The notes beneath the pieces were generated by a model. That model did no database searches and was not told the DNA's origin. It saw only the letters and a list, made by a program, of their open reading frames with translations. This document shows positions 1 to 64,000 of a stretch of DNA of 64,000 bases, piece after piece. The first letter of the stretch is position 1, and every line of letters begins with the position of its first letter. Location of the stretch: positions 1,605,139-1,669,138 of the forward strand of contig KB722736.1 in assembly GCA_000349905.1 (NCBI GenBank), in the 5' to 3' direction. This DNA comes from Volvariella volvacea V23 (lineage: Eukaryota; Basidiomycota; Agaricomycetes; Agaricales; Pluteaceae). Both the position numbers and the translations under genes were made by a program.

Positions 1-448
1 CGAGCTAGAACGTGGGGTGTTGTCATGTTCGTAACTCCGAGTTGAACAGCAGGAAGGGTTGGGAGAGCGAGGCTTGAGCACCACTTGTGACTCGCCTCGT
101 GGAGGGATGCAAGGCAACCATCAAAGCAAGTTGTCAATCCAAGTAATAGTTGGTAATCCCCCGGGTCCTAAGGAGGCGTTTGACTTGCTCATCGAGGTAT
201 GTGGCCAGTGCAGCATGGTCCGATGTCGCGTTAATGCTGTACCCAGAACAGACCAGCCCCAGCAGGAGGATATCACAATTGGGTCGATGGGGCATACGTC
301 ATTGGGGAAATGGGCGGTCGAGATAGCTCGTATGTTCTATGCATAATACACGAGCCACGCGGCGAATGGCCCTACTCCAGTCCGGTAACAACGCGACATA
401 CATAGCCCCCGAATCGGTTTCCTCCACTATCGGTTTGTGGAGGTACAA

Positions 449-1949
449 ATGCAGAGAGATAGAAGACCCATACGACTCAACCCTAGCTCAACTGCCAGCG
501 ACACGATGACAGACCGGCACTTGCACAGTGATGACGAAGATACCCTTGTGGACCATGACTCTTCGACGATTAGAACCACGGCAGGGCCTCCAGGATCACC
601 GTCTAGGAGGGCTCGTTCGCGTAATTCAGTGATTCAAGCACCGTTACCATCGCCGTCCACCGCTTGTACGAGGACCAGCATTGCGAGAGTCAAAGATGAA
701 TTCGACGTTTTAGACAAGATGAGTGGCACCCCCTTTGTAACGGTGAAGCAAGTGTGGCATAGAGCGACCTCCAAGGTGCTGGTTATCAAGGTCGGTTCGT
801 CGTCATTCTATGCCGCAAATTTAGATATAACGAATGCAATTTCAGAGCATTGTTATCCACGATCGTGGTTCACGTTGGCCCCGGTCGCTTATTAGGGAAT
901 TTGACGTCCTCCACCACTGCAACTCGAGGTATATCATCCCGTTTCTGGGCGCTTTTTACCAGGACTCGGAGGTCCACTTGTGTATGGAATTCATGGATGT
1001 CGGATCTTTGGAGCAAATTTATTTGACGCACGGTGCAATTGAAATCAACATTGTGGGTTCAGTGGCCATGTCAGTTTTAGAGGCACTGTCGTACATGTAC
1101 AGGACGCACGGTATAGTTCACAAAGGTATGACGCAACTTGCCTTCTCCGATGCGCTTCGGTCGACTCAACTCCGGCTAACAGATATCCGACCATCGAATA
1201 TATTCTGCAATTCTCTTGGAGAGATCAAGGTACACGCATTCGCCTTATCTCAAGAACATATACAAACAATTATGGACAACACCGTGCCAACGTCCACTTA
1301 TAATAGCGTCAGTACTTATTACCAAGTCTACCCGATCATTTTGACTGACAGATGCCCTTTTTAAGCCAGAGCAAATACAGGGAGCACATCCGACCATTAA
1401 ATCGGACGTTTGGTCCGTCGGGATATCGCTGGTCGAACTCGCGATTGGGCGCTTCCCGTACTCAGAACCCATACAATCCGAAGATCTGGTTCACCAACAA
1501 CCCAGCCCAGATTCAAGTCACGAAGAAATCCTCGATTACTATCTTATTTCTCCATCAGACATCGAACCAGACGACCTCTCAGCTCCGGGCGAGTTCCCAG
1601 AAGATCCAAGTGGTCAGCCCTTGCGGCCTGTGACACCAAGGGGCGTGATGAAAATGAGCATCCTGGAGCTCGTGCAGCATATAGTGAACGAACCACCACC
1701 CAAGCTACAATCCGATGGAGAAATAACTTTCCCGGATGAAGCTAAAGAGTTTGTAGACTGGTGCCTAATGAAAGACCCCGACTTGAGAAAATCCCCTGAC
1801 GAGCTGTTGGTACGTGGCCGTATCCCAACGTCTTATCGTCCTTGTTGATGGCGTTGCTTTTTTGGTTTCACTCCCAGATGCACGACTGGATAAGAAATAT
1901 TAAGAAGATAAATGTGGATGTCCAAGCATGGGTACAATCCCTCAGATAA
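449..1949 (+). CDS. MAPKK-like protein (Ste7/Fuz7 type), predicted pseudokinase
   Basis: Five exons join in one frame (449-790, 846-1125, 1183-1311, 1352-1809, 1878-1949; about 426 aa). The fold is that of a fungal pheromone-pathway MAP kinase kinase: a CNSRYIIPFLGAFYQD-like C-helix/beta-4 region, CMEFMDVGSL hinge, HKDIRPSN catalytic loop, KSDVWSVGISLVELAIGRFP, and a C-terminal lobe with SILELVQHIVNEPPPKL, as in Ste7/Fuz7. Key catalytic residues are eroded: the glycine loop reads MSGTPFVTVKQVWH, and the DFG motif is HAFALS, so the Mg-binding aspartate is missing. The beta-3 lysine (VIK) and catalytic-loop Asp remain. The reading frame is open throughout if a short 40-nt intron (1312-1351) is accepted. 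This is therefore probably an expressed, catalytically impaired paralogue (scaffold or competitor) rather than a broken gene. Start is the first ATG of the frame; a second in-frame ATG lies at 506. Family call strong, function inferred. Confidence 0.75.
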
Positions 1950-3789
1950 TTATCGTAGTATCTTGCATTGCACAAAAGCCCCGTTGTCCGAGTTTCGGGT
2001 TCTGGATGACAAACCTTTTGAATTGGACTAGCGCTCAGGGAGTACTGCTCCTCTGGAGATAAGTGCCAAACTGGTGAAAAGCTGTTGTGCAAAGTTTTTC
2101 ATTCTACTTGTCCGGAGTGTCTTGTCCGGCGTGTCAAACATTTGTTTCACATACTTACTCCAGTAGCACAACGGCGCAGCTATTCTAGAAGCCGCAACGA
2201 CCACGTCTTGGATCAGGGACCGTGAGGCAGCTTATGTTGCCAGTTGGTCCGCCATTGGTCCGTCAAATAGAGTTCGAGAAAGTTGTGTGGGCAACAATAT
2301 AAAATCGGACATAATCTTATCAAACAACAAAGTTCAGAGCTCGTCAAACCTTGGCTCAGCAGATACTTCCCAGTTCCACCATGGGTTTTGAATCAAGGGT
2401 GTAAGATTCTGGGGTACGTTTTTGACTGAGCGTAGGATAAATTTTCCAAAAGGGATAGACTGCATCCGGAAAAATCTTTGTATAGACCTTAAGAAAGGAC
2501 CCCCAAATCGTGAATATTTAATCCACCACGAGGGTCATAGCACCTCGCTAAAAGGTACGGCTGTACAAGCTGGGCTAGAACTCCAACTTTTTTAGGCACC
2601 AGCAAATTTTTTCGAACGATAGAGTGGGCGAATACATCCCAGCCATTTCGACAGCAACTTGAGAGGCGGACCGCTTGGTGCGGACGACCGTCCATCAGAT
2701 CGAGTCCCAGCGCAAAGGTAACGAACCTGAAGCCCCAACAGGGAGATCTAAGCGGGGTGGCAGGGTTTTAATGGCAGTAAGAACGTCATAAGTTCAAAGT
2801 AGACCGTTGGAACGAACCATCTGGAATTTCTTAGTTTACACACTGTTTGTAGCCCCGAACAGTGTCCGCCGTCCTCGCATCTTTGTGACGGCCATCAACA
2901 TATTTTATTCCCAGTCTATTTCCTTTCCTCCCCCTCAATTTCGGTTACGTACCCCGACTGCTACCGCCTCAAACCTTTTATAACTTTGCGAGCGTGCAAG
3001 GTTATTGTGTAATGCGATGTCGTGCTCTGCGTGCACAGGTCTGTTGCACAAGTGTATTGTGATATTCGATAGGGGATGTATGCGCGCCTATCTCCGTTGA
3101 TTGCGCACATTTGCAATCTCTTGAGGTGCGCGCGCAGTCCGCTCAAACCAGAAATGTCTTGTGGCAAGTGCAGTTAGCTTTCCAACCGCGTCCAAGGCTG
3201 ATTTTGCAAGTGGGCCCGCGGGCTGGTGAAGGAGAGCAGTGGGCGAAGAACCCGGGTCATTGTGCATATCATTGGACGACCGCTGGCGCGCGCGGGGAGC
3301 GTGTCATGCACTCAGGTTGCCGTTGGGGCCAGATCAACTGAATCTCGGCGGACAGAATGGTGTGCACCACGAATGTTTCATAGCCAATAGTTACTTTTAA
3401 CTGTGGCTACGTCTGTCTAGGTGACACTCGAATATTGTGTCTGCTGAGGTCTTTGGTTGTACCTGGAGTCCCTTCGGGTAGGGAGAAATATCCCAACTGG
3501 GTCGCCCGGTATATGACGTCAGGGTTCTCAGGAGCCATGTATCCCTACATAACCTCGCGATGCGCGTGTCGTGGTGTCTAGCCTCACCCAAGACGACAAA
3601 CCTCGCTGGCTTGGACAAGCTGGCTTCATGGCTTTATTGGCTAGCCATTAAATTCGGTACGCCCTTCAGCAGGTTTCATACTACACGTCCTGGTGCGTTG
3701 CTGGCAAAGTACCCAGCCCAGTAAGCAGTTCCGGCTGCATTCATTCGCGTTTGGAGTTTAATGTGGTTTCCAAGCAGAAGTGATAGTGG
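1950..3789. other. Intergenic stretch, no gene recognised
   Basis: Only short overlapping open frames on both strands; none shows a domain, a sensible intron chain or homology that I recognise. The last few hundred bases are presumably the promoter of the RRM-YTH gene. Confidence 0.5.
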
Positions 3790-6700
3790 ATGATGAGTCT
3801 CGACACGCTGCCGTTGCTGGACCCCTCAGAACCCATCACCCCGCACCCTGAGGACCAGGATGCCGATAAAACCAGGAATGGTAAGTTTTAGGCCATGTGA
3901 CATCCACGTGGACATAGCAGGGGGTGTTTTCCAAAAAACCGGAGGAAAATATCGAATATCCTCAGAGGTCGAGCATAGGAATGAAATGAACCTTTGGGGA
4001 CACTCTTCTTTCCGTTCAAATTACTTCGTCCATTCCTCTTCATCCTGCATCTGAATTTCTTACTCGAATTTTTCACCCTGGTTCACAGCGACCACTGAAC
4101 ATGAACAAGGCCTCTATTCTGCAAAGCCGCGTAAGTAAATTTCTAGGATTTTCTGTAAAGTTCGTTATCAACTTCTTAATCCAACAATTATTTCAAGCGT
4201 ATGACGAAGAGTCACTCATCACGCCGCCAGGATTCCAAGTGATCCACTCGGGAATTTGGGGAGAGCTCAGCATCGGTTCCGATCTCATGGAGGAGCACGA
4301 AAGCACAAACCCTTCATTTATTTCAACCACACCCAATCCAACATACCCAGGCCCAGATCGACGACGGCGATCGCGCTCGCTATCGACACCCACCAGCATA
4401 CCACCAGACACCGTACACCCGCAGAATATCCCATCCTCTGCTGAACTGGCACATCCACCGCCATCGTCGCCGCCGGACTATCAACCATCCGCTGATGCCA
4501 GCATTGGGCTTCAACCTGGCCTTGGAGAGGAGCGTACCTCGTGGTTGACATCGCAGCACCTGCCTGCTGGTCCTCAGGCGCAAACACCTAGTCTACAATT
4601 GGAGAGGCATGGGCAGAGTTCGCAGCAACACTCCCAGAGGACAGAAAGTGTAGGAATACCGGCTCTTGGTACATCTAACTATTACCCCTGGGTTCAACCA
4701 ATCCCTCAATTTATGAATCGCCCCCAAGGATCCACCAGCCCCACAGGGCCTAGGCCTTTTCAACCTTTTGAAGACTATTCGCCCTTCTCGCCCCCAACTT
4801 CCGCCGTGGGCCCATCACCCAGCACGGGACTTCAACATTCCAATCTTCAGACCCCTCTTTCACCCTATCCGATCCATTCCCCATCGGTGCACATATATCC
4901 CTATTCGTATAATCCGGGAGCGTTCCCAATGTCTCCATTCCAGCACCCAGCACCCTATGGAGGGCACCCTTATCCACAATATGGCTCACCACCAAGCCAG
5001 AGCCAAAGCATGTGGTGGTACGTTCCTCAAGGTCTTCCTCACCAGTTCGGCAATCAGCCATATTACTCTCCCCACCCACCTCTACCTCCGCCTCCTCCTT
5101 TGTCATCGCTCAATCCTCATACGCCCCCCGCTCATCCGCCAGCCGAAGCGCCTTACCACATATCATCCCCCATATCTCCGGTTGGTTCTAGCCCTGCACC
5201 AGGTGCTGTACGCACTCGAAGCTTCAGCTCACCATCTGTTCCTCGGCCTCCTCCCAACGAGGAAGCTAGACTTTCGGGAGTCCATTATGGAGCGGATAGA
5301 CCATTGATGCGTTATCCCTTCCGTCCCAATCCTCCCACCGTACGATCAGAATGGGTAATGTGGGTTGGAAATGTTCCCTCCGATGCAAGCTATGACGAGC
5401 TCTGGCAATTCTTTCATACGCCTCCCGATAATTCCGCGCCACAAAGGGACCCACCTTCTGTTGGTATCATGTCCATGTTTATCATCTCTCGGTCTTGCTG
5501 CGCATTTGTAAATTTTGAAACGGAGGAACAGTTGCAAAGTGCAGTTGCTAGGTTTGATGGAAAGATTTTGCGGCCCGATGAGCCGAAGAGTTCACCCCTG
5601 GTCTGTCGAATCAGGAGACCAGATGATCATTACAAGTCTGGTGTTGCTGGCCAACGAGGAACGGGGATGCACACGAAGTGGGTTAGAGAGAAAAAGCAAG
5701 GGACGCCCGGCCGCCATGATAACCATGCACGGAGCGCCTCAGAATCTCGTATATCCTCGGACGCTGTTGGAACCATGCTGTCTGACTTGAGCGAAGAAAG
5801 GCAAGGCCAAGAAGTCTCAGGAAGTTCCGGATCATACGCGTCGACCGATTCGAGTATCTTGTCCAAGTACTTCCCACAACGATATTTCATTTTGAAATCC
5901 CTAATGCAGGTAACGCGTGCACACTTTATCTTTGTTCTAGTTGACTTATTACTCAAATTTGCAGGAAGACCTCAATATAAGCGTCCAGAAGGGTCTGTGG
6001 GCAACTCAGCGGCACAACGAAGGTGTCCTCGATCAGGCATATCGCACGAGCAAAGACGTGTTCCTGATTTTCAGCGTCAATCAGAGCGGAGAATGGTATG
6101 GATACGCGAGGTAAGGGCAATTCCCATTACAAAAACACATCAAGAGGGTCGCTCGCCACGCGCCATGTCCTTCGCGGCAGTACGAGCACCCTTCTATTGT
6201 CCTTTAACACACTAGGGTAGTCACTAACGTAATCTAGGATGGCTGGCCCCATCCGGAGGGGTGAACCCAGAGTTGCTTGGTCCACGCAACGTCCAGTACT
6301 CCCAGCACGTAGATCTGGATCCGGAGGAGCATCAAGCTCAGAACCCAAATATGCTGCAGGCAGACAGCAGCAGCAAGGTCGGCGCTCGTCAGATCCCAAC
6401 ATGTTCTTTAAACCTGGAGAACGTCGCTTGGTCGATCAATCCCCACAGCCAATGTCAAGCACCGAAGAGGCAAAGGCTATACTCACTAGTTCAGCGGACG
6501 TAACGTCACCGAATTCACCGCCAGTTATGGAATCTCCAACAATTGAATCCCAACCTCCTGTAGAAGTGGCTCAGGTGAGGCACTCTGCGCCTGCGCAGAT
6601 CGGAGGGGCACGAGCAGACATTTCGCTCCAGTCTCCCCCAACCAAACACAGCCTTGATCAGCACCTTCAAGCCATCCCATCACAGGAACGTCAAGCGGCT

Positions 6701-7516
6701 AAGGAGGGGCTTCGCGTTATGATCCCAATGTTATTTTCAGGACCAGACGCAGCATCCATGCCTTCTTCGACGTCGGCTGATATGGGAATGACTTTTGAGG
6801 GAGGTGCCGGAGGGTCAGGATTGGCTTATGGGAGGAGACGTTCTGTATTAGGAGCAGTAGAAGAAGAAGACGTGATGGATCAAGAAACGAGGGAGGAGGT
6901 GCGACGTGGAAAGATGAAAGAGACTTCCCCAGCTTTGATTTCTCCTGATCAATCTATCAGCCGCTCGTCGTCGGAATATTCGGCTGGGTTCCAGAAGCCT
7001 TTAGAGGATTGGGATGAGAGTCAAGCAAATCAAGAGTACGAGCCGATATCGCCAGATACTTGGGGAAAGTCATTCAAGGTAGAGTGGTTGTGCACAAGGA
7101 GATTACCTTTTTGGAGAACAAGGTATTTGAGGAATGCTTGGAATTACGGAAGGGAGGTTAAAATATGTCGCGACGGGACTGAAGTCGAACCTGGAACAGG
7201 TATGCAGCTGTTACGAGAATGGGATCGGCAGCCGGAAGAGCATAGAGGGCTGTATGAGACGAAGTATGGGGAGACCTTGCCATTGAAGTCCGAGCAGAGA
7301 GAGGGTTATGAAGCTTGGAGGAGTGGAGCTTTCCGTCAGCCTCATGTTCGACCACCTACTCAAGCAGACCAAATCGAGCCATCGTCTACGAGCAATCAGG
7401 AGGAACCCGAGCAGGGGCACACATCGGGTAATGATCAAGAGGAAGCTCAAGAACCTATTAATCCCGGAGGCCAAGGAAACACCACTGCAGGTAGGGAAGA
7501 GGAAAGTCGAAAATGA
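3790..7516 (+). CDS. RRM + YTH domain RNA-binding protein (predicted m6A reader)
   Basis: Five exons (3790-3880, 4089-4130, 4198-5909, 5965-6110, 6238-7516) give about 1089 aa. A long Pro/Ser/Tyr-rich disordered N-terminal half is followed by an RRM (WVMWVGNVPSDASYDELW ... CCAFVNFETEEQLQSAVARF) and then a YTH domain beginning KYFPQRYFILKSL, continuing GLWATQRHNEG and SGEWYGYARMAGPI. The YTH fold resumes only about 270 residues later at WGKSFKVEWL ... TRYLRNAWNYGREVKICRDGTE. The tryptophans in GLW and GEWYGY are the expected aromatic-cage residues for N6-methyladenosine. YTH proteins read m6A (or, for fission yeast Mmi1, a DSR motif) and direct mRNA decay or meiotic silencing. The tail is acidic and Gln/Glu-rich. 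Two in-frame ATGs (3790, 3793) could start it. Domain calls are firm; ligand specificity is inferred. Confidence 0.88.
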
Positions 7517-7897
7517 TTGTCCGTAGGTGCTGGGTGCCCACATAGATCGACATCGTTCCATATTATTTGGTTGTGTCCTGGGAGTATTCACCTGCATTTT
7601 CACATCTATTTCTTCCGATAACGTAGTTACCGTACGTATAGTCGACCTTGTACCTTGACCTTGTGCTTTCGAATAGATGTTTCACTCATCAATATTTGTT
7701 TGTATGATCTAGCTGATACTCTTCACCCTGAGTGCCCAGTATTGCATCGCCGCTATGAGTCTGGACCTGGGTTGTACCCTCGCCAAACAACGAGCGAAAA
7801 AGCACTCGTCAGTAAGCTCACCTGCGGACATGCATGATTGGTCGGATAACAAATCATCAGTATGATTTACTTCGTGCTATCCAATAGACTTAGTTCG

Positions 7898-10413
7898 TCA
7901 GTACAGGTATCGATAAGTCTTCCTTCGCTCCAAAGCCTGCTCAAGCGTAATCCCTTTAAGTCTTGCTGCCTCCTCCACCCGAGAACGATTGGCTCCTTCC
8001 ATAGTTGCTTTATCATCCTCATCTAGCTTTTCGTTTTCTCGAATGAGGATTTGCCTCATCACTGCCAATGGCAAATAGTGTATCTGGGTCATGTCTATTG
8101 CTATTGTGAGTGAAGACTTACACAAGGCTAGGATGCTACTGAACACCAGCGCAGCGAGAGAGATCCCCATTGAAGGGTGATACTTCGGCCCCCATGAGGA
8201 TTTCCAGGTGTAGGACCCCATTCTATCGTGAATTGAATAGTAAAGCATCGCTAAGTTTAGGAAATGAAGGAAGTACGAACACATTTCCGATATTACCGCA
8301 CCCGTTGACTATGCCAATCGCAGCAGCTCTTTTGCTGTCAGGGATTATTCCTTTAGAAGAATGGAATACGATCACTAGTTGAATACGTACGCAGGCGGCC
8401 TTGAAATGGTGTTCGATACCCAAACTAACGTCATAGAAAACCCTGCAGATATGTCCAGATGTGTGTTTTGTGACACCTGATATTGACGTACCCACGTATT
8501 CGCACGCCATGAGAAACAAGGATATATATCTCCCGGCAATAGACATCATGATAGTACACAAGGCAATGACAAACCCAACAATTACCCCCCACCACCAGCC
8601 AGCAATGTGGAAGAATCGTTCTCCAGTATTGTCTGAATGGCATGATTCATTAATCCGCGAGGTATGAACGTACGTCCTCAACTGACCTGCATGCCATGCA
8701 TTGAGGCAACAAATTATTGATGCAAATATCCACGGGGGCCTAAGGGAGGGGGTGGCAATCAATCGGTAAGGATACACTGTACAGGGTGCTTCTTACACGG
8801 CCAAAAGCAGGGTAATGGTTGTGGAGAATCCCAATGTTCCAGTCAGCCTTCGAAATAGGTTAATGGTGCCAGTCGATAATTTCTAAGGATTCACAGACTT
8901 ACGTTGGAAAGAATTGGACGAAACTTAGCCCCAGCAGTTGTAAGATGGTCATAATTGCAAATATGAAAACTTTTGGATCCCGAATCGCCATTTTTATACC
9001 TGCAAATGGTCTTCTCCCGCACAGCGAGATAACGGATATGGCAGGTTGAAGGGGCTCCATGATTAAATGTGCTTACGAATCGTCGCTATCTTTGTCTACT
9101 TCGCCCGCATCCTCAGAGAGGCGAGCCTGAGCAAGTCGGCGCTCTGTGGGATCCATTCACCTAGTGTTGTGTGGCTATGATAGGTTTACTGAATGTCAAT
9201 CCTAGAGTACATCAGGATACCCACGTAATCAGGGAGTAACCACCTATAGACGACGTGGGTTATGATGAGAGTGAGTGGATATTCTTTCAACATCACCCAC
9301 ATGCTATTGAGACCAACTACTATGGTGATTGCGCCCTATCCTGGGTTTAACCTTACGTGAACAGCAAAACATGCCAAGTACCTCGATAAAGAACAGCCTG
9401 AAAACATGATTTGAGTTAGAAACCTTAAATCGAGTGCGGTGAAACCTCACCATCTCCAGGCTCGAACGCCACGTTTTCCTTCCGTATTAGACAGTATCCC
9501 TGCTGCCAATAGCTTGGTAATATCAAGTATTGCTTTTTTCGATCAATAGTTTGAGGCTTACTGCACCAAAGGCATTAGAAATAAGCAGTCCAGAATACAG
9601 GATTGCTGAGCCAATGCCAGTTCCTACCACAACGATCTCAAAATGAATGTTTTCGACACGATCGGTACGGTGATCATACCTTCTTAGTGTACCATCGTGA
9701 AAGCAGGTAAATTGCCCCCGGATAGAAGGCTGCCTCAGGCAAACCAATAAAAATCCTGCAAGCCAAAATTCCACCGAAATTGCTTATGATCTAAGTGTCG
9801 TCGAACCTTGGCTAAATAGACAATGCAGTTTTGAGCCTCCATGCTTACCCCAGTTAGAGCGCTGCCCCATAGTACGACACATCCTCCAATATATAGGGAT
9901 GGCCTACGACCCCACTGTTAGCTCGCGGCCCAGCAAATGGTAGAAGCATACTTTGAAATATAATTGAGTATCTTGCACCTGTGTTAGAAAATAGATGTGC
10001 CAAAATCAATGGTATACTAGTCACCATATTGGAGGGGATTTGTGCCGGGCAATATGTCACGAATAAGATTGCAATGACAGTTGCGTACTGCACATCTGCG
10101 AAATACTTATGACATAAGAAGCTGGAGAGGTGTTTTATACGATACCTGTGATCACTAGATCTTCCTCCATTCCTTTCAATCTTGCCATGGTCACTCCATT
10201 TCGCTAATTTAGTTATTTAGTCAATGGCACACTTGGAGGAATATCCAGCGGCTGGCTTTAATCACTGCTTACATCGATGTAATTCATTATGAATATAATG
10301 AATATTGTTGGCATCATCCGCAAATCAAGTTTCCTGACGAGCTTCCGCTCTGCTATCAACCTGTCATCGCTTTCAGCTACGGGAATGGGCTGCTCCGACG
10401 TCGTAGATTGCAT
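7898..10413 (-). CDS. MFS transporter, Dal5/allantoate permease-like (anion:cation symporter family)
   Basis: Multi-exon gene on the minus strand. The N-terminus has RLIAERKLVRKLDLRMMP then the first membrane helix ending MNYIDV, followed by RNGVTMARLKGMEEDLVIT. Later pieces read PAQIPSNM, LYIGGCVVLWGSALTG, ACRIFIGLPEAAFYPG and IYLLSRWYTKK. Next come SAILYSGLLISNAFGA, RYISLFLMACEYVG, SKRAAAIGIVNGCGNIGN and SYIWKSSWGPKYHPSMG. The C-terminal tail is ENEKLDEDDKATMEGANRSRV ending RKTYRYLY. These are the classic landmarks of fungal Dal5-family permeases for allantoate, vitamins or organic anions at the plasma membrane. I chose the start at 10413 because it is the first ATG in frame with the cytosolic pre-helix. 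About ten short introns are needed; no frame break is evident. Substrate cannot be told from sequence. Confidence 0.82.
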
Positions 10414-11046
10414 ATCTGCACGAGCTATGATTAGGTAGAGTGAAACAATGGAAGACCATATGGCGGGTACCAGACGTCGAAGAAGTGATCACGGTGCCAG
10501 TGGACTGGTGCTCCTTGTCTGTGTCTGAGCCCATAGTTGATTGCGTTGGGTGCTGGGAGATCGCAGAGCTGGTATGTCGCAAGCAAGCCCACTTTCTATC
10601 TAGCAAGGAACCTCATAATGGTCACGGCACTTAGTAGAAGGATTGACCCATATAGCTCAACACGATTGAGTCCAAAAATAACTTAGATTCTTGATGGAAT
10701 TCAGGGCTCGTGATAAGACCATAGGCAGCCACAACCTAGTGAGCTTGACTTCTAGGGAATGAGAAGCTGATGTTCTGCTATCGTTAGAGCTTTGGACTTA
10801 CTGCTTAAAGCTGGCGCGTACTACATGCATGACCAGTAAGAAGCATGTCCGCGGGCCCTAGCCAAAATTTTCGTGTCCTATGGCCAATCTGAGGGCTGAC
10901 TGATGGGTAGCAACAACTCGGAATGTGCAAGAGCCGGGTTGGCGAATTCGAAGTTACTATGCGTGCAGATGAAGTTTGATGATCAAGCCCCCAGGTTAGT
11001 GCCACCTACAAGAACTTGAAGCAAAATAGAGGCAAAGTGTATTATT
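10414..11046. other. Intergenic stretch, no gene recognised
   Basis: No recognisable domain on either strand. Short minus-strand coding-like words occur around 10800-11000 but do not join into a convincing exon. Confidence 0.35.
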
Positions 11047-11480
11047 TCATTTCAAATTCACATCCGCCGCATCAGTGGTGTTCATGACACACAATAAAAC
11101 TAAGGACGAATAAAGGGATGTGGAGCAGTCTTTGAGGTTGAACATCTCTATAAGCCAAGACCAAAAGCAGGTGGAATGGAAGCCTACCCAGAAGGATGAG
11201 CTCGTGACATACCCAATAGCAAGATCAAAAGTGCGACTGGTCATCAAGTGAACATAAGCTGGATGTTTGAAATAGAGATCGTAATCTGCCGTCACAGGAT
11301 TTGCTGGGATAATGCCAATTGAGGACATTTCCCCATGTGCTGTATCCCACAAAGTGTCAATCGTGAGTACTCCAACAAGTTCATCGACTTGTAGCATTCC
11401 ACGCATGATGACAGCACGTCCAGTTCATTATTGAGATTAATGTTGTGCGATCTACACAAATGCATACGGAGTAAACTCAT
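11047..11480 (-). other. Possible exon(s) of an unrecognised minus-strand gene
   Basis: A minus-strand frame at 11047-11406 encodes a coding-like stretch (TLWDTAHGEMSSIGIIPANP then DYDLYFKHPAYVHLM). It ends near a usable GT donor around 11200, so the downstream translation may be intronic. I do not recognise the family, find no reliable start, and cannot rule out a decayed gene. It sits between the permease and the glucanase genes. Confidence 0.25.
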
Positions 11481-11804
11481 TTTGATAGCAGGTATTGAAC
11501 ATTGTACTCGGTGGGGAGGGGGGAAAGGGAGGAGAAGGTGTTGTGTCTGGTATATAAACCTAAAAAGGGAACTATTCTCAAAAGTTTAATAAGTTCGAAA
11601 AATTGAAAGGACATAAGGCATCAATGAAAGCAAATATCGAAAGCAAAGCAAAAACTCAGCAATATCTAGGATAGCGGGTCCATATACAAGGGCGGTTTGG
11701 GAAGATGCAACTACTGTCCAGACTCAGTAACCAATGCGGAATGCGAGTGTTTTCGTAAGCATAGGAGCGCCTCAGCGCGTGTTAGTAGTCATGAGGTTAG
11801 TATT

Positions 11805-14800
11805 TTATGCTCCCGTGCAGGGACTGCTGGGTAGGGTTGCGTTGACAGCGTCCCAAGCGCTAACAGGTGGAATCAGCAAAAGTAGATACAATATTACACG
11901 AATATACGTACTTGGGATAGGGACAGCCAGCGACGGGACTACAAAGAACATCAATGTAAGCATCCGAGATCCAAAAGTTGGTTATACTACTTACACATAA
12001 GCAAGACTGTTATCTGCATCGTTATTCCATCCGTCACCCACGATGGCGTTTGGCGCAGAAGTGAACGTCGGAGCGAACAATGTTCTTATGGTACCAGTAG
12101 GCGTATAGGTGGGAAGCAGGGCAATTTGTGTTCCAGTAAATGATGGGGAGATGGTTGCAGGCGGGAAAGAGTGCATAGACGTTTGCCAGTCCGCCACCGA
12201 ACCAGCACCGAACTATTAACGCAAGTGGGGGTGAATTCAATTTGTATATAAGCATCAAATGGAATGACGATCACGTACACCACCAGTGGCAGTTGAAGGG
12301 TATTGACCATCAAAAGGTTGGGTCTCGTTCAACATGCTTGCACAATGACCAATAGCTTCACGAGGATCTATGAATAGTGTCAATACATTGACCGCCAGGT
12401 CTATGCGACTATTAATGGGCTTGCCTCTTGGGATCCAACCCATCTCCAAACCCAATTTGTAATGCCACATAGGACAAGATGAAGTTCCTAACACTGATGA
12501 GTCGCCGATCTTCCAGGTCCAGTAAAAGAAGTTTTGCAATGCGTCCATTGATGCAAGTGTGACTTCTCTCATGCTGTCAATGAGTGTCTGATTCCATGAC
12601 TAAACGACAGTGAGCACGATCCAGGTTGACTAAAGGTGGGGAAACTTACACTCCAGTTGTCCCAGATGTCGCAATTTGGGTTAGAAGGAGTTGATCCAAT
12701 GCCGCTCAGCCTAAGGGGAGCAGAAGAACGTAGTTAGTACATGTTCAGAACCGAACGAGATAAATAAGGATTACGCCCGATAAGAAACTCAGGTGGCGAA
12801 GAAGCCAGTAGAAAAAAGGGTGAGGACAGCATTACAGACAGCATAGGGTGTACATAGCGTCGCGTGGGGCACCAAAAACGAAAACAAAAAACATTGAAAA
12901 GAAAGCGACGTACCAGTAGCCACAGTCGTTGATGGCAGCCGAGAACTCTCCGCCAAGGGTAACGCCAAATACTCTCTGAGAATAATTCGTCGCAACGGCC
13001 CAGTCGCTGTAATTGATAACCCCGTTACGTATACCGCGCGTTGATAAGACGTGGAAGATGGATAACGTTGAACGGCCACCCGGTCAGTAACCGAAAGAAT
13101 ACAGGAAGGCTGTGCGTGGACATACCATGGTCTTCGAACCATTTGGTCCAGGCTGGTAAGGCAATCGTCGGCATACTAAAATCGTCCAAGGTTTCACTGT
13201 TTACTCACGGTGTGGTGGTATCACGCATGAACGCCAAGTACTAGGGAAATGGAGTTGAGTTTGCGATTGCCATGAGTTGTGGAAGTGCGATGGTACGGTT
13301 CCGTGGTGAAAGGTTCCGAACCACGGGGGAGACGGAGGAATTAGTGATATGTTTTGGATGTGTGATATACGGAAAAGATCGCCAACGTTGTCGGTTCATG
13401 AGCGATATGATTAAGAGTCGGAGATAGGAGCATGGTTATTTTAGGATGGTGGACAAACAAAAGGATAGATTACTTACGGGATGTTGATCCAAAGCGAGAC
13501 GGTCAGCTCCCGACAAAAATCTACCGGGGTGAAGGGGGAAAAGGTTAGAAGCGGCGTTGTACGAGCGTGAACAGATTGAACAGATAAGAATCGGCTATGT
13601 TAGGAGCAGATTCTCATACTACCCCTTCCGCAGTGGAATGGAAGAGTAGTTTCAACAGGTGATTTGAATGCGCGGAGCGGCATTGCTCGATTCACGCCAC
13701 TTGACGGGATCAAACACGGGATAGACTTACCCTTCCCAGATCGCAGGCTGAATGTTAGGGAATTAAGTGGGTCAGAAAGGTAATACAGTGGGGGAGAAGG
13801 GGACATACTCCTTGGAAACCTTCGTGAATGGCGATGTATGGGCCATTGCCAGGGCCAATGCCACTACAATCGTCAAGTCAGAACCAAAGACAGGGTAACG
13901 CCAGAAAGCTCACGTACGTTGCACCTCTAATAGCCTGATAGGCAGCCCAATAGAAACTTTGTACTGGGCCTTCGCCGACTGTGTCCCATAGAATTTCGTT
14001 GACGATGCCGACGCTATCAACGAAGCCAGATGACATCAATGCACATGTCAGGAGGGCCAGCGGCTCCAAGGGACGATACTCACACAGGTACGACGTCCCG
14101 GTATTGTTCCTGACTGACGAATTGGGTGATAATCCGAAGATAGGTAAGTGTTCTTTGCGCGTTCGCAAGACCCATGACTCCATGCATGCTAAAATAGCAT
14201 TAATTAGTAACGCTCAACAAAGAAATGTAGGCCTTGGGTTTGGCTCACAAGTTGACACTTCCGCCTAATCCAGCACACAAAAGTCGCAATAAATGTCACC
14301 AGATAGGTGATATTACACACGGGTGAGATGCCAACCACAGAATGATGATGTGTACCAGGGACGGGAAACAAGGGGGGTCGAACGTAAACAAATGTGGTGT
14401 GGCGAGTCAGATGATCAGAAGAACGCTCGAGATAATGGGACTTCCTTACTCTTTCCGGAATGGTTCTATAGATTTAGTACATGGCAAGCACCAACAGTGT
14501 TATGCCACGCCCACAGCGGCGTATGGAGAACATAGATGACAGTTCATTTTGAGGTTCGAGATTTTGTGAAAAAGGGTGTTGATTAAGGCAAGAATAGGAT
14601 ATTTGAGGTCAAGGGACCAAATAAAAATGGAAGCAGACAGGAGTCAGATTATGATCGAGGACAGCAATAGAGGTGATTGAATGGAAAAAGGAATTAAGGG
14701 CTCTGTGTCAGATAGCCCATACGCGAAACCCGCAAGGATTCGAGTGACCGAAAGAGAAAGCACTCACCCATCCATTTTGACTACCAGGTAGGGCGTGGAG

Positions 14801-16538
14801 GTCAAGATAGATCCGGAGGCCGTACTTCCTGGCCCATTGAATCCTGAAGGTGGGAATAAGTTCAGTATCATTAGAAACATAGAAGTAGGACGGGTGAATT
14901 ATAGTCTCGAATATATAACTTACGCTTTCAAAAAGTAGGTCCACGACGTTCCAACAAGGAAGGGCTCATCATTTATGGTCTCAATAGCCCAGAATCCAAT
15001 TGGAATCCGAACCCAGTTCAGTCCGGCGGCGGCGATGTCAGCAAAATCACGTTCGGTCTGTTGCAGCAATTACAAAATCATTAGTTCTGCTCACACAAAG
15101 GCACGGCAAAAGAGGCCACATACAATAAAGGTCTTATAATGTTCCTCCATTTCTGTTGCGAGGTTCTCCCCCATGGCCACCGATAACGACCATTCATCCA
15201 AAATAGGCGTCGCATTTTGATTTATGTATCGTTCGTATAATTCCGGACAGATGAACGGTTCGGTTACTATATCAATAACCAGATGTAAGGATGACCAGCA
15301 GGATGGGAAAAGAATCGAGTCAGAACAGCAGGACTAGCAAGCAGATGACAGAAGAATAGACACGTACCTAGCCACCCTCTAGGAACGGAAAGCATTCAAT
15401 GCGTGTGGCGAAACAGCGCAATAGACAATAATGGTCAGCAACGGTGCCTTAAGATTTCCTAGAAAGCCATAACATCCGGATATACCGGCAGGTCCAAGGA
15501 AACGCGTGAATGCGATTCTCCCCGATTGAAAGGTCGCGCCCAACCTGGGCGCCGCCCGCAGGGCTTCAATGGAGGATGCAACAAAACCCGCCGGCGATAT
15601 CCAAAGACCAGAGTTGTGAGGAAGCGCAAAAGCCTTACCCGAGATTGACGCCTCTAGCAATGTTCGCACTCCAGTCCCACTCTTCGCCTCCACCGACTCG
15701 CGGACTCCAGCTTTGCGCCCTACCGCCAGCGGCGAAGGGACTGGCGGGATCATCTGCCCACTCGCCGCCAAACTCGTTTATATAAACAAAAGTTGAGCCG
15801 TCGTCCATTGTAACAGTACTTCCATTGCCGCCTGATGTTAGAGCGCCGTGACTAGAACTTGAACCGTTTGAAGAATCATTGTTCCTTCTAACGACTAGGA
15901 CGACAGGAACAGTTACAGCGACGACTATAACTGCAACAATGACAACTGCAAAGAAAAGTATTCTGTTACGCTTCATGCTTTTAAGATTGTGACGTCTTGC
16001 AGATACGCGTGTATGTGTTGAGAGGCCCGTTGAAATTTGCGTGCCGTTCCCCCGTCCCGTGTTGTTGTTACGATACTGTCGTGGCGAAGTCGCGAAGCGG
16101 AAGGAAGCGAAGAGGACGGCGTATATCGCAGAGGACGAAAAGTTGAACGGCGAGAAGAGTGATATACGGTGGTGTACCGGGTGACGAATGGAGTCAATTG
16201 GAGGCAGTGTAAGCCAATGTGTTGGTTAATCGCGCCCAAAGTGGTTTATCGCGAGATTTGGACACAGGGACCGAGGCGAGGAAAGCGGAGACACAAAAAG
16301 ATGAGTAAATATAGTCAGCGGACAGGCTACGATGAGATAGGAGGGTTAAATAAAATTTGTGCTCTTTGCGAGTGCAGTAAATGATGGGGGAAGACAAGAA
16401 GCAGGGAGCGGCAAATAAACTACGTACGATATCGTCCTCAACGTTCTTAGGGAACTCCCGTTCATGACTTGAGGGAGCACTAGCGGCCGGCGTCAACATT
16501 TCGTGTTCATTTCTCATGTAACCTCTGGTGTTGGACAT
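11805..16538 (-). CDS. Glucan 1,3-beta-glucosidase (exo-beta-1,3-glucanase), GH5_9, membrane anchored
   Basis: A long, intron-rich minus-strand gene. The first exon encodes a short cytosolic leader (MSNTRGYMRNEHEMLTPAAS). It is followed near 15976 by a type II membrane anchor (ILFFAVVIVAVIVVAVTVPV) and a Ser/Gly stalk. The catalytic domain begins near DWSANIARGVNLGGW and includes PFICPELYE, NWVRIPIGFWAI, ARKYGLRIYLDLHALPGSQNG and TYLRIITQFVSQEQYRDVVP. It continues with FGIVNEI (acid/base Glu), GNGPYIAIHEGFQG, and LGGEFSAAINDCGYW (nucleophile Glu). A C-terminal part with PNCDIWDNWS and FFYWTWKIG closes the barrel. Stop at 11805 follows SPCTGA after two small exons. The enzyme trims beta-1,3-glucan in the wall. 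The exact join between the leader exon and the anchor exon is uncertain. Confidence 0.85.
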
Positions 16539-18159
16539 GGTGACAGCTTTAAGGGCGGGCCCTGGGCTTGGAGCTGAGGTTGACGTCCTTTATTACTTTG
16601 AACAGCCAGGCTATGATATAGAACAAGGTGGCTGTCCAGACTCAACGGGAGGAGTCGAGGAGGGAGCTTGAAGGAAAGGAGGAATGAACCTTGAAACCGT
16701 AGACATCGGAATGAAATTCCCATAGATCCTACTTCAACGTAGGGCCACGGGCGACGTAACGTGAAACGGCCCCTCTTTCGACGCAAGGCTGACCATCAGG
16801 AATGCACCGTTCCCCTTCCATACAGGGTAAAGAGAATATATCGTATCTTGCCGAGTGCCGTTAGTCGATGGGGCATCGACCAACTGTGATAGTCTAGAGT
16901 GGTGTGCTTACGGTTCTAGCATGCCGAAGATAACGCGGGCACGAGGCTTCCAATGTCACTCGATTCCAACCTCCGTTTGCTGTAAAACGGGTGAAATAGC
17001 CCTACTCTGGCCTCACCAGAAACGAACGTGGACGGTGACATTCGTCCGACACGAAAGATGCGCCTCTGCAGGTTTGGGAGGATAATTATAGGGATAGTGC
17101 CACTTGGCAGGCCCTTGACGTAGTCCATTCAGGAAAGCAACAGTGTCGATGGGATGGCTGTGCTTTGACCGCAAACGACTGCGATAAGCTGATCGTCGGC
17201 GTTCGTTTGAGCTTCTTTTGATGTTTTACATACACACCAGGGTTACCGATCGCGCTGCCGCCACATCGCAGCGTGATACAGAACTCCGAGTCAGCCTTCC
17301 CCCAACGCGAAAGAGACTCGTGAGCTCAAGGATACGCCATGATACAGGTTGGAGACGTGGGCGGCGAAGTGATAGTTGCTGGATTCTCACCGCACAGCGA
17401 ACTCCGGTTCGGGAGAAACGGCCACCCGAGTCCGATATTGACAGTGTAATGAATAACTTCCAGCGCCAGAGCGGACCAGAAGCAAAAGGAATTTGCACCT
17501 AGCACGAGAGACGGCAAGTCAAGCCCATACCTTGTTGCATGCATTTCCAGGGCGGAGCACACTATCGCCGTTTAAATGGATCAGAGGGAGCGCAGTTCGG
17601 TCGTTGAACGTGAACCTTCCAGGTTCGTGCTGCATCAACGTCGAGCCATGCCCGCTTTCCCAATACACCGGCGCACAACTCCTATCCTGCGCGTTTGGGG
17701 CTGACGAAGCAGTACTTGCCCCTTCAAACAGTAGCACCATGCAATACATGCAAGTCCAAGCAGTCGCGTTGACATTCTAGCAATCGATTAACCTTTACTC
17801 GCTGTATATCCATGATTCCTTAAGGTATTCGGGTCAGTGCTCCTTAGCGCTACGCAATAGGCGCTCAAATATCGGAAGCTCTTCCTTACAATGATTTGAG
17901 GTACTAAAATCGCAACAGGAAAAGCAAAGCAAGTCTTCCATTAGTACGAATCTTGGGACTCGTTTTCAGAAGCTACGACGCGCGGGGAAGCCCTTCGTTG
18001 GACTACTTCTTGTTGACATGCATGGTACGCACTCCAGCTAGGACCAGTGAGCGCGGTCTTGCAGCTTGAAGAGGGGCATAAAGAAGTGAAACATAGGATA
18101 TGCTCCCGTGTTTCTTCAGCTCTTCACCTCACAATAATATCCCCTAGAATCGCACAGTC
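16539..18159. other. Intergenic stretch upstream of the glucanase and viperin-like genes
   Basis: These 1.6 kb separate two divergently transcribed genes. Open frames on both strands are short and mutually overlapping and show no domain. It probably holds the promoters of both neighbours. Confidence 0.4.
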
Positions 18160-19258
18160 ATGACCGCTCCCCTTCACGATCCTTCTGGGCGTCTCGTCCC
18201 TCTATCAGTCAACTACTTCCCTTCCCGCCAATGCAACTATTCCTGCAAATTCTGCTTCCACACCGCCACCTCGTCCACCATCCTCTCGCTCGAAATGGCC
18301 AAGCACGGTCTCACCCTCCTCGCCCAGTCTGGCATGAAGAAGCTCAACATCTCGGGCGGGGAACCGTTCCTCCACCCGAAATTCATTGGCGAGCTCATCA
18401 AATTCGCAAAGAAGGACTTGGGGCTGGAGAGCACCGGGATCATCTGCAACGGGTCCAAAGTGACACTCGGGTGGCTAGAGAAGTATGGCGAGTATCTGGA
18501 CATTATGGGCGTCTCTTGTGAATCCTTTGACGATGAAACCAACGAGCTGATCGGGAGGCGGGAAGAGGGCAGGGCCACCGGTGCCAGCACTGGAGGGAAA
18601 AGGGTGATGCACAAGAACAAGGTCTTCCAAATCGCCGACTGGTGCCGTGACCGGGGCATCATGTTCAAACTGAACAAAGTCGTCAACCGGTACAACTGGG
18701 AAGAAGACATGAACGACAGCATCGAGGCCCTGGACCCTTTCAGGTGGAAGGTCGGTAATCTCCCTTGAGCGGACCATGATGACGAGCACTGAAGCTGCTT
18801 TCCACCTGACCGCTACCTCCTGATAAATAACCAGGTATTTCAAACCTTGCTGCTTGAGGGTGAGAATATAGGTCCCAAGGCCTTGCGCGACGCCCGTGAA
18901 ATGGTCGTTACCAAAGAAGAGTTCCAAGCTTTTCTCGATCGCCACTCCACCCAGACATGTCTTGTGCCAGAGGACAATGACGCGATGGAAAATTCCTACC
19001 TTCTACTTGACGAGCACATGAGGTCAGTGGCCAGCCTGAGTGTCCCTTCCAGGACAACTAGAGTTTTCGCTAACTTGCGCATAAATGCTTTGTAGGTTCT
19101 TGAACTGCAAAGGTGGAAAGAAAGTTCCCGGCAGAAGCATTCTGGACATTGGGGTTCAGACAGCCCTTGAGGATGCAGGATGGGAGATTGAGACCTTCAT
19201 TGATCGCGGTGGAGTGTTTGAATGGCAAAGGGTCAAAGCAGAAGACTTGGAGTGGTAG
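18160..19258 (+). CDS. Viperin-like radical SAM enzyme (RSAD2 family; predicted ddhNTP synthase)
   Basis: Three exons (18160-18750, 18835-19022, 19096-19258) give 313 aa with phases that match exactly. Near residue 20 is SVNYFPSRQCNYSCKFCFH, containing the CxxxCxxC motif that binds the radical SAM 4Fe-4S cluster. It is followed by MKKLNISGGEPFLHP (the GGEP SAM-binding motif), GVSCESFDD, and GIMFKLNKVVNRYNWEEDM. The C-terminal viperin signature follows: RWKVFQTLLLEGEN, EFQAFLDRH, SYLLLDEHMRFLNC, SILDIGVQTALEDAGW and FIDRGGVFEW. Animal viperin converts CTP to the chain terminator ddhCTP; fungal and bacterial homologues make related 3'-deoxy-3',4'-didehydro nucleotides. The amphipathic N-terminal helix of animal viperin is absent, so the protein is probably cytosolic. 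No adjacent nucleotide kinase was seen. Family assignment is firm; substrate and antiviral role are inferred. Confidence 0.92.
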
Positions 19259-19689
19259 ATGCCGGCCTCGTGAAGGCATTGTCCGTGCCCTGGTGACAAC
19301 CAGCAGTGCAAAAGGCTTTGTTGGAGAATGAAGGGAGAAGCTCGCAAAAGCGAGTCATCTTGTCGAAACAGGGGACTTATCACGCACAAAGCCGGATTTC
19401 TTCTGGGAAGTAATGATGAAGGGTATTAGTGAATTGTATTGATATACCCGTATGGCAGATATCGGTAATGTAACAGCAATGCAAAAATACACCAAAAGAA
19501 ATGGAATATCACATACGCTCAACGGCCACACCCTAATAGCTTTCAGCCAAACCGATCCGACGCAGCGGAAGCTCGCCGTACCCAACCCCAATACTTTAGG
19601 AAGCCGTTGGACGGGGGCTTTGCCATGGGGTTCATGAGAACGATAGAACAATCGTCGATTGTATGTGGCGATACAGGGACGTCCCAACC
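19259..19689. other. Convergent intergenic spacer
   Basis: About 430 bases between the 3' ends of the viperin-like gene and KIN17. I see no gene; presumably both 3' untranslated regions. Confidence 0.5.
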
Positions 19690-21177
19690 CTAATCCCGAT
19701 TGTCCTTTTCCATCTTTCTCCTCTTCCTCTCCTGATCCTCCAAAATCAGTCGTTCTGCCACACTCATCGCTGATGCTGGTCTCTTCTTTTCGTTCCCACC
19801 AGCAGAAGCGTTCTTTCCCGCGTCTACCGAGGATCCCTGAGCCCCTGAAGTTGACGATGGTCCAGCCTTCAATGGGTTGGGTCTCTTCAATGGATTAACC
19901 TTCAAAGGATTGACCGCGGGCTTCAAGGGGTTAAGCTTCAAACCACCGCCACCAACGGTGCTGACGCTGACTCCAGTTTTACTCGGGCCAGCGGATGCAC
20001 CCGCCGAGTTACTATCCTCCGACGTCGATGCACTAGCGCTTGGCTTGGGGCCTAGTGATATCACAACCTTCTCCCCTTCTTCGCGTTTCAAGCCGACTTC
20101 TTCAGGCTCAGCGGAGCCCGAGGACGAGGGAGCATTGGTGTCTAGGTCTGCATTCGCTCGCTCTATTTGTTCCGCAATGAGCATTCGTTCCCGTTGCTCG
20201 TCTGACGTAGTAGCTCGTTCCTTCTTCAAACTCGCTTCCTAAAAACGAAAAGAAGAGTCAGCATGCGATGCCCAGAGAATTGAACAATACGGGTGCGGAG
20301 ATTCGCTGACAATAACGTGTGGGGTGGCGATCAGCTGGACTTCTTCAGGAGGAAGAGTCGGATGACCGCACCGGGTGGAGTTAATGTCCCCCAGACAGAT
20401 GCAGGTCATATGCGCACTGAACTTGAGGAAGGCGCACAAGGATAGGGGTGGAGGTAGATGTAAAGCATTCGAGGATGACTTACAGCTTTAGCAAGTGCCT
20501 TTGGGCTATTATCAATCCAAGCAATGAACCATCCTTTCTCCGTTTCATCCACCTTTGCCACACCAGTCCGTCCTAGGTGCTTCACGAATTCTGTGAGCGT
20601 TACCCATCGAGTAGCGTTCATGTGAAGGTGACTTTTGTCGGCAATGTATTCCTGGTATACTCTGTTGGCTTGGACACGTTTCGTGCCGAATCTGTGAGAA
20701 ATCCCGTGTCAGTATCCAGAATTATAACGAATGAGACAGGTTGAAAGAAAGGATAATCTGCGAGAACCCCCTCTACGAAGCGAACCACTGCTAGTACGCC
20801 CACCTGATGCATCTCGGCACCCGGGATCCCCAAGGACGAAGCAAGGACAAGACGCAAACGAGAAAGACTCACCGTCTCGACAGCAGCTTGACGAATTCAG
20901 ACTGGAACTCTGCAGAGAAGTTCGAAATGTGCGCTCCGGCATTCTCGCCAACGACCAACATCTGTCTCAAATGAGACTCTGATTGTGCATGACATTTGAA
21001 CCCGTTCTCGTCACGACATTGTTTCTGACAAACTTGACAGTACCATCGAAGCCTTTGAAGGCCCTTGGACTTCATCTTATTGGCAACATATTTGGGTGTC
21101 CCGACTGGATAATGAAAGCATTAGAATGCTAGCAGACCGTAAAACAGCAGAGTAAGCACACCTTCTGCACGCGGCAT
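19690..21177 (-). CDS. KIN17: KIN17 DNA/RNA-binding protein
   Basis: The first exon encodes MPRAE and joins to VGTPKYVANKMKSKGLQRL. The zinc finger is WYCQVCQKQC ... FKCHAQSESH (C2H2), then QMLVVGENAGAHISNFSAEF. The Kin17 winged-helix region reads MNATRWVTLTEFVKHLGRTG followed by VAKVDETEKGWFIAWID. The C-terminal exon is Ser/Ala-rich and carries four NPLK repeats, then a basic helix (RLILEDQERKRRKMEK). KIN17 binds curved DNA and RNA and associates with replication, repair and spliceosomal complexes in the nucleus. The tandem KOW/SH3-like C-terminal module of animal KIN17 is not visible, as I expect in fungi. The start is the first ATG before a short intron and gives the canonical family N-terminus. 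Confidence 0.9.
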
Positions 21178-22885
21178 AATTAAGTCCTTGATCTATAGGT
21201 TTGTTATACAGTGAAAGAGCTTATGAGCGTCGTCGAGATCGGCGTGGTGAGCAAGTCGTTGGTGGCTGTGGTGACTCTGCACTGAATGCTGACTAACAGC
21301 TGTGGCGTGAGAACAACTGCTAGCAACTTTCTCATCTTATCTCGACCTTGGTTACTCGCTTAATGTGCCCGGCACTCCGCCAGCACCGTAGAGCTCCTCC
21401 ATGTACGGCACCATTGAAGTGAATTAAGAGGATAGTAATCCTGCTTAGGGAATGTTCGATAATTTCTTCCCAATACTGATGCACCCGACGGCAGAGCGAA
21501 GGCATATTCTTGCTCCTGATACTACTTGCCCATCGTCCAAAATCAAAAATACCATATCAGAGCCATCTATCAGAAGGACAGATGGGGCCCCATGACAGGT
21601 TGTGCCGAACATTGACCGCCGGACGTGCAGTTGAATTGAAAAGCTCGAAGAGATAACCGGTGCGAAGAGCAGCGTTCCGACGATGAAGACGGCAGACGGA
21701 TGGGGATGTGAGCTCATCATCTCTGCTATGCTATACCAGATAGGCGGCGGGCGCAGTTTCCCCTTGTTCTATCTAGTTCTGCCGCTCGTCGACTGCTGCC
21801 CAACCCGCATCATCACGTTGCTGTCAAGATCGACAAGTTAAAATAAGACCGAATAGTTCTTCAAGGAGTACCTGAGCAGATACAGCAGAGCGAGTGCCCG
21901 GTATGGCCAAATGGATTTGCTATCCCGTAATCGATGGCAACAGTCAGGAATCTGGAGAACCACCCCTTAGGTTGCAGGGATAAGCTCCACAGACGCGAGG
22001 TAACGTCGTCGAGGCTCGATAGAATACAATCCAGTCTGTGCATCCACCGCCTGCTGCCAGCTGGTCTTTCCGGACCTTGTATAACAGAGTTCAGGACCAC
22101 AAGGTCTGGAACAGCAACAAGCCCTCTCTCAGGCTTCTGCCGGAAACGAGAGTGCCCATAACATAAGGTGATGAATTGGAATGCAAGGACCTTTCGAAAG
22201 TTCTTTTGACACCGAATTCGAAGCGCGGTCAATAAGGTATGGGGGAAACCGGCACGCCCAGTGGCAAACATCGCTACTCGTGGGCCATTAAGAGCCAAGG
22301 TCCGGAAAGTTAAACCAGCCAATTGCGATCATCCAACCATCTCGAGAAATGCAAAGAAAAAAAAAAGAGGTAGTATGCAGAAGCCCGGATTCTCCGGTAG
22401 CTACTGTCCGCTGTCAAGTGCTGTTTGGCAGAACTTCGAACAGGGGGGAAAGGGAGGTACATCTGGTAGAAAGCCAGAAGGGAAGAAGACGACGAAAGGG
22501 GGAGTGAGAAGAAATGGGTCGTCGAGAGATTTCCCATGTCTTCTCCCCTCTACCGGTGACCGCATGAATCGGCAAAGGCCACAAAATTAAAAGAATGGCA
22601 GTCGAGACTCCCGACCGTGTCACCTGGCAATCTGTACTTCGAACTTCCCAAGGCTTCGCAAGGCGTAGTGTATGAACGATCGCCACAACCATCACCTGAG
22701 GGAAAGCGAGTTCTTATGCATGGACTTCACCTGATTGGGATTTGCGTGTGTTGAACTTTCATCGGACAAATGAAGCGAGTCGTGAGCAATTATAATGGTG
22801 ATATATACGAAAGCATGGTGCTGACGTCAATGATACAGAGCAAATGTGCAGGTATGAATTATCTATGACATACAAACATCTGGAG
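21178..22885. other. Intergenic stretch, no gene recognised
   Basis: Between the KIN17 5' end and the phosphatidylserine synthase 3' end. A minus-strand frame at 21861-22322 and shorter ones lack domains or credible exon chains. A short A-rich run lies near 22355. I see nothing supportable. Confidence 0.4.
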
Positions 22886-25023
22886 TCACAATTCGGTATG
22901 ATAAGCTGTTATGAGGTCTTGGACTTCCTCGAGTGTCTTTTGACGTATTTTCTCGCGCTGGGTATTCCAAACTGTCATGGAAGACAAAATAGAGTTAGGA
23001 GAGCTAAGAGTGGTTATGGTATGGAAGACCCACTAACCTGGATGATGGGGTAGATCGTCAAAAGGGTCGCACCCATGATCCATCCCCATTTCACCGCCTT
23101 AGGGAGAGGTGCTGGATACTGCCCTTTACCCCATTTCGTTATCGCCAACAACTCTGTAGCTATTGTGGCCAGTAGGAGCCAAACATGCTGGCCCATACGT
23201 ACAGCTTTTCTGCATATCACATATCACACCGTTATTCCTCAGTTGAGGTACTTTTTGCATGCATATCGGGAAATAACTATCCACTAACCTTGGGTCGTTG
23301 ATATACTGATACAGTTCGCGAACTGCCGGCAATGCACAGAGGAACACAAAAGCGAGACGCAATATGATAATAGGATGATCCGGTTCCAGCCATAGAAGGC
23401 TCTGTTGTCGTGAAAATTTGTTATTAAAAATCAGACAATCGCTTCCGGCGTTTGATAAGGGTGGCACTGTACCTTGAGATAGAATGGATTCAATTCGGCC
23501 GCCAGAAAGACTGCAAGCAAGAGTACCACCGAAATGTAATGAACGAAGGAAGATGCAGTTCCCCATTTAAAGGCTGTAAAATCGTGTGGCGAAAATTGAC
23601 TGAGGACGCGCCGAGCCTTGCTTCTGATGCCACGGCTCTGACGAAGTCCACGCCACTCATATGGCTATTAATGCATTTTCAGTAATAATCATTGCAAAAG
23701 AAGCGACACGTGTCACCTTGACTTCCAGATATTGGCAAGTCTTCATACCTACAAAAAAGATGACTGGCGAACCAAATTTTCTGATGCGCCGACATACCCA
23801 GGTACGTTCCTAACCAGTTACATATCAGAACATCTAGGATCCACTGAAAAGAAGATTGAGTAATAGGCGATAACAGGCTCGTGTATTACTTACATGGTCC
23901 CACCAACACTGTGGTGACAATAAGTGGTTAATCCTTAAATCATGTGAATGTCATACCTCTGCGAAATTGGGGAGCTGATGCTGTAGACTATACTCTGCCA
24001 ATTCAAAAGCAATACTCAAGATCTGGGGTACAAAAGTCTAGGGTTGGGAGCTATTGAACGAAACCAGTTTAACGTACCCAACAGAACCAGTAATCGCGTA
24101 AAATCATGGCCTTGCCGAACCACCCCAATGCGTGAGCTAGGCAAAAAATGTCAATTGCGTTCTAAAAGTCAGCAGGGATGAGCATGGTCAGAACACCATT
24201 TCACAATACATGACGTACCCAGATATTCTGGGGCGTCAGTTCACAGTTCTCCGCATAGCTCTTTTCCGGTAAGGGCCTTCCCAAACTGGGATCAAGAAAT
24301 GTCATCATGGAGCGTGCCGTCTTCAGATCTTGAAATAGCAAGAATACGAGGGCTAGCTCGTATAATAGGTTAATACCCAAAATGATTCTCCAAAAGGCGG
24401 GGTGTGGTCGAATGAACGGTCCATCGCGAAACTGAATCATTGAGAAGAGCAGGAATGAAGCGATCGCTGCGTACACGCCACTGGCAAGGCATCAGAATGG
24501 ACGGATAACATGGAAACAACTTCACTTACACGCGCCGCTTGTCGCGTCCCTCCTCCAGCACATCCTGAGTGGTCGCCACATATGCCAATACAACGAATCC
24601 AACAAAGAGTGCCGACAAAGTCAAGGGCTTGTAGAAGAACCTGCAGGAAAGATCCACCCCGATTAGGAACGTGCGTCACGAGTGAAGACACAGCATAGTT
24701 CAACGCACTCAACACTGGTGTCGTGCTTTTCTTGAAATGGAGTTATGTGTGTGTACCGCTCTGAGCGATTCGCCTTTCACGCACAATCAGAATGGTAGGG
24801 ATCGACATGCAAGGAAAGGCCGCGTACATCGTACCCTGGTCAGCAAAGGAGTGTTGGATGACGATATTCAGTTTATGCAGCACATTAGTCACTCACATCG
24901 AACAGGAACCCCATCGACGCCGGGATTAGGTTCCGGATCTGGCGCGGGGGAGAGAGCCGCGTCAGAATCCTCGCCAGGCGATGTTGGGGACAGGTCCGGA
25001 TTCTCTTGGTATTCAGAGTCCAT
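22886..25023 (-). CDS. Phosphatidylserine synthase, PTDSS (base-exchange) type
   Basis: Multi-exon minus-strand gene. The start exon encodes MDSEYQENPDLSPTSPGEDS, an acidic cytosolic leader. Membrane-spanning exons follow: AAIASFLLFSMIQFRDGPF, RPHPAFWRIILGINLLYELA, then RPLPEKSYAENCELT. The core family signature is DIFCLAHALGWFGKAMILRD followed by YWFCWVLSIAFELAEYSL and HQLPNFAECWWDH. Further on come the ELNPFYLK junction, LLWLEPDHPIIILRLAFVF and ATIATELLAITKWGKGQYP. This is the PF03034-type enzyme that swaps the head group of PC or PE for serine in the ER. Yeasts instead make PS with the unrelated Cho1 CDP-alcohol phosphatidyltransferase. The C-terminal tail (WNTQREKIRQKTLEEVQ) ends at 22886. 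Family call firm; some exon borders are approximate. Confidence 0.85.
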
Positions 25024-27142
25024 GGAACCGGAGAAGAAGCGACGTCGATGTCGATGGACTGCGTGGACGGTTATAACAAGCCACCTTCGCTGACCGAGTC
25101 GCGCCGAGGCCAAATATCCCCAAATACCGTCCCTCCAAACTTTGCCACCTTGGGGCTCTAACTGCGCTCTGGTTGTCGTTGCAATGCAGACCCCTCCAGT
25201 TTGACTCAACCCGCGCAGCACGGAGCCTTTCCCTGACGCTCGTCGTCCAGAAGGCTGGTGCCGTCTGGGCTATGGATACGGGGCAGAGTCATCGTGGCGC
25301 TCAGCGTGGCCACATTGGCCAACAGCATTTTTATCCCATGCTAAGGCGTTCTCGGCAAGTGCTATGTTGGCCGATGCTGCCCAAGAGGACGGCTTCGACC
25401 ACCCTCGGTGTGCCTTTGCACGCAGGTCAGAGTTTTGCTCCAAGTATCGTGTTTCTGATATTGAACGAGCAACTCCATGTTTCATTGTGCTCTTCCACGC
25501 TTTTACAGACAGCCGGCGCCAGCAAGTCACGAGTGTTGGTCAGGGGTGACACTGCAGCTCGCGTTTTTTCATTTCTGCCAGGCACTCGACTTGATTGATG
25601 TCGTGGATGTTAGAGATCTTGCCCACTGGATTACGATTCCGGATGTAACCCCATCCATTTTTGGTGCATCCACCTATGGATCCTAACCAAATACATGACA
25701 AGCTGACAACACCACGCCTCATGCTCTTTTATATACGCAGGCACAAGCATGCACCCACATCGTGTTGCCTTCTGCATATATCTCATCGCAGATAATAGCT
25801 CTGCGCGAGATAAGCTTCTCGATCCACTCAATACCATGCAAGGTTTGACTTGTGAAAGCTTGGTCCATACCTAGTTTCCTCTGCCGCCTTCCGCGGATGA
25901 TTGCGCAATGTGGTTATCCTCGTCGTGAACCAAGAATCGAATTCGACTTCGACCTCATCTTGGGTCTGAGGCAAATTGTCACATGATAGAATCCCCGCTG
26001 AACCACGCCACCTCACCCGGATTCTTCTTACCGTTGAGGATGAAAGGCAATCGGCGCGCCACCTACATACGGGGGAAGGAGGAGCAAGTGGCAGGTATCC
26101 TCCTTCTAATCAGGCCACCCAGTCGTACACGTTCTCCTAGCCCAGGTTCGCGTATGATTTCTCATATTTGGATCACAACTTGCCTCACACGGTCAACCCT
26201 TGGTACCCCACAAGTGGAAGCTCGTCGGCTACTTTGGTGCGCCATATGATGAGTATGCTCCTGTTTACGTGGTATCCTTGGGATACTGATAATAAAAAGC
26301 GTTACGATGCAATCCAGCCAATTATTGTTATGGAGGTCCATTATTATTGTCACACAGACTACCAGGGTCAAGGGAAGGTCTGTTACCATGCTTTATCTGA
26401 CAGCCCATATACTCGTTGGAAGAAAAGCCCTCAAAATGCAGGATCAAATGGAGGTGATCTTGGCGGTGGGAGGAGAATGCAAAAACCGACGTAGCGACGC
26501 CGCTCAGCACATCTGGAATGTCGACCGCGATCGACGAATGAATGCCGGCATCGATACCGAAGTGAAGTAGCCGCATATTTGATGAGAGGGGGGGGGGGTT
26601 CGACCAAATTGAATGTGCGATTTCATTTTACCTGCGATAATTTACACCATGCACATGGGGCAGACAAAGTTCCTCATCGTGCGTGACCCTGACTTGTGGG
26701 TACTTGGATTCAGTTCGCGGAGTTATTGGAAAACGAACACGGAGGTAGTTCCGAAGATTCGGTGACTCGGATGAGTCTTTGCATCCTAGGTATTTTCCGC
26801 TTTTGAAGCACACATAAATAAATTACAATCCTCCCACATGTGTCTTTACATTCAAATCGCCCACGATTAATCCTGATCCTCAGGGCATCACAGCTTTTTC
26901 CACTTCTGTCAAGGGTTCCAGTCACGCTGATATACGTTATCGTAGTCACGCAATCTCGACTGAATACGAAAGAAGATTAATCTCCCATGGCTAGGCCTGC
27001 TGTTTTGGGCCATTGCAGACCCCTGCAATAGGAAGAGTTCCCAGCTCAAAGATCTGGATCTTTGTTACTTAATGACGCCGGAAGCACTTAAGGACACAAG
27101 CAAGCCCTCTCTTGAAGCTTGTTCCTTTTCCGCACCCTAACC
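25024..27142. other. Intergenic stretch with possible unrecognised exons
   Basis: No confident gene. A minus-strand patch at about 25870-26020 looks coding (LPQTQDEVEVEFDSWFTTRI) and ends at a plausible GT donor. A plus-strand patch near 26180-26280 (HKWKLVGYFGAPYDEYAPVY) also reads like protein. Neither could be extended into a gene model. A run of about ten G residues lies near 26590. Confidence 0.25.
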
Positions 27143-28753
27143 ATGATGACCTCCGACTCATACCCACCACTACAGCTGAAGGGAGAGATTATGGACCTAG
27201 ACTTCACTATCGACACCGACCACAGGTCAGTAGCACCCAGCGGCGCTCGACCGCATTCACGAGCTTAACTTGCCGACTAATTCACCGTTATTCCCCTCTA
27301 CTCCCGAAATCCCACCAAAAATAGGAAGAGGAGGAGAAATCGGACTACCCAAAGTTGTTTGAATTGCCACACATCGAAACGAAAGGTGAGTAGGATCGTC
27401 GCTGCACTTGTCGTTGGGAGGTGCAACTCACGGTTTCGCTGGTAGTGTGATCGCAAGCGTCCGTGCCAGAGATGCATCCAGTTGGGCTTGGTGGGTATTC
27501 GGCCTCCCTTTGGTCGATGTGGCCCTGGCAGTTTCTGACCACTTGTGGGAAATTTCAGACTGGTCTATGTGTATACGAGATAGACGATCCCGCTCTGCGG
27601 TGAGTGTTCCCCCAATGCCGTCTGTCCGGGGTTTCCTTGTGCCACTTTACTCAACTTCCTTTTCTCGGCTCTGCAGGGACGACCCCACGATTGACGAAGC
27701 GACGAAGCTTAGAAACCGAATTGCAGAGCTAGAGAGCCTAGTGCGGGAGCTGCGAGGCAAGTCGAGGGCAGCTGTGTGGTGATTTATCGCTGATCCTACT
27801 TTACAGGAAAGCCTCACCCGCGATGGGCTGGAACCGATTTCAAAGAGGGCGACCCTAATGAGAAATGGCATTCAAGGGCAACCAAGCGTCGAGAACAGCC
27901 CAACGGTGTCATAGATGATCAGAATAGTCGGGTCATGTCGTCCCTACTCAGCCCCATCAAGACGGAGCCTACGACTGAGAATTCGACCCATCTCTACCGA
28001 TTTTCTCCCTCACCGCCACCTGCCATCTACCATACTTTCCAGGCCGACGTTCGCGGGGCATCAAACGGCTCCTTTGATGCTGAGCATCGAGGACAGGCAC
28101 TCGCGGACAACTTCCACGCGAACGGAGGTGCTGTGTCGTATCAGTCTTCTCCCGGGAGTTCACCATCAACGACGACAACCTATGTTGGCAACTACCACCA
28201 CAACGGATCATCGTATTCAGATAACGGGAGCAGTTATCGCACCAGCGAAGATGGTCATTTCGAGCGCTACACCCACACCTCCCCCTCCGCTCCCACATAT
28301 TGCCCGTGCCTATCGAGCCCCGATGCGGCCCTCGCCTACAACACGCTTTCCCAACAACTAGAGTCCACGCTGCACAACCTCCGGCAGTACACACACCCTC
28401 CCAACACCGACTGCTCGCTGTACCGTCGCATCGTAGAGTTGAACAACCTGATGCAGTACGTGGACACGTCGCGGCTCGAGCAGCACCCGCCCTTGCCATC
28501 AAAACTCCCCAGCAGAAACGATCCGTCCGAGACTTCGCGGCCCCGGTATAGCAACCCCACCAGCACGACAGACCGAGAACCGAACGAGATGCTCTCGCCG
28601 CTGTCAGCGTCGAGTGCGCACGCCCCATTCCATGCGACGGCGTCTGGTGGAGTGTCTCCCCAGGAATGGAATCTCCCGCCAACTAGCTATAACGGTTATT
28701 TCTCGATGCCCCCTGGAGGGGATCAATCAATGTACACACACGTCATGAGTTAA
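27143..28753 (+). CDS. Zn(II)2Cys6 fungal transcription factor
   Basis: Six exons (27143-27225, 27325-27385, 27446-27490, 27559-27599, 27677-27756, 27807-28753) give 418 aa. After a short leader, a basic patch (RKRRRNRTTQ) precedes the binuclear zinc cluster with spacing C-x2-C-x6-C-x5-C-x2-C-x8-C (SCLNCHTSKRKCDRKRPCQR, then CVYEIDDPAL). A short coiled coil (EATKLRNRIAELESLVRELR) follows, the usual dimerisation segment of Gal4-type factors. The rest is Ser/Pro/Thr-rich, with a small conserved-looking block (LYRRIVELNNLMQYVDTSRL). It should bind paired CGG-like half sites and regulate unknown targets. No fungal-specific middle homology domain is visible. The fifth intron appears to use a GC-AG pair. 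Family firm, targets unknown. Confidence 0.9.
27757..27806 (+). other. GC-AG intron in the Zn2Cys6 gene
   Basis: Only a donor AG|GCAAGT at 27757 and an acceptor TTTACAG at 27806 keep the frame open across the coiled coil into the downstream exon. The nearest GT choice shifts the frame to an early stop. The donor matches the strong consensus typical of GC-AG introns; the intron is 50 nt long. Confidence 0.6.
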
Positions 28754-28986
28754 ACGCATTCCGCTGCCAGTTTTTTTACGATCTGTTCACTTTCTTATGC
28801 TCCCGATCTCAAGCCTTGTTGTCATCACAAGCACTTGTATTGTAACCCCGCAACCTTTATGATGAGTATACCACCACCATGCATTTTCCTTTTTGTTTTA
28901 ACCCCCTCCCCCGCTGGATATTTGTACAACTTAGCCGGATTATACAGTCGTTACTTTAAATAATCATAGTGACTGTTCCTTATGAT

Positions 28987-30137
28987 TTATTTCCTCTCCC
29001 CCAGCTGCAATTGAAAGCTAAACCGTCTCTCCGACTTAGAATTTGCTCTCACTACTTGTCCGTCTTTAAGCGTCTTCCATATGTCTCGTTCAATAAATAG
29101 CACCTGTCCGTTCCTCCGAATCAAGAGCACTGTCGATAGACGTGTGGCGTAGCAGTCAGCAATCGGGTTGGGTAATGCACCCATTGTGATCGGAAGTGGC
29201 GCAACGTGCACCGTCTTGCGGAGGTGAGAGCGCTCAGTTATGGCCTCAGGAGACCGCCACCTTGTCGGAAAAACAGAAAGCAACAATACAATGTCAGAAT
29301 AGCGCAGCACAATGGTGAAATAACCCGTTTTGCGAGAACAGAATACCCACGCAAGGACTTGAAATACGCGATCCGCAATCTCGGATTCTGTCATTCCCGG
29401 TGTCAAGTTGTGCAATACATTGGCAAAGTCGTGTGTTATGTGTTTAACTTTGGGCCATTCAGTTGCCCCTTGGCCATCGATGCCATTAGATACGCCTCCA
29501 CACCTCCGTTCCGCCGCGGAGAGGGGTCGAGAGGTCAGGGTGCCACCAGAGCCATGATTCGTGATGAGAGCAGCATCGAAGGCTAGGGGCTCATTTCGCT
29601 GCTGAGATGCAGGCGCGAGGAGAAGCAAATTGAAGCCGGCAAACTGTGCATCTCGCGGAATGATCTTTCCGACCTCGTCTTCGAGTGGATGAGATGAATC
29701 TGATAGAAGGAAGGACGAGACCAAATACCCCCTAGAGGAACTGAATTCCTTTGGGGGCTCGGTTATGTTGGTTCTGTTGGACGGATGGAGGGGCTACGAT
29801 TCGATGCTGTCAGACTTCTAAAGGAAGCCTATGAAAAGCTTACAGCAAGGCAACTCTCCCGGCCCGATTCAGCCCAAACCACGTTCCTCCTGCTCGTTCA
29901 TCACGACCAGAGAGGACGTGGCCGGGCGTGCTTCGTGCTGCCTCTGCGTTTGACTCAAAGTTGTGGAAATGGGCATCAGTCGTGGGGCGATTGAGATACT
30001 CGTCGCGGTTGTTGCCCAAAATACTGCGCTCCAAAGGGATCAGTAGGCTGACACAGACATCAACACGTGGGACGAAATCAAGGAAAAACCTACAGAGCAT
30101 AATCTGGATGATCCAAAGTCCAAACAGCGATGCACAT
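28987..30137 (-). CDS. TANGO2: TANGO2 / NRDE-domain protein
   Basis: The first exon encodes MCIAVWTLDHPDYAL. An intron then joins to ILGNNRDEYLNRPT, the NRDE motif that names the family, followed by HVLSGRDERAGGTWFGLNRA, RVALLTNITEPP, and SRGYLVSSFLLSD. Later exons carry FNLLLLAP, ALITNHGSGG, SNGIDG and the C-terminal TRLSTVLLIRRNGQVLFIER. The cysteine at position 2 is the residue expected to become N-terminal in this Ntn-like fold. TANGO2/HRG-9 relatives are linked to heme mobilisation from mitochondria and membrane lipid homeostasis. It is transcribed divergently from ARP6 across about 520 bp. The start and NRDE block make the call firm; the heme role is taken from animal and yeast work on the family. 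Confidence 0.9.
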
Positions 30138-30660
30138 CCTATCTCTGTTGCCTGGTATAGTAGGTGTTGGGAGTTAGTCAGGACAAGGGTAGTGGAATTG
30201 GATAAGGAATAGGAGCTTCCAGGGTTTGCCCTCGAAAGCTTGCTATGACGATTTTTATATTGCACCGCGGTTAAATAGGCGGTAAGCTAGCCACAGCAAG
30301 GAAGTACCTGGGTGCTTCGCGTCGATGGGGACAAATCGAGCTCAACGGCAGCCCGATGGTAGAGCTCGCAATGGACGCGCTGAGGCCGGCCGAGGGATCG
30401 TAGAACTAAACCCTTTGGAGCGGGACAGAAATCTTGAGTGGCACCAGACCGATAGGGTGAGGCAGATTCTCGCATCTCAGCCTGGGGCAGATTCGGCATC
30501 TCCCATTCCCACGGTACACGCCACAACGGGCCTTGCACGAGCCGTGTCCAGTGAACGCTCTCTCCATTGTTCACGTCCTCAGACAGTCTCCTGCGGCTCT
30601 CACCCTCGCAGCTCCAAACGCCGTTGTCTGGCGAACACAGACACGGGTGCTGCTGGCTCG
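30138..30660. promoter_or_regulatory. Putative bidirectional promoter between TANGO2 and ARP6
   Basis: The two start codons face away from each other with 523 bp between them, so regulatory sites of both genes must lie here unless one transcript begins inside the other gene. No specific box could be assigned with confidence. Confidence 0.45.
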
Positions 30661-32511
30661 ATGTCGGACACGGTCATCATCCTCGACAACGGCGCATCAA
30701 CAATCAAGACGGGCATCGTCTCTGGCGGAGGAGCGACACCCTGTAGGTGCGTCAACTGCTGTCCCGGGACTTACCGTCTTAATGTCCAATTAGGCTGATC
30801 CCGAATGCTGTCATAAAATCCAAAGGTGACAAGACGACCTACTTTGGTCATGAATTCGAGAGATGCAGGGATTACTCATCCCTTCACTATCGTCTGCCCT
30901 TTGAAAAGGTGCGGCTTGCCCCAATTGGCTCCGGATTTTATCTGAATTGCCTGACGCAGGGCTACATCGTTGACTGGGACGCACAGAAAGCCATTTGGGA
31001 TGGAATATTTTCCGGTGAGGTACTTGGGGTAAGCAATATATTGGCCTGATATCACACAGCTTTCATCTGACCAAATGCGCTCCAATTTAATAGGTCAACA
31101 CGACCACGTCTACCTTGCTCATAACGGAGCCATGTTTCAACCTCCCAAATATCCAGGAAGTTTACGATCAATTCGTCTTCGAGGAGTATGAATTTCAATC
31201 CTACTATCGTTGTCCTGGTGTGTATCAGCCCATTTATTCATTTCTGACTGCCGCTGACTTTCAATTTAGCCCCGGCCGTGGTGCCCCATGGCACATTGTT
31301 CTCCCATCCTGGGCTGCCTCAGCCAGAGTGCATGCTCATAATTGACTCTGGCTTTAGCTTCACGCATGTCGTGCCCATGATCAATGGCGGCGTTGTATGG
31401 GAGGCTGTTAAACGGTATGACCCCATTCCTCTGTCACACACGCGACTCAATCTCGAGTCACCAGGATTGATGTGGGGGGCAAGTTGCTCACCAACCACCT
31501 CAAGGAGCTCGTCTCCTTTCGTCAGTGGAATATGATGGATGAAACCTATATCATGAATCACGTCAAAGAGACGTGCTGCTACGTGTCCACAAACTTTAAC
31601 CAAGATCTAGAATTCTGTGTGTACAGCACTTCACTTCCACGACCGAATAGGCTGATTTTTCTCCATCGACAGGCAGGGCAAATCCGAAATCCAATCCCAT
31701 CGCGCAAGAATACATTCTTCCTGACTTGTCCACGAACAGGAAGGGCCGAGTGCGCCAACCTTTGGAGACTAAATCCGACACTGATCAAATTCTTGTGATG
31801 AACAACGAAAGATTTACTGTTCCCGAAATTCTTTTTCGTCCGGATGATATAGGTCTGTGCCAAATACGTAATAGTCGCAAAGTCACGCTCATCGCACCTG
31901 CTTTAGGCCTTGAGCAGATGGGTTTGGCCCCCACGGTTGCGCTCTGCATCTCGCTCTTACCTGAGGATCTTCAGGGAATGTTCTGGGCTAACATTGGGCT
32001 GATTGGTGGGAACACGAGGTTTCCTGGTTTCCGCAGTAGATTGTTCGTTCTCAACGCTTGGCTTACTCTATCACTTTATCAACGCCAATTCACAGGTTTA
32101 CCGAACTACGGTCGCTGGCTCCAGTTGATTATGAGGTTTGCATCTATGAATGTGACGAGTGAGCTCGAGCTTTACCATTTCAAGTCGCTACCCCTGTGAG
32201 CTCATTACTCCCTCTCTAAACTCAGCCCTATCACAGAAGCATACAAGGCATCTTGTCGCTTTGTAACTTCACCCGACTTCTTCAACAGGGTCCTTACACG
32301 AGCAGAGTATGCCGAGAGCGGAAGTAGTGCTTCCAGAAGAAAGTTCTACGGCTGGAAATCATTCGAGAACGATAGAGAAAGACAGAAGGACGCTCCGAAA
32401 CTCAAAGGAAAGCAACGGGAAGATGATCGACCTTCACAAACAACCTCCAGATTGGGCAGGAGCAAGAGCCGAACCAACCTAGCGTCGTCCGCCGGTGCCC
32501 GCAAACGCTGA
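30661..32511 (+). CDS. ARP6: Actin-related protein 6 (SWR1 / SRCAP complex subunit)
   Basis: Multi-exon gene. The start exon gives [20 protein letters not shown], an actin-fold phosphate-1 loop. Then come [60 protein letters not shown] and [14 protein letters not shown]. The second nucleotide-binding element [20 protein letters not shown] follows, then the Arp6-typical [38 protein letters not shown] and [17 protein letters not shown]. The final exon has [20 protein letters not shown] and a basic Ser/Arg tail ending at 32511. Arp6 is a nuclear actin-related subunit of the SWR1 remodeller, which deposits histone H2A.Z and helps organise heterochromatin. Length and motif order match the family apart from the extended basic tail (about 50 residues). 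Confidence 0.92.
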
Positions 32512-35500
32512 CGGCAGTCTTGATCGTTTTCTCGCCATTGCGTGTCGCCTCCGCTCGTCCACTCCATGCCGTCTTTCTCCTTTCAATCCATTTTAAATAT
32601 CCCTTGACGGCACGATGGTAAGAATTGTCTGCCAACACGTTTTTTCCCTCACTCCACCTCATGTCTGCCGACTTAACGTCCTTTGTGCATCTTTCACCTA
32701 CCGAATGCTCTTAATGAGCGTTGAGGGGCTCTTTGGCGGGCTTACAATGCATTTATGATCGTCAGAAGCGGTACTAACGCTCTCTTCTCCCAGCTCTGCA
32801 TTGAGATTGATCTAAACGCCCTTATCGAGTAAGTATTACGCCGTAAAGGTAAAGACAAACACGAATGACGCACAGCAGGGCCAGACACTATGAAGATTGC
32901 ACCTGATGCCACCCTTCCAACACCACAACTGAACCCTGCACTGATTTGATTCATTCTCTTCTCTGAACATATTGCGGCTCTTTCCCTCTGTAGAGTCTAT
33001 ACAATCGTCTTGGTCTGCTATCATTACCAATCGTCGCTCTCCTTTTCATCTGTGACAGGGAGGGTACCCGTTCTGCCTCGTGTTCCGTGGCGGGCTGTCC
33101 CGCTCTTATCTCCCGCCGTTTTTGTGGCAATCTTGCGCTCTCGAGGAGAGGACGCGTTAATGGCTCTTTCTTTTCGTAGCATACGAGCTATGATTGTTTT
33201 CGTTTTGGGAGCTTGACTTTGGGCCCGCAACGGCGGTAAGAGGTTCGACCATCGCCCACGGTGATGGCGGGCTCCCCTTAGTTCACAATCTCGCCATGAT
33301 GGGCTTATGCAGGGCAACCCCCCTCCTGGGACACGGTCCCGACATGGATGCTACGCTAACACGAAAACAAAAGGTCGGTATCCAATGGTCAGAGCGTGCG
33401 TATCCGAGAATTGTCGTCCATATCCAGGTTTCCCCCTGCCCTTGTGTCCGCCTGATCATGATATCTGGAAATCCTGGGCTTTGTACACCTTTCGCTGGTT
33501 TTTCCGTTTTACCGCGTGCTTTACTTGTTCGAGTAGGCACATAAAATGCCTAGACTGCGGCGCCGTGCGAGGGGAGACCCAGGTGCAACGTGTGGGCTGT
33601 TACCCATTTTTGTTGTTTGTTTGGGGCTTGTGATCCAGGTCATACGAAGCCATACGTCAGAAACTTTTTATCTCCTGTCCTCCCCCCCTTTTTTTCCCTC
33701 ACGGCTTTAGTCCTGGACAAACGATGTGAACCCTTTTGTGAGCTGTGAAAATCTTGGGATTTCAAAGCCTAACCTTTGCTATTCCCAGTTTTGGCCATCT
33801 CGAGGCCCTTGAATGGATTTCGTCCTCGACTGGGTGTGGGATCGCGCGCGTGCGTGCAACGGCGCGGCGCGGCCGGGAAAGGACTGTCTGTCCATGATCG
33901 TCTCGTCTCTTACGGCAAAAAAACGCCAGTGACTTGCCGCTCGTCCCCCCAAGGCTCACCGCGTCCGCCCCTTCTTCCTCCACGTTTATATCCCTTATCT
34001 TTGCATCTTTGTCTTTCGAGATTCGTCATAAATTATTCCTTTTTGGGTTTGCTTCCCCACCTCCAAAGCGGAAACAAAATTTGCTTCCGTAAGGCACAGC
34101 ACGAGCGGGATGAAAACGAGAATCTGAACCCATTAGGGGTTAACTTATAGCCTACAACGTTTGTCTATGAATTTGTCAGTCAGGCCCTTCAGGCAAAGCG
34201 ATCAATCGCGACTAGAGTCAAAATGGGTCGAGAGGGGGGGGTTCAGCGACGTGCTGCTTGCTACACTGAGTAACTGATAGAATTCGCTTTCACATATTGC
34301 ATACATGCATTATTCGTGCCAACAACCCATCGGAATGCAGAAGAATTCGACGCTCATCCTTTGATCCTGTCACTCCCGACCTGCCCGGAAACTATTCGTG
34401 GACGACCTTTCAATATTTGTGATACTTGGCGCATCGCATCGAGCGATCATCATTCTATGATGCAACTGTGGTAAACATGTGCAGTGAATGAGTGCCCAAA
34501 CCTAATACTTTTATTGACAGCCCTTGGGCGAGGAGCCGTAGGCTGGGGAAATACCCATCATATCGTGGCGCATCAGGAGGACTTGCACTTGCTAGCGACG
34601 TCCGGCACGTCCAAGGGTGCGTGCCACGCCGTGCCTATCTGATCTTCAGGACTGATGCTCCCATGTCCCAATTGCGCAACGTGTAACTCTGGCGCAGCCA
34701 TCGCACCGCATTACGGCATTTCATTGACTTGCAGGCGTGCCACGCCATGCCATTCCTCCGGGGTTTGACCACTCCGAGACTCGCCGCCTGGATTCCGACC
34801 CTTGTAGGTTGTAGGCCAGTCACCTCCATTGCGAGGGCCTGAGCCTGTAGTTCTCTATCAGCCTTTCGTGTACGCGCAACACGCGAGTGTCTCCCACCCA
34901 CTGCAGGGCCTGAGGGTCTAAATCCCGAGTCGGAACACAAGGGCGAAATGCGAAAACGCAGGATCATCCTCAACTCCGATGACCTAGCAAAGTCCAAGCG
35001 TCGTCTTACTTGCAGTCTAACTTATCGCTCCTCCACAATCGGCCCCCATCCCGGTCATGATAGGACAGCATATGTCAAGTAAACTACTACAATCACAGCG
35101 GACCGAAGCTCCCAGCCACTTGACAGTATCGCTTGCGCAGAATGAGCCCCAATTTCTCTCTTTACTTTCCTCGACGGACGCTCATCCCTCGGTCTTCTGC
35201 AAATGTGGACAGTCCCTCGCCCCACTCGCTGGCTCTGCATTTGATACTGCCTATTGCTCTAATGATCGCCCGCGGCTAACCTTTCGGGGCATCAACATAC
35301 CCCATGACTGACTGGGACTGGGAGACTCTTGATGCGTTGTTGGCGCACACAATTTTGAGTTGGAAAGGAGATGGTGATCCCGAGGCCGAAGTCCGAGCGA
35401 CCGAAGGCATGTCATTGGCAGGTTAAGCGACACCTCCAACGACGTATCTTCTTTTTGCGCGAGCCTTGTGCCCGGACCTTGAATTTCATGGTCAGAGACT

Positions 35501-36450
35501 TATGGGCTTAAGATGTGGATATTCTGGGACATCGATGGAGCGTCGCTGAGTTCAAAGAGCGGTGGCTCTGTATAGTACATTCTACTCACAGTTGCTGTAA
35601 TTTCTTGGTCAAGTGCCTGTTTTTTTTTTCGCGTGAGGTCCCATGGAGTTGAAACACCTTGAGCAGCTGACGCTGGAAGGTGCTCCAACGCACATGGCAA
35701 CTACTGTGATCACCACGTCAATCGCACACGCCTAGTCATTATCGATTGTCGCAACCCGACTGGAAAGATTCATTCATACACATACGCCCATAAGTGTACC
35801 TTGTAATGGAGCTCTGATGACGGGGAAGCAACGATCCAAGCGGTGCCGTATACGTAATGGCAGCAGCGGGGAAGCCACTTCATATCGCTGAGATCAGTTT
35901 GGCTGACTCTTCACGCAGATTCCTGCTTTTGCCCCCGCTGGCAATCGTGAAAAGATTTTACAGAATCAGATGGACAGGTCCATACATGTATGTACCTACT
36001 CTCCTGAGATCATCACCGCCACATGTCACCGCATCAATGGCTCCCTTGCCTTACTGGGGGTACCTACAGATTTGCAACTTGAATGGCCTAATGCTTCAGC
36101 TTCAAAGCATACACCGTACTGGAACATTAACTTTACTAGAGGGAGTAACAGACAGCCGTATGACAGGAGGAATGGCTAGTAACCATCAAGCGACGTGTCA
36201 ACGTCCGCGAGACCGAAGACTCATCTCGCCACCTACCTAAAATATCCTACCATCTCAAGAAACTTGCATGCCTCGATAGATGGGGTAAGGCGCCTAACTT
36301 ACGCGAGATGGGGCCCACGCTATGACATGGACTGAACGTTAACGTTAACGGAAATATCGCTTACAACACCCGCGCGCCATGCTTGCAAAAGGCAAGTAGG
36401 CCAGATTGCGGGATCTGATAACCGGGAGTACGCGAAAGAGAAAAGTCTCC
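32512..36450. other. Long gene-poor stretch
   Basis: No confident gene over almost 4 kb. Frames at 33010-33633, 34635-34997, 35057-35311 and 35857-36240 are short and show no domain. Features seen: a very CpG-rich patch near 33835-33880, a run of T near 35620, and the direct repeat of GTTAAC near 36338. Part is the 3' flank of ARP6. Confidence 0.35.
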
Positions 36451-36479
36451 TCAGGACTGGGTAAGGTCATTTGGCTGGA

Positions 36480-36970
36480 GGGGCACAATGGGAAGGGGTA
36501 TCAACTGGCCTTGCGTTTTGACCCGGTGTTGATACGGTCCTGTATTGAATGGCTGTTCGATGGAGGCTGACATGTTCAAGGTTAATAATGTCGCGGCTTG
36601 TCGGGTCCGGTCGTCGAACCTGTTCCCAGACTTGGTTGTTTCGCAATTCAAGGAACCTTTTACGCTCGACGTCATCAATGAGTGCACAGCTCGCGAAGAA
36701 GATGAAGGACATACGGGTCTGGCCGCGATATCCACAGTAAATAGATCCGTGGGCGATCTACGGAGAATTCCCTGAGAGCAGAATCAACTGAAAAAAATGA
36801 TGTTTGGACTGGAAGGAGATATCCACAAGTAGAGTTTTTGCGACCGTGCTGGAAAAAACTCCCAGAGAGCGAATGTTATGCCGAGCACAATTGGATGATT
36901 AGGTTCAAGCAGTTGCTGTGTCAAGCCAGGGTGCATGGACAAAAAAAAACTTTTGTCAAGCATGTTGCGC
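36480..36970 (-). pseudogene. Possible decayed fragment of a phosphatidylserine synthase paralogue
   Basis: A minus-strand frame at 36784-36972 reads LLEPNHPIVLGITFALWEFF followed by PARSQKLYLWI. This aligns without gaps to LWLEPDHPIIILRLAFVFLC and PAVRELYQYI of the intact phosphatidylserine synthase 13 kb upstream, and the DNA also matches in patches (GGATGAT..GGTTC.AGC). Downstream (36467-36740) a frame with SFIFFASCALIDDVERKRFL could be a further piece but does not match clearly. Stops interrupt the surrounding sequence and I could not find the catalytic exons, so I call this a relic. Chance similarity of hydrophobic sequence is possible. Confidence 0.35.
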
Positions 36971-39206
36971 ATTGTTCCTATTAACTTTCCATGCGCAATT
37001 GCTGTGTTGCTGAAACGAATAGCTTAACTTGGATCAGTGAAGCAGCAGCAGAGGCTGAAGCCATTCATGATAATACTCACCTCAACATTTCAAACAGCAG
37101 CGGACAAGTCGCTCCGGGCGTATACTGCGCTGATACAACTCGATCAGAACGACACGTCCTTGATGACACGCATGCGCGTTCCACCGTGCCTCAAGATACC
37201 AGGGATGGTGTATTGATGACGAAATTGGTGCCAGCCTGTCCCACATCGGAGGAGCAAGGATTACCGCCCACCCATCGTGGAGCACTGGGGTGTGGGTCAG
37301 GGGAAACATGTCAACTTGAATGGGTAATAATTCGACGTCAGGGGGGACTTTGTGGGAAGGAGAAGAGAGGACTATAAAGTTCAAAGAATTATCTGGAAGT
37401 ATCAGTTTATCACCTGCTATTCTAGGTTGGGATACTCACAACAGTCACAGCCATAGAGAAAAAGAAATAGCGAGATTGCTTTTCATGGGATGACAGTCAT
37501 CGCGAAGTTATTCCAGCGATTGATCAGGTTATCCAGATTCCAAGCCTGAGCCAGGCGTTGGGGTTGACGTTGGGATCCAAGATCCTCCTTTGGTTATCCC
37601 AGGATTACCCACGCAGCGTCGACCCTCAATTATCCGCCGAGTATTCGGGATCGAGGTTCTTGCCCTCCACCAGAAGCCCCTTTGTATCGCCCAATTGGTG
37701 CTCGAAACCTTCGTACGAGAAGTGCATGCACGCATGCATGGGAGATAGCATCCATAAACCTGACCAATTCAAGAAAGCGAAAAGGAAATGTGCTTGTGTG
37801 CAGGTGAGGACTTAGGGAGTCCCACTGGCTGAACTTTGCTCACTACCCACATAGGGGAGGAGGGGGGGCAGCGACCTTGGAAATTCGAATTGGAACTCGT
37901 TTCTGTGTATCAAACCGATGAATAATAGGAGGTCAATACAATTGTTCATAACCAACAGATTACTTGGTAAGCCAATTTGAGCCTACTCCACGTACCAAGA
38001 CGACTCGGGACCTGCATGCTGCAACGATGCCACCACGCCAGCGATCGTACGCTCCCGCCGCGCCACCGCTACGGTCGAGCCGAATCCAAGTCTCCCATCC
38101 ACCCACCCATCTAATCCACCCAGCCGTCCGTCCGTTCGTTCGCCCATCCATACTCCATCCGTCATGCTCATCATAAACGCGCCGCGGGGGCCCATCAGCA
38201 TCAGACAGAATCCGCAAGCTCCGACTCGGAATCACGATCATAATGAGCTCGACTCGGAAGGATTTCACAAAGGTAGAAAGATGGCAAAGCCCTCAGCTCA
38301 AAGTCCATCGCCAGTGGGGCCCACTGGCATATATATATATGCATATCTATCAATGAGAACACGATACAGACAATCCCAAAAAACCTGAGCACATACCAGT
38401 CCATCATCATCATCATTCCCCCAGGAAAAAATTTTCCTTGACCTCCTCTTCTCCCTTGCTGATACCGTCATTCCATCAGCTTGTATCGTCATTTTCCCAT
38501 GCATTCACAGCTTGACAGCGTCATTACCGTCATGTATCGCGCTATCTCGTGACAATCCTCGAGAGATATCACCCTTTCGTCATCGACTCATGGCATCCTC
38601 CTGGCCAATCGGCTGACGTCAATGCGTTCTAGCACAACGGGCCAGTGCAGCACTAGTGCTGGTAAACATCTGCCACCACGAAAAAGCCAAACCTTCAAAC
38701 CTAGTTTTGAATGATTCAACGAGTTAGTCCAAGAGCCAGCCAATCAATGGAGGAATATCATCATAAACACTCTCATGAAAGCTTAATTATTAACTGCCTG
38801 CAACAGCTCGAGACTCCTCGCATTCACTAACCAACGTCCAGACCGGAGAATGCCTATATACAACTCGTCATCAACACAAGTCCATGAGGTCATCATCGCC
38901 ATCATCCATAGCCTGCCAACGCATGCATCCGCATATCCACACATCCTACTGCAGCTGTACTGTACGAGTCGTAATAACACAAAAATGTGGTGGGGGGTAG
39001 GGGAGAGACACAAGTAATAGATGAATCGTATAATTCGACATGTGAACAACACAAGGGCAAAAAAGAACACGAAAAAAGGGAGAGAGAACACAGGGTGAAT
39101 ACAAAACAATACCTCTACAATGACATAACCATCCGGACAACCCGCGAAGTATGTCAAATACATGCAGTATCAGGCCTGCAACTGAGTAAGGGAAAGAAAA
39201 CGCCAT
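36971..39206. other. Gene-poor stretch with simple-sequence tracts
   Basis: A minus-strand frame at 37082-37384 (PPMWDRLAPISSSIHHPWYL) reads somewhat like protein but is not recognised. Beyond 37.4 kb I see only short shadow frames and low-complexity sequence. The right end is the 3' flank of the importin gene. Confidence 0.3.
38090..38165. repeat. Imperfect CCAT/CCGT-type tetranucleotide tract
   Basis: A pyrimidine-rich stretch made of degenerate CCCA, CCAT, CCGT and CGTT words. It is a simple-sequence region without coding meaning. Confidence 0.5.
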
Positions 39207-42200
39207 CTACGCGGTAACAGCGGTGTGCTCTTGAGTATCAGCTAACCGCATAATCTCCATCAACAACGTTTGCTGCTCGACGTTCAGCGCAGTAGTTGAA
39301 GCCTGGTAGAGGCTCCCATTCTTCGATTGAAGTGCTACAAGGACAAGCGGACGTAAGTGTGGTGTTGTCACGGAATGCACGCTAATAACGCACCAGTCAG
39401 GGCTTGCTTGAATGACACATAAGGATTGACAACATCCAAGGCGCTAATGTATCCAAGCTCTTCACCAATCTCTTCGTCGCTCTCCTCCTCATCTTCATCG
39501 CCATCTATAGATCCGGTGCTGGCACCGCCATTTTGAGATTTCAGTCGGAGTCGTTCACCCTCCTTAGCAAGGAGCTCGAGGTACGCAGAATCCTCGTCCC
39601 ACACATCCTCTGTATGAAATCAAAACTTGAGAACCCAACAGCCATGAGTGTGGTATAATGAACACGCACCATCATCACCTTGCAAATTAAGCAACGCTTC
39701 ATCGTCGTCTTCATCAGACTCTTCAGCAAGCGCTTCCTCCAATCGCTTACGAGCTACAAAACATCCCATCGTCAACAACCCACCAATCACTGCAATGAAA
39801 ATCCCCAATACATACCATCAATAGCCGCCGGCAAATCCTTGAACACCCGAATAACACCCCCCACAATACCCGCCCATCCAGCCTGCAATCCAGGCGGCAC
39901 CAAACTAGCGTCCATATCCAACAACGCGCACAAAGCTAAAATGCTTAATTTCTTATCGTGCACTCTCGGCAACTTTGAGTCTGCATGGTTAATAGCCGCA
40001 AACCACTGGTCAAAGAAGGCTCGGCTCTGTCCTTGGCCTATTTGCTCCATAATCTGCAAGGATGCAGAAGGGTTATACAGAATGGCGTTGATGAGAACTT
40101 CGAGGTTCGCCAAACGGAGCGCGGCAGTTTCGGTCTTGTTTAAGAGGCCGAGGGCGGTCGAGGTTATAATTGGTAGTGCCTATTGGCGGAGATCACGAAA
40201 CAATAAGCCACGGGTGAACATTTCGCGCGAGAAGAAGACGGAAATGATGGAGAGCGGAGCGTAACGTACCTCGTCAATGTGGCCTCTCAGGTTAAGCAGA
40301 ATAGATTCCGCCAGTTTGCACCCGTTAACGCGGTCATTCTCTCCGAGCTGTGGGTTGTTAATTGACGTCGTATAAATGTCCACCAGCATTTCCTTGTAAT
40401 CATTTCGCGTCTTGATGACATCACTTCCAAACGAAACAAAGTTGTCCAACGACGGTAGCATTTCTGTTGGTCGTGCGACCGAGGTGCGTATACCACACAA
40501 CCACGCAAGACACAAGAAAACAGAACCGCATCGTCAATAACCGATATAAAAACGCATAGAGAACGTCCACAAACCATCAAGGAAGTCAACGGCTTCACTC
40601 TTGAACAATTTATACGTAGCCTCAAAGATGGGCCACATGTTTGGGGAAATAGACCGGAGCTTGAACGTGAGGTTGTCGACTAGATCATACATGTTATCGA
40701 ACAGATCTAAAGAAGAGGAAAACCACGTTAGCATCCCCCCGTCTCGATTGATCTAATTCAAATTAAAAACGCCAAAACGCAAAACCAATAATAAGAACAA
40801 AGTTGGCCGGATAATGGGGTCCAACGAGACCGCATTATGCATGGCAGTGGCAGTGGCAAGAAGGGGAAAACAAGGGGGGGAACGTGGGGTTTAATTGGAC
40901 CCAGCAGTAATCGATTTAGGCAGGCAACATTCATCAGCCCATCGACCCCCACACCCCAACCCAACCAACACACGGGCCCCAACCCAAAAGATTCCATCCC
41001 AACGCAAAGGCTCATTCAATCTCGCTTAGCGAGATCCAGAAAGGTAAAAAAAGAAGAAACCAAAAAAACCCTCGACACCGCTGACGTACGTACCCAATAA
41101 TTTGTGTTCAAACGTGTACATGATGATAGGAATGATGACTTCCTGAACTTGAGCCAAGATCTCGGGGGCGTTTTCAATCGACGAGACGATCTGTGGTAAC
41201 GTATGCGCCATGCCATTGGCAAGGGAGGGGGGTCGAAGGAACGGATATTAAAGGTACCGTTCCGGCGGGGTAAAGAACGACACGAAGTTTGACCGTCCGT
41301 AGGCAAGGTTAATGCAGATGCAGATCCCGGTTCGAGGTCGAAAAGGGATTGCCCAGGGTGCAGATTTCGAGAAGGTGATTTGAGTTTTAAGACGTATGTG
41401 ATATGTCATCCAGGTTTTGGAATGCATGCATGATCAAAGTCAGGATTTGTGACGTATGCAGCAAGCACGATTCAGGATTCAAGACGCGTGCAGGGAGCAG
41501 AATCAGGAATTAGAGCAGACAAAAGTCAGCATTCCTGTGCTTTGTCGATACAAACGAAACCGTACTGACCGTTCCAATAGTCTTAGCCACACCCATAGCA
41601 GCGAATGTCTTGTCGTCATCCGGTATATCAGACAGGTTGTCCAGATCCAAGCTAGGGGTTGTGGAGCCTTCTTCGTGAGAGGTGCTCTCCTTCGCGAGTC
41701 GCAGATAGGAGTCGCACTGGAAGAGTCACAAGAAATTAAATCCTTGGGTGTGCCAACGCGCTATGGAACTTACCAAGCGGGCAGTAAGTTGAGCAGCGAC
41801 AGGCAACAATTCAGCCTGGAACGAGTCAACCATGACTTCCATGCAACGATTCAAAATGTCCAAATCAGTCTCGTCAGACATCTTGAGCAAGTCTGTAGAA
41901 AGCACGCGACGAGTTAACCTGAACAAATGCATAAAAACGCGTCATACATACCTTGGATGACCTTCCCAACCTGAGGTCCAACAGCAGCCTTGACTTGTTC
42001 AGAGCTAAGAACCAACTCTGTCAGAGCCAAAGCAGCTTGGACTTTGACAGGGAGCTGTGGGTCATCAAACGACGACATTATGGCTCTATAATGGAAGTTG
42101 AGGTTCTAATGTTGATTCCAATATTCCAATTATAAACACCGAGGGATATACCCGTTGATTAGTATAAGCGCGACGTGTGTCAATAAAAGACACGTACCTC

Positions 42201-44337
42201 ATCGGTAGAGAATTGGAGCCCGTTTTTGATCATCGTTCCAACGACTTCAAGTGACTATATGCGTAAATCCACCACAAAATTCCCAAAAACAAAGCGGGGA
42301 ATAAGAAAAGTCAGATAGTTCATCAACTCACTGATACCACGAAACGCGAAACAAAACAGCACTCACGATAGCTCTCAAATACCCCTCTGGGGCAGATAAA
42401 GCAGGGGTAACATTCTGCAAAATGAAACCTTCCATGCTATTTTGCACATCCGGGTGGCGCATTATCCAAGGTCCCAATGCGGCTGTCATATTCAAAGCAC
42501 CGAAACGTTGTTCGGGGGTTGGGTTCCTGTATATGCGCGCTTTCTATCAACAAGAGAGGGAGAGGAAGTGAAGGAAAAACGCACGCGTTGAGGACGGAAT
42601 TAATGAATCCCAAGATGGACATAAAAGTGGTCTTTGTACGGTTTCCGGCCAAGGCAAAGAGGAAAGATGTAGCCGCTGCAACTGGGCTGGAGTAGTTCTC
42701 ATATTCATCTAATAAAGGAATCAAATTCGTGAGTCACGGGTAATGCAAAATGATGGGTAGAAGAACAAAATATTGAAATACAGTTCAAGAGTCAACTCAC
42801 CAACTGTGAGACGAATGTAATCAACGGGGTCTTCCTCCCAAAGCAATTTTCTTGACGGCGTAAACGTCAAATGAGGGAACACGAATGATGAAACTAAGGT
42901 CTCAAAGTGGGGTTTGAGTAGAGCCCATGTAGATTTTGGTTTCACGCTGTAATTTGTAGCGCATATAATCACGGGAAATCACCACAGTGGCATAGAAATT
43001 AAATCATAGAAATTAAATCGAAGAATATGCTATTAACACACAGAAAACAATCGATGAAAACGAAGCTTACCATTCAATGAAGAACGAGAAAATCTGGTAT
43101 TGACACTTCTGAGAAAGCCAGGCCTGGCCAGAAACGAACAAATCGACTTGACGAAGATAAGTAGAAAGGATCTCTGGCGCAAAGACAGTAACGAAATGTT
43201 GAGCAAAGTGACCATAACGCTTCTTGGTAGTGCTCGGGAGTTGAGAAGGGTTGCCGAATCTATGATATCATTTCCGAGTCGGCAAAGACACGAGAAGTGA
43301 CAAGAAAATGAACGCACCTGTGGAACAAACGACCAAGGGTACCGTACGCCCATTTCTTTGCTTTCCACCACTCGCTGACCTCTCTCTCCTCCTCATTCTC
43401 GGGAACGGCTTCTTTAGGCAATTGCAAATTAACCATGGCGAATAAAAGTCTGCCCCAGGGCACCAAACTCTCAGGACTTTGTTGGTGAGCGCTGAGCTCA
43501 GTGATAAGCGTGTTCTTGTACGTTTTGAGAATGAGATGCAACATTGTCGGTATTTCTTGAGCCGGACCTGGAGGAGTGTTGAGCATTTGAAGAGCAATGT
43601 TGACCAAGGTTGGGAATAGCTCAGAGATGACGTGATTGAGGTTATCGTGATTTTGCAGATACCTTTGTACGATATCAAGATACTGGATCACAGATAATCG
43701 ACAAAACTCACCTAAAAGCCCTTACACACTCAAGCGCAGCAATGCATCCAGCATGAACCTCTCGAATGTTGGTGCTTAGTAGCAAACCCTTGACCGACTG
43801 CAGAATGCCAGGCCATTTTGATGGGAAATCAACGGCGATGATATTCTTAAGTGTGCTGGCAAGTTGCACAGAAATACTACGTGATGGTGCAGCAGCGAGG
43901 AGAGGAAGAATGCTGGATTTTAAGGCATCGCGATCAGATTGGGCGATGATGACTAGATCAGGACGTCTTTTGGTGGTGGGTTCCAAACTATAGTGCTTGT
44001 AAACGCGATTTTTGAGCCAGACTGAACATGCTTGTCGTGTGGCGCTGTTGGGCGAGTTTGATAGGGAATGAGGGGATGTGGAAGAAGAGAAAAAGACGCG
44101 AGGAACACGTACAGATCGACGCTATCGGAGGCGATAATTTGGAGAAGGGCGGTTATCATGCCCTCTTCATTGCCAACCTATGAAAGAACAAGACACGATG
44201 ATAAAATTTGAGCCCCAGAGCCTGGATGGATTGGATGGGATACAGACTCTTCGGATCTCGAGTTCAGCGGCCTTGCGAACATTTGGGTTAGAATTTAGAG
44301 TAGTTGTGAAGAGGTTGGAGAGCGTCTGCAAGTCCAT
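39207..44337 (-). CDS. Importin-7/8-type karyopherin (Nmd5/Sxm1 family)
   Basis: The start exon reads MDLQTLSNLFTTTLNSNPNV followed by RKAAELEI, the importin-beta N-terminal domain, then ACSVWLKNRVYKHYS. HEAT-repeat exons follow in family order: STLKNIIAVDFPSKWPGIL, EWWKAKKWAYGTLGRLFHRF, NRTKTTFMSILGFINSVLNA, FGALNMTAALGPWIMRHPDV and VGTMIKNGLQFSTDEAIMSS. Then VQEVIIPIIMYTFEHKLLDL, SPNMWPIFEATYKLFKSEAV, DNFVSFGSDVIKTRNDYKEM and FFDQWFAAINHADSKLPRVH. The C-terminal part is acidic (EALAEESDEDDDEALLNLQG and DGDEDEEESDEEIGEELGY), ending EHTAVTA at 39207. These proteins carry ribosomal proteins, histone and transcription-factor cargoes into the nucleus with RanGTP. More than a dozen short introns are spread through the gene. 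No break seen. Confidence 0.92.
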
Positions 44338-45349
44338 GTCTGTGGCGTTGTCGACGACGACGAAGGTGGAAGAATCTGAGATGAATGACGAGAAGAAAGA
44401 GTAGGAAATTTACTGGCGAAGAGGGTATATATTGCAGAGGATGAAAGGACAAAGAGGAAGAGATTGAATTCACGCCGCAATGGATCACTTTCCAAAAATT
44501 TTGCAGCACGTGAGTCGCGCGTTGGTGCGGCTGTCGAGCAATTCAATTTGATCCACAAATCCACGCGCATATATTCACCGTCCTCGGCTGCGGGACAGTG
44601 CTGGAGTCATTCTTGTGCTCGTTGCGGGACAGAGTCAGTCCACCGGCCATCAAATATGACGCGCCAGGGATTGGCCTTGATTCACTGATAAGATATAGAA
44701 AGACGCAGTCCATATCTATGATCCTCATCGCATATGGACAGCGTTAATCACCCAAGACACCCTCAACTGCCGACTGCGGTCAGCACGGTTACGCTGTTGG
44801 CGCAGGCGTCTATGCGTAGCTGTCTGCGTTTCTCGAGCACAGACACAACGGGCGTAGGTGGGAAAGAACGTGCCGGAGTCAGAGCTAAATTAACACAGAA
44901 GACGCGGGTCAGGATCGGTGATCTAAACATCCGGACTGGCCAGGGAAGGCAATCCGCCAACAAATTGAGAGTCTTTGGGCAGCCAGCAGCAAAGCCTGTT
45001 GGGCATCGCTGGCTGCGACGACGAGCACTGGGCCTAAGTGTATGCGCTTTGTCAGGTTGTTCTCGAACTTGCGAGACCGACTTGCTGACTGTAGAGGAAC
45101 AAACAACCACACACATGCCCTTCTGGACATCCGGGACTGACCATTCCTTGTCGTCCACCTTCATCTCGCCATTCCAGGGCACACGCGCTCGCATCCTTCT
45201 AGTTCAAAATGTAAGCCGAGAATACCGTGGACTCCACGAACTGACCCTGACTGGCCCGCCTTTGATAGTATCAGCACCTAGTCGCATCCATTATCATTAC
45301 AGCAACCATTCATTCATCATAATCCTTAGTTTTCGACACTGCATTCATA
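44338..45349. other. Bidirectional intergenic region
   Basis: About 1 kb between the divergent importin and RING-protein genes. A plus-strand frame across 44734-45492 is open mostly by chance and overlaps the real start at 45350 out of frame. I treat this stretch as the promoters of both genes. Confidence 0.45.
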
Positions 45350-48300
45350 ATGCCCCCGGTGGACTCCAACAACAACGCTTTCCCTGCCCCTTTGGACGAC
45401 GATGTAGAAATGACCTCCCCAGTTCACACCACCAACAGGCACGCACACGACGGTTCTCGTATCAACGACGACGACGAGATGCCTGCCCTTGAGCATGTTT
45501 CGGATTCGGACTCCTCATCCGACGATGAGGTCGAGGAGGTGGTAATGCAAACTATTGACGACGCTGAAGATAACTCTATGCGCAATCCTCAACCCGACCA
45601 AGACACAGAAATGCTGCCACCAGTTTCCGCATCCGCTCCCGTAGTGCCAGGTCTCGCACAGACTTTGCGTGACTTGCATCCTGTTGTGATTCCGCCCTCA
45701 CCCCGCAGTAGCTCTCGCAGGGCCAGGGTCGAAGGCGACGAAGATGAAGAACGGGATAGACGGCACCCTCACCATCGAGTCGGTCGCCCCGCAGATTTAT
45801 CTCTCAATGATGCTAACCTTACGCCGCCTTCTGCATCGGCTTCTACTTCTCTTTCTGTCAACAACCCCTCACCTAATCAGGTGTCACCCGCACCAGGCCC
45901 GCATACATCCACCTCCACACCTCTAGTCGCCCCTACTCCTGTGCAGCCCACAGCCCCTCCCGGCCGTGCTGCTGTCGGAGGCCAAGCACAACCCCAAGGC
46001 CAGCCACAACAATCACAAAGGCCGCATAGACCTACTATCACGCCGGTCGTTGATGGATTCGCCATCACCTTTGATTTCTCTACTGGCGTTCCGGTAGTGG
46101 TCTCTTCCCGTCGTACAGGTCCCACACCCACAACACCACAAGCAGACAACAATAGACCCTCACGTGGGCCTGATGAGGCAATCACGTCGAATAATAATAC
46201 CACACAACAGGCTCGGTCTGCAGATGGCTCTGCAGCGCTAGAAACGCCTAGTAGTCCACAGAATCAGGAAGCTACAGATAATAACAACAATAACGATACA
46301 GCTCCTCCTAGTCCGGATTCCCCCCCTGCCGGATTTTCATTGGCAGACATTTTGTCGCGGCTTGGAGTATTTGCCACACTTCTTAGTGGCCTAGAAAGAG
46401 AACAAGATGATCCTGAGAGAGCACAGCGGCTGGTTGATGGATTGGAAGAAGTACCGGTTGGATTGGTAAAGAGGATGGAGAGAGTTGCCGGAGGAACGGA
46501 CGATGGGACTGGTGGCGACACTATCTGTGCTATCTGTTGGGATAAATTAATTGACGATGAAGCCGAAATTGGGAGCGTTGAGGCGAAGTGGGCTTCTAAG
46601 AAGGAAGGGCAGGAGACTGAGCACCGGCATGAAGAGGGTGAAAATCACGCGGGAGGCGAGGTAGCGGCACAGTCGAATGATGATATTGTCTCATTCTCGA
46701 ATGACGAATCTTTGGATCGGTCAACGCCTGCAACGTCTTCGGATTCATCTGAGCAATTGTCACCGTTTGCGTCTGCGTCTGCATCTGCATCCACCTCGAC
46801 TTCAACTTCACTGTCATCAAGCGCGTCTGGATCACAACCAACCACTGAAGAGAAAAAATATCCCAAGATCGTCTCCTTGCCATGCGCACACGTATTCCAT
46901 GCAGCATGTCTTGTTCCATGGTTTACGAGACCTAAACAGACGACGTGTCCTACGTGTAGGTTCAATATTGATCCCGAGGGCCTGACGAGGAGGAGACGTA
47001 ATCTGGGCGATGCAAGAGGACAGGGTAACCCTCTGGGTGGTGCCGGTGGAGGGAATGGACCAGGAATTGGATTCGGGCTCGGTTTTGGACCTGGATTTGT
47101 TCGCTTTGGGGGACCTGGAGCTGCTGAGACGGGGGCCGGAGCTGGGACGGGAGAAGCTGGTCAGGGCGGGAATGCAAACACAGATACCGCTACGGCTAAT
47201 GCTGGTGCCGGTGCTGGACCTGCGTCTGGACTTGAAGGACAACAACAGACTGCACCAGGACAGGGACAGGGCGGAAGGAGAGTAATCTCTATGGGTCCGC
47301 TTGGAGAAGCGGAGATTATTGGAGTGGGTGGGTTTAGTATTGGTGGATTGGGCGACTTCCCAATATTTGGGTTTGGTCGGTTTGGTGGTAGGGACGATAA
47401 CAACGGGAACGCGGAGGACGTACAGGGAGCTGGTAATGGAGTTGGAGCTGGTAACGGACCTACGGGTGCTGTCCCTGCTGGTCCTGGTGCCGATACTGGT
47501 GCTACTGGTGGTGCAGGTGCTGCTGGGATTGCCGATAATGCAGGTGGTAGAATAAGAGCTAATGACTTCATCGGAGCGATTATTTCTGCTGCATTGCGGG
47601 GAATTGCGCCAAATGGGAACGGGAACAGGGATCGGGGGCAACCTCAACCCCAGCCTCAGCCTCATCCTAATCCACCACTTGATTTTATAGCACCTCAATT
47701 CCAGCCTGATGCTAATAGCGATAACGCAGGGGAGCAACAGCAGCAGCAACAAACACATCGTGAGATCTCTTTCGTGATAACTTATAGACCTATTGTGATA
47801 TTTCGCCCTATAGAAGGCCACATCCGACATGATGCTCAAGCCCGAACTCAGACACAAGCCACCCCTGCTCAAAATGGTCATAACAACGATAACCTGCCCG
47901 ATGTGCAACCCAATGTTGCAGCGCTACCTCAACCTCAACCTCGCGGAGGCGGACTACAACACATCTTGACTCTTGGGTTTGATGTTATCCTTGGACCTGG
48001 ACCTCCACCTGGACCTGGACACAGGGCAGGAATGGGGATGGATTTTGCAGCTGGCGATGGAATTCGGGATGCAGATGCAGATCTTGATGGGGAGGGAGAG
48101 GGAGGTGGAGAGGAAGGGGATCTGGAGATGTTACCACTGCCGGGCGGGTTTGATATTATCGAGGCCCTGTTTGAGAGAGGTCCTCCTCCTCCGGGCGTTA
48201 ACCTCAGTGCTGGTGCCAGACAACCGCAGACACAACCACAGCCTGCACAACCCCAGCCTCGACTACAGGCTCAGGCCCAACCTCAAGCACCACTTCAATC

Positions 48301-49696
48301 CCAAGCGCAAGCTCAGCCACAGCCTGGGCAACCAGGTGGTCGTACTATACACATCCGATCTGGGAATGGTAGAACGTTTGGAGAGGCGCTGGGACAACTG
48401 TTGAGTGGTTTACCGTTCCCGACCCTGCGGAGGTCTCGTGAGCAGGGTCAGACTCAAGGGCAAGGGCAAGCTTCGGGACAACAGCAAGCTGCTCCTCCTT
48501 CACAGCAGGCTTCTTCGAGCGTTGCAGCTGGACCCCCACTCGTACAAATACAGCCCCACACAGGGTCACAGTCTCCACCCCACCCCCGATCCCAATCGCA
48601 ACCACAGCCGCAGATACCGGCGCCACGAATGACTCTTCCGCCTTTTGCTCATATTCTTGGTACTTCTCTTGGAGCAGGCGCAAATCCACCACAGCCACCA
48701 CCGCCTATTAGCAGCTTTGGTCCACTTGGTGGTGCCAGTGCCAGTGCCGGCACTAATGCTGATACCAATGCTAACGTCGACGCTCAAGCTGGTGCTAGTA
48801 CTGCTGCACCTCCCCAACTTCCTCTCAGTGGGTTTACGCTTGCTTCTCTTGGTGCTGGTGCCAGTGCCAATGCTAATGTCAATACGGGGAGAGGATTCCC
48901 AGGTGGACCGATTGGAACAGCTGGTGTCGGTCTCGGAAATATGGGAGCTGGGATTGCAGGAATCAATTCTAATGGGTTTATATCCGTGCCTATTCCCATG
49001 CCCGGAGCCTATCAAGGACGCGGACAAGGGCAACCGCCGTCTGATGGCGCTTCTGTTCCTGCTCCCGCTGGTGGTGCTGGTAGAGAGCATGAACAGCAAC
49101 AGCAACTCCCGTCTCAGCCTCAGCCTCAAAGAGCTCCAGGTCCTGCCCCTGTCAACCCCATTGACGCACTCCTCAACTCATTGTTCGGCGGATCCGGTCC
49201 TGGTAACGGCGCACCCCGCCCTCCAGGCGCCAGACGACGAACCACTCAACGAAATCGCCAAGAAGAACTGGAGAAGAAAGAGTGGGCACCACCACCCGCG
49301 CCTGGGCTGTCGTTGAGACAGAAGGTTGAGAAGAAGGAGCGGGAGGCGGGGTTGAGGTGTCATGATATGAGCTGTGGGGTCGGGCCGTCGGATGAGGATC
49401 CGCTGGGGGACGTTGCGGAGGCGGCAATGAAACAGCTGTCTATTAGGTCCCCGAAGAAGCCCCGTGCGCATGACCATGACCACGATGGTGTAGAGGGAGA
49501 CTCAGAAGAGAGAGCGGCGCCTGTGTGCCCGCATACATTCCACCCTGCGTGTTTGATCAGCTCTGAAAGAGTCTTGTTGAAAGGGGCCGAGGCGTGTGTG
49601 GTTGGAGATGAAGTTGAGGTTTCGTGTTCTGTGTGTAGGGGCGTTGGGAGGGTTTCGAAGGAGGAGTGGGATGAGGGCGTGAGGTCCCTTTCGTGA
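45350..49696 (+). CDS. Large low-complexity RING-finger protein with two RING-like modules
   Basis: One uninterrupted frame of 1448 aa, unusual among its intron-rich neighbours. The N-terminal third is acidic and Ser/Pro-rich. At about residue 395 begins a RING: TICAICWDKL, then an insert of roughly 115 residues (Glu/His and Ser/Ala-rich), then VSLPCAHVFHAACLVPWF and TTCPTCRFNIDPEG. A very long Gly/Ala/Asn/Gln/Pro-rich middle (about 700 residues) follows. Near the C-terminus is a second Cys/His module: LRCHDMSCGVGPSDEDP, a 45-residue linker, then VCPHTFHPACLISSERV and VSCSVCRGVGRVSKEEWDEG. The first has the ligand order of a RING-H2 E3 ubiquitin ligase; the second resembles one. Its high GC and repeat content opens long frames on other strands, which are shadows. 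E3 activity is inferred; targets unknown. Confidence 0.85.
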   Translation: MPPVDSNNNAFPAPLDDDVEMTSPVHTTNRHAHDGSRINDDDEMPALEHVSDSDSSSDDEVEEVVMQTIDDAEDNSMRNPQPDQDTEMLPPVSASAPVVPGLAQTLRDLHPVVIPPSPRSSSRRARVEGDEDEERDRRHPHHRVGRPADLSLNDANLTPPSASASTSLSVNNPSPNQVSPAPGPHTSTSTPLVAPTPVQPTAPPGRAAVGGQAQPQGQPQQSQRPHRPTITPVVDGFAITFDFSTGVPVVVSSRRTGPTPTTPQADNNRPSRGPDEAITSNNNTTQQARSADGSAALETPSSPQNQEATDNNNNNDTAPPSPDSPPAGFSLADILSRLGVFATLLSGLEREQDDPERAQRLVDGLEEVPVGLVKRMERVAGGTDDGTGGDTICAICWDKLIDDEAEIGSVEAKWASKKEGQETEHRHEEGENHAGGEVAAQSNDDIVSFSNDESLDRSTPATSSDSSEQLSPFASASASASTSTSTSLSSSASGSQPTTEEKKYPKIVSLPCAHVFHAACLVPWFTRPKQTTCPTCRFNIDPEGLTRRRRNLGDARGQGNPLGGAGGGNGPGIGFGLGFGPGFVRFGGPGAAETGAGAGTGEAGQGGNANTDTATANAGAGAGPASGLEGQQQTAPGQGQGGRRVISMGPLGEAEIIGVGGFSIGGLGDFPIFGFGRFGGRDDNNGNAEDVQGAGNGVGAGNGPTGAVPAGPGADTGATGGAGAAGIADNAGGRIRANDFIGAIISAALRGIAPNGNGNRDRGQPQPQPQPHPNPPLDFIAPQFQPDANSDNAGEQQQQQQTHREISFVITYRPIVIFRPIEGHIRHDAQARTQTQATPAQNGHNNDNLPDVQPNVAALPQPQPRGGGLQHILTLGFDVILGPGPPPGPGHRAGMGMDFAAGDGIRDADADLDGEGEGGGEEGDLEMLPLPGGFDIIEALFERGPPPPGVNLSAGARQPQTQPQPAQPQPRLQAQAQPQAPLQSQAQAQPQPGQPGGRTIHIRSGNGRTFGEALGQLLSGLPFPTLRRSREQGQTQGQGQASGQQQAAPPSQQASSSVAAGPPLVQIQPHTGSQSPPHPRSQSQPQPQIPAPRMTLPPFAHILGTSLGAGANPPQPPPPISSFGPLGGASASAGTNADTNANVDAQAGASTAAPPQLPLSGFTLASLGAGASANANVNTGRGFPGGPIGTAGVGLGNMGAGIAGINSNGFISVPIPMPGAYQGRGQGQPPSDGASVPAPAGGAGREHEQQQQLPSQPQPQRAPGPAPVNPIDALLNSLFGGSGPGNGAPRPPGARRRTTQRNRQEELEKKEWAPPPAPGLSLRQKVEKKEREAGLRCHDMSCGVGPSDEDPLGDVAEAAMKQLSIRSPKKPRAHDHDHDGVEGDSEERAAPVCPHTFHPACLISSERVLLKGAEACVVGDEVEVSCSVCRGVGRVSKEEWDEGVRSLS
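47730..47756 (+). repeat. CAG/CAA tract coding polyglutamine
   Basis: Within the RING protein, a short run of mixed CAG and CAA codons encodes six glutamines after GlyGlu. It is one of several Gln-rich patches in the gene. Confidence 0.7.
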
Positions 49697-50134
49697 ATGC
49701 TTGTTCCCATGCCTTGGACATCTTTTGCTGCATCCTGTTGAGAGGCGACGCTTGTTCGTATTGAACATCACACAGCGTGGAGGTGGTTTGCGGTTGGTTG
49801 TAGGATATGATAGAGTCATCAACAATTACATGGCTAGCACAGCATGCATATTATCTCGTTGCTACGAACACTTCTTTCTACTTCATCTCGTTCGTGATAA
49901 TCTGTTTCCCTCCCTTTCTTTTCGCATATTGCACGTAGATTGGGTTTTTCTGTTTGGTGTATTGACTCTGTTAAATACAATTGTGATGCGTATTAGTATA
50001 TGAGTATATCCTTCGCGAGGTTACATTGATGCTGAAGTAGCAACACAATGGCTAGGTTCATGGCTTCTAGCTATAGTCAACGATAGATGTTCTGTTACTC
50101 CGGCTACAGCGCACGCAAGGATCTCAATATCCCT

Positions 50135-53100
50135 CATCTCCAGCGAAGCCGGTCACCGGTGTATAGCTGTACATAGGATATGCAAAATTATGCATGCTAT
50201 TTGTGCCTACTGATACTTACCACAATGGCTCGAACTGCAGCGAATGGTGGAATTTGCAACTTTGGTAGGTCGGGCTGCTAGGTGCACTTCAAGCTCTCGT
50301 TCACCTTTCGTCAGTACAAGTGCCTAGATTCCTAGTGAATAGGATTCTATGTTTACAAGATCGTCTCTAACGGTACACGCTGATCGAAACTAGGAACACC
50401 CCACACGCAATTGATTGAACTCTTAGCAGTACTTCGCCTTACCAATTCTTTGCAACTCGTAATGTTGCACGTAACTAAGTTGGAATGATTAGTATATGTT
50501 CTCAGGCCCTCAGTATAAGCGCTCGTACCTTGAAAAATAGTCCGAACCTTCCCTCCAATAGTGCTAATCCCTCCTTCGAATCAATGTCCAATATAATTCT
50601 ACACACATTCACCCATGACTCAGGGTCCACGTGTTCCAGAACGGCATTCAACCGATAGTAACTGTCACTGTTATTATCCCACGAGTTATCCCACGAGTTA
50701 CTATCGGCCGCTTGTGCAATTGTAAGCCAAGCCGTATACATTCCCCGTGTCACGAACGAAGGCGAATGAGAATCGAGGCGAGTGCTGTTGACAAGATCAA
50801 TGCTTTGTGCAGCAGCAACCCAATCAAAGGCAGTTCTATTGATTGCATATATGCCACTGCGTTCCGGGGTCATAAGAAATGTGCGGAAGGGCCCAAGCTT
50901 CATTTCCAGAGGCACCATATCTTGAAGATCTGATGGGACTCGAAGCACAGGATAAAGGCGTTTCGTAAGTTGGAGCACATGACTACGTGGTATACCCCAG
51001 AAACGTGAAATGTTCGGCCCTAGACTTGGTATTTGGTCGAGATAAAGGAGGTGATACAAAATGACCTGCAGGGGGCTATCCCGTATTATCTGTTTGGGAT
51101 CAGCTGGATATCTGGAGTTATGGCTGGACGTGTCGTCGACATAGAGAGTGAGGCTTGAAGGTCTATCCGAGGCTTCATCCAGGAGGGACATAAACTCTTC
51201 GTCGAGTGACCTGTAGACACTAGGACGGGCTGAAATCAATGACCAAAATTGCTCCCGGGATAAGGTAGATAAATCCTGGACCGCCGATATCTCCTTGAGC
51301 AAAGCATCCACAAAAGAGAACTGCCCTTCAGCGCCCTTCACAAGGAACTCTATCACTTCAGTTGTGAGCTCTTCGTCATTGATTGCTTGTGTGAGCTCGT
51401 TTATCTTGGCACGTGCATAGTGTCGTATATTGGCATCTGCTTCGGGATTGGCATTCAGGTCGATCACGAAGTTGGCGTGCTTAGTCTCTTTAAGTTTGGA
51501 AAGTATTTGAGCAGTGTCACCTACATAACAGCCACTCAACAACCAGGCAAACGGGATTGCAAGGGAGGAGAAGGTTGAAATGATGGAGACTAAGGTGGAG
51601 ATTTCCTGCTCATTGGGACAGCGATCGATGCCATCCACGATGACTAACAATCTTGGTGGCCCCTGCCATGGCTTTGCTAACAACCTTTCTTCTAGCATAA
51701 ACTGCTGTTTGTTGATTATCTCTGTAATCTCGGTTGCACTATCCGCGTCCTTGACTGGGATACTATAATGAGAATCGACCTCGGCGAGTCCATGTATAAT
51801 CGCTCTTGGTAGCAATGAAATACGGTCGTTGCGGCCATGAAGAAAATAACTTGCTGCTAGTTGTCCTCTTTCTTCAAACTCTAGTGCCAGGCTCCGACAG
51901 AGGCATGTTTTACCCATGCCTTTATCTCCGACTAACCAGTGAATGCCGTGGCTACTCTGGTCACCAGCACCCCATTCAAGTAGACTCTTCCTTGTTTGAA
52001 CATAGGTATCTGGGTTGCATATTAGGTTTTGCAACTCGGGACAAGTGTGCCGGTACCCAACGGCCTCTCCTAACAGAGGGTCGTTGACTGCAATTGATTG
52101 ATTGAGTTTTGCAAACTATATAGTAGAAGTTCACGGACCATATGCAATACGAAGGTGTGCAAGTTCTTCTAATTCGATATGATAAGCATTTTGCAATTCA
52201 TACAGATGCTCATTAACTGGCTGCTTATGAGTGTGAGTTGCTAAGCACTGAGGAGAGGGATACAGACACAGTGCGGGATCTGTCATTTGAGCATCTGCTA
52301 ACTCAAGGTCCAACTTCTGGATATTTTCTGTGACTTCCTTCTCCTCCATACGTAATAAATCCTCAATTGAAAACTGGTGTGCTGAAGAGTACAACAAAGG
52401 ATACAAGTGAAAATTACCATCTCTATAAGTTATGAAAGACTGATATACCTTGATTTTTATACCCACCTAATGGCAGCTGTGTCCTAACCAAGACCTTATC
52501 TAGCAATCTCCTACGGACCTCATTTGCTCTCAATAAGTTCTCTATCTCTCTTTTGCGTGCATGAATCTTGCGAATTCCAAGGGAATTGGTTGAGACAACG
52601 CTTCTGGGGTCTTTATACGATGTTCAGAGATCGGCATGCACAGAGGGCAAGAGCTCACGTTGGCTTGAAACAATAGACGAGACATCAGCTGGTGATCTCC
52701 TCTCATTGCTATTTGGACCCAGGTCTAATAACTGTGCTAGTACACATTTAATGAGCCAGACCAGACAAAGTAAACTCTCACCAGCGCCTTGAGCGTAGTC
52801 TGATTGTGGTGTACCAGAGCTATCCATTGGCATTATGAATGCCCCATCTTGCCCAACTACCAATAGAATATTAATGCAATTAACATGGTTAGTATATCAC
52901 TGAGCTACTAAAGTCACCTAGAAGGGGTGTGCTAGAGCCTGAGGCAGATGACCAAGGTTGGATGCCAGGTCCCTCTCTGGGACTTGTCCCTGCAAATGCA
53001 AGAATCACAAGATATGTGGTTTGATCTCTGGGACTTGACTATGCATACCTGCAGGGGTCGGCTCAAGCATTGTGTTCGGAGGCAACAATGCTCTGCCTTG

Positions 53101-53827
53101 TTCACCCAATTGTCCACCTATCATAGTTTGATTTGCTCCAGTGCCCAGTATCGAGCAGTGGTACTTACTGGGCAGATTTGAAATTCCTTCAAGTTCTGAG
53201 CTTTGGACAATATTCGCGATTGTATTCCCTTGTAATCCCTCTTCGTTGCTGGCCACACCATCATTGTTACGTGCATCTATAAGGTGTTGTTATATGATAC
53301 GGAGCAAACAAAGAAAAAAATACATGGGATGGCTGATCATGATCTGATGCAAAATGCTGATGGAGATGAAATAAGACACGACTTACTTTGCATATTTCCT
53401 GATTTTCTGCTCAACATAGTGTGGTAGTTTGTATCTAGTGGCGAAGATGGCTTAGGCGTGGTAGCTGGGTAGATATAGACTCACGAGCACCTTGAGCATT
53501 AGCAGATCGAGCAATTGAGCGCAACTCGATAGCATTAGCATCATGACTAGACCCTGCTTGAGAGCTCGTCATCAGGATAGCCTGAGCGTCTGGTAGGGGA
53601 TAATGGGAACGAAAGACCGGGGATCTGAGCTTCAATCGCTTGATTATCTATCACTTTTAACAGGTACGATGAGAGAGTACTGTAAAGCACACACCCTATC
53701 ACAGTAATTTCGCATTTGTAATGCCACGGTTACCAATCGGATGCATGTTCAATACCTAAAGGGGCTAAATCGCAAAAGGAACACTACCTTGGTCATCGTG
53801 GTAGGGTTTTTGATTATCATGGCTCAT
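50135..53827 (-). CDS. STAND NTPase (NACHT-like), left member of a divergent pair
   Basis: The start exon reads MSHDNQKPYHDDQ. Small exons follow with a Gly/Gln/Asn-rich, probably disordered region, then a likely coiled coil (KIHARKREIENLLRANEVRR; LLRMEEKEVTENIQKLDLEL). Next is the linker NDPLLGEAVGYRHTCPELQN and the NTPase: HWLVGDKGMGKTCLCRSLAL (Walker A), then RLLVIVDGIDRC (Walker B). A helical C-terminal half with FWGIPRSHVLQLTKRLYPVL and LKLGPFRTFLMTPERSG-like words corresponds to the winged-helix and SFxDFL region of Agaricomycete NACHT proteins. The main exon runs 50520-52060. A consensus intron (donor near 50526, branch site TACTAATC) suggests that the frame does not end at 50502 but continues through small exons (PDLPKLQIPPFAAVRAIV) to about 50135. 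No WD40, ankyrin or TPR repeats. Role in self/non-self recognition inferred. Exon joins before the coiled coil are not fully resolved. Confidence 0.7.
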
Positions 53828-54137
53828 TTGCGGATCAAACCATGAAACGGTGAGAAAGGGTACAAGCTGGAATTATGGATTCTGGTGCTACCAAGATATG
53901 AGGATGGAAATCATCGAGGCAGTAGCATAGTGCGCAAGGACAGAAAGTGACGGCAGACGCACGAGCGCCAAGCCTAGGCGTAACCACGGAATGAGCCTTT
54001 GACTCCTTACCCTTACCCTTGACAAGTTGAACTTGAGAAAGTGCACTAGCCCTACAGCACAGCATCACCGGGTGACGCGTGACGGCTTGCAAATGTGACG
54101 CTTGTCACACTCCATGCCACCGAACTGATACCAACAA
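53828..54137. promoter_or_regulatory. Shared spacer of the divergent STAND gene pair
   Basis: The two proposed start codons lie 310 bp apart, pointing outwards, so both promoters must be here. No specific binding site was identified. Confidence 0.45.
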
Positions 54138-55887
54138 ATGGTCTACCTAGCACTCACCAAGGGTTTGATGCTTCTCTACCTTCCTTAATTCCGACTTAAT
54201 CTCCTCCTATATAGACCCAATTGATGCACTATATGAAGCTTTCACGCCTCAAGTCCGTCATGAAAGTGGCATAGTGGACAGATGCTTGGAAGGCACACGA
54301 ATAGGTGTCATATCGGATATCGTGTCGTGGATTCAAGATGTCACGTCTACCTCTAGAATCTTATGGCTCACTGGATCTATTCGAGTTGGGAAGACATGCA
54401 TTGCTGCCACCGTGGCAAAGAAGTTTTTCGACGAAAAGCAATTAATGGGCGATTACTTCCTGATGGATAGAAAGCCTGGACGCTCGGATTCAGTGTCAGG
54501 TATTGCCGTAGCAATTGCTCTACGCCTCTGCTTCTTTTCGGAAGAGGCTCACCAATATATTACTCGCACCGTGCGAGACGATCCTACCGTCCTGCAGGCC
54601 CACACTGAGGTTCAATGGCAGAAGCTCGTCCTCGATACATTACAGTCGGTCACAAAGCGACAAGATTTTCGTCCGGTCATTGTTTTGGATGGAGTTGAGG
54701 GTTGCAAACCCCAGGAAGATCAGGTTTGGGTGATTGACAAACTTGTCAATCTTTGTCGACAATTCCCCATTGCACTAGTGATTTCAAGTCGTCCGGAATG
54801 GCACCTGAAGCAGAAGTTTACCGAACTACAGAGCCGTTATCCCGCTCTATTTCGTCCTAATATTGAATTAGGAGACTCGGATGAAGCCCCCTTCGATATG
54901 CGAGCAATTGTCCTCGACAATTTGCAACCTCTTGCCCAGAGATTGATAGACACAGAAGAGCACAAAAGGCATGAAATCGAGGAGGCATTTATCCGTTATT
55001 TCTCCATAGTTAACGGCCAGTACGTTGTTAGTCATTTTGTTTCAAGACACATGCCGCTCATATTCGAGACTGGCTTCTCAGGCCCATCGATTGATGGGCT
55101 ACGGACGGATGACGAACTCGACGCCGCAATTTACATTAAGCTTGATCACGACGTCTATCATGAATTTATGACTTTCGCATATTCACATCTGACAGGAACT
55201 CGGGTCGATATGTGCTATCGTCTTCTCTTCCACCTCCTACACATCCGGGCTGAAAGTATAAATGGGCTCTCTGCATTCTGGGGATATCCCCTTGAAGAAG
55301 TGCATAACATTCTGCGACCATTTCACTCCGTCCTTCGTGTTCCCATAGCAGATCGACAACCTATCACATTCCGACTCTTCACTTTTCAAAAATTCCTCTC
55401 ATCTCGCTATCGGGGTGGCAAGCGGGGCCAATATTTCATTCTGTGGCCGCATTATTGTGTTGACGCCGTGGAAAGAAGCCTCATCATTGCAGGTCGTCAC
55501 CAGGAGGTCCAAGTACTTCCTGAGGGCATGGCTATGCTGTGGTTAACCATTTGTCCCCAACTTAGTATCAAGATGCTAAGCAAGAAACACGCCTTACGGA
55601 AGCGAGTGTTGAAGGCGCTGAGGCAATTTGACTTCTCGTTCTGGATCCAGCAATGGTACCTATCGCAGAGTGAAGACCTCTTAGGGGCTTATTCACAATT
55701 CCGCACATGGCTGAAACAAATCTCCAAGGTACGAGGTTCACGGTATTCAGCGTTCATTTACAACCTCATCATAAACCAGGCTCTTTCCCGAACAAAATTC
55801 ACAAGAAATGCATTATCGAGGGACGGTAATCAAGGTACATTACTAACGCTAATTAGGAAAGTATTGCCAGGGCGGCGTCCGCATTAA
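54138..55887 (+). CDS. STAND NTPase (NACHT-like), right member of the divergent pair
   Basis: The long frame has no ATG at its front. A 52-nt intron (54163-54214) joins a small exon coding MVYLALTK in phase to DPIDALYEAFTPQVRHESG, giving a complete protein of about 565 aa. The pre-NTPase signature VDRCLEGTRIGVISDIVSWI is that of Agaricomycete NACHT proteins. It is followed by SRILWLTGSIRVGKTCIAAT (Walker A), FRPVIVLDGVEGC (Walker B, with the usual DGLDEC changed to DGVEGC), and ALVISSRPEWHLKQKF (sensor-1 SSRPE). The C-terminal half (INGLSAFWGYPLEEVHNILR; PFHSVLRVPIADRQPITFRL; FTFQKFLSSRYRGGKRGQYF) is collinear with the left gene, so the two are paralogues. There are no C-terminal repeats. Such NTPases act as signalling switches in fungal incompatibility and defence; that role is inferred here. 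Confidence 0.8.
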
Positions 55888-56082
55888 TTTAGTTAGACCG
55901 GTTATTGTGGGCTTCATATTTTCGTCCCTTAATGTACGAGTTTCTACAAGCCTTCAAATCGATGTTGAATGTGTTGGCGGAAACTCGATTGAGTGCTATC
56001 GTCTATAGATCTTTATCCAGAATGTTGAATAAAGGAAAGTACAACGAGGAGAGTTAAGTACATATTACAGAATAGGCGGGTG

Positions 56083-57548
56083 CTAGAAATGTGGGAGGTA
56101 CGTCGACCATACAACGTTTTCAAAGGCAGTGGAAGGAAGCTGACGAAGGGCAACGAGTGTCTGGACTAGCAAAGTCATACGCGCAAACGCGTAAACAATT
56201 GGCCCAATGAGAGCGAAGAGGAGGAAAGCCCAATCTGTGATGTGGTTGAGCACTGCCTTCGTGTCTCCAGGCGCGGCGACAACAAAGAAGTAATGAAAAG
56301 TTGCATAAAACCCTAGTAATACGGGCTCCACAGTGATAATGATGGACATTATCCGCCAAACCATCTGCTCCTTCACAGTCGGGAAGTTCAAATTCCAGCC
56401 TGCAAGGTGAATTCCCCCAAACACGACCCCAATCGCTGCGGATGCGATGACCATTATATCCTTATCCCTCCCGCTCAAATACCCAGAATAGTACTGTCCA
56501 ACCCAAGTCCTATGCTGAACTTTATCCATCCCGATTATATCCCTTAGCGGCTTTCCTGCCGCTACAAATGGGTATTGTATACACCATCGCCACAACACCC
56601 TCACGAATGGCTGTTCCCTGACGTCATCCGATACATGTTGCCAGAGACTTGGACGACGACCTCTAGTCGGTGGTCCGGGTGCTTGGTATCCCTTTGGCGC
56701 TAATAAGCTCCTTTTGGGTCCTAGAGACCTCTCGCCGTGCTTCTTGAAGTAAATGGGATATTGCGCGTTCAGAGGCTTTTTTAACCAGAGGAAGTAAGTG
56801 GCAATGTTCAAAGTCGCAAATGCCAGTGTCACCAACTCCAACCCGGTAATGGCTAAGCCCTGACCTGCGCGAGCAAGACAGTGAAAAACAAACCAGGTGG
56901 TCTGCACGACAACCACTGCTTTGCTTATCACATCGCTCTTCCCTTTGTCTCGAATCTCGTCCTCTGAGATATCAGGAATGAGAGCCGTATGCCTTGGGTC
57001 GCCAACGTTCTGATCTCCAAGCCGTACAACACCTTTCGGTCCAATTGTGACGACGTGGAAATGTTTACCGTCATCGTATACTAATCCGCCCATCTGTACG
57101 AAGACTCCGTGGGCCTCTGTCCATCCACGGTCTAATATTCCTGTGAGTAAGCGATAGGCCTCGGCAATAATGTGTACGTACCTTGATATTGGTATGCAAT
57201 TCTTCGTGAGACAAACCACTGCCGCATAGCCCAGAGAATAATGGCTTCCGGAACGAGGATGGCATACATCGTGGTCTGAATCTTCTGCCAGATTCGACCA
57301 ATTATAGAGGCGGTTACATCCGGGATGTTGTGGATTGCGAAGAAGGTGCATACAAGGATAGTCCCAAAGCTATTCGAGACGATATCCCAGAGAGTACGAA
57401 ATTTCCTAATATCGCAAGGAAGCTCTAGAGTTGCGCTGATAGCTCGTTAGAGAGTTGGAGAGGTAGGATAATCTACGGGAGGGATGGGGTACGCAGTAGT
57501 GGACAGGAGTAAGAGTGCAAGACAAAACACCAAGCCTGATACAGGCAT
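56083..57548 (-). CDS. Polytopic membrane protein with signal peptide, basidiomycete family of unknown function
   Basis: Exon 1 encodes a clear signal peptide (MPVSGLVFCLALLLLSTTAA); a 57-nt intron leads to TLELPCDIRKFRTLWDIVSN. A second short intron joins IAYQYQ to GILDRGWTEAHGVFVQMGG. About seven membrane spans are visible, for example TTMYAILVPEAIILWAM, AVVVVQTTWFVFHCLARAG, LVTLAFATLNIATYFLWL, MVIASAAIGVVFGGIHLAGW and WAFLLFALIGPIVYAFARMT. A soluble loop (YFKKHGERSLGPKRSLL) lies in the middle. The pattern WT..HG.F.QMGG ... SKA.V..QTTWF is one I associate with an abundant, uncharacterised Agaricomycete membrane family. It is convergent with the right STAND gene. Function unknown; membrane location is strongly suggested. 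Confidence 0.75.
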
Positions 57549-58878
57549 CGTTCAGGAAGCAATGCGTCCTACCTTGTACCCCCGCCCTTTTATCAAATAG
57601 ATATCGACATTATCCCATCTCATTGATTGATTAAAGGGCATGCTCTCCAGTACTAGTTGAATGGATCTGCCAAGGTTTTGCTGACCGGGGTTCTATCGCG
57701 ATTAGTAGTCACAAGCCAGAGAATTCTACAGCACCTAGGACACCTAGGGACACCACGAAAATCAGCAATCTCGGAACTGACCGGCTTACTGGATCTGCAG
57801 AACAATTCCAACGTCTTGACTCCCCTACTAAGGAGGGAACAGTATCCCAGGACGTAACTCCAAATTTTGGCACAAAGCAAGTTCTAGCTTCAGCCAATAA
57901 TCAGAACGCTGGAAGAAATGAATACTGGCAGCAGTGTTGATCTGGGGATACTCAATCTGATACACGAGGACTATTATCTGAAGAGAAATCACGACGGAGA
58001 ACGAAAATCATTGCCGCATGACTCTGGGTAGATATAAGGATATTGCGAATTTTGATAAGATCACGCATTGGAGTACGAAGATAAGAAGCTATCATCTGCA
58101 ACTCCAATGTTATAGTGGCGGCCGCGCTGATTACTGAATCTCAACATTTCGTGGTGTGCGTTAAGCGTTGAAGGTTAGAGATGGGCCTGAGGGCGTGATT
58201 CGTAATCGATGGTCCATGGATACAATCCGCGACGTCACACAGCAGCGTAGACGGGTTAACAAGGCATGACTGATTCTTATTGCCACACTGCCGCTGACGA
58301 ACCAGTGGCTGGCAGTAGCCGGTTCAAGTGTAGTAGATGGGATGGGCATCGCCTCGAGTGCGAGAAGGCAGGAGTCCCTGACTTGATGGTCTATGCAACC
58401 CCATCAGCTCAACGGGGATACTCAAAGGGACCAACCGACTTGTCTCTATTGGATACTTTCGCGATCTCGCTTAGCATTACCTATATTGTGCAAAGCCTCA
58501 GTATCGGTGACGAAATTTATGGTCAGCAGGTTGTTGTAGATGCTGAGTGGTTGTTCTTTACCCTGACACCTCATTGAGGCTATAAGTTAAGTGCCTGAAC
58601 CGTTAGAGTTCAAAATGTCGTCTGCATGGAGGTATAAGGGCATAGAGTCAACACTGAGGACGTAGCCTAAGACAGTGCACACATACCCGAGTAATTAATA
58701 TGCCTCGTGCCCATCTTGTAAAATTATTTACAAATCGGAATAGAGTGCTAGTATGTAGCGTATAACTAGAATGTACGGGATTGCCAGGTGTGTACAGTGT
58801 GTATTATTGGATCGACTAGAAGTACGAATGGCAGAAAAACCAAGCTATCTATGCACAACTAAAAGTGTCCATTTCCTC
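57549..58878. other. Intergenic stretch with possible unrecognised coding pieces
   Basis: A plus-strand frame around 57690-57940 reads like an acidic, Ser/Thr-rich protein (DVTPNFGTKQVLASANNQNA). Another (58266-58577) begins with MTDSYCHTAADEPVAGSS. Neither has a domain or an exon chain that I can support, and they could be remnants or chance frames. Confidence 0.3.
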
Positions 58879-61800
58879 TCATGCTTCCAGCATCCTAAAA
58901 ATCTATAAGCAGATCGTCGGTCAGCCACCAATCCAGCATGTTTAAATATGCACGTACCCTAACAGTCCCACTCTTCAAATCGTCTAACCTATAGCTGACC
59001 GAATCCACGCCCTGGACAACAATGAGTAAAATGCGCAACACGAATCGCCAACTGAAACCATACCAGTCCTGTCGGGCCACCAGCCTGATACACCTTGATC
59101 TTTGTCTTCTTCGGCTCCACCTCTCCGACTACGCCAACAACAGCACCATCCGGTCCCGCAGCTGGCCCACTTCCACTTGTCCCAGGAGCGCCAACTATCT
59201 GCGTGTAGCTCTGTATTCCCTTGAACCCTTTCAACTTGGCATCAACGAATTCGACTACATCCCCAGGCATAATCTCTCCCTCCCTCTTCTGCACGTTTGA
59301 TCCTGTTTGCTGGAAGACCAAATACCCGTAATAGGGTGGCAAGAAAGTTGCAGCGTTAGGAACCTCCTTGAGCACGGCTTCAACGAACCCGTGATACGTT
59401 CCATCACCAACAGTCAAAGGTCCTTGAGAAGATGGTGGAGGGTGATGGTGATGCAACGACTTTTTGTTGACGCGCTCGTAAAAGCTACTCGCGACTTCAC
59501 AAACTTGCACGCCCACACGACCCCAAATGACCATCAGATCGTCTGACGACAGTTGCAGACTTTCAGGAGAAAGCGGCTTGGGAGGTTCGCGGACTGAAGT
59601 AGGAGTGCGTGGGCTACGAACGGATAGAGGGTTTGGATCGGGTGGGAGAGTAAGTTCTTGGCCCCCAGAAGGTGATGGCGGGACCTGCATGTGACCCAAG
59701 GGAGGTGCAAGCCAGGAGGATGAGGATACTGATTCGGCATTCGTGACAGACTCCGACAATGATGCATCAGTCCAAGAGAGGCTCAAATCTGGTGTGGCTC
59801 CAAACTCTATGTTGGTGCTGGCAGGCAACTCCCATTGATCCGAAGACGATGAGCCTGAGGTAGTTTGAGATGCTGGTGGAGGGGGTGGGGGTATGGCTCT
59901 TGGGGGAGGTGGCCGATGAGCTGGTCGTGGAGGAGGCGGTGGAGGAACTTCTTCCCCAGCCTGTTCATCTTCCCTTTCCACCTTCTCAAATCCATGTGAA
60001 GGCTCTTCGACCATCACATAATCGGAATGGCCACCCGTTGTCTGACCAGCCTTCCCGCCGATAGATTTGGATCCCGAGAATCCGGCTGGGACGGGCGGAC
60101 GGGCTATAGGAACAGGTGGTCTAGGAGACGCCATTCGGCCTACCGTCGCTGCTGTAGTGGTTGCAGTAGACATTGTGGACGTCCCAGATGCTCGTCTTGG
60201 GCCGGCACGAGGAGGAACAGGCGGGGGAGCTTCCTCGACGTCTTCATACCGAACTTCTTCAATTTCGCTTTCTTCAGCCTCCACTTTGACGCCATCGTCA
60301 GAAGCACTAGGGTGGCTTTCATACTCCGAGTCGTCGTCCTGCTGTTGTGGTACTGGGGGAGGCACGGCTTTTGTAGGAGGTGGAGCTACTTTAGTAGGGG
60401 AAGAAGCGGGTTGACTAGGTTCATCCTTCAAGATGTGGGATTGCTTGGGCAATCCCCCGAGTGGCATCATCCCAATCCTCATACCACCCATCCCTGCAAG
60501 CTTAGCGGCAATCCTCTCTCTCCTTGCCCTCTCATCCTCTTCCTCCGTGGTGGCCTCTTGAGCTGGTTCGTCCGTCGCTTGTGGACCTGCATCGCCATGT
60601 TCGCCGGTAGGCTGCGCCTCCTCAACTAGATCGGGACGTGGACGAGCAGGAGGCCTCGCGAATGATCCAGGAAGGGGTGGTGCCGCACCCAGTCTAATGC
60701 CTCCCAACTTTGCCATTCGTTCAGCAATAGTCTTGCGGTGGCCCTGTTCCTCATCCTCGTTATCCTGCTTAGTTTCAGACGGAACCTGTGCCATGGGCGG
60801 GGAGGTTACGCGGGTTGGTGGAGGTACTGCTGGTACTTCAGGGGAAGATATAGACGCCGCAGTTGGTTCAGATGGTAAAGTATCTTCAACAGCATACTCT
60901 GATGTCGTAGGGGACATATCGGAAGGAATTGGGATAACAGGTCGTTCATGCTCGACTGCTGATGCCCGGCGACTCGGGCTGTGGAAGGAAGGGTCGATAG
61001 GATCTAAGCCATTTTGCCTTGATCAATCCTCGTCTACGGCAAGAATAAAAACACTTACCACCCTCTTCTTCATCCAGCACCTCACGCACAGACGCAGCCG
61101 ACGTAGGAGGAAGAAGCATACCGGACGATGGCTGCCCATGTTTCTCGCTCGTTGGTCGTGCTTGCGAGGGTTCTGCTTCTGCTTCTGCCTCTGGGTCTTC
61201 CTGTGGTTCTGGCTCGAAAACGGCGGGGGGTGGAGGGCGTGCCCGTGGTGGAGGTGGGAGAGACCGCCTAGGTGGCGATATCGTCGGCGCGGGAAGGACA
61301 TGGTGTAGAGCATGATGAGAATTGCCGTCATCGCCATAGTCTTTCTCCTCATCCATCTCCTCATGCCTCGAGTCGGTCTCAACCTCAGGCGGGGGCGGTA
61401 CACCCCTCGACGGCCTCGCAGCCGCCGCCGGAACAGGAGGTGCTTCAGAAGTACCCTCACCATCTTCATCTCGTAGACCATAGACCTGCTCCGCCATAGA
61501 AGCCTTCCTCGTAGCCTCCAACGAGCTCCGGTGAGGAATCGGCAGCGGTATACCCTCCCCATCCGATTCATCCCCATCTCCCTGTGCCTTCCTTCCCAGC
61601 CCACGACCCAACACTCCATCCTTCTGCTGCTGCTCAGCCTGCAGCCTCCGTCTCTTCTCTTCATCAGAAATAGAAAGCAGCGGGCTCTTCGTCGGGAGGA
61701 TCTCTGCGTCGTCTGCATCCTCTACCACCTCAGACTCGGGTTCAGTCGTGAACAGCTTTGAGCCTTCTTCGTCTGCTGGAGCGCCAGACCGAGGAGGCAA

Positions 61801-64000
61801 GACGATGGGGTGAGTGGCAGGTGACCCAGCTACACTTTCCATATCCGCGTGACCCTCGTCTAATACGCGCGATATCATACGGGCTGAGGCAGGGGTGGGA
61901 GCGGTAGGAGGTAGTGGCTTGATCCCGGCCATAGGACTTGACACAGCCGAACCTCCAGGTGTTGGAGGGGCAGGGAATAGCTTGGGGCGAAGGTTGGAAG
62001 GTAGTGAAGGCGGAGGGGATACGGTATCGTCGAGCACAGTCTGTTGCTCAGAGTCGTCCTCGGCTGGCTCATGAGTCGTGGTTTCAGAACTCGACTGGGG
62101 AAGCGACGCTGGTGTAGGCGTAATCGACTCTCGTCGTAACCCTCCACTCAAAGATTCAACCTCCCTCTCCCTCTCATCCTCTCCACCAACTTCATCCACT
62201 TCATCCACTTCGGGCTCCTCGGCGGTCATACTTCGGCTTTCGCGATTTGCTTCCGTGCGAATAGACCGTGGCAAACTTGATCCACCATCACTAGCACTCT
62301 GATGGGAAACGCTCTGGCTCGAGTGCGAAATAGGAGCCGCATCATCGGACGGGGCAGACGCAGATGCAGACGCAGACGGATACACCTCTTCCTGAATCTC
62401 GCTTGCTACTTGCTTCCTATCGCTGACACTAGATTCTAAAAAAACACAAAGGATGGCGAAAACGCCAGAAGAGAAGCACATGAGACACTGATTTACATTT
62501 TGTTATATATCAAAAGAAAGAAAAAAAATGGGAGAGGATCGGAAGGGGAAGGAAGTAGTTAAGAAGATTTACCATCGTCAACCTCTTTCTTTTCACTTGT
62601 CTTTCTGCCTATTTCCTCTTCATCAACGTCACGTTCAGCACGTCCCTTGCTTCCAGCCTGTCCGATAGCTTCTTCGTCCTGCTCGTCGACTTCTTGAACT
62701 GGTTCTGCGGCAGGTCTGGGAGAGATTACACCTGCTGTCTCCTTCGCGCTGATCGTAGAATCAATACTAGACTTCCTTCTCTCAGGAGCAGGTGGAAGTG
62801 GTGGCGAAACAGGTGGCGAGGTAAGGGCAGGGGCAACGCCATCATCATGCGACATAGTTCGACGAGGGGGAGGCGCGAATGGATTAACACCGCCCATCTT
62901 CGCCAGTTTCTCTGCAACGCGTTTACGATGCGCTTCTTCATCTTCATCCTCCTCTGGCTGACGAACAGGCCCAGGTTCCTCATGCTCAACCGCACCGGCG
63001 ACCAACGGGCTTTTCTCTGCCTCAGGTTCGGGATGAGGGGAGGAAGGGCGATCTTCGGCGATGTCCTTCGCGTCTTTGGTTTGCTCAACAGCTTCAGGTT
63101 GGGAAGGGGCTGGTGGTTGCTCTGGTTGGGGAGCCGTGGCTGGTTCATCGGGCGACTCGGCCTTGGTGTCCTCGCCAGCTGCCTCTTCTTTGAGGGCTAG
63201 CTTAGAAACTCCCTCACCAAGTTCTGCTACCTCTGCAGCGGCAGGCGTCTCCTCGGCCTCAGGAGCCTTAGGTTCTTCACTTGGAGCTGGGGCCGCCTGC
63301 TCTTCCTCAGCCGGAGCAGTGGGCAATGCCCGGGCAGGCTTCTTCCTGGGAGGCGCTGCACGTCTTGGAACAGCTGGGACTGGCATAGAGGCTGGTGCGC
63401 GAGCTGCAGATACCGATTCCGATGATTCTGAAGCAGGCGTAGCGTCCTTTGGTTGTTCCGACGGGACTTCTGGAATATTATTCTAGTTAACAGTGTGACA
63501 AACTGAATAACAGATAGTCTTACCTGTTTGAATATCATGAGGCTCTGTTTCTTCATCCTTAGGCGGAGATGCCTCCTTCGCTGGTTGGGGTGGTGGAGGC
63601 GATTTAGGCAAATCAGGCTTCTTCGGTACGCCCGGCTTGGCCCCGAAAACGGGTGGAGCCATTCCAATCCTCGCACCGCCCAATCGCGCCATCCTAGCAG
63701 CAAGCGCAGCGCGTCGCTGCCTCTCCTCTTCTTCAGGATCAACTTCAGCCTTCTCAGCCTCCGCCTCTCCTTCCCCACTTTCCTTTGTGCCCGGCTCATC
63801 CCCGTGGCCCTCCGCTTCCTCTTCATTCCTCTCGACACCCGGCTTCTCGTGATCCCCTTCCGATGTCGAAGATCGCAAAAGAGCAGGAGGAATCGCAAGC
63901 GGCTTGATGGGCCGAATCTCGCTCGCAGAACCAGCGTCCGGCGTCGATGTCTCACTATCCTTCTCTTGCGATGATGAATCTCTTCTCGGTGGCGAACTTG
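58879..64000 (-). CDS. Bbc1/Mti1-like cortical actin-patch protein (5' part outside window)
   Basis: The minus-strand gene runs off the right edge, so the expected N-terminal SH3 domain is not in the window. What is here is a long disordered, Pro/Glu-rich region with at least four copies of a motif like RRxxIAxRMAKLGGxRIG (for example RKTIAERMAKLGGIRLG near 60720, RERIAAKLAGMGGMRIG near 60490, RKRVAEKLAKMGG near 62910, RAALAARMARLGGARIG near 63690). Several polyproline SH3-binding tracts are also present. It ends in the Bbc1 C-terminal beta-barrel-like domain: DDLMVIWGRVGVQVCEVASS, GDGTYHGFVEAVLKEVPNAA, YYGYLVFQQTGSNVQKREGE, GDVVEFVDAKLKGFKG, then DSVSYRLDDLKSGTVR. I place the stop at 58879 because the last intron joins GTVR to MLEA and a stop; the alternative acceptor reads slightly further. 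Bbc1 restrains Las17/WASP and myosin-I driven actin assembly at endocytic sites. Confidence 0.85.

What the first reader, a model, noticed from the sequence alone, without database searches (positions are those of the whole stretch)
18160..19258. Complete viperin (RSAD2) homologue in a basidiomycete
All diagnostic elements of viperin are present: the CxxxCxxC cluster motif, GGEP, NKVVNRYNWEEDM and the C-terminal SILDIGVQ...RGGVFEW block. It lacks the animal membrane helix. Viperins make ddh-nucleotides that block viral RNA polymerases. Fungi host many RNA mycoviruses, so this may be a native fungal antiviral nucleotide synthase; that last step is inference. It stands alone between a glucanase and KIN17, with no nucleotide kinase beside it as in many bacterial pVip operons.
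Basis: partly seen in the sequence, partly recalled or inferred. Interest (0 to 1): 0.75.

Follow-up and report, generated by a model that had tools for sequence, protein, structure and literature searches.

The report
Second viperin copy in a mushroom
This is a complete fungal relative of viperin, the animal enzyme that makes virus-stopping nucleotides; it belongs to an old pair of viperin genes in mushrooms and carries two unusual changes at strongly conserved positions, but the enzyme family itself is already known in fungi.

Summary

(2) The window copy (B) lacks a hydrophobic N-terminus; its A paralogue has a short, mildly hydrophobic one. (3) It has Glu at a position that is Asp in 226 of 226 other viperins compared, and Lys where nearly all have Ser/Thr. 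(4) It has Phe where animal and prokaryotic viperins have His, as in the other Agaricomycete and ascomycete rows tallied, T. virens enzyme 1 excepted.

Most likely a soluble ddhNTP synthase, perhaps with shifted substrate use. The antiviral role is inference. Six-frame Pfam scans of 3.0-26.0 kb found no kinase. New member of a known kind.

The parts
18160..18750 (+). Viperin-B exon 1 (residues 1-197)
   Evidence: 591 bp open frame; Radical_SAM Pfam hit
18751..18834 (+). Intron 1, 84 bp, GT..AG, phase 0 between RWK and VFQ; an intron of the paralogue appears to lie at the same place and phase
   Evidence: paralogue read from the tblastn alignment
18835..19022 (+). Viperin-B exon 2 (residues 198-259 and part of 260)
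19023..19095 (+). Intron 2, 73 bp, GT..AG, phase 2 inside the Arg260 codon of HMRFLN; the paralogue appears to have one at the same place and phase
   Evidence: paralogue read from the tblastn alignment
19096..19258 (+). Viperin-B exon 3 with stop codon TAG at 19256-19258
18160..18195 (+). Short N-terminus (MTAPLHDPSGRL), no hydrophobic stretch
18217..18219 (+). Phe20: F in 27/27 clade A, 10/10 clade B and 9/9 ascomycete-clade rows tallied, His in 14/14 animal-clade rows and 83/83 prokaryotic rows with a letter
   Evidence: over all 141 fetched proteins in that alignment: 97 F, 37 H, 4 other, 3 gaps
18232..18255 (+). CxxxCxxC [4Fe-4S] motif, residues 25-32
18355..18366 (+). GGEP motif, residues 66-69
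18520..18522 (+). Glu121 (GAA) where 226 of 226 other viperins compared have Asp; two residues after the fourth strand of the model
   Evidence: same residue in strain WC 439
18571..18600 (+). Insert of about ten residues (around 138-147), absent from the 11 other clade-B rows printed; similar or longer loops occur in five other fetched proteins, so it is not unique. Mean pLDDT 55 for residues 141-150
18676..18678 (+). Lys173 where others have Ser/Thr (128/128 fetched proteins with a letter, 83/86 prokaryotic rows; the other 3 Ile)
18997..18999 (+). Tyr252, Tyr in 140/140 and 86/86 other rows; recalled as the catalytic Tyr302 of mouse viperin
   Evidence: an active-site tyrosine in the proton-coupled electron step is described in PMC8124187 (passages), residue number recalled
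19136..19225 (+). C-terminal block SILDIGVQ...RGGVFEW
19247..19255 (+). C-terminal Leu-Glu-Trp, fits the cytosolic Fe-S-assembly tail consensus [LIM][DES][WF] (consensus recalled)

Best explanation
The gene encodes a working, probably soluble cytosolic viperin (radical-SAM nucleotide dehydratase), the clade-B copy of an old Agaricomycete gene pair. A [4Fe-4S] cluster on C25/C29/C32 cleaves SAM; the 5'-deoxyadenosyl radical takes a ribose hydrogen from a nucleoside triphosphate bound by the conserved K170, N172, R195 and K197 (binding role recalled from mouse viperin); loss of the 3'-hydroxyl with a proton-coupled electron step at Tyr252 gives a 3'-deoxy-3',4'-didehydro NTP that can terminate RNA chains made by viral polymerases. 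Shown here: gene structure, motifs, phylogeny, predicted fold (of the 99%-identical protein), absence of an N-terminal hydrophobic stretch in the gene model. Taken from work on other viperins: the chemistry. Inferred: substrate (CTP and/or UTP), cytosolic location, and an antiviral role against RNA mycoviruses.
Against: Glu121 and Lys173 depart from positions that are invariant or nearly so, so activity or specificity may differ. TIGR04278 score is below that model's curated cut-off. Only 7 of 12 clade-B rows have the C-terminal tail consensus. No expression, infection or enzyme data. No kinase or recognised defence domain in the Pfam scans of 3.0-26.0 kb; the defence library was not run on the neighbours.
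Confidence: 0.75

Rival explanations
1. Functional split: clade A keeps a membrane-leaning N-terminus and the ancestral job, while the Volvariella clade-B enzyme is soluble and has shifted substrate or chemistry through D121E, S/T173K and perhaps the disordered loop insert.
For: Asp at 121 in 226 of 226 other viperins, S/T at 173 in 128 of 128 fetched proteins with a letter; 23 of 28 clade-A N-termini are 20-28 residues and mildly hydrophobic, 7 of 12 clade-B ones are 11-26 residues; both copies in six named species.
Against: D to E is conservative. The two substitutions are on the Volvariella branch only, in none of the nine other clade-B rows aligned. A single departure from the 31 conserved positions is not rare: 15 of 140 other fetched proteins and 39 of 86 prokaryotic rows have at least one. 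Hydrophobicity of A and B N-termini overlaps (A 0.48-1.01 for the 23; B 0.05-0.78 for the six long enough to score). Loops as long as the insert, or nearly so, occur in five other proteins. No ligand geometry could be measured.
Confidence: 0.3
2. The copy is losing function: redundant with clade A, changes at conserved positions reflect relaxed constraint.
For: Longish end branch (0.42 against 0.23, 0.11 and 0.21 for the Hypsizygus, Lyophyllum and Collybia copies); changes at near-invariant sites.
Against: Intact in two strains, 30 of 31 conserved residues, GT..AG splice sites, C-terminal tail kept; the Pluteus clade-B copy has a branch as long (0.48) without these two changes.
Confidence: 0.12
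3. The ddh-nucleotide serves as a natural product or in host metabolism and not in intracellular antiviral defence.
For: No kinase or recognised defence domain in the Pfam scans of the neighbourhood; antiviral natural products were hypothesised for the Thielavia enzyme (PMC9642334, passages).
Against: The same scans show no biosynthetic-cluster domains (only YTH/RRM, the viperin, KIN17 and phosphatidylserine synthase); animal and prokaryotic viperins are antiviral (PMC10732462, passages).
Confidence: 0.15
4. MoaA-like or other radical-SAM enzyme only resembling viperin.
For: Weak MoaA hits (39 bits; 27 bits).
Confidence: 0.01

Closest known systems
V. volvacea AX16_004557 (hypothetical protein, strain WC 439)
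   Same: Same gene, 99% identity over full length, same E121, K173 and insert
   Different: Two residues: 278 Ile to Val and 291 Ile to Thr
Second V. volvacea viperin, AX16_001741 (clade A; own genome C4, L018 5625-4417 minus)
   Same: Viperin, 56% identity; seems to share two intron positions and phases
   Different: Five exons, short mildly hydrophobic N-terminus, Asp and Thr at positions 121 and 173, Thr at 176, longer ENTGAETGSLR loop
Trichoderma virens viperin-like enzymes 1 and 2 (7n7i, 9dgw; 9dfn)
   Different: A separate duplication (the two group together, SH-aLRT 98, quick tree); Asp and Thr at positions 121 and 173 (alignments)
Thielavia terrestris TtRSAD2
   Different: Ascomycete (recalled); its sequence was not compared here
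Mouse viperin RSAD2 (6q2p, 6q2q, 5vsl)
   Different: Membrane helix (recalled), His at the residue 20 site, Asp and Ser where the window has E121 and K173 (alignment)
Prokaryotic viperins (pVips)
   Same: Core motifs; 13 of 15 plasmid records hit look like viperins (12 annotated so, one as a moaA/nifB/pqqE family protein) at 26-36% identity over 77-93% of the query
   Different: Separate part of the tree; two of seven fetched plasmid loci have an annotated deoxynucleoside kinase as the next listed gene (L019, L021)

Membership tests
Viperin / RSAD2 / SAND | CxxxCxxC cluster motif and GGEP | tested here: met
   Residues 25-32 and 66-69; all seven residues are among the 31 conserved in at least 95% of 226 rows
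Viperin / RSAD2 / SAND | Viperin fold and full-length homology to solved viperins | tested here: met
   (fold predicted for the 99%-identical P0001)
Viperin / RSAD2 / SAND | Family profile above curated cut-off | tested here: inconclusive
   NF038283 230 over cut-off 180 (met); TIGR04278 380.6 under cut-off 450
Viperin / RSAD2 / SAND | Phylogenetic place inside viperins, not MoaA | tested here: met
   (one MoaA row)
Viperin / RSAD2 / SAND | All residues conserved in at least 95% of viperins compared | tested here: not met
   30 of 31; position 121 is Glu, 226 of 226 others Asp. An observed conservation feature, not a published definition; 54 of 226 other rows also depart at one or more of the 31
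Viperin / RSAD2 / SAND | Conversion of NTP to ddhNTP | not testable with these tools
   Needs anaerobic enzyme assay
Animal-type viperin | N-terminal membrane/amphipathic helix | tested here: not met
   12-13 residues before the core, no hydrophobic stretch; an unannotated upstream exon is not excluded
Agaricomycete clade B viperin (named here) | One clade with B members, sister to clade A | tested here: met
   98/93, 100/98; window held as sister to the Volvariella A copy: p-AU 0.0003
MoaA | Best homology and fold to MoaA | tested here: not met
pVip operon | Nucleotide kinase next to the viperin (only some pVips) | tested here: not met
   No kinase domain matched in window 3.0-26.0 kb or in the 9.9-kb L018

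The most novel reading that the evidence does not exclude
Mushrooms carry an old two-viperin system: a membrane-associated clade-A enzyme and a soluble clade-B enzyme with different nucleotide products, and in Volvariella the B enzyme has moved further through D121E and K173, making a ddh-nucleotide or a related product not made by other viperins, as part of antiviral defence against RNA mycoviruses.
Probability: 0.15. Interest if true: 0.7.

Novelty: new member of a known kind. Interest (0 to 1): 0.42.

Why it matters
Viperin links animal and bacterial antiviral immunity. In fungi, which carry many persistent RNA viruses, I found no test of its role in the listings and passages I saw (most subscription papers are not held). 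A two-copy set in a cultivated mushroom whose genus is listed as a dsRNA virus host makes the question testable, with the A copy as an internal control. The D121E and K173 changes are a natural probe of two near-invariant positions, and the Phe/His site separates the Agaricomycete and ascomycete rows tallied (T. virens enzyme 1 excepted) from animal and prokaryotic ones.

Tried and rejected
MoaA-like reading rejected. Recent duplication within Volvariella rejected (56% identity to the A copy; p-AU 0.0003; I had seen the tree before naming the test). A link to the T. virens two-enzyme pair was tested and rejected: those two group together (quick tree in which the animal outgroup was not one side of any branch). 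Horizontal gain from prokaryotes not supported: the window sits among fungal viperins (many long prokaryotic branches, so the deep order there is not relied on).

Led nowhere: single-sequence scan of prokaryote genomes (none of 19 stretches was a relative; the alignment scan worked); literature search for active-site numbering (0 papers) and for 'viperin' with 'basidiomycete' (0 papers); confirming the thymidylate-kinase-family match with Pfam (0 families), so absence of a CMPK2-like gene is not established. 'viperin' with 'mycovirus' gave 5 papers (listing); in the one on a yeast mycovirus viperin occurs only in the reference list, the other four were not opened and by title do not treat fungal viperin. 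Distances from E121 or K173 to ligands could not be measured, as no coordinates are returned. dN/dS among strains could not be done (only the protein of the other strain is at hand).

Limits: one search listed the best 120 of 1748 hits and the best 120 of 1082, so statements on rarity hold for the rows compared; part of the fetched proteins are unnamed environmental ones that I count with the eukaryotes by their place in the tree or their similarity. The 70 fetched proteins (plus the window) were chosen by me from 157; one search used 53 rows, dropping 18 of the 71 (long, incomplete, basal or environmental). One search used 140 of the 157 fetched proteins (at least 280 aa, without the near-identical P0001) and 86 of 87 prokaryotic rows. 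Several gene models lack a piece near position 170 (probably annotation errors), giving 128 letters there.

Full report
ATG at 18160, TAG ending at 19258; three exons (18160-18750, 18835-19022, 19096-19258) and two short GT..AG introns give 313 aa. The protein is 99% identical over its full length to V. volvacea AX16_004557 from strain WC 439, so the window is most likely from the straw mushroom; the held genome has 35.39 Mb in 54 contigs.

There are two viperins in this genome. A protein search of the own genome found the window gene and a second gene on C4, which encodes AX16_001741 with one difference in 329 residues, in five exons. Two introns, after RWK and inside the Arg of M-R-F-L-N, seem to have the same place and phase in both genes, read from the window model and the frames. 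In a careful tree of 71 rows, Agaricomycete proteins form clade B (12 rows, 98/93) and clade A (28 rows, 100/97), together 99/94; without 18 long, incomplete, basal or environmental rows, A (27) and B (10) have 100/98 each. Six named species have one in each: Volvariella volvacea, Collybia nuda, Pluteus cervinus, Dentipellis sp., Amylostereum chailletii and Agrocybe pediades (names, places). Holding the two Volvariella proteins together is rejected (p-AU 0.0003). Both clades hold Agaricales and Russulales (orders recalled), so the duplication seems older than their split, with clade B kept patchily. T. virens also has two crystallised viperins, but those group with each other (SH-aLRT 98, quick tree), a separate event.

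The N-terminus differs between clades, with overlap. All 9 rows of the ascomycete clade (one environmental) have 43-69 residues before the core, holding an 18-residue stretch of mean hydrophobicity over 1.0. In the animal clade four of eight scored rows exceed 1.0, one of the eight has only 12 residues, and six of 14 could not be scored. In clade A, 23 of 28 rows have 20-28 residues, often starting like M-[DN]-W-L, with maxima of 0.48-1.01 (0.68 for the Volvariella copy); the others are two shorter (16 and 7), one of 87 that looks mis-annotated, one partial and one without the motif. In clade B, seven of twelve rows including the window have 11-26 residues; two have 49 (Pluteus, Artomyces), one environmental row has 55 with a hydrophobic start, and two truncated models could not be scored; maxima for the six long enough are 0.05-0.78. 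A membrane location of A is thus a suggestion only, and an unannotated upstream exon in the window gene is not excluded.

Conservation was compared across 140 fetched proteins and 86 prokaryotic viperins. Of 31 positions with the same residue in at least 95% of rows, the window keeps 30. The exception is position 121: Glu in both V. volvacea strains, Asp in 226 of 226 others. At position 173 the window has Lys, while 128 of 128 fetched proteins with a letter and 83 of 86 prokaryotic rows have Ser or Thr (three Ile). Control: departing somewhere among the 31 is not rare, 15 of 140 and 39 of 86 rows do so at one or more positions, but none other does so at 121. Position 121 lies two residues after the strand 115-119 and 173 in the strand 168-175 next to conserved K170 and N172. 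From recall, the region after this strand in radical-SAM enzymes can contact the SAM ribose; I could not measure it. Among 99 positions at least 90% conserved in the fetched proteins only one other differs, I278 for Val. The loop after GR (133) has 17 residues before H151 in both V. volvacea strains, against 6-8 in most; five other proteins have 13 or more, so a long loop has arisen more than once. It is low-confidence in the model (mean pLDDT 55 for 141-150). Six viperin-like frames from metagenomic viral contigs also have Asp at 121 and Thr at 173.

Position 20 (mouse His79 by recalled numbering) is Phe in 27/27 A, 10/10 B and 9/9 ascomycete-clade rows and His in 14/14 animal-clade rows and 83/83 prokaryotic rows with a letter. 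Over all 141 fetched proteins in that alignment it is 97 Phe, 37 His, 4 other, 3 gaps; the two chytrid-type fungi have His (group recalled). T. virens enzyme 1 has His and enzyme 2 Phe, and a crystal structure of an F40H variant of enzyme 2 exists (9dfu, title), so others treat this residue as worth testing.

Surroundings. Six-frame Pfam scans of window 3.0-26.0 kb found YTH/RRM, the viperin, KIN17 and phosphatidylserine synthase and no kinase; such scans can miss genes cut up by introns. Around the second viperin (9.9 kb): NUDIX, amino-acid transporter and SUZ domains, no kinase. Three thymidylate-kinase-family matches lie within 0.7 kb on C15, probably one gene, not confirmed. Of seven plasmid pVip loci fetched, two have an annotated deoxynucleoside kinase as the next listed gene (L019, L021).

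What is known. Eukaryotic viperins are thought to date to the last eukaryotic common ancestor, with animal and fungal ones in one clade (PMC10732462, passages). [quoted passage not shown] Fungal viperin flexibility and the active-site tyrosine are reviewed in PMC8124187 (passages). Volvariella is listed as a host of dsRNA viruses (PMC10224137, passages). No held paper contains both 'viperin' and 'basidiomycete'; most subscription papers are not held.

Verdict. A real, complete viperin and a new member of a known kind. The gene pair, the short N-terminus and the two changed positions are the parts worth following. Antiviral function is inference.

Noticed in passing
G000 C4, L018 5625-4417 (minus): Second viperin of the genome (clade A), with a NUDIX-domain stretch about 1.4 kb away at L018 about 2638-2970 (plus).
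   Followed up: partly
window 15976-15638 (minus): Piece resembling the 5' end of an exo-beta-1,3-glucanase (ARGVNLG then a stop; resemblance recalled); no glycosyl-hydrolase domain matched in six-frame scans, so it may be a broken gene.
   Followed up: partly
window 8000-18000: No Pfam match in six frames and no open frame over 196 aa in the 10 kb upstream of the viperin; possibly repeat-derived.
   Followed up: no
tree, clade A: Tulasnella, Ceratobasidium and Rhizoctonia viperins (Cantharellales, recalled) nest next to Boletales ones (100/97) instead of at the base, which suggests transfer or further hidden paralogy.
   Followed up: no
L107, L108, L109, L110, L111, L112: Viperin-like genes on contigs classed as viral (IMG/VR), six of 80 listed loci looked at, with most conserved residues kept; could be prophage or virus-borne defence genes.
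   Followed up: partly
residue 20 of the window protein and aligned rows: Phe in the Agaricomycete and ascomycete rows tallied against His in animals and prokaryotes; T. virens has one enzyme of each type.
   Followed up: partly
C-termini of 157 fetched viperins: 116 of 157 end in [LIM][DES][WF]; 0 of 80 prokaryotic loci do, in line with a eukaryotic Fe-S delivery tail (consensus recalled).
   Followed up: partly
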